Of a stretch of DNA of 21,000 bases, positions 1-21,000 are shown piece after piece; position 1 is the first letter of the stretch, and the number at the start of each line of letters is the position of its first letter. The stretch is from a virus, in IMG/VR virus record IMGVR_UViG_3300036791_000842, positions 1 through 21,000 of that record; one strand, 5' to 3'. Below the pieces are notes generated by a model, which saw nothing but the letters and a program-made list of their open reading frames with translations, was not told the origin of the DNA and ran no database searches. Both the position numbers and the translations under genes were made by a program.

Positions 1-1585
1 CGCCTGAAGTCGGCGCGGCTTGCGATTGCGGCCTCGCAGCCGGCGCGCTGCTGCTGGAGCCCTTCGGGTAGCCCTGTTCGGTGTTAAAGCGTTCGCGATT
101 TTCGGGGGTGTCGGGCAGCCGGTTCTGCGAACGCCAGTTTTCATAGCCGGCGCGCCACTGCACCCGCTCCTGGATGGTTTGTGGGGCCGCCTTGGCCGTT
201 CCAGATGGCAAAGCGGGAGCAGCTTGCGCCCCAGGCCGCGGTTCGGCGAGCTGCGGGATCGAAGTGAAGCCAGCGGTGCCGCGCGGATCGCGGTTTTGCA
301 CCTGAAAAGCCCTAGCGGTCGATGCGGTATCCGGTGGGACGCCCGCCACCATGTCTCCGGCTCTGATCTCGGCCGCACCCACGCCTGGGGCTCCTCCAGA
401 CAGCGTTTGCGCCCGGCCTGGGTCCATAAAACCGCGTGCGGTAGCCAATTCGGCCGGTGTAGAGGCCCCTCTACCGATCATATTTTGGTCGGGTGCGGTA
501 CCCAACTGGCCGGTGAGCGCGCGCATGGCCGAGGTGAAGGCCCCGGAATAATCGCCGCGCATCAGCTTGCCGATGGCGCTGTCCGGGTCGGCCTTCCAGC
601 CTCCGGTCGGTGTATTTCCAGGAGCGGCACTCGATTGTGGCGAAACTGGGGCAGGCTCGGCTGCCGTTCCTCCCGGCGGCAGCGCTCGGGTCACACCTTC
701 GGGCGACGTGGTCAGAATATCGCCGGCCTGGCCAGTCGGGCGCAGCCCGGCTTCCGGGGTAGGCCCGCCCATACGTCCGGGGATCGGGTACTCGGGACGG
801 GGAGTTGCTGGTGGTTCAGTGGCTGGAGCCGGCGGGGTTGCTGCCTCACCCTGGCCCGTAGGCAGCGCAGGCGACACGACCTCTTCCGGTCGCGGATCGC
901 CAGGAGATTTGCGCATCGGCGGCACATCGGGCGGCGGCTCGGGTGTATTCGCCACCTCGGGGGTCGGCTCGGCCGGCGTGATCTTGCCACCGCCGGTCTC
1001 CGCCGCCGGTTGCTGAGGGGCCGGCTGCGGAGCCGGGGCTGGAGCAGCAGCGGGAGCGGCTGCCGCAGACGGTGAATAGGGCGGTAGCGGATGCGCCGGC
1101 GAGCCCTGATAGCCGGGCTGGGTAGTGTAGGTGTTGCCGTAGGGATCGGTTCCACCACCACCACCCGCCCCGCCGGCTGTCGGCCAGCCAGCGCTGGTCG
1201 GAGCTCCGGCACGGCTAGCGACATTCGGCAGACTTGAGGCATGGGCCTGCGAGCCGAACAGCGCTTCGCCGATCTTCTGAATGCCGCTCGCAAAGCCGCC
1301 TTGCTGGCCGGATTGGGTGCCGGTCGGCGGCGACGGCGGGGTCTGTGCCGACGCATAAAGCCCCTGGTATTGCGACTGCGTCGCCGGGTCGTTCTGGCCG
1401 CCGACCACCGAGGCCGGGCTGCCGCCGCCGCCCATCATGGCATTGTCGACGAATTGCGCCGGAGCGCCGCCCGGCGACATCGCGTTGCCGGAAAAATCGT
1501 TGCCGGCGGTTTGGGCCAGTGGTTGCTGGTCGCCAAATTGGGCGTTTTGACCGCTACTGGACTGACCAGGGGTGGGGCCAGCCAT
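1..1585 (-). CDS. Large Pro/Ala/Gly-rich virion-associated protein, 3' end beyond window
   Basis: An ATG at 1585 opens a frame with no stop for 528 codons to the window edge, so the C-terminus is missing. It starts MAGPTPGQSSSG. The first 120 or so residues are rich in Gly, Gln and Ser, residues about 150-300 are rich in Pro and Ala (runs such as PAPAPQPAPQQPA), and the later part is more mixed (GKLMRGDYSGAFTSAMRAL). There is no signal peptide or recognisable enzyme domain in the visible part. The start overlaps the stop of the preceding gene as TGATG with GGAGG just upstream, so translation is probably coupled. Its place after the tail genes and two short Gly-rich proteins suggests a minor virion or DNA-ejection protein, but that is inference. 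A long plus-strand frame over the same bases is its antisense shadow. Confidence 0.8.
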   Translation of the reverse strand, partial: MAGPTPGQSSSGQNAQFGDQQPLAQTAGNDFSGNAMSPGGAPAQFVDNAMMGGGGSPASVVGGQNDPATQSQYQGLYASAQTPPSPPTGTQSGQQGGFASGIQKIGEALFGSQAHASSLPNVASRAGAPTSAGWPTAGGAGGGGGTDPYGNTYTTQPGYQGSPAHPLPPYSPSAAAAPAAAPAPAPQPAPQQPAAETGGGKITPAEPTPEVANTPEPPPDVPPMRKSPGDPRPEEVVSPALPTGQGEAATPPAPATEPPATPRPEYPIPGRMGGPTPEAGLRPTGQAGDILTTSPEGVTRALPPGGTAAEPAPVSPQSSAAPGNTPTGGWKADPDSAIGKLMRGDYSGAFTSAMRALTGQLGTAPDQNMIGRGASTPAELATARGFMDPGRAQTLSGGAPGVGAAEIRAGDMVAGVPPDTASTARAFQVQNRDPRGTAGFTSIPQLAEPRPGAQAAPALPSGTAKAAPQTIQERVQWRAGYENWRSQNRLPDTPENRERFNTEQGYPKGSSSSAPAARPQSQAAPTSG

Positions 1586-2001
1586 CAGATGCCTCCAATG
1601 AGCGATCCAACGCCGCTGGCGACCTGCCCCTTGGCGTTCTGCGCGCCGACAGCGGCGGATGTGGTCTCGCTCAAATCCTGGAATTGCCCCTCGCCCAGTG
1701 CGCCCAGGAATTGTTGCGGGATAGCGCCGGTCAGGCTGGGGGCTTGGCCGACATCCATGCGGAAGCCGGTCGGTCCCGCGCCAAAAGACCCGCCCGCAGT
1801 CGGTGTAGTGCCACTACCGGGAGTGCCGCTCACAGCGCCAGTCGTTGGCCCGGACGGTATGCTGCCGCCTTGGCCTAATCCAAGTTGCTTGTAGCGGTTC
1901 GCCATATCTTGGACAGACATTTGCGTGCCGAACATGGCGTTTGAAATATCAGAACCCTGGATTTGTCCCGGTTGGCTGCCGCCGCCTGTACCGCCCGCCA
2001 T
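1585..2001 (-). CDS. Gly/Ser-rich hypothetical virion protein (138 aa)
   Basis: The protein begins MAGGTGGGSQPGQ and ends SGVGSLIGGI. It is rich in Gly, Ser, Thr and Gln, with one more ordered stretch (residues 19-42, SNAMFGTQMSVQDMANRYKQ) and another around 85-130. The start overlaps the upstream stop as TGATG, with a GGAGG ribosome-binding site inside the last codons of the upstream gene. The downstream junction has the same bases. The start motif MAG and the Gly-Gly-Ile end resemble its neighbours, so these may be related short virion proteins. No family is recognised. Confidence 0.75.
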   Translation of the reverse strand: MAGGTGGGSQPGQIQGSDISNAMFGTQMSVQDMANRYKQLGLGQGGSIPSGPTTGAVSGTPGSGTTPTAGGSFGAGPTGFRMDVGQAPSLTGAIPQQFLGALGEGQFQDLSETTSAAVGAQNAKGQVASGVGSLIGGI

Positions 2002-2426
2002 CAGATGCCTCCGCCAGCCAGTCTGGTGATACCGCCCAGCGCGCTGCCGATGCCGCCCAAGGTCGCGCCCAGTGCACCCTTCTGGGCGTTGGCGAATTGC
2101 TGCGAGGCCGACTTCATGGCGTCGTCGATCCGCATGGTCTGCAGCACGTCGCCGGCCAGCGCGCCGACATTGGCTTGGGTGCGTCCGGTTGAGGAGCCCA
2201 TGCCGGAGGAGAAGGCTTGATTGCTGCCGACGACATTCTCGCCGCCGGTGAAGCCGGTCCAGGCCGCCTCTTGCGGCGACACGCTACCCTCGGCCGGCAG
2301 ACCGAACAAAGCGCCGACGCTGGAGCCCGCGCCGCCGAAACCCAATGGGGTTTGACTGGTGACGCCGCTGGTGTTGCTGCTGGGCGTGAATGGCGTGCCA
2401 CTGCCTGTTGTGCTGTTACCGCCCAT
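2001..2426 (-). CDS. Gly/Ser-rich hypothetical virion protein (141 aa)
   Basis: It begins MGGNSTTGSGTPFTP and ends GGITRLAGGGI. The N-terminal half is low-complexity (Gly, Ser, Thr, Pro). Residues about 85-125 could form a helix (VGALAGDVLQTMRIDDAMKS), followed by a Gly-rich, possibly membrane-active tail (ALGATLGGIGSALGGI). The ATG lies 11 bases inside the end of the acetyltransferase-like gene, with GAGG seven bases before it. Small Gly-rich proteins after the tail genes are often ejection or minor tail proteins. Here that is only positional inference. Confidence 0.75.
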   Translation of the reverse strand: MGGNSTTGSGTPFTPSSNTSGVTSQTPLGFGGAGSSVGALFGLPAEGSVSPQEAAWTGFTGGENVVGSNQAFSSGMGSSTGRTQANVGALAGDVLQTMRIDDAMKSASQQFANAQKGALGATLGGIGSALGGITRLAGGGI

Positions 2427-2823
2427 AATCGAGCCTCAAGGTAAAGCGCGGGCTGATCTCTTTTGCGCCGACACGTCGGCAGAACACGGTCAGGTCGCTA
2501 TCGGTCTCCGACGAGCAACGCCACGCCACACAGCGCCGCGACTTCGCCCATTCGACTGAAGCGCGCATCAGCTTCAGGGCCTCAAGACCGCGACCGTCGT
2601 CGGCAACAATGAAAACGATACTGGCCTCGAACTCGTAGGGTATCCACGGCAGCGTCGTCAGCATGGAAATGCAAAAGGCGTTGTCGGTGCGCTGCGGCAG
2701 GTACAGCAGCGGGTTTTTCATCACGATGTTGCGAAACCACAGCTCGGTCGAGAGTGCGTCGTATTTGGGAGAGTATTTTTTGCGACACAGATAGAACAGC
2801 CAGGGAATGTCGGCCTCGGTCAT
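2416..2823 (-). CDS. GNAT-like N-acetyltransferase (135 aa)
   Basis: The start chosen is ATG 2823 (MTEADIPWLFYLCRKKYSP), which lies just after the stop of the previous gene. A longer frame upstream would run wholly inside that gene. The opening 'MTEADIPWL' and the length fit the GNAT fold. The stretch ASIVFIVADDGRGLEALKL (about residues 72-90) looks like a beta strand followed by the acetyl-CoA loop and helix, then WAKSRRCVAWRCSSE and a final VGAKEISPRFTLRLDY. Many phages carry GNAT-like proteins in their structural operons. The acceptor here cannot be read from the sequence. The C-terminus overlaps the next gene by 11 bases. The family call is by pattern only. Confidence 0.6.
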   Translation of the reverse strand: MTEADIPWLFYLCRKKYSPKYDALSTELWFRNIVMKNPLLYLPQRTDNAFCISMLTTLPWIPYEFEASIVFIVADDGRGLEALKLMRASVEWAKSRRCVAWRCSSETDSDLTVFCRRVGAKEISPRFTLRLDYGR

Positions 2824-2834
2824 TACCCGAGGCT

Positions 2835-3572
2835 CTACCAGAACGGAAACTCCACCGGCGCTCGCTGCGTCCACCACCACGGATTGGAGACGATCGCTGT
2901 CCCCGGCGGCGTCCCCGCCGTTAAGGGCTGATCGGTCGGCAGCGGCAGGATCGCATTGTTCGCCACGTAGTGCTGTTGGTGGTTGATGAACGTCCACCAT
3001 GACTTGTTCTCCGGGCTGCCCCCGTTACCTTCTAGCAAAATCTGTGCTTGGGGAATACCGAAGGTGCCGCCGTCGATCGCGGTGGCCTGGGTGTAGGGCG
3101 GAAACGTTGTGGTCAGGGCGACGGCTGACAATGTCGTTGCCGCCGTGGTGACGTAAACGCCATCGCCGCCTGGAGTGCCGCTCGTCTGACTGGCGATATT
3201 GACACCGGCGGGAACGCCGGCACCTGCAACACTAGCGCCAACCTTGATGGTGCCGGTCACCGCCGCCATTGTCAGGTCGGTTGTTCCGGTCGAAGTCCCG
3301 GTACCGTGAGCTACGGCGGGTGGGATGACAGTCGTGGTGTAGCCGTCGGCGTAGTTCGATGGCAGGTCGGTGTTGAAATCGGTGTGCGATTGTTGGTGTC
3401 GAAGGTTCCACGGCCCGGCGGGTGCGGCAGTGTCGGTGCTTGGATCGAGCAGATACGGTAAAATAGAAAAATTGAACAACCGCTCCATCACTGCAAAATA
3501 ATTGCGGGTCTGCATCATGTGCTCGAAGCTGTAGATCGGGTCGTCGGGGTTGAGCAGAACCGCGAGCGGCAT
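2835..3572 (-). CDS. Phage structural-like protein with Thr/Gly-rich beta domain (245 aa)
   Basis: ATG 3572 is chosen because ACGAGG lies a few bases upstream and the product starts convincingly (MPLAVLLNPDDPIYSFEHMM). Residues 1-50 contain FEHMMQTRNYFAVMERLFNF and ILPYLLDP. Residues about 95-165 form a Thr/Gly/Val-rich beta stretch with 'VGASVAGAGVPAGVNIAS' and 'SGTPGGDGVYVTT', a motif type common in phage virion proteins. The tail is aromatic (NPWWWTQRAPVEFPFW). The same frame stays open upstream to a GTG at 3734 overlapping the previous stop, and a TTG at 3674 has GGAGGG before it, so a form up to 299 residues is possible. Its exact role is unknown. Head or tail decoration is inferred. Confidence 0.7.
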   Translation of the reverse strand: MPLAVLLNPDDPIYSFEHMMQTRNYFAVMERLFNFSILPYLLDPSTDTAAPAGPWNLRHQQSHTDFNTDLPSNYADGYTTTVIPPAVAHGTGTSTGTTDLTMAAVTGTIKVGASVAGAGVPAGVNIASQTSGTPGGDGVYVTTAATTLSAVALTTTFPPYTQATAIDGGTFGIPQAQILLEGNGGSPENKSWWTFINHQQHYVANNAILPLPTDQPLTAGTPPGTAIVSNPWWWTQRAPVEFPFW

Positions 3573-3730
3573 TATGATCCTCGTGACGAGTAAGGCGGCT
3601 TGCGGACCGTCCAAGTCCCAGAGGATGGCGGGCCATAGCTCTGGGTGAGGGGATAAAGCCACGTTGCGCTTCAACGTGCCCTCCAGCGAGACGCGCTGAG
3701 TTAGTGCCGCCCCGCAAGCTGCCTTACTCG

Positions 3731-4045
3731 TCACCGTTTATAGCGGCGCACTTCCTTGGAAATCAGCGTGCTGGCCTCTTGCGCCGGTGCGCGGGTGTCG
3801 GAGGTGCCGAGCGGATCAAACCCTCTTGGCGTTACGCGATCCATGCCGAAATCGGACGCGTTGCCGCCTCGCAATGCGCCCCTTGGTCCGATCCTCGGCT
3901 CCGTCCCCAGCCGCAAAGGACCGTCTAGTGAGCGATCTGATCTCAGAATTCCGTCCGAGGTCTGGAAACAGCCCGTTGGACTGGTCCGATCTGTTCCGTC
4001 CAAAGGTTTCTGTCTGGGCCATTCAGATTGATTCTCTCTGCTCAT
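3731..4045 (-). CDS. Hypothetical protein (104 aa)
   Basis: It begins MSRENQSEWPRQK and ends TLISKEVRRYKR. The composition is polar and Arg/Gly/Asp-rich with little predicted secondary structure, and no family is recognised. The start overlaps the nuclease stop as ATGA, which supports translation from this frame. A plus-strand frame of similar length covers the same bases but would be isolated against the operon direction. After its stop (3731) there are about 160 bases before the next well-supported start. That stretch remains open in the frame of the downstream gene. Confidence 0.6.
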   Translation of the reverse strand: MSRENQSEWPRQKPLDGTDRTSPTGCFQTSDGILRSDRSLDGPLRLGTEPRIGPRGALRGGNASDFGMDRVTPRGFDPLGTSDTRAPAQEASTLISKEVRRYKR

Positions 4046-4512
4046 ATGCTCATGTCCAGTTGGCCGGCCATTTCCAGTTTTCTTCCTATGTCGGTCTTAC
4101 GATATGGAATGTCAGCTTCCGCCAGGGCGTGAACGACATCCTCGATGCTGCGACAAACATAGACCCGGATGCCGAGCGCCTGCAATTTGGCGAACATTTC
4201 GCGCTGCGCCGAGCTGACGGCGTTAGCGCCGACTTTTAGTTCGATGCCGACGATGTTGGTGTAAGTCCGATTAGCGATCGTCCGGTAGGTGCTGAATACC
4301 AAAATATCCGGCATGCCCTTTTTCATGCCGCTGGCATGAAGCCGGCCGGCGGTTGCCTTACCGAGCTTTCCCCAACCGGCCGGGAACGTGGTGAACATCG
4401 CTGGAGGTACTAGTATCCAGTCGAGCAGCTCAGCCACGGACACATGAAACTCAGTCTCCCGCACGTTGTGCGGCAGATTGAAGGGTCTAGCGGCGGACTT
4501 ACGTGGGCTCAC
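4042..4512 (-). CDS. VRR-NUC domain nuclease (156 aa)
   Basis: This small PD-(D/E)XK nuclease is of the VRR-NUC type, a family of phage and bacterial nucleases linked to cutting branched or flapped DNA. The start is GTG 4512, overlapping an upstream stop as GTGA, with a GAGGG-like site before it. Visible family features are FTTFPAGWGKL (about 41-51), GMPD with D69, the catalytic-type ELK (E91, K93), and Q103 in SSAQREMFAKLQALG, followed by VYVCRSIEDV. The length is normal for a stand-alone VRR-NUC protein. It lies inside the virion gene operon rather than with replication genes, so a role in resolving DNA during packaging or in attacking host DNA is possible but not shown. The family call is firm and the biological role is inference. 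Confidence 0.85.
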   Translation of the reverse strand: MSPRKSAARPFNLPHNVRETEFHVSVAELLDWILVPPAMFTTFPAGWGKLGKATAGRLHASGMKKGMPDILVFSTYRTIANRTYTNIVGIELKVGANAVSSAQREMFAKLQALGIRVYVCRSIEDVVHALAEADIPYRKTDIGRKLEMAGQLDMSI

Positions 4513-4808
4513 CGCCGCCGCCCTCGCCGATGGTCCGGCCCGGTGCGTCCACCGGGTCGAGGTGTTCTGTGTAAGCTATTGCCGCGCGTTGGCCGACAAT
4601 CGCCCGGATAGGCACCGTTCGACCAAGGCATACGGCGAACCGGGCCAGTACGGCCCGGCGCTTTATCTTGACGAGCCATCACAGCCTCACATGCGTCCGC
4701 GTCGCCCAGCGCGGCCCTGGCGATGGCCGCGATGCCGACGAATACGTGTCGATGGTCGATGCAGCCGGCCGAGCTTGCCGGCTGGATCGACGCGACTGCG
4801 TGGCCCAA
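4509..4808 (-). CDS. Uncertain small ORF before the nuclease (99 aa from TTG, or 56 aa from ATG 4679)
   Basis: This frame ends RRGRRR with a TGA that overlaps the nuclease GTG as GTGA. Two starts are possible: TTG 4808 (GAGG eight bases upstream), giving MGHAVASIQPASSAGC, or ATG 4679 (GAGG five bases upstream), giving a basic 56-residue protein MARQDKAPGRTGPVRR with 14 Arg. The first half has high third-position GC and looks like normal protein. The second half does not, and another frame there looks better (ending in GEGGGGEPT, stop just inside the nuclease gene). A frameshift between the two frames, or two separate tiny genes, are both possible. Confidence 0.35.
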   Translation of the reverse strand: MGHAVASIQPASSAGCIDHRHVFVGIAAIARAALGDADACEAVMARQDKAPGRTGPVRRMPWSNGAYPGDCRPTRGNSLHRTPRPGGRTGPDHRRGRRR

Positions 4809-4827
4809 GGTTAACGCCTCGTGCCAT
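4687..4827 (-). CDS. Possible tiny Arg-rich ORF (46 aa)
   Basis: The ATG overlaps the preceding stop as TGATG and has a perfect AGGAGG site five bases upstream. The product begins MARGVNLGPRSRVD and ends GRAGRRGRM, with 14 Arg and one Lys in 46 residues. Third-position GC in this frame is modest, and the overlapping frame looks more like normal protein, so this may be a shadow. It is kept because of its strong start signal and its resemblance (MAR start, basic) to the tiny frames upstream. Confidence 0.27.
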   Translation of the reverse strand: MARGVNLGPRSRVDPAGKLGRLHRPSTRIRRHRGHRQGRAGRRGRM

Positions 4828-4985
4828 CAGAGCCTCCTAAGCGGGCGCATTCGCGGGTTGAACCGACGAGTGACGCCCCGTTTGAGCGAAGAGTTAAGAC
4901 GCGGCTGAACATTCGGGGTGCGATAGTTCAAGAAGCGTTTGTTCTTGAGCTGCCGGCCCAGCATCTTGGAAATGTCAGCGGCCAT
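4827..4985 (-). CDS. Small basic protein (52 aa)
   Basis: MAADISKMLGRQLKNKRFLN opens a 52-residue protein with 11 Arg and 4 Lys, ending RPLRRL. The start ATG 4985 sits inside the end of the previous tiny frame, directly after GAGGAGGC. A GTG nine codons upstream would give 61 residues but has no visible binding site. Third-position GC is high, which supports real coding. The stop overlaps the next ATG as TGATG. Basic composition and position between tail and nuclease genes suggest nucleic-acid binding, by inference only. Confidence 0.6.
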   Translation of the reverse strand: MAADISKMLGRQLKNKRFLNYRTPNVQPRLNSSLKRGVTRRFNPRMRPLRRL

Positions 4986-5055
4986 GCCTCCTCGCCTTGC
5001 GGGCTCTGACACGACGGGCGCGACGGGTCTGTTTGAGACGCTTACCGCGCGCCAT
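4975..5055 (-). CDS. Arg-rich mini-protein (26 aa)
   Basis: MARGKRLKQTRRARR opens a 26-residue product with 11 Arg and 3 Lys. GGGAGG lies five bases before the ATG, a strong ribosome-binding site, and the ATG overlaps the previous stop as TGATG. Its end contains the ribosome-binding site and start codon of the next small gene. The composition is protamine-like and recalls the small Arg-rich DNA-condensing proteins of some ssDNA phages. No homology is claimed. Confidence 0.5.
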   Translation of the reverse strand: MARGKRLKQTRRARRVRARKARRHGR

Positions 5056-5099
5056 CAGTACCTCCCGCCTCTGCGAGATTTGCGCCCTCTACGTGCCAT
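5055..5099 (-). CDS. Arg-rich mini-ORF (14 aa)
   Basis: MARRGRKSRRGGRY: 6 Arg and 1 Lys in 14 residues. The stop overlaps the next ATG. The binding site is weak, but the ATG is only four bases after the preceding stop, so re-initiation is possible. The frame is also open upstream (KPQFVNVVVVAVAAKAAGKP), so it could instead be the end of a longer protein starting at a TTG. Confidence 0.3.
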   Translation of the reverse strand: MARRGRKSRRGGRY

Positions 5100-5103
5100 G
5101 GGC

Positions 5104-5172
5104 TTACCGGCGGCCTTTGCGGCCACGGCGACGACCACGACGTTCACGAACTGCGGTTTCAAGGTTACCCAT
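5104..5172 (-). CDS. Arg-rich mini-protein (22 aa)
   Basis: MGNLETAVRERRGRR opens a 22-residue product with 9 Arg and 1 Lys. AGAGGAG lies eight bases before the ATG, the best start signal in this stretch, about 30 bases after the tail gene stop. Codons are mostly CGT/CGC for Arg. The other frame over the same bases has higher third-position GC, so shadow translation cannot be excluded. Confidence 0.45.
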   Translation of the reverse strand: MGNLETAVRERRGRRRGRKGRR

Positions 5173-5203
5173 CTGCTCTTCTCCTCTTTCGAGTGTGTGC
5201 GGG

Positions 5204-6817
5204 TTAAGCGCCGAACAACGTCCGGTCTTCTGATCCTACATGCAAACGCTCGATAGTGAAATCCGGCGAGAAGCTTTGCAGCTCGATGGACCCGGCGATG
5301 CCGCCACCCGAGGTCTGTTGCGGCTCAAAAGCGAAGTGTTGTCCGGCGCTTAGCTCAAAGGCGATGTCCTGGCTACCGCCCGGCACGCCGCCGCCGGCAT
5401 TGATCAGCTTGCCGGTCAGCGACACGCCGCCGCCGAAATTGTCGTAAAATTCCAGGAACAGCCGCTTCCAGTTCTTGATGATCAGTTGCTTCTGCCCGCT
5501 GCCGCGAAAGAATTTGGTCGCCAGCCTCTTAATTAGGTTAGGGTCTGGCTGCATGAACAACTGATAAAGCGAGCTGCCGTCCGTGCCGTATGGCGTAATG
5601 ATGCTGTCCTGCTCGTAGGCACCAATATTGGTCAAATTTAAATTTTGACTAGCGACTGACCAGAACGGCTGCTGGCCGGGGTGGTACATCAGCAACAAAG
5701 AGCGGCTGACGCCGAATGGGTCAGTGAATTTTCCGTTACAGAGTAGAACCTTGAAACCGAACATCGTCGCCGGACACATGGTCGGCAAGAATGCCGAGGT
5801 GTCGAGCGTATTGAGAATGTTGGTGACGCGATTGCCGATCTCACCGGCATCGCCACCGCGGCACTCGAAAATTCCCGCGCCATTAAAGGTCTGAAAATAA
5901 CGCCCCATGCGTCCGACCGGGCGCGGGAAGCGCTGGCCGACCTGGGGGTCGATATTTTCGTAGTTGAAGTTGGTGGTGAACGGATTTTGCGGCGTGCCCT
6001 GGCCGGAGAGCTGCACGTTGGCGATCAGATCGATCGAGCTGTCGCCGAAGCAGTACAGATAACCGGCCGAAGCCGCCAGATCGTTGAATGTGTAGGTGAG
6101 CTTGTTGCCGAAGTAGCCAAAGCTACCGCCGCCATCGGTAGTCGAGAAGTCGGCTCCATTCGACGGTGCTGAGAACGAGATAACGTCCTTTCCGGCCACC
6201 CACAGACGACTTTGGTACACCTCCATGGCGTAGATACCGGGCAACCCTTCCGGCATGGTGTAGGTTACCGGCGGGCTCGGGGTTTCCAGTGCTTCCGTCA
6301 GCCAGTCCGGCGCGGGATCGCCAGGAGCGGAGAGTGTCGTACCATCCCATGCGTACAATCCTTTGGGGCTGCCAAAGAGGACACCGCCCTGCTGCCCGGC
6401 AGTGTTACCGAAAAATTGAGGCCGCCACACCACTGCGCTGGCCCAATACTGCGGGGTGATGGGCTCCCAGATTTGTCCAACGTCAGTGACGGCGAGGGTG
6501 TCGAGATCGACTTGTTGGACATCGCCGTTACTGAGGAACATCCAGCCGAGGCGACCGGGAGGCGGGACATTGAACTCTCCTGTCTCGTTGCCGATGAAGC
6601 CAAAGAAAATTCTGAGAATGGTCGTTCCTGCAGGGGCGGTGTAGATCGCCGGCCCGTGCCCCCAGCACGACCGCAGATTGCCGGGACCGATGGCGAACAG
6701 ATTTTCGTTCCACCATTCCTCTTGATCATCGATCGAGCCGCGACGGCCCTGCTGGTTGAGACCCTTCCACTGATCGAGTGTGAATAGCTCGAACGGGTTG
6801 GCGCTCTGGATCGGCAT
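5204..6817 (-). CDS. gp10-like tail / DNA-stabilisation protein (537 aa)
   Basis: This is a large beta-rich protein starting MPIQSANPFELFTLDQWKG. Repeated strand-turn patterns (VLFGSPKGLYAWDG, YQSRLWVAGKDVISFSAPS, AGYLYCFGDSSIDLI, QTFNGAGIFECRGGDAGEI) suggest a beta-propeller core over residues about 90-430, and the C-terminus is Gly-rich with beta strands. This fits the P22 gp10-like packaged-DNA stabilisation / tail nozzle proteins, which sit below the portal and connector and close the channel. Its place straight after the gp4-like gene is as in P22. The start lies just after the upstream TGA (6822-6824). The assignment rests on order and pattern, not on an alignment. Confidence 0.68.
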   Translation of the reverse strand: MPIQSANPFELFTLDQWKGLNQQGRRGSIDDQEEWWNENLFAIGPGNLRSCWGHGPAIYTAPAGTTILRIFFGFIGNETGEFNVPPPGRLGWMFLSNGDVQQVDLDTLAVTDVGQIWEPITPQYWASAVVWRPQFFGNTAGQQGGVLFGSPKGLYAWDGTTLSAPGDPAPDWLTEALETPSPPVTYTMPEGLPGIYAMEVYQSRLWVAGKDVISFSAPSNGADFSTTDGGGSFGYFGNKLTYTFNDLAASAGYLYCFGDSSIDLIANVQLSGQGTPQNPFTTNFNYENIDPQVGQRFPRPVGRMGRYFQTFNGAGIFECRGGDAGEIGNRVTNILNTLDTSAFLPTMCPATMFGFKVLLCNGKFTDPFGVSRSLLLMYHPGQQPFWSVASQNLNLTNIGAYEQDSIITPYGTDGSSLYQLFMQPDPNLIKRLATKFFRGSGQKQLIIKNWKRLFLEFYDNFGGGVSLTGKLINAGGGVPGGSQDIAFELSAGQHFAFEPQQTSGGGIAGSIELQSFSPDFTIERLHVGSEDRTLFGA

Positions 6818-6821
6818 TGGC

Positions 6822-7556
6822 TCACGCGCTGCGCATCGCCGCGCCGTAGGCGGTCTGGATCATTTGTGGGCAAACCACAGAAGCGGCAAAGGGCATTTCA
6901 GCGTTGAAGACCTGAGCTAATGCGCTCGCATCTTGTCCGCGCTGTTGTTGCATTAGGGCCAGCACGCCAGCCCAGTAGCTGACCGCGTCGCTCCACGGAT
7001 AGGGGATCGGGTCAGGATCGTTGTCGGTCAAGAGCGGTGTCGGCACGCATGACAGATCTAGCTCCATCGGCATGGCTTGGGTGGGGATCGGCGCGAGAAA
7101 CAGCGACCCCAGCGCACCCTCGCCGAACTGCGAGTACCAGCCCGGCTCGGACAGCACGCCCAGGAAGGTTCTGCCATAGATGCGGAAGCGCGCCTGGAAA
7201 TCGGTCCAGACAATGCGCCGCCACAGCGGCTTCCACGCGCCACCGACAATGATCCATTGGCCATTGTCTTGCTGTTGCCATTTGCCGCCGATGGCGACGG
7301 CGAGCGAACGACACGCCAGAACCGATTGCACGCCGGGCAGCGCTTCCTGCACCAGCGCATTCCAAGAGGCGAATGGGTAGGCTTCTTGATTAGGAATTGT
7401 CTGCACGCCCGGAGGCACTACTCTCAGACATCCGCTTGCGGCGGCTATTCTTCGTCGACTGCGATTGATGTAGGTGTGAAGCGTCGCCTCCGGGAAAAAC
7501 TGCCCCTGCTGATCGTTCAGCAGGTTCCTCGTGTCCGAGACGTACTGAGCCAACAT
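6822..7556 (-). CDS. Head-tail connector, gp4-like (244 aa)
   Basis: The start preferred is ATG 7556 (MLAQYVSDTRNLLNDQQGQFF), nine bases after GAGG. ATG 7565 and TTG 7571 are alternatives. The N-terminus, with FPEATLHTYINRSRRRIAAASGCLR (residues about 21-45), matches the helical head-tail adaptor pattern seen in gp4/gp6-like proteins: a short helix, 'LLND..G.F', then 'INRSRRRIA..'. The rest holds aromatic strands and a final helical part (SYWAGVLALMQQQRGQDAS). Such proteins form a ring under the portal. Its 5' end overlaps the preceding gene by about 167 bases. Confidence 0.65.
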   Translation of the reverse strand: MLAQYVSDTRNLLNDQQGQFFPEATLHTYINRSRRRIAAASGCLRVVPPGVQTIPNQEAYPFASWNALVQEALPGVQSVLACRSLAVAIGGKWQQQDNGQWIIVGGAWKPLWRRIVWTDFQARFRIYGRTFLGVLSEPGWYSQFGEGALGSLFLAPIPTQAMPMELDLSCVPTPLLTDNDPDPIPYPWSDAVSYWAGVLALMQQQRGQDASALAQVFNAEMPFAASVVCPQMIQTAYGAAMRSA

Positions 7557-8292
7557 TACGCGCATCCTCAAAGATGTGCGGCGTTAAATTCGACGCGCCG
7601 TTCAGTGTAATCTGCGCGGTCGTCGGCGTCGATGGCGGGGTCACTACAGTCCAAACACCGCCGCTGCGCGATGGATTGGTGGAAATGTTGGAGAACACAA
7701 TTGGCACGCCAGTCGGTGGATTGTTCGGGAAGCCGGCATAGGCGGTCGTCGTCGTAAATTCTGGAAACACGCTGGCCGCTGTCGGCACCGTGGCGCTGCC
7801 GGTCTTGTATTGCGGCTGCACGACGCCCGCCACAGAGGGAGGCACTGCGGCGGGCGCTATGGCCGGGCCGACTAACGGGCCAACTGGCACATGGCCGATA
7901 GGCGGTGGGGTCGGCGGTGGAAAGGTGGGAATGGTTTGCGCAGCGCCAATCAGCGGCGGCGGAATGATCGGCACGAAGGCGGGAAACACGTCGGCCGTTC
8001 CGGTCGATCCGGTGTAGGTGAATAGCGGAGTGGCAGACGTGCCACTGCCGCCGGGCGTCTGCACAGTGATGGTGGCAATCTCGTCTGCTGCAGCCGGCGG
8101 CGTCTTGCAGGTGATCGAGGTGTCGCTGACGACGACAACATTGGTGGCCGGCTGGCCGGCAAACCGAACAGAAGTCGCGCCGGTAAAGCCGGTGCCGGTA
8201 ATGGTCACGGCAGTGCCGCCGGCCGGCGGGCCGGAGGTCGGTGCGACGCTGCTGACGACGGGCGCGGCTAGGAGTTCCGGCTCATCAACCAT
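7390..8292 (-). CDS. IPT/TIG-domain virion protein (300 aa)
   Basis: The ATG 8292 overlaps the previous stop as TAATG, with GGGGGCGG before it. The frame is open further upstream, but that part lies inside the preceding gene. Residues about 11-94 form an IPT/TIG immunoglobulin-like domain: PVVSSVAPTSGPPAGGTAVTI, ITGTGFTGATSVRFAG, VSDTSITCKTPP and TVQTPGGSGTSATPLFTYT. Next comes a Pro-rich linker (about 105-170), then a beta-like stretch (VFPEFTTTTAYAGFPNNPPTG, GVWTVVTPP). IPT/TIG domains occur in phage surface and decoration proteins and can bind carbohydrates. The last 55 or so residues overlap the connector gene in another frame and look like shadow sequence, so a stop may have been lost or there may be a frameshift near 7560-7600. 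Confidence 0.7.
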   Translation of the reverse strand: MVDEPELLAAPVVSSVAPTSGPPAGGTAVTITGTGFTGATSVRFAGQPATNVVVVSDTSITCKTPPAAADEIATITVQTPGGSGTSATPLFTYTGSTGTADVFPAFVPIIPPPLIGAAQTIPTFPPPTPPPIGHVPVGPLVGPAIAPAAVPPSVAGVVQPQYKTGSATVPTAASVFPEFTTTTAYAGFPNNPPTGVPIVFSNISTNPSRSGGVWTVVTPPSTPTTAQITLNGASNLTPHIFEDARNVGSVRLGHEEPAERSAGAVFPGGDASHLHQSQSTKNSRRKRMSESSASGRADNS

Positions 8293-8693
8293 TACCGCCC
8301 CCAGCGTATGCGGTTCGGCGATGGCAGGCCGCGCCGCTGCGGCGATTGCATTTGCGGTGTTTGACCTGACCACGGCGAACCCCACCACCAAGGTGGGGTC
8401 GGTGGGCATGGCGGTGGCGGCGGGCACGGTGGCGGGCCCATGATCAAGCCGGTGCCGGCGGCGCGGGTTTCGCTCTCGAACGGCCAGGGCGTTCGCGGAT
8501 TAGGCCAACCGGCTGAAAATGAGGTTGGCGATCGCGGTATTTGCCAATAGGCCGGATCGAGCCAATTCGATCCTGGAATCACATAATGCGGCATTCGCGC
8601 CGGCAGCGCTGGCGGCATCGGTCCGCACAAGGCTTGAATGTCGGCCGACTGTTTGCCCCGCGCGACCTCGTTGAACGGGCCGAACCAGCTCAT
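8292..8693 (-). CDS. Pro/Trp-rich hypothetical protein (133 aa)
   Basis: It starts MSWFGPFNEVARGKQSADI, with GCGGAG upstream of ATG 8693. Residues 1-75 look ordered and aromatic (HYVIPGSNWLDPAYWQIP). Residues about 85-105 are a Pro/Cys/Trp run (GPPPCPPPPPCPPTPPWWWG). The stop overlaps the next ATG. It lies directly after the major capsid gene, where decoration or head-completion proteins are common. No family is recognised. Confidence 0.6.
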   Translation of the reverse strand: MSWFGPFNEVARGKQSADIQALCGPMPPALPARMPHYVIPGSNWLDPAYWQIPRSPTSFSAGWPNPRTPWPFESETRAAGTGLIMGPPPCPPPPPCPPTPPWWWGSPWSGQTPQMQSPQRRGLPSPNRIRWGR

Positions 8694-8715
8694 GATTGCG
8701 ATACTCCGCTAGTTC

Positions 8716-9780
8716 TTATGGAGGCGGCGCGGCTCCAAATGTTGCGCCTCCGGTGATGCCATTGACGATTACCCCAGTTGAGGGCTTGCTGCAGACCAGA
8801 TTAAGCGCAGTCAATGACAGGCCGACAGACGCGATCTGCCCTTGTGGAATGGTCGAGTACCACCCGGTCCAGGCAAAATTCGCGTCCTCGTGGATGACAA
8901 GAGTAATATATTTACTGTTAAAGCCGAACGCGGTGCCTTTGGGACAGTTGAGGTCGAAAAAGATCGGCGTGTCACCCAACAGCAGACCTCGGAAGCCCGA
9001 GTTGACTGGGTCGTCCTTGCCCCAGCGTGAACTGGGGTCGTTGTTATATCTCTCGACGCTCATAAAATCGGTCATCAAGGTGGTCCAGTCCTCGATCGAC
9101 ATCACCACGAAATCGAGCGCTTCGCCGCCGGAATGCTTGGCGGCGTTCAGCAAAATCGGGATAAAAGTGGCGCGAGTTAAGACAGCGCCCGCTGCGGGGA
9201 CCACCAGACCGGCCCAGGTCGGATAAGTTGCCCGGCTCAGTCCACCGTAAACGTCGACGGCTGCAGTCGTCGGCAATGTGAGAGCAGTGACGCCATCGCT
9301 ATAGGCGTCTGCAAGGCCGAACATCTGCAGTGCGACGTTGCCGGCATTGGAGCCGAACAATGCCAGCGCCAGCGAATGCAGTGCTGAGTTTTTCAGATCG
9401 TTGAGCTTGAGCATCAATCGGCTGGCGACTGCGATAGCGTCTTGCGTAACCAGTTGCTCCAAGCCCAGAGAAGATACCGGCGTCGCCAACGCGCATAAAT
9501 TGAATTCGGCATTGACGGTAGCGGCAACATCCGTAGGAAGATTAAACTGACCCGCAGGCCCAATCCACGAAGAGGTGACATACTGTCCTGTCTGCACCGG
9601 CTGGGTGTAGGGCGAAACGCCGCCACTCGCTCTGATTGCATTTCGCAAAAGTAAAGCTAGGAGTGGATTCTGTCTATAGATTAAAATGACCACCATTTGC
9701 GCGAACACGCGGCGCACAGTCGCTTCCAGCTCTAGCCCAATGGGACCACTGGGAATTAAGCCGCTACCCAAGATCGGCAT
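8716..9780 (-). CDS. Major capsid protein (354 aa)
   Basis: The length, the position after a charged scaffold-like gene and the sequence style support a major coat protein, probably HK97-fold. It starts MPILGSGLIPSGPIGLELEATVRR. It contains a long helix region (VTQDAIAVASRLMLKLNDLKN, about 115-135), a beta stretch and 'NAAKHSGGEALDFVVMSIEDWTTLM' (about 215-240), then 'DDPVNSGFRGLLLGDTPIFFD' (about 255-275), a layout typical of coat proteins. The end is Gly/Ala/Pro-rich. AAAGG lies upstream of the ATG, two bases after the scaffold gene stop. The exact coat family is not identified. Confidence 0.8.
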   Translation of the reverse strand: MPILGSGLIPSGPIGLELEATVRRVFAQMVVILIYRQNPLLALLLRNAIRASGGVSPYTQPVQTGQYVTSSWIGPAGQFNLPTDVAATVNAEFNLCALATPVSSLGLEQLVTQDAIAVASRLMLKLNDLKNSALHSLALALFGSNAGNVALQMFGLADAYSDGVTALTLPTTAAVDVYGGLSRATYPTWAGLVVPAAGAVLTRATFIPILLNAAKHSGGEALDFVVMSIEDWTTLMTDFMSVERYNNDPSSRWGKDDPVNSGFRGLLLGDTPIFFDLNCPKGTAFGFNSKYITLVIHEDANFAWTGWYSTIPQGQIASVGLSLTALNLVCSKPSTGVIVNGITGGATFGAAPPP

Positions 9781-9782
9781 GA

Positions 9783-10328
9783 TTAGAACCTTTGCTGTTT
9801 GCGACGCTCGTCGTCGTTGTAAAGCGACTTGAGAATTTCACCACGCGCCCAACCCTCTGGGTCGGCCGAAATTTCCTTAAAACCAGGAATTTTGTCGTGG
9901 TTCCACCGACCGTCGTTGTAGGTCGCGTCACTGGGCTTGGGTTCTTTGCTGGCTTTGTAGCCGGCCGCGACTTCGTAGTCGCCGACATTGTGGTCGACCA
10001 TGAACTGCTCGAGCTCTTCCATGGCCTTGTCGGTGAAGCCGTACTTCTTTTGCGTTTCACCGCGCACGCTTTGAAAGCGTTCTTGCTCTTGCGTCTTGCG
10101 TGCTTCCGCCTCGCGATCCTCACGCTCTTTTTTCTCGGCGTTGAGACGCTGCTCGACTTTGTTTTCAAGATCGAAGTCGGGGATGGCGAGGTTGGGGTAC
10201 TTCTTTTTGATCAGGGCCTGCGCTTCTTTGGTCAAAGAAGGGTCCTGATAAATGCTCTCGACGAAATCGGCTATTTGACGCCGACCTTGTAAAAATTGGT
10301 ATTCCTCATCGGGAACGGTGCGCGGCAT
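9783..10328 (-). CDS. Scaffolding-like protein (181 aa)
   Basis: This is a highly charged, helix-rich protein just before the coat gene, as scaffolds usually are. Residues about 50-95 are a Glu/Lys/Arg/Gln coiled-coil-like stretch (VEQRLNAEKKEREDREAEA), then YGFTDKAMEELEQFMVDHN and a C-terminal basic tail (DDERRKQQRF), comparable to the coat-binding C-termini of scaffolds. It has no cysteine. The start ATG 10328 follows the upstream TGA by five bases. The plus-strand frame over it is hydrophobic and is a shadow. Confidence 0.65.
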   Translation of the reverse strand: MPRTVPDEEYQFLQGRRQIADFVESIYQDPSLTKEAQALIKKKYPNLAIPDFDLENKVEQRLNAEKKEREDREAEARKTQEQERFQSVRGETQKKYGFTDKAMEELEQFMVDHNVGDYEVAAGYKASKEPKPSDATYNDGRWNHDKIPGFKEISADPEGWARGEILKSLYNDDERRKQQRF

Positions 10329-10333
10329 GGCGA

Positions 10334-10519
10334 TCAGGCGTTGTTTGACTTACCGACTATACTTGGCTGCAGCGGGACACCTCCTTCAGGTTTCGGCACC
10401 ACCTTCGGGATCGCGCCCCACTCGGACACCTCGCTCTGGGTGTCTACCTGCAGCACGGTCCTGGGCGGCGTCTCGGGCGGCGTGGTAATCGGCGGGTCGT
10501 ATGATCTGTTCTGAGCCAT
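10334..10519 (-). CDS. Small Pro-rich hypothetical protein (61 aa)
   Basis: ATG 10519 is preceded by GAGGAG with seven to eight bases of spacing. The product is MAQNRSYDPPITTPPETPPR followed by an acidic/polar middle (VDTQSEVSEWGAIPK) and ends SIVGKSNNA. It overlaps the 3' part of the upstream small gene by about 134 bases in another frame. The sequence looks more natural here than in the other frame. Its function is unknown. Confidence 0.5.
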   Translation of the reverse strand: MAQNRSYDPPITTPPETPPRTVLQVDTQSEVSEWGAIPKVVPKPEGGVPLQPSIVGKSNNA

Positions 10520-10676
10520 CTTCAAAGGTCTCCTCTATCGCCACCGTGTACTCCGGGCCGAAATGCAGCAGCGAGATTTCGGCGCAGAAGATCGCGGCCT
10601 CAAGGTCGGTGAACCTGATCGGACACCGCGACGACGAACCGCTTTCACGGAATGCAACAATTCGGTAACAGCCCAT
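10386..10676 (-). CDS. Hypothetical protein (96 aa), C-terminus uncertain
   Basis: It starts MGCYRIVAFRESGSSSRCPI just after the previous stop (TGATAAATG). Residues 1-68 look like a compact alpha/beta protein (FTDLEAAIFCAEISLLHFGPEYTV). The last 30 residues are Arg/Gly-rich and lie over the start and body of the next gene, so the true end may differ. Either the two genes overlap by about 134 bases or a frameshift joins them. Confidence 0.5.
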   Translation of the reverse strand: MGCYRIVAFRESGSSSRCPIRFTDLEAAIFCAEISLLHFGPEYTVAIEETFEDGSEQIIRPADYHAARDAAQDRAAGRHPERGVRVGRDPEGGAET

Positions 10677-10679
10677 TTA

Positions 10680-11198
10680 TCACGCGCCGGGTAGTGGTGT
10701 CGATGGCATCGGGGCACTAGCCATAGCACCGGGCGGGCCGCTCTGTTGGCCACCGCCCTGCGGTGCGCCAGCACCGCCGCCAGCGCCGCGCTGCTGGCCC
10801 ATGATGTTCTGCAAAATGAAGTTCTTGGCGAGGCTCGCCAGCATGTCCATCAGGTGGGTTTTCTGCTGACCAGACCCCAAAGTGGCTGATCCTTGCACAT
10901 GCTTACTGAGGCGCTGCGTCGCCTTCAGCACATCCTGCTGGATGGGGGTGCCGGGCTCAAGCCCAGGCAGCGCTTGGGACAGCATGCCGATGGCGTGCTG
11001 TACCAAGGACATCGACGACGCGGTGTCGCCGGGGCCGGGGGCGCTGACCTGATGACCGCGTTGCCGGTTGGCGAGCGCGGCCAGGATTGGGCCACCACCT
11101 TGTGGCGGATTGGGCTGGCCGCCACCGGGCGGGCTGGCGGCTGCCGGCGGTGGGCCTTCGTTCTGTTCGGGAGCGGCGGCGCTGTCGAGAAACGACAT
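10680..11198 (-). CDS. Pro/Gly/Gln-rich hypothetical virion protein (172 aa)
   Basis: It starts MSFLDSAAAPEQNEGPPP, with AGGAA before the ATG. Both ends are low-complexity (Pro/Gly/Gln). The centre (about 58-135) is helical: SSMSLVQHAIGMLSQALPGL, DVLKATQRLSKHV, HLMDMLASLAKNFILQNIMG. It lies between the portal and scaffold-like genes. It could be a head assembly or scaffold partner, but no family is recognised. Confidence 0.65.
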   Translation of the reverse strand: MSFLDSAAAPEQNEGPPPAAASPPGGGQPNPPQGGGPILAALANRQRGHQVSAPGPGDTASSMSLVQHAIGMLSQALPGLEPGTPIQQDVLKATQRLSKHVQGSATLGSGQQKTHLMDMLASLAKNFILQNIMGQQRGAGGGAGAPQGGGQQSGPPGAMASAPMPSTPLPGA

Positions 11199-11212
11199 TC
11201 CGGTTCCTCGTT

Positions 11213-11332
11213 TTAAAAGCCACCCCCACCCGCGTTGACGATGCTGATGTTCTGTGGATCGCGATAGGGAGCAGGGGCAGCCCGCTCTCGGGAGCAGGCA
11301 AAATTACAACATGACGCGTTGTAACACAACAT
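11213..11332 (-). CDS. Small Cys-containing protein (39 aa)
   Basis: The ATG overlaps the portal stop as TGATG. The product begins MLCYNASCCNFACSRERAA, continues PAPYRDPQNISIVN and ends AGGGGF, with five Cys in the first 15 or so residues. The second half resembles the short Pro/Gly tails of small proteins often found next to phage portal genes. The frame ends 14 bases before the next ATG. It is real if the coupling signal is used. Its function is unknown. Confidence 0.5.
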   Translation of the reverse strand: MLCYNASCCNFACSRERAAPAPYRDPQNISIVNAGGGGF

Positions 11333-13053
11333 CACTGCCGCTTGCGGCCACCACCGCCGGACTTGCGCCCGCCGGAGGGGAAGCCGAGCACACCCTTGAT
11401 CAGCTCCTCCTTCTTTTCTTCCTGGGCGGTTTCTGCTGCCTTTTTCTGCCGCTGTCGCAGGCGGCTCAGCAGCAATTCGGCTCCAGGCGGATGCAGCATG
11501 TGGATCAGGTCCTCGGCGTCGACCGCACCGGCGCGGGCCAGGGCAATGGCGACCTGCCGATTGTCCTCGGCGAAGGCAGGTGAAGCGGAGTGGCTGTCGA
11601 CTTGGATCTGAAATCCGTCCGGCATGGTGGCGAGGCGAAACTCAATTTTATTGTCTCCGGTAACGTAAACATGCGGGTCCATCGCCTGCATGATGCGGAA
11701 GGCGAGGTAGCCGCTCTCGTTGAGTTGGCGCTCGATGCGGGCGGCTTGGTCGATCAGGCGCGGCGTGGATGTGCGGACCAGGGTTTGGGCGTGGACCCCT
11801 GCCCGCACCCCTGGTTCACCCTGGCCCGACATCACCGGGCTGAAGCCCGATGCCTCGTCGAACAGTTGAAACAGGAATTGCAGTTCTTCGAGGTAGTTGG
11901 CCGGCGGCGGGTCGGTGAGCTTCTGCGCTTTGGCGTTCGGGTTCGGGTCGTTGATGAAGCCGCCTTCGGAAATGATCTTGAAATACTGCTCTTCGGTGAT
12001 CGAGGTGAAGCCAGAGAACACTTGCGGAGCGGCGACGTTGCGGTCCCACATGACCTTTAAGTCACGAAGTCTTTTGTTGAGGATGTCCTGCAGCATTTGC
12101 ACATCGGCGATCATTGACCGGCCCCAGAAATAGCCGGGCGTGGCTTGGGCTTGGATTTTGACGAACGAGCTGCGGCCGGGGATTTTCGACAGATTGCGGC
12201 GGGTCTTGTCGCCCTCGATGACGATCGGCTCGTGGCCGTGGATCATCTGGATGACGGAATAGTCGCCGTCGCGGTCGCGATCCTTGATCCAGAGTTCGAC
12301 GTGCTTGACGGTCGGGGCAAGTTTGCGATTGGGCCGCCAGGGTGTCGGGATGGGAAAGACGTTGACGATACCGGCCGCTTCGGCACGGGGCGAAGACCCC
12401 GGATAATCACCCAGCGGGTTGAGGCCCCCCACCACCATCTGATGAAAGTAGGACGGTCGTTCACTGTCCTGCTCGCCCGGGCGGGTCTCGCCAACCTTCG
12501 CGAGAATAACCTCACGGCGTGGATGGTTGGCAAGAACCTGACGCAGCCGGGAAACGGTCGGATAACTGACATGGCAAAAGGCTTCCTGCTCATCGAGGCC
12601 GACCGTGGTTTCCGACAGCACGCCAAAATTTTGCGGATGCACTACGCCGAGCTGGAAACCGCCTTCCTCGGTTGGAATGTGCTTGAGCAAGGTGCAGCCG
12701 TTGATCATCGACCACACCACGCTTTCGGCAAAGGTGATATCGCTGTCGCTGTTGCGGTAGTCGGCGGTCAGCTTGTCGGACACCAGTTGGGCGCGCTCGA
12801 CCACGCTGTCGCTCTCGTTATCGTCGTAGATCATCGCGAAGCGAACGTCGGTCGGCTGCATCAGAAAGCCGGCCAGCTTGTCGATGAACGGCTTACATTT
12901 GTTGTAGATCGCGGCGCGGCTGTCGTAGGTGCCGGTATAGTAATATTGCGCGGCGCGGGCGTAGACGAGCTCACGCTCCTCGCTTGAAGCCATACACTCG
13001 TCAGCTAATTCTTTTAACCACAGCTCCAGATCTTCTTTCGGAATGCGCAGCAT
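11332..13053 (-). CDS. Portal protein (573 aa)
   Basis: The portal forms the dodecameric ring through which DNA enters and leaves the head. It starts MLRIPKEDLELWLKELADEC. The N-terminal helical wing (ELVYARAAQYYYTGTYD, KPFIDKLAGFLMQPTDVRF) and the core segment TPGYFWGRSMIADVQMLQDI, followed by LNKRLRDLKVMWDRNVAAPQ (about residues 305-350), are characteristic of podovirus-type portals. The C-terminus is helical and ends in a basic, Gly-rich tail (GGRKSGGGGRKRQ). Length is normal. The start has a modest AGG site and overlaps a possible 38-residue frame. A 280-residue plus-strand frame over it is a shadow. Confidence 0.9.
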   Translation of the reverse strand: MLRIPKEDLELWLKELADECMASSEERELVYARAAQYYYTGTYDSRAAIYNKCKPFIDKLAGFLMQPTDVRFAMIYDDNESDSVVERAQLVSDKLTADYRNSDSDITFAESVVWSMINGCTLLKHIPTEEGGFQLGVVHPQNFGVLSETTVGLDEQEAFCHVSYPTVSRLRQVLANHPRREVILAKVGETRPGEQDSERPSYFHQMVVGGLNPLGDYPGSSPRAEAAGIVNVFPIPTPWRPNRKLAPTVKHVELWIKDRDRDGDYSVIQMIHGHEPIVIEGDKTRRNLSKIPGRSSFVKIQAQATPGYFWGRSMIADVQMLQDILNKRLRDLKVMWDRNVAAPQVFSGFTSITEEQYFKIISEGGFINDPNPNAKAQKLTDPPPANYLEELQFLFQLFDEASGFSPVMSGQGEPGVRAGVHAQTLVRTSTPRLIDQAARIERQLNESGYLAFRIMQAMDPHVYVTGDNKIEFRLATMPDGFQIQVDSHSASPAFAEDNRQVAIALARAGAVDAEDLIHMLHPPGAELLLSRLRQRQKKAAETAQEEKKEELIKGVLGFPSGGRKSGGGGRKRQ

Positions 13054-13117
13054 CTAGCCATGCCTGTTCGTAGCGGTGGCGCGCAACGTCGCGACCGCAT
13101 AGTTCTTCTGTAGCCAT
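13001..13117 (-). CDS. Possible small protein upstream of portal (38 aa)
   Basis: ATG 13117 has GAGGAG upstream. The product is MATEELCGRDVARHRYEQAW, then LDAAHSERRSGAVVKRIS. It overlaps the portal start by 53 bases. The strong start signal and a natural N-terminus support it. It may also be the leader whose translation couples to the portal. Confidence 0.4.
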   Translation of the reverse strand: MATEELCGRDVARHRYEQAWLDAAHSERRSGAVVKRIS

Positions 13118-13154
13118 GATCTGCTCCTCTGCAGCAGTTTGTGGTTAGGCATCG

Positions 13155-13174
13155 CGGACGGTTTACCCCGTCCG
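13155..13174. other. Hairpin between small genes
   Basis: A 7-bp perfect stem (CGGACGG / CCGTCCG) with a six-base loop lies in the 68-base gap upstream of the possible 38-residue gene. No T-run follows on either strand, so it is not a standard terminator. Its role is unknown. Confidence 0.4.
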
Positions 13175-13185
13175 TGGTGCCGGCA

Positions 13186-13398
13186 TTACCGCCAGTCCTT
13201 ATCCTGAGCGCGCCATTCGACTTCGCGGTGGATGGCGTTGAGTTGATTGACGACATCCTCGCTTTTGAACTTCAGCTTGTCCATCCACTGCCACAGTGCG
13301 TTGTCGTAGTCGATCAGCTCGGCGATTGTCATCTTGGCAATACGTTCCTGCAAGCTGGACAGCCGGGGTCGGCCGTTGTGCCGCAGGATAACTGGCAT
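13186..13398 (-). CDS. Hypothetical helical protein (70 aa)
   Basis: It starts MPVILRHNGRPRLSSLQERI directly after the previous stop (TAAATG). The rest is mostly helical and charged (AKMTIAELIDYDNALWQWMD, KLKFKSEDVVNQLNAIHREV), a coiled-coil-like pattern. It lies between the zinc-ribbon protein and the portal. No family is recognised. Confidence 0.7.
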   Translation of the reverse strand: MPVILRHNGRPRLSSLQERIAKMTIAELIDYDNALWQWMDKLKFKSEDVVNQLNAIHREVEWRAQDKDWR

Positions 13399-13872
13399 TT
13401 ACCACACACGCATGGCTCGGCGTTTTGAATTTTCAATTAAATCCGGCTGGGTACCGTCCTTCAACATTTTTTGTAAAGTGTCGACGCCACTGTAGCCGCC
13501 ATTGGCCATGCGGGTCTGGCGGCCGAGCGCGATAGCTTCCGAGAGCACGTTGCCGGACGCGCCCCAGCTACTGAGCTGTTGCTGCTGCAAGGTGTTGCCT
13601 TGGTCCTTGTACCTGACTTTCGGGGTGCCGCCGTGCCGGGTGTCGTGCTGCATGTCAGCGACGCCGTAGTCTTCGTGGGCGATGGTCTCGGCCAGCTTGA
13701 CCGCCTTGCCGACCGTCGAGCCGCCGATGGCAATCGGTTTGAATTCTTGCTGCATCGGTTGAGCAGTGCAGCGCGGGCATTCTGGCGGCGGGTCGTCGAC
13801 CTGCTCCATGGTCAAGGTGACTTCGATGAAGTTGCCGCAATCGCCGCAGCCATAGGTTCTAACGATAGGCAT
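13399..13872 (-). CDS. Zinc-ribbon protein (157 aa)
   Basis: The N-terminus has two CxxC pairs, C9/C12 (CGDC) and C32/C35 (CPRC), spaced like a zinc ribbon. The rest is polar and Gln-rich (NTLQQQQLSSWGASGN), with the C-terminus SKRRAMRVW. It lies directly after the terminase and a tiny membrane frame. FmdB-like zinc ribbons are common in phages, and this may be a relative, but the role is unknown. The binding site is weak (GGGTG). The start follows the upstream stop closely. Confidence 0.7.
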   Translation of the reverse strand: MPIVRTYGCGDCGNFIEVTLTMEQVDDPPPECPRCTAQPMQQEFKPIAIGGSTVGKAVKLAETIAHEDYGVADMQHDTRHGGTPKVRYKDQGNTLQQQQLSSWGASGNVLSEAIALGRQTRMANGGYSGVDTLQKMLKDGTQPDLIENSKRRAMRVW

Positions 13873-13876
13873 GACA

Positions 13877-13966
13877 TCACCCGTACGTGGCGTGGATCGC
13901 TAGTCCGATAAACAGGATGCAAACGACGACAATCATCAGCCAGTTTGGCGGCCGCGGGACGCGCAT
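13877..13966 (-). CDS. Tiny single-span membrane protein (29 aa)
   Basis: The ATG overlaps the terminase TGA as TGATG, with AAGGAAAG upstream. The product begins MRVPRPPNWLMIVVVCILFI and ends GLAIHATYG: a basic start, then one hydrophobic span of about 18 residues. It fills almost exactly the gap between the terminase and the zinc-ribbon gene. It could be a membrane peptide such as a lysis helper, by inference. Confidence 0.5.
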   Translation of the reverse strand: MRVPRPPNWLMIVVVCILFIGLAIHATYG

Positions 13967-15762
13967 CAAAATCTTTCCTTGCGCACCCGCGACTGACGAT
14001 TGATCGTCGCCATGTGTTGGGAGAACGCGAACGATAGTACCGTGCCCATGTCTTGCGGCGGCCGATCGCCCTTGACGCTATCCCAAGTGATGTTGCGTGC
14101 CACCAGCATCGGCCGCCGCCATTCAATCCAAGCGTGATGGGCGAGCACCAATGCCGACACGAGGTCGTCGTTTTCGCCGGTATCCGGCCCAGCTCCGATC
14201 CAGCCGTCGTCTTCGACGATGGATTGCATTTGCGCTATCAGTCGCGGTGATCTTATTTCCAGCCGCCGCAGCATCAGACTGTCGCGCAGCTCACTGTATA
14301 CCTGATGTTTGTTGTCGCTGTTTGCTTTCCACGCAATCACATTCCCGGCTCCACCTAGCGTGTCAGGCCGTTTGTAAAGAAACCAGCGAACCGCGCCAAT
14401 CATGTTTAGGATATTTTCTGTGCCGGGCTCCCCTTGCAGAATGCCCCGCTCAGCAAGCTGACGAAGATTTCGTACTTCAGGTAAAACCGCCGCGCCAACT
14501 CCTGTCACTTCCAGGTTGGCTATATGGTCTCGATATGCGCCGGCCAAGTGCGCTAGAACCCAGGCTAACTGATACGTTAACGGACGATTGGACTGGAATT
14601 CTGCAACCTGAACCACCTTATCAGCGTAGCAACGCAAAACCTGAATGGCGTGGTCATCACTTTCGCCGCCACCGCCACCGGATGGATCGACACCAATGAC
14701 GTAAGCCCCGGCGGCCTCGGGCGGCTCCCAGACTTTGAGCATGGCGTCATCGGGCTTGCTCACCTGTTCGATCCGGCTGGCCAGAAACTTGTCGTCGAAA
14801 GTGTATTTGTAGCCCTTGTAAGGCGGCCCGACCGGCGATAGCAGCTCGGCAATTTCCAAGGTCCGTGCCGCCGGAAAGAAGCCGGAGCCGGAAGCAATGA
14901 AGCACTCGCGCTCGTGCCACGGGTAGTGGCGTAGCATGTATTCTTCGTGCTTGAACTCGCTCTCCCGCCGCCACCATGCGATCTGCTCCGGCCTGACGAT
15001 GACCTTGTAGTTTTCCTTGACGTATTTGGCGCGGTTGATCTCGTCGACCGTCAGCCGGCCGTCCCAGTAGATTTTATAGTCGGGATCGTCTTTCTGGATG
15101 GCGTAAGTCGGGTTGGCCCAGAACCCGATGAAGATGAACCGCATATGGCGGTCCACCTTGGCTTGCTGACAATGGTTGTAGAACCAGTTGAAGCCCGATG
15201 CAATGCTTTCCCAAATATAGAGCCGGTTGGGGTTTTGCCGCGCCAGCGAGGCTTTCAGGCTTTCGACACCGGCCAGCGATTTCCACTGCGCGCACTCAGT
15301 GGCGTGCATCATGTTCAGAGCACGAGACGCACCAAGGTCCGGATTGCTCGCGGCGGCCATGAGATCAATAACGCTGCGGTTGGCGAACGCCATCCCGGTA
15401 CGGTTATTCTGAATGAGTTTGTGTTCGGGGGATCGCCACTCAGCCGGTAGCGTCTCCAGTAGGCTGCCGAAAATTCGTCTAAGGCGTTCCAGATTGTCGG
15501 TACGGTCAGCAATGATTGCTCCTTGCACGCCCGGATTAGCCAACGCCCAGAACAATTCTATTACGCTGCAGACCGTGGTGATAGCCACTTGCCGGCACTT
15601 AAGCACCACGAACTCGTGAACACCCTCGTTGAGCCCGCGCGCCACCGCGTCGATGACAATGCGCTGCGACGGCCACGGCTCGATCCTAGCTCGGCCAAGC
15701 TCTTTTGTATCTATTTCAACGCTGGTCAGGAGGTCGTAAATTCCCTGGCGGATGGTCGGCAT
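13966..15762 (-). CDS. terL: Terminase large subunit (598 aa)
   Basis: This is the ATP-driven DNA packaging motor with a C-terminal nuclease. ATG 15762 is chosen because GGAGAG lies a few bases upstream. An ATG ten codons earlier has no site. The ATPase has a Walker A-like KCRQVAITT (residues 55-63, Ala where the family usually has Gly), followed by a Walker B-like LNMMHATE (149-156). The nuclease has VIGVDPSGGGGG with D359, LEVTG with E418, and ENDDLVSALVLA with D532/D533, giving the expected acidic triad. Length and order are normal. It overlaps the upstream gene by 47 bases and its stop overlaps the tiny membrane frame. Confidence 0.95.
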   Translation of the reverse strand: MPTIRQGIYDLLTSVEIDTKELGRARIEPWPSQRIVIDAVARGLNEGVHEFVVLKCRQVAITTVCSVIELFWALANPGVQGAIIADRTDNLERLRRIFGSLLETLPAEWRSPEHKLIQNNRTGMAFANRSVIDLMAAASNPDLGASRALNMMHATECAQWKSLAGVESLKASLARQNPNRLYIWESIASGFNWFYNHCQQAKVDRHMRFIFIGFWANPTYAIQKDDPDYKIYWDGRLTVDEINRAKYVKENYKVIVRPEQIAWWRRESEFKHEEYMLRHYPWHERECFIASGSGFFPAARTLEIAELLSPVGPPYKGYKYTFDDKFLASRIEQVSKPDDAMLKVWEPPEAAGAYVIGVDPSGGGGGESDDHAIQVLRCYADKVVQVAEFQSNRPLTYQLAWVLAHLAGAYRDHIANLEVTGVGAAVLPEVRNLRQLAERGILQGEPGTENILNMIGAVRWFLYKRPDTLGGAGNVIAWKANSDNKHQVYSELRDSLMLRRLEIRSPRLIAQMQSIVEDDGWIGAGPDTGENDDLVSALVLAHHAWIEWRRPMLVARNITWDSVKGDRPPQDMGTVLSFAFSQHMATINRQSRVRKERF

Positions 15763-16018
15763 GGTGCTCTCCGGGGCGCGGGAAGATACCATAACCGTCG
15801 CCGTCGCGGCGATGCCAGCGGCCGGACATAAAGCGCTGCGCGAACGCGGTAGCGGCTGGGGCGCTGCGCATCAGGGCGGCCAGTCGCTGGTCGACGATAG
15901 TCTCGATCGATCGGAGCAGTTCGGGATTGGGTTTGAGTTCGAGTTTGAGTTCGGGTTTGAGTTCGGATTTGGGTTTGGGTTTGGGTTTGGGTTTGGGTTT
16001 GGGTTTGAGCTTGGACAT
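15716..16018 (-). CDS. Lys-Pro repeat protein upstream of terminase (100 aa)
   Basis: ATG 16018 has GGGGGA upstream. The N-terminus is MSKLKPKPKPKPKPK and continues as degenerate Lys-Pro / Glu-Leu-Lys units to about residue 33, then an ordered part (LLRSIETIVDQRLAALMRSA, AFAQRFMSGRWHRRDGDG) and a Pro/His-rich end. The repeat DNA is a hexanucleotide run. It sits where a small terminase subunit is often found, but nothing seen here identifies it as one. The end overlaps the terminase by 47 bases. Confidence 0.6.
   Translation of the reverse strand: MSKLKPKPKPKPKPKPKSELKPELKLELKPNPELLRSIETIVDQRLAALMRSAPAATAFAQRFMSGRWHRRDGDGYGIFPRPGEHHADHPPGNLRPPDQR
15971..16006. repeat. Six tandem GGGTTT units
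   Basis: On the plus strand GGGTTT is repeated six times without interruption. Degenerate copies extend leftwards to about 15926. It encodes the Lys-Pro run on the minus strand. The G-rich strand could form a G-quadruplex, since it has more than four GGG tracts with three-base loops. Confidence 0.95.
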
Positions 16019-16040
16019 TTGCGGTCCCCCTGCAGAAATG

Positions 16041-16103
16041 CTATATATGGAACTTGTCTCCACATATGCGTACTGAGATTTGGGTTTGAACCGCCGGGTG
16101 CAA
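16041..16103 (-). CDS. Possible 20-codon TTG-start ORF
   Basis: TTG 16103 lies five bases after GAGGAGAGCAA-type sequence, the same ribosome-binding site used by many genes to the right. The product would be 20 residues (MHPAVQTQISVRICGDKFHI). It may be a leader peptide or the relic of a lost gene start. Confidence 0.2.
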   Translation of the reverse strand: MHPAVQTQISVRICGDKFHI

Positions 16104-16127
16104 GGTTGCTCTCCTCGCCCGGCGGTT
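16089..16127. other. 10-bp stem-loop with a ribosome-binding site in its loop
   Basis: The perfect inverted repeat AACCGCCGGG / CCCGGCGGTT has a 19-base loop. Read on the minus strand, the loop holds GAGGAGAGCAACCTTG. On the plus strand the stem is followed by TCTTTATT, which looks like a terminator, but no plus-strand gene reads into it. It lies 11 bases after the stop of the HTH protein gene. Confidence 0.6.
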
Positions 16128-16137
16128 TCTTTATTCG

Positions 16138-16410
16138 TCAGTCGTGGCCGGCATCCATTGCCGGGCACTCGCACCGATACTCCGCACAAGGGCCGACAAC
16201 GTAATTCCAATCAGCGTCGTGGTGCATCGCGCCAGTGTGCCCGCAGCGGACGCATCTGGGATATCGCAGTCGAGCGAAGTACCGCTGGTCGGCGATGATA
16301 CTCCTCACACGAGCTATGGAAAGTTTGTGTCGATCGGCGAGTGCTCGGTTTGTCTCTCCCCACTCGTGACACATAAAAATCCCGAGGTCGCGCTGTCGAT
16401 TTTCTTTCAT
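16138..16410 (-). CDS. HTH plus Cys-cluster protein (90 aa)
   Basis: The ATG overlaps the upstream stop (ATGA). Residues about 16-41 look like a helix-turn-helix (ETNRALADRHKLSIARVRSI). The C-terminal half carries C53, C56 (CVRCGH), H63/H64, C75, C80 and C82, a possible zinc site similar to the CxxCGH...C..C.C patterns of small zinc proteins. It could be a transcription regulator or a small terminase subunit, since HTH domains bind packaging sites and it lies two frames before the large terminase. Neither is shown. Confidence 0.7.
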   Translation of the reverse strand: MKENRQRDLGIFMCHEWGETNRALADRHKLSIARVRSIIADQRYFARLRYPRCVRCGHTGAMHHDADWNYVVGPCAEYRCECPAMDAGHD

Positions 16411-16673
16411 TTTACCCGCTTGGTCAGCTCGATCAGGCTGTCGGCGGCCTTGCGGGCCTCGTCGACACTGGCATTAATCACCCGCTCAATGTCGTCGCAA
16501 ATCACGTTGAGCCTTTTGACCTCGCCACGGATTTGTTCGACCAAGGCAGCGAGCGTCGGATCGCTCTTTGGCGCAAACTTGGCGATCTCGGGGTCGGATA
16601 GTGCACTCTCGAACCTTTTCAACCGCTCACCGGGGGATTGAACCGTACGCGGAAACTCCTCTTTTTCGTCCAT
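16407..16673 (-). CDS. Hypothetical helical protein (88 aa)
   Basis: It starts MDEKEEFPRTVQSPGERLKR with AAAGGAGAGC upstream. The start is five bases from the first base of the preceding TAA. The body is helical and charged (LAALVEQIRGEVKRLNVICD, RVINASVDEARKAADSLIEL), probably coiled-coil. A longer frame upstream lies inside the neighbouring gene and is not used. No family is recognised. Confidence 0.75.
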   Translation of the reverse strand: MDEKEEFPRTVQSPGERLKRFESALSDPEIAKFAPKSDPTLAALVEQIRGEVKRLNVICDDIERVINASVDEARKAADSLIELTKRVK

Positions 16674-16675
16674 CT

Positions 16676-16954
16676 TTAGCTCTCCTTTGTTGCTCCGAAG
16701 TTCGTCAGCCACCATCTGGCCTCTTCGAGTTGCTCCCTGGTCGGCGGCTCGAAGCGGATTTCCTCGCCGGCCTTCTTCTCCGCCTTGATGCGGCGCACGG
16801 CGCATATCGCACACAGCACCATGTCGATTTGCTTTGGGTTGCTGAAGGCGCGCCACACCGCACACTTGCAGTCGTGGCAGGCGTCGACAAAGCTTTCGGC
16901 CTTGGGTTCGCCCTCGGCGATCAGCATGCAAATTAGAATACTCTCTTCGCTCAT
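16676..16954 (-). CDS. Cys-rich hypothetical protein (92 aa)
   Basis: It starts MSEESILICMLIAEGEPKAE with AAGGGAGAGC upstream. Cysteines C26, C29 and C31 (CHDCKC) and C48/C51 (CAIC) could hold a metal. The end is helical (TREQLEEARWWLTNFG). It is the first gene leftwards of the AT-rich divergent spacer, so transcription of the packaging operon may begin just upstream. Confidence 0.75.
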   Translation of the reverse strand: MSEESILICMLIAEGEPKAESFVDACHDCKCAVWRAFSNPKQIDMVLCAICAVRRIKAEKKAGEEIRFEPPTREQLEEARWWLTNFGATKES

Positions 16955-17044
16955 GTTTTGCTCTCCCTTCGTTCTCTTTTTGCCTTAATTTAGTCAAAAT
17001 TTAAAAATTCCTTTTTTTTATTTTTTTTCTGATATTTTAGGCAC
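16955..17044. promoter_or_regulatory. AT-rich divergent intergenic spacer
   Basis: This 90-base spacer separates a minus-strand gene from the only plus-strand gene. It holds long A/T runs (for example eight T in a row) and contrasts with the GC-rich surroundings. It is the natural site for divergent promoters. A TTGACT is present on the minus strand, but no convincing matching -10 box was found. Confidence 0.4.
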
Positions 17045-17386
17045 ATGGCCGGATACAGTCCATCGCGTGGTTGGATCGGCACGCCCACCTATACGTCTTG
17101 GGCGCAGATGCTCAGTCGGTGTACCAATCCTAAATCCAGGGCGTTCAAATACTACGGCGGGCGCGGTATTGTTGTTTGGTCCCCATGGTGGTCTTTCGAA
17201 AATTTTCTGAAAGACATGGGGCCTAAACCAGCAGGTAGATCGCTCGATCGCATCAACAACGACGGCAATTACGAACCAAGAAATTGCCGTTGGGCAACAC
17301 CCCTGCAACAAGGCAGGAATAAACGCCAACGGCAAAAGGGGACGCCGTGGAGGAAGAAGAAGCGACTAACACCGCGTTTATCGTAG
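17045..17386 (+). CDS. HNH endonuclease (113 aa)
   Basis: This is a phage HNH-type protein, often a homing endonuclease or a cutter working with packaging. Features are [17 protein letters not shown] (13-29), [10 protein letters not shown] (35-44), [15 protein letters not shown] (48-62) and [20 protein letters not shown] (66-85), with a basic tail ([17 protein letters not shown]). It is the only gene on the plus strand, divergent from the gene at 16676 and overlapping the next minus gene tail-to-tail by nine bases. There is no clear ribosome-binding site. Opposite orientation and AT-rich flank suggest it was inserted as a mobile unit. Confidence 0.88.
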
Positions 17387-17554
17387 CTCTCCCGCTCTCG
17401 TGAACGTGTCCCGCACCAGCTCGACCGCCGCCATTTCATGACGGTATCGGGTTGGATTGTCGACGCGGTCGGTTAGACCTTGGACCGCCAGTTCGATCAC
17501 CAGATCGAGCGCGGCGTCGATGTCGTCATTTTTGGTGGATTTGATCTTGAGCAT
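17378..17554 (-). CDS. Hypothetical protein, duplicated N-terminus (58 aa)
   Basis: The start is ATG 17554 with GTGGAG upstream. A GTG four codons earlier is less likely. The first 18 residues, [18 protein letters not shown], closely match those of the next gene upstream (47 of 54 bases identical). The rest is helical ([20 protein letters not shown]). It overlaps the upstream gene by 29 bases and the HNH gene by nine. Confidence 0.65.
17498..17554 (-). repeat. Direct repeat copy B (gene 5' end)
   Basis: 47 of 54 compared bases match the copy at 17703-17759. Both copies hold a start codon and the first 18 or so codons of a gene. The changes are mostly single transitions. Confidence 0.85.
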
Positions 17555-17759
17555 TTTGGTCTCCACTTTTTAAGGTCTCGCTGAGCCTGTTGATTGTTCG
17601 TTGCTGCTCTTCTATTTGATCCAAGTAATTATTTCGTTGGATCAACAGGCGCTTGAGTAGCAACTTCAGCAACCTTTCGATGCCGTACTTGCTGATTAGC
17701 TCTTCCAAATCGAACCCGGCGTTGATGTCGTTATTTTTAGTGGGTTTGATCTTGAGCAT
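17526..17759 (-). CDS. Hypothetical coiled-coil protein (77 aa)
   Basis: It starts MLKIKPTKNNDINAGFDLEE with a weak GGAAA site, inside the last 23 bases of the preceding gene. The body is Leu/Lys/Gln-rich (YGIERLLKLLLKRLLIQRNN, QIEEQQRTINRLSETLKSG), consistent with a coiled coil. Its tail (NAQDQIHQK) is the out-of-frame reading of the repeated start of the next gene, and the tail of the gene before it has the same origin. Confidence 0.65.
   Translation of the reverse strand: MLKIKPTKNNDINAGFDLEELISKYGIERLLKLLLKRLLIQRNNYLDQIEEQQRTINRLSETLKSGDQNAQDQIHQK
17703..17759 (-). repeat. Direct repeat copy A (gene 5' end)
   Basis: Partner of the copy at 17498-17554. It encodes MLKIKPTKNNDINAGFDL. Confidence 0.85.
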
Positions 17760-17907
17760 TTGGGGTTTCCAGTGTATCGGGTGGACGTAGTGGCTTTATT
17801 TTGCGCCGTACATGGTCAAAGAATTCACGGCGTATCCATGCGTCGGCTGTCTTGTGGTTTTTGAACGGGCCGTAGATTTCGTGGTTTACTTCAACGATGC
17901 ACCACAT
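17737..17907 (-). CDS. Hypothetical protein (56 aa)
   Basis: It starts MWCIVEVNHEIYGPFKNHKT with AAGGAGAGCC upstream. A longer open frame upstream lacks a site. It looks like a compact alpha/beta fold (YGPFKNHKTADAWIRREFF) with a polar tail. It is the first gene downstream of the palindromic promoter-like site at 18023-18056, leaving a leader of about 115 bases. Confidence 0.65.
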   Translation of the reverse strand: MWCIVEVNHEIYGPFKNHKTADAWIRREFFDHVRRKIKPLRPPDTLETPNAQDQTH

Positions 17908-18022
17908 TTTGGCTCTCCTTGACTTTAAGTCCGTGGGTTGACATCCTTGAATGAGCGGCCTTTCCAACCGTCTCACAGAATGCCTTTCGGCTCGGACGCC
18001 CACGGTCACCCGATAGGTGTTA
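17908..18022 (-). other. Leader region
   Basis: 115 bases between the promoter-like palindrome and the first small gene. They hold the ribosome-binding site AAGGAGAG near 17915. No convincing gene is seen, only a weak 16-codon frame. Confidence 0.4.
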
Positions 18023-18056
18023 AAGATAATCCCTTGACAATCGCTGTCAAGGGATT
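18023..18056 (-). promoter_or_regulatory. Palindromic promoter/terminator-like site
   Basis: A 12-bp perfect stem (AATCCCTTGACA / TGTCAAGGGATT, 18028-18039 and 18045-18056) has a five-base loop. On the minus strand TTGACA (18050-18045) is followed after 16 bases by TATCTT (18028-18023), a plausible sigma70 promoter for the genes to the left. On the plus strand the stem is followed by TTTC after ATT, as in an intrinsic terminator. It begins three bases after the stop codon of the previous gene, so it may terminate one unit and start the next. Confidence 0.55.
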
Positions 18057-18059
18057 TTT

Positions 18060-18380
18060 CTATTGAAACAGCGCCATGAGTTCCGCATAGCGCGGGTTAG
18101 GATCGTGTGCGGTTTCGTGCTCATACTTCATATCGCCGCGAAAGATTGAAACCATGCCGTGACCGTGATCACGGGCGACATAGGTTCGCCCATCATCACC
18201 ATCGACGATCCGCATACGCCGCGCGAATGTGAGCTTCATTGGCGCGCCGGTCGTCACTCGCACCGCACGCTCGCCGCGCTTGGCGTCGATCTCAATGTGG
18301 AACGTGGCCTCGACGCGACGGGAGCCGCTAGGCCAATCCGCTATCTTCGCCGCCATGCGCGGGTTGCTATACTGGGTCAT
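18060..18380 (-). CDS. Hypothetical protein (106 aa)
   Basis: The start is ATG 18380 (MTQYSNPRMAAKIADWPSGS), 14 bases inside the end of the upstream gene. A longer frame from 18428 lies within that gene. The body is beta-like (VEATFHIEIDAKRGERAVRV, TFARRMRIVDGDDGRTYVAR) and ends NPRYAELMALFQ. There is no strong binding site, so translation is probably coupled. No family is recognised. Confidence 0.65.
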   Translation of the reverse strand: MTQYSNPRMAAKIADWPSGSRRVEATFHIEIDAKRGERAVRVTTGAPMKLTFARRMRIVDGDDGRTYVARDHGHGMVSIFRGDMKYEHETAHDPNPRYAELMALFQ

Positions 18381-18576
18381 GGTCGTACACCAAAAAGCGG
18401 TCAACGTAAGCGCGGATGCTGGCCGCAAGCGATGCGTCGTCTACGCCTTCGCTGATCTTGATGCGGCCAAAGTTGAACACTTTTGAAATGTCCATGATGT
18501 TAATCGGGACACCCGAACAACTGGCGCGGAAGGCGTTTTCGATGCGTCGGTCGATTAGCTTTTTACTGTTTGACAT
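18367..18576 (-). CDS. Hypothetical protein (69 aa)
   Basis: It starts MSNSKKLIDRRIENAFRASC with CGAGGAGAGCAAA upstream. The longer frame to 18666 would cross the hairpin element and is not used. Features are RIENAFRASCSGVPINIMDI (a possible helix and turn), FNFGRIKISEGV and a final helix (AASIRAYVDRFLV). It is preceded by hairpin copy 1. Confidence 0.7.
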   Translation of the reverse strand: MSNSKKLIDRRIENAFRASCSGVPINIMDISKVFNFGRIKISEGVDDASLAASIRAYVDRFLVYDHDPV

Positions 18577-18602
18577 TTTGCTCTCCTCGTTTCGCGTCTC
18601 GT

Positions 18603-18652
18603 ATGAACGCGGCAAAACGGCGAGTGTTTGCTCGCCGCTTCGCTCTCGTTCA
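18603..18652 (-). repeat. Stop-anchored hairpin element, copy 1
   Basis: Read on the minus strand, the element begins on the stop TGA of the 48-residue gene. It has the 5' arm TGAACGAGAGCGAAGC, a stem CGGCGAG / CTCGCCG and the 3' arm GTTTTGCCGCGTTCAT, then leads through ACGCGAAA to the next ribosome-binding site. The outer ends (TGAACG / CGTTCA) also pair. The stem differs from copies 2, 4 and 5 by matched changes on both arms. Confidence 0.9.
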
Positions 18653-18796
18653 ACGACCGCTGTCACATCGTTGAATACAGCCTTCGCCAGAACGGCATTC
18701 GGTCCAACAACATTTGGTGCCGTTGCCGCACGCGAAAGCTTGCGGAACGTTTGCCAGCATGATTGCCAGTACGATAAGGCTAATTGCGGTTTTCAT
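18650..18796 (-). CDS. Secreted cysteine-rich peptide (48 aa)
   Basis: ATG 18796 follows AGGAGAGCAGCAAA. The first 22 residues, MKTAISLIVLAIMLANVPQA then FA, are a classic signal peptide with an AxA cut site. The mature part is about 26 residues (CGNGTKCCWTECRSGEGCIQ then RCDSGR) with six Cys (C23, C29, C30, C34, C40, C44), which could form three disulfides. A lipoprotein reading (cut before C23) is possible, but the lipobox is poor. The stop lies in hairpin copy 1 and the gene follows copy 2. Export to the periplasm is inferred; the function is unknown. Confidence 0.75.
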   Translation of the reverse strand: MKTAISLIVLAIMLANVPQAFACGNGTKCCWTECRSGEGCIQRCDSGR

Positions 18797-18824
18797 TTTG
18801 CTGCTCTCCTATTCGCGTTTCCAC

Positions 18825-18875
18825 ATGAACGCGGCAAAACGGGGCGCAACGCGCGCCCCGCTTCGCTCTCGTTCA
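18825..18875 (-). repeat. Stop-anchored hairpin element, copy 2
   Basis: Same arms as copy 1. The stem is CGGGGCGC / GCGCCCCG (8 bp) with a five-base loop. It starts on the TGA of the 58-residue gene, and its tail leads to the secreted peptide gene through ACGCGAAT. Confidence 0.9.
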
Positions 18876-19049
18876 CTGTGTCTGCGGTTCAAACACGCCT
18901 ACAAGGCGTTCACTGAATAGTAATCGTTCATCGTAATTGCGGATCACATAGAGCGGGTTGAATTGATTGAGATTGAGCACAAGCATTGTGTGACCATCGC
19001 GGTTCGCGGCGCGTTGTGCTTCCGCGAATATCTGTTCTTTGCGTGTCAT
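18873..19049 (-). CDS. Hypothetical protein (58 aa)
   Basis: It starts MTRKEQIFAEAQRAANRDGH with AGAGGAGAGCAAA upstream. A longer frame to 19169 would cross the hairpin element. It looks like an N-terminal helix followed by beta strands (TMLVLNLNQFNPLYVIRNYD) and ends VGVFEPQTQ. The stop is part of hairpin copy 2. No family is recognised. Confidence 0.7.
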   Translation of the reverse strand: MTRKEQIFAEAQRAANRDGHTMLVLNLNQFNPLYVIRNYDERLLFSERLVGVFEPQTQ

Positions 19050-19065
19050 TATTTGCTCTCCTCTG

Positions 19066-19114
19066 ATGAACGCGGCAAAACGGCGGAGCTGCCCCGCCGC
19101 TTCGCTCTCGTTCA
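19066..19114 (-). repeat. Stop-anchored hairpin element, copy 3
   Basis: It has the same arms and the stem CGGCGG / CCGCCG. It begins on the stop of the 43-residue gene. This copy lacks the ACGCGAAA spacer and runs straight into AGAGGAGAGC. Confidence 0.9.
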
Positions 19115-19243
19115 CACTCCGAACCAAAGTTCGACAGCGGCGCGCCACCATCTGCGATGGTAACGCCAACTAGTTGGACCGGTACTTTCTGCGACGAAGT
19201 ACAGGCCGCTGTCGTCATCTTGCATGATGCAGGGGTAACGCAT
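19112..19243 (-). CDS. Small Trp/Arg-rich protein (43 aa)
   Basis: ATG 19243 follows GAGGAGGGCAAACAAA. The product is MRYPCIMQDDDSGLYFVAES followed by TGPTSWRYHRRWWRAAVELW and FGV. It has five Trp, two Tyr and an aromatic/basic second half. Its stop is the TGA at the start of hairpin copy 3, the same arrangement as its neighbours, which supports it as a real gene. Confidence 0.65.
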   Translation of the reverse strand: MRYPCIMQDDDSGLYFVAESTGPTSWRYHRRWWRAAVELWFGV

Positions 19244-19274
19244 TTTGTTTGCCCTCCTCTTTTCGCGTCTCCAC

Positions 19275-19297
19275 ATGAACGCGGCTTTCGCCCAGGT
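19275..19297 (-). repeat. Degenerate hairpin element (3' half only)
   Basis: Only the tail GCCGCGTTCATGTGGAGACG is kept, followed by ACGCGAAA-like spacer and ribosome-binding site. A short GGGCGAAAGCC hairpin replaces the usual stem, and the element does not begin on the upstream stop (TAA). Confidence 0.6.
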
Positions 19298-19299
19298 TG

Positions 19300-19566
19300 T
19301 TATGATTGCGGCGCTTTCCGCAACATACGTGTAACCGGGCTATCATGGGCCCCGATATATTGTGGCTTAATTTTCAAGGCGCGGTGATTGCGTACAAATG
19401 GCTTGGCGTGAGCGCGATAGACTTCAACGCCGCCCTTGTCGTCTGCATCGACAATATCGAGCACCACAAGCCCGCTATCGCGATTGACAAACAAGGCAAC
19501 AACACGGCCATCGTCTAGCGGGACGTTGTGGTGGACGATACGCTCGATGTATTCCTCGGTTTTCAT
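19300..19566 (-). CDS. Hypothetical protein (88 aa)
   Basis: It starts MKTEEYIERIVHHNVPLDDG with GTCGGAGAGCAAT upstream. It is beta-rich in the middle (RVVALFVNRDSGLVVLDIVD) and basic at the end (NHRALKIKPQYIGAHDSPVT). Its leader holds an 18-bp perfect palindrome. The function is unknown. Confidence 0.7.
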   Translation of the reverse strand: MKTEEYIERIVHHNVPLDDGRVVALFVNRDSGLVVLDIVDADDKGGVEVYRAHAKPFVRNHRALKIKPQYIGAHDSPVTRMLRKAPQS

Positions 19567-19577
19567 ATTGCTCTCCG

Positions 19578-19595
19578 ACGCCTCCTAGGAGGCGT
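19578..19595. other. 18-bp perfect palindrome before a start codon
   Basis: ACGCCTCCTAGGAGGCGT is its own reverse complement. It lies six bases after the preceding stop codon and contains AGGAGG, with a second site (GGAGAG) nearer the ATG. It may be an operator, or a hairpin that affects the next gene's translation. Confidence 0.6.
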
Positions 19596-19601
19596 TTCGC
19601 C

Positions 19602-19784
19602 TTAGAATTCGTAGGATCGACCATCTTTGGAAAGACGAGCAACGCACACGTGCATTTCGTCGACCTCGTCCGGTTGATAGTTCGCCTGAATAAATTCGTG
19701 TGCTTTGGTCAATGTCGGGAATAAGCCTACGTCCTGCTCGCCTTCATAACCGGCGAATTCCACAACGATGTATTGCTTTGCCAT
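19602..19784 (-). CDS. Hypothetical protein (60 aa)
   Basis: MAKQYIVVEFAGYEGEQDVG starts after AAGGACG. It is a small alpha/beta-type protein (FPTLTKAHEFIQANYQPDEV, DEMHVCVARLSKDGRSYEF). The frame stays open upstream to the hairpin tail without any usual start codon (see findings), so the present gene could be the surviving part of a longer one. Confidence 0.65.
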   Translation of the reverse strand: MAKQYIVVEFAGYEGEQDVGLFPTLTKAHEFIQANYQPDEVDEMHVCVARLSKDGRSYEF

Positions 19785-19897
19785 TGTCGTCGTCCTTTTG
19801 GTGGTTAGTAGGGGTAGTTTTGAAAAGTGTTTAATGCCGTCGCGAAAACCGTTCGCAGTGGCAATGACTTCGTTTTTAATGCGAGTTTGTTCGCGTC
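19785..19897 (-). pseudogene. Possible decayed gene start between hairpin copy 4 and the next gene
   Basis: After copy 4 the spacer begins ACGCGAA as in the other cassettes, but the expected ribosome-binding site and ATG are replaced by a sequence ending in ATT. The frame from there reads IKNEVIATANGFRDGIKHFS and continues KLPLLTTKRTTT straight into the next protein. No ATG, GTG or TTG is present in it. Confidence 0.3.
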
Positions 19898-19951
19898 ATG
19901 AACGCGGCAAAACGGGGCGATGCACGGCGCGCCCCGCTTCACTCTCGTTCA
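19898..19951 (-). repeat. Stop-anchored hairpin element, copy 4
   Basis: It has the same arms (one base different in the 5' arm) and the stem CGGGGCG / CGCCCCG with a longer loop. It begins on the stop of the 80-residue gene. Confidence 0.9.
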
Positions 19952-20191
19952 TTCGTGGGATAGACGCGGCATGGCGCAAATCGCAGACATGCGTTCAAGT
20001 CGCAATGATACCAAGGCGAGAGTGCCAGCGTAAAAACATGGAAGGCCAGTTTTGTCTTGCGGGTAGACCCACCATGAACCTTTATCGCGGCGCGGGCCGT
20101 CTTTGCGAACGCGGTAGCGATTGCCGTTTTTGTCCCACGCCACATATTCGCCGTGTCGAAAACCACTTCTCTCTATGTTGTGGTAATTCAT
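19949..20191 (-). CDS. Hypothetical protein (80 aa)
   Basis: It starts MNYHNIERSGFRHGEYVAWD with CGAGGAGGGCAAACAA upstream. A longer frame to 20341 would cross hairpin copy 5. A beta-rich core (NGNRYRVRKDGPRRDKGSWW) and aromatic residues suggest a small barrel. It ends SAICAMPRLSHE. No family is recognised. Confidence 0.7.
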   Translation of the reverse strand: MNYHNIERSGFRHGEYVAWDKNGNRYRVRKDGPRRDKGSWWVYPQDKTGLPCFYAGTLALVSLRLERMSAICAMPRLSHE

Positions 20192-20216
20192 TTGTTTGCC
20201 CTCCTCGTTTCGCGTG

Positions 20217-20270
20217 ATGAACGCGGCAAAACGGGGCGACGCACGGCGCGCCCCGCTTCGCTTTCGTTCA
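20217..20270 (-). repeat. Stop-anchored hairpin element, copy 5
   Basis: It has the same arms and the stem CGGGGCG / CGCCCCG. It begins on the stop of the 93-residue gene and leads via ACGCGAAA to the next binding site. Confidence 0.9.
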
Positions 20271-20549
20271 CTTTGCTCGCACGTTGTCGGGTGCAATTCG
20301 CGTCGCGTAGTCATACGCGGCGGAATAGTTGTCGCCTTCATTTGAGTGGACTAGGCTTTCGATCTTGTTGACAATCAGGATCACAGCGGCATCGCGATAG
20401 CTAAAATCCGTGCCGCCTTCGTTTGCTGCCTCATCTGTTGCTCGCACTAACTCACGGGCGATGGCGCGAAGGTTACATGCGTCTTGCAAGTCAATCGCGA
20501 CCTGAAAACGCGACCGCGATTTGTCGCGGCAATTGCAGTACGCATTCAT
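20268..20549 (-). CDS. Hypothetical helical protein (93 aa)
   Basis: It starts MNAYCNCRDKSRSRFQVAID with ATAGGAGAGCAACC upstream. A frame opening earlier lies inside the preceding gene. It is mainly helical (LQDACNLRAIARELVRATDE, RDAAVILIVNKIESLVHSNE) and ends DNVRAK. The preceding gene's TAG overlaps its ribosome-binding site. No family is recognised. Confidence 0.7.
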   Translation of the reverse strand: MNAYCNCRDKSRSRFQVAIDLQDACNLRAIARELVRATDEAANEGGTDFSYRDAAVILIVNKIESLVHSNEGDNYSAAYDYATRIAPDNVRAK

Positions 20550-20559
20550 GGTTGCTCTC

Positions 20560-20784
20560 CTATGAGTGTGCATAGCCGTCTTTTTCGACGCCGATGAACA
20601 TGCCGGTCCATTGAAAACCGACATAGTCGCCATAGTCGCGGACAGGATGTAGCTTGCGCCACTGCCGATAAGCCGCGCGGCGGCGTATCAGGTTCAGGCC
20701 GGTGTATTGCATTCCCGCAAAGTCATGATGCGGGAAGTCGCGGCAGAAAAAGCGGAATACGCTTTCGCGTTGTTTGCGGGTCAT
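20560..20784 (-). CDS. Hypothetical basic protein (74 aa)
   Basis: It starts MTRKQRESVFRFFCRDFPHH with AAAGGAGAGCAAACAA upstream. It is basic and aromatic (LIRRRAAYRQWRKLHPVRDY, GFQWTGMFIGVEKDGYAHS). No hairpin element separates it from either neighbour. Its function is unknown. Confidence 0.65.
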   Translation of the reverse strand: MTRKQRESVFRFFCRDFPHHDFAGMQYTGLNLIRRRAAYRQWRKLHPVRDYGDYVGFQWTGMFIGVEKDGYAHS

Positions 20785-20799
20785 TTGTTTGCTCTCCTT

Positions 20800-20988
20800 T
20801 CACGCCGCGACGCGGTCATAGTCGATTGTGTAAGCGTCGCGGAAAGCGGCGAATTTCTCTGTCACTTCATAAGGGAGATCGTACAGAGTGATTTCGGTTT
20901 CGCCCTGGTTGTTCTGGATTGACAGCGTTACGCTATTGCTGTTGCTGGCAAACGTTCCAGACAGCCGCACGTTGACGCAACGATGCAT
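20800..20988 (-). CDS. Hypothetical protein (62 aa or longer, possibly 5'-partial)
   Basis: It begins MHRCVNVRLSGTFASNSNSV at ATG 20988, but the frame stays open to the window edge and no binding site is seen, so the true start may lie outside. It is beta-rich (VTLSIQNNQGETEITLYDLP) with a helical end. No family is recognised. Confidence 0.55.
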   Translation of the reverse strand: MHRCVNVRLSGTFASNSNSVTLSIQNNQGETEITLYDLPYEVTEKFAAFRDAYTIDYDRVAA

Positions 20989-21000
20989 TGCGAAATTGAT

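Follow-up and report, generated by a model that had tools for sequence, protein, structure and literature searches.

The window, a 21,000-nt stretch of an uncultured virus genome (IMG/VR record IMGVR_UViG_3300036791_000842, positions 1 to 21,000), carries on its minus strand five copies of a repeated element of ∼50 nt (49–54 nt), each of which starts at the in-frame TGA stop codon of a small gene and runs in the order TGAACGAGAGCGAAGC, a variable GC stem-loop, CGTTTTGCCGCGTTCAT. A short leader containing AGGAGAGCAAA follows, then the ATG of the next gene, whose ribosome site lies close 3′ of the element. Read along the minus strand, copy 1 (20217..20270), a TGA with a two-tier hairpin, ends a 93-aa ORF (20268..20549); copy 2 (19898..19951) ends the 80-aa ORF between copies 1 and 2 (19949..20191) and stands ∼114 nt before the next start; copy 3 (19066..19114) ends a 43-aa ORF (19112..19243); copy 4 (18825..18875) ends the 58-aa ORF between copies 3 and 4 (18873..19049); and copy 5 (18603..18652) ends the 48-aa ORF between copies 4 and 5 (18650..18796). 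A 69-aa ORF (18367..18576) comes after copy 5, and the gene for the terminase large subunit (13966..15792), on the same strand, is the landmark downstream of the elements. All five copies described in an earlier note on this DNA are thus present, and in 5/5 the first three bases of the element are, as it had claimed, the stop codon of an ORF supported by a ribosome binding site (RBS). Each arm of the element matches the window five times, as compared to 0.28–0.42 matches expected by chance (0/100 shuffles), the 5′ arm with one mismatch in 2/5 copies. The sixth, degenerate copy of that note is a remnant on the minus strand (19246..19285) that retains the 3′ half alone (GCCGCGTTCATGTGGAGACGCGAAA at ∼19260–19285; 3′ arm GCCGCGTTCAT) together with the leader, and the ORF preceding it stops with TAA rather than TGA.

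Every copy in the window folds into a single hairpin (−32.6 to −38.4 kcal/mol, z-score −5.2 to −6.8), and the outer ends pair as part of it, as had been proposed. In this fold, which we call type 1, an outer stem (UGAACG/CGUUCA) is followed by a small mismatch zone and by an inner stem (GCGAAGC/GUUUUGC) that runs on into the variable stem. No Rfam family gives a gathering match in the window, the best being a weak match at E 2.4. No isolate is close to the window at the DNA level, and the closest terminases that the phage collection offers share ∼35% identity with its own; in IMG/VR, six further contigs (L010, L015, L017, L019, L026, and L033) carry the same stop-hairpin-RBS linkers, with terminases 85–98% and capsid proteins 90–98% identical to those of the window. 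The resulting set of 22 copies from seven contigs, window included, is confined to one small-gene zone upstream of the terminase, with up to five copies inside 1.7 kb in one lineage. An RBS-supported ORF stops exactly at the element TGA in 15 of the 22; among the other seven, two (both in L026) meet an in-frame stop 3 or 6 nt ahead of the TGA, and in five the frame stays open over 27–88 codons up to it. One-tier remnants of the upper stem, which look decayed or simplified, also lie upstream of type-1 copies (L015 561–582 and L017 13325–13364), at or just past the stop of a 65–68-aa gene. When 84,980 species genomes were scanned for the pattern of the arms, 45 matches came back that we judged to be chance, none with the TGAACG outer stem adjoining, and many exact 16-mer matches in IMG/VR sit within unrelated coding genes.

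The 22-copy alignment bears out the earlier claim of compensatory stem changes that keep the pairing. Across it, 96.6% of cells are paired, five pairs are altered on both sides, and 28 cells are double-changed as compared to 10.5 in column shuffles, none of 500 shuffles reaching 28; slid-register controls gave 1–5 such cells. Covariation therefore supports selection on the fold.

We then took as a sister set 80 terminase relatives (77–98% identical), calling genes outside the window by a simple ribosome-site rule. In the sister phages, the type-1 covariance model retrieves no full-length copy and a single weak, partial match (in L131), so that the hairpins found there are, as judged by sequence, not simply diverged type-1 copies. 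Simple repeat counting reveals a second linker, a stop codon (TGA, TAG, or TAA) followed by CTTGCACCGCAAG..GGGCATGT, in L096, L102, and L104–L107, and folding at every predicted stop of the 80 relatives reveals many more stop-anchored hairpins. Upstream of the terminase, the share of 54-nt segments folding below −24 kcal/mol climbs from ∼3% to 21% right at the stop codon, whereas for late genes it stays at 1%. A lax cut-off (−18 kcal/mol) gave a background of ∼11%, and a strict criterion was used instead; by this, hairpins occur at 74/470 small-gene-zone stops, versus 2/501 late-gene stops, 4/470 shuffles, and 53/2500 and 63/2500 other stop triplets on either strand, counts that are not independent because the hairpins of this phage cluster share descent. 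The 69 unique strict hairpins (median 19 bp, with small internal loops) fall into ∼31 sequence clusters, some of which are probably chance. A common build recurs among them: the stop codon, a lower stem of 5–7 bp, an A opposite a G, 1–4 bp, a second small mismatch (often C–U), an upper stem of 8–14 bp, and a loop of 3–6 nt. The one-by-one mismatch is A/G twelve times and G/A once among cluster representatives, as raw counts with no formal background. Linkers and next genes share a strand, the hairpin ending a median of 26 nt (interquartile range 23–33) before the next start.

The architecture can be followed at a single locus: of the 22 relatives with an orthologous DUF932 gene (PF06067), most have a hairpin anchored at its stop, the hairpin sequences being unrelated. 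Of two remote relatives, one (MW202825, terminase 35% identical) likewise shows a comparable hairpin anchored at the stop of a small gene. In the open-access literature that we searched, we found no precedent for intergenic stop-anchored phage hairpins. Top-strand folding of the hairpins seemed stronger than bottom-strand folding (45 versus 24), but they had been selected by top-strand folding; in the unselected profile the complementary strands fold nearly equally (21% versus 19% below −24 kcal/mol at the stop), and a role at the DNA level may for this reason exist as well. Other repeats occur upstream of the terminase in these relatives: a recurrent (A)ACCGCCGGGC..GCCCGGCGGTT hairpin with a ribosome-site-like GAGGAGAGCAA in its loop (ORF starts L092 4740, L093 908, L095 3174, L098 976, and L099 625); long arrays of GGCNNGGC-type repeats (L121 3293–6138 and L142 743–1967); and a dense short-repeat array of AAGCGAGCCA and AACATCA (L127 3285–4618, L128 433–1766, and L132 3014–4085).

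Phage T7 is the textbook case of an early message chopped by RNase III, and we folded its genome by the same procedure as a yardstick. Hairpins with internal loops emerge between genes 0.4/0.5 (21 bp, starting at −3 from the stop and ending 16 nt short of the next start), 0.7/1 (starting at +5 from the stop and ending 23 nt before the next start, 17 bp), 1.2/1.3 (+17 and 17 nt, 19 bp), and 4.5/4.7 (+3 and 23 nt, 20 bp), so that three of the four start between −3 and +5 nt from the stop; a hairpin also lies between 18/18.5, and the longer 1/1.1 gap holds R1.1. Those other than R1.1 we take to be named RNase III sites (R0.5, R1, R1.3, R4.7, and others). The linkers resemble these sites in being same-strand intergenic two-tier hairpins with a small internal loop (∼17–23 bp in T7), and in their placement, several T7 sites beginning at most 5 nt from the upstream stop and ending 16–23 nt before the next start. 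They differ in that the T7 sites have a recognizable common sequence (AAGGTC..GGCCTT) whereas here each lineage has its own, and in the mismatches, an A opposite a G here as compared to the larger A–A/UC–UAU loops of R1.1. The specificity of RNase III is not readable from sequence, and any long hairpin is a possible substrate.

The cluster hairpins match those of T7 in length and spacing as well as in having two tiers, and RNase III-type processing is thus the best single explanation; we give about even odds (roughly 0.5) to the reading that the linkers are processing and insulation signals of the T7 type in a polycistronic phage message. Of the two roles the earlier note had offered, termination or processing, it is processing that fits the geometry best, and termination fits poorly. 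With a median gap of 26 nt, the downstream genes would have to be transcribed either by read-through of the hairpin or from promoters within the gene before it. Between the stop codon and a point just short of the next ribosome site, the nascent message would fold into the ∼19-bp hairpin with mismatches between its tiers; a double-strand-specific RNase, most simply that of the host, RNase III, would bind and cut near the mismatches. Cutting would leave short messages that carry a hairpin at their 3′ end and would free the ribosome site of the next gene. If structure alone matters, the sequence could drift by compensatory change and come to differ from lineage to lineage, and the same linker at many gene ends of one genome would supply homology for the swapping of small genes. 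A search for a T7-type RNA polymerase found none, though the control of that search was also silent.

A less probable alternative is that the hairpins act uncut, as mRNA stabilizers or translation insulators that block 3′–5′ decay of the upstream cistron and keep ribosomes terminating at the stop from entering the next ribosome site. The exact anchoring at the stop codon, which lies within the lower stem, and the fixed spacing to the next ribosome site are as expected of such a device, for which stability suffices and no sequence is required. It leaves unexplained both the conserved mismatches between the tiers and the close likeness to the T7 processing sites.

We regard as more doubtful still that the hairpins are intrinsic transcription terminators, one after each gene. 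Type-1 copies do have a GC stem followed by GTTTTG, but in these the UUUU forms part of the inner-stem pairing, and 3/22 copies read GCUUUG, with UUU only; the sister types are without a U-tract, at least four T occur within 8 nt after the stem as folded in 1/73 strict cluster hairpins, and a terminator scan missed these sites. Nor is there space for a promoter before the next gene, and since nearly all linkers also lack a U-tract directly after the GC stem, termination is unlikely, and as a general reading we rejected it. At the end of the DUF932 gene, three relatives (L108, L124, and L126) have hairpins whose stem leads into a run of at least six T, and on this ground at least some of these sites terminate. 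The intrinsic terminator of L126 (GCCGCGCGGC..GCCGCGCGGCTTTTTT) is, like the linkers, a GC hairpin after a stop codon; terminators of its type have a T-run and are without a lower tier at the stop, whereas the linkers have the lower tier and are without the T-run.

Gene content between linkers, compared across relatives, is mosaic: orthologues keep their linker as neighbors differ. The 48-aa gene has a linker at its end in the window, L015, and L017, with another next gene in each of the three; the 69-aa gene has a linker upstream in both the window and L010 (91% identical homologue), after differing preceding genes; and the 93-aa gene likewise ends in an element both in the window and in L015 (91% identical homologue), though the hairpin and the following gene differ between the two. 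Homology blocks end in linkers in 20/50 cases as compared to 8.9 expected, an excess that is partly built in, given that linkers match everywhere. Such observations, with the linker being common to unrelated ORFans and half an element left at 19246–19285, could be taken to mean that the linker is mainly an exchange site, moving gene-plus-hairpin cassettes by homologous recombination or by a recombinase that reads structure; we consider this improbable. Tyrosine recombinases (PF00589) were found in 0/15 records, which may be incomplete, with the control at 14/14; compensatory change and lineage-specific sequences favor a fold-dependent role over plain homology; and the arms look homogenized within a genome (TGAGCG in 3/3 L033 copies), as for copies made inside it and not imported. 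Integron attC sites, likewise hairpins, vary in sequence but keep their fold; they stand at the 3′ end of ORFan cassettes, are recognized by a tyrosine recombinase, and bear R and L core boxes. The linkers share the fold, the variability, and the position, but have no core sequence common across types and include the ribosome site of the next gene. Because the homology-end excess is partly built in and no tyrosine recombinase was found, the cassette exchange suggested in the earlier note fits as a by-product only, a plausible consequence of the linker.

A combined form is about as speculative: the linker would be a cassette boundary defined by its fold, across which genes are gained and lost from stop to stop, with a phage or host factor reading the two-tier shape (the A–G mismatch above the 5–7-bp lower stem, not the sequence) both for message processing and to guide exchange. 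Selfish palindromic repeats, REP- or MITE-like, that have spread between genes are very unlikely: the inverted repeats at the ends (TGAACG/CGTTCA) and the presence of several copies in a genome would suit them, but the elements keep a single orientation, always sit at an in-frame stop, are restricted to one zone, and have counterparts of the same fold and unrelated sequence in sister lineages.

The comparison that had been drawn with the start-associated repeats of mycobacteriophages is a loose one. In Cluster K mycobacteriophages, the SAS is a conserved 13-bp motif 3–7 bp from the start codon, and the ESAS repeats at start sites share a conserved 17-bp sequence among the copies of one genome (PMC3203893). 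Common to both systems are repeated inverted repeats in the gaps before a subset of small non-structural genes. The linkers, unlike ESAS, begin exactly at the stop codon, conserve a fold, and vary in sequence by lineage; their leader reads ACGCGAA..AGGAGAGCAAA, not GGGATAGGAGCCC, and the element ends a median of 26 nt before the start.

If RNase III-type processing is the right reading, a wide group of uncultured phages, with terminases far from that of any isolate, would seemingly use the punctuation of T7 with independent sequences, anchored at stop codons and with shape alone conserved. Such a pattern points to a reusable mark for cutting and insulating between swappable genes, and would make the linkers a concrete case in which a regulatory element may also fix where phage gene mosaics break. 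The linkers also offer a large natural covariation set for the requirements of such hairpins, and a route to processing sites from sequence alone.

A second structured RNA of ∼100 nt lies just upstream of a small gene in the window (17905–18013, minus strand) and at L010:2535–2655, L019:7785–7900 (minus strand), L089:3100–3246, L102:2385–2545, and L105:3430–3590. It has two helices and the core GUCYGAGCCGAAAGG..CAAG..CCG, with 13/27 predicted pairs double-changed in the six sequences; it has no Rfam match in the window, and could be a new cis-regulatory RNA. Adjoining it in the window (18028–18056, plus strand) is a strong inverted repeat, AT-rich and terminator-like (AATCCCTTGACA..TGTCAAGGGATT, followed by TTTT), and a similar one occurs in L089 near 3105.
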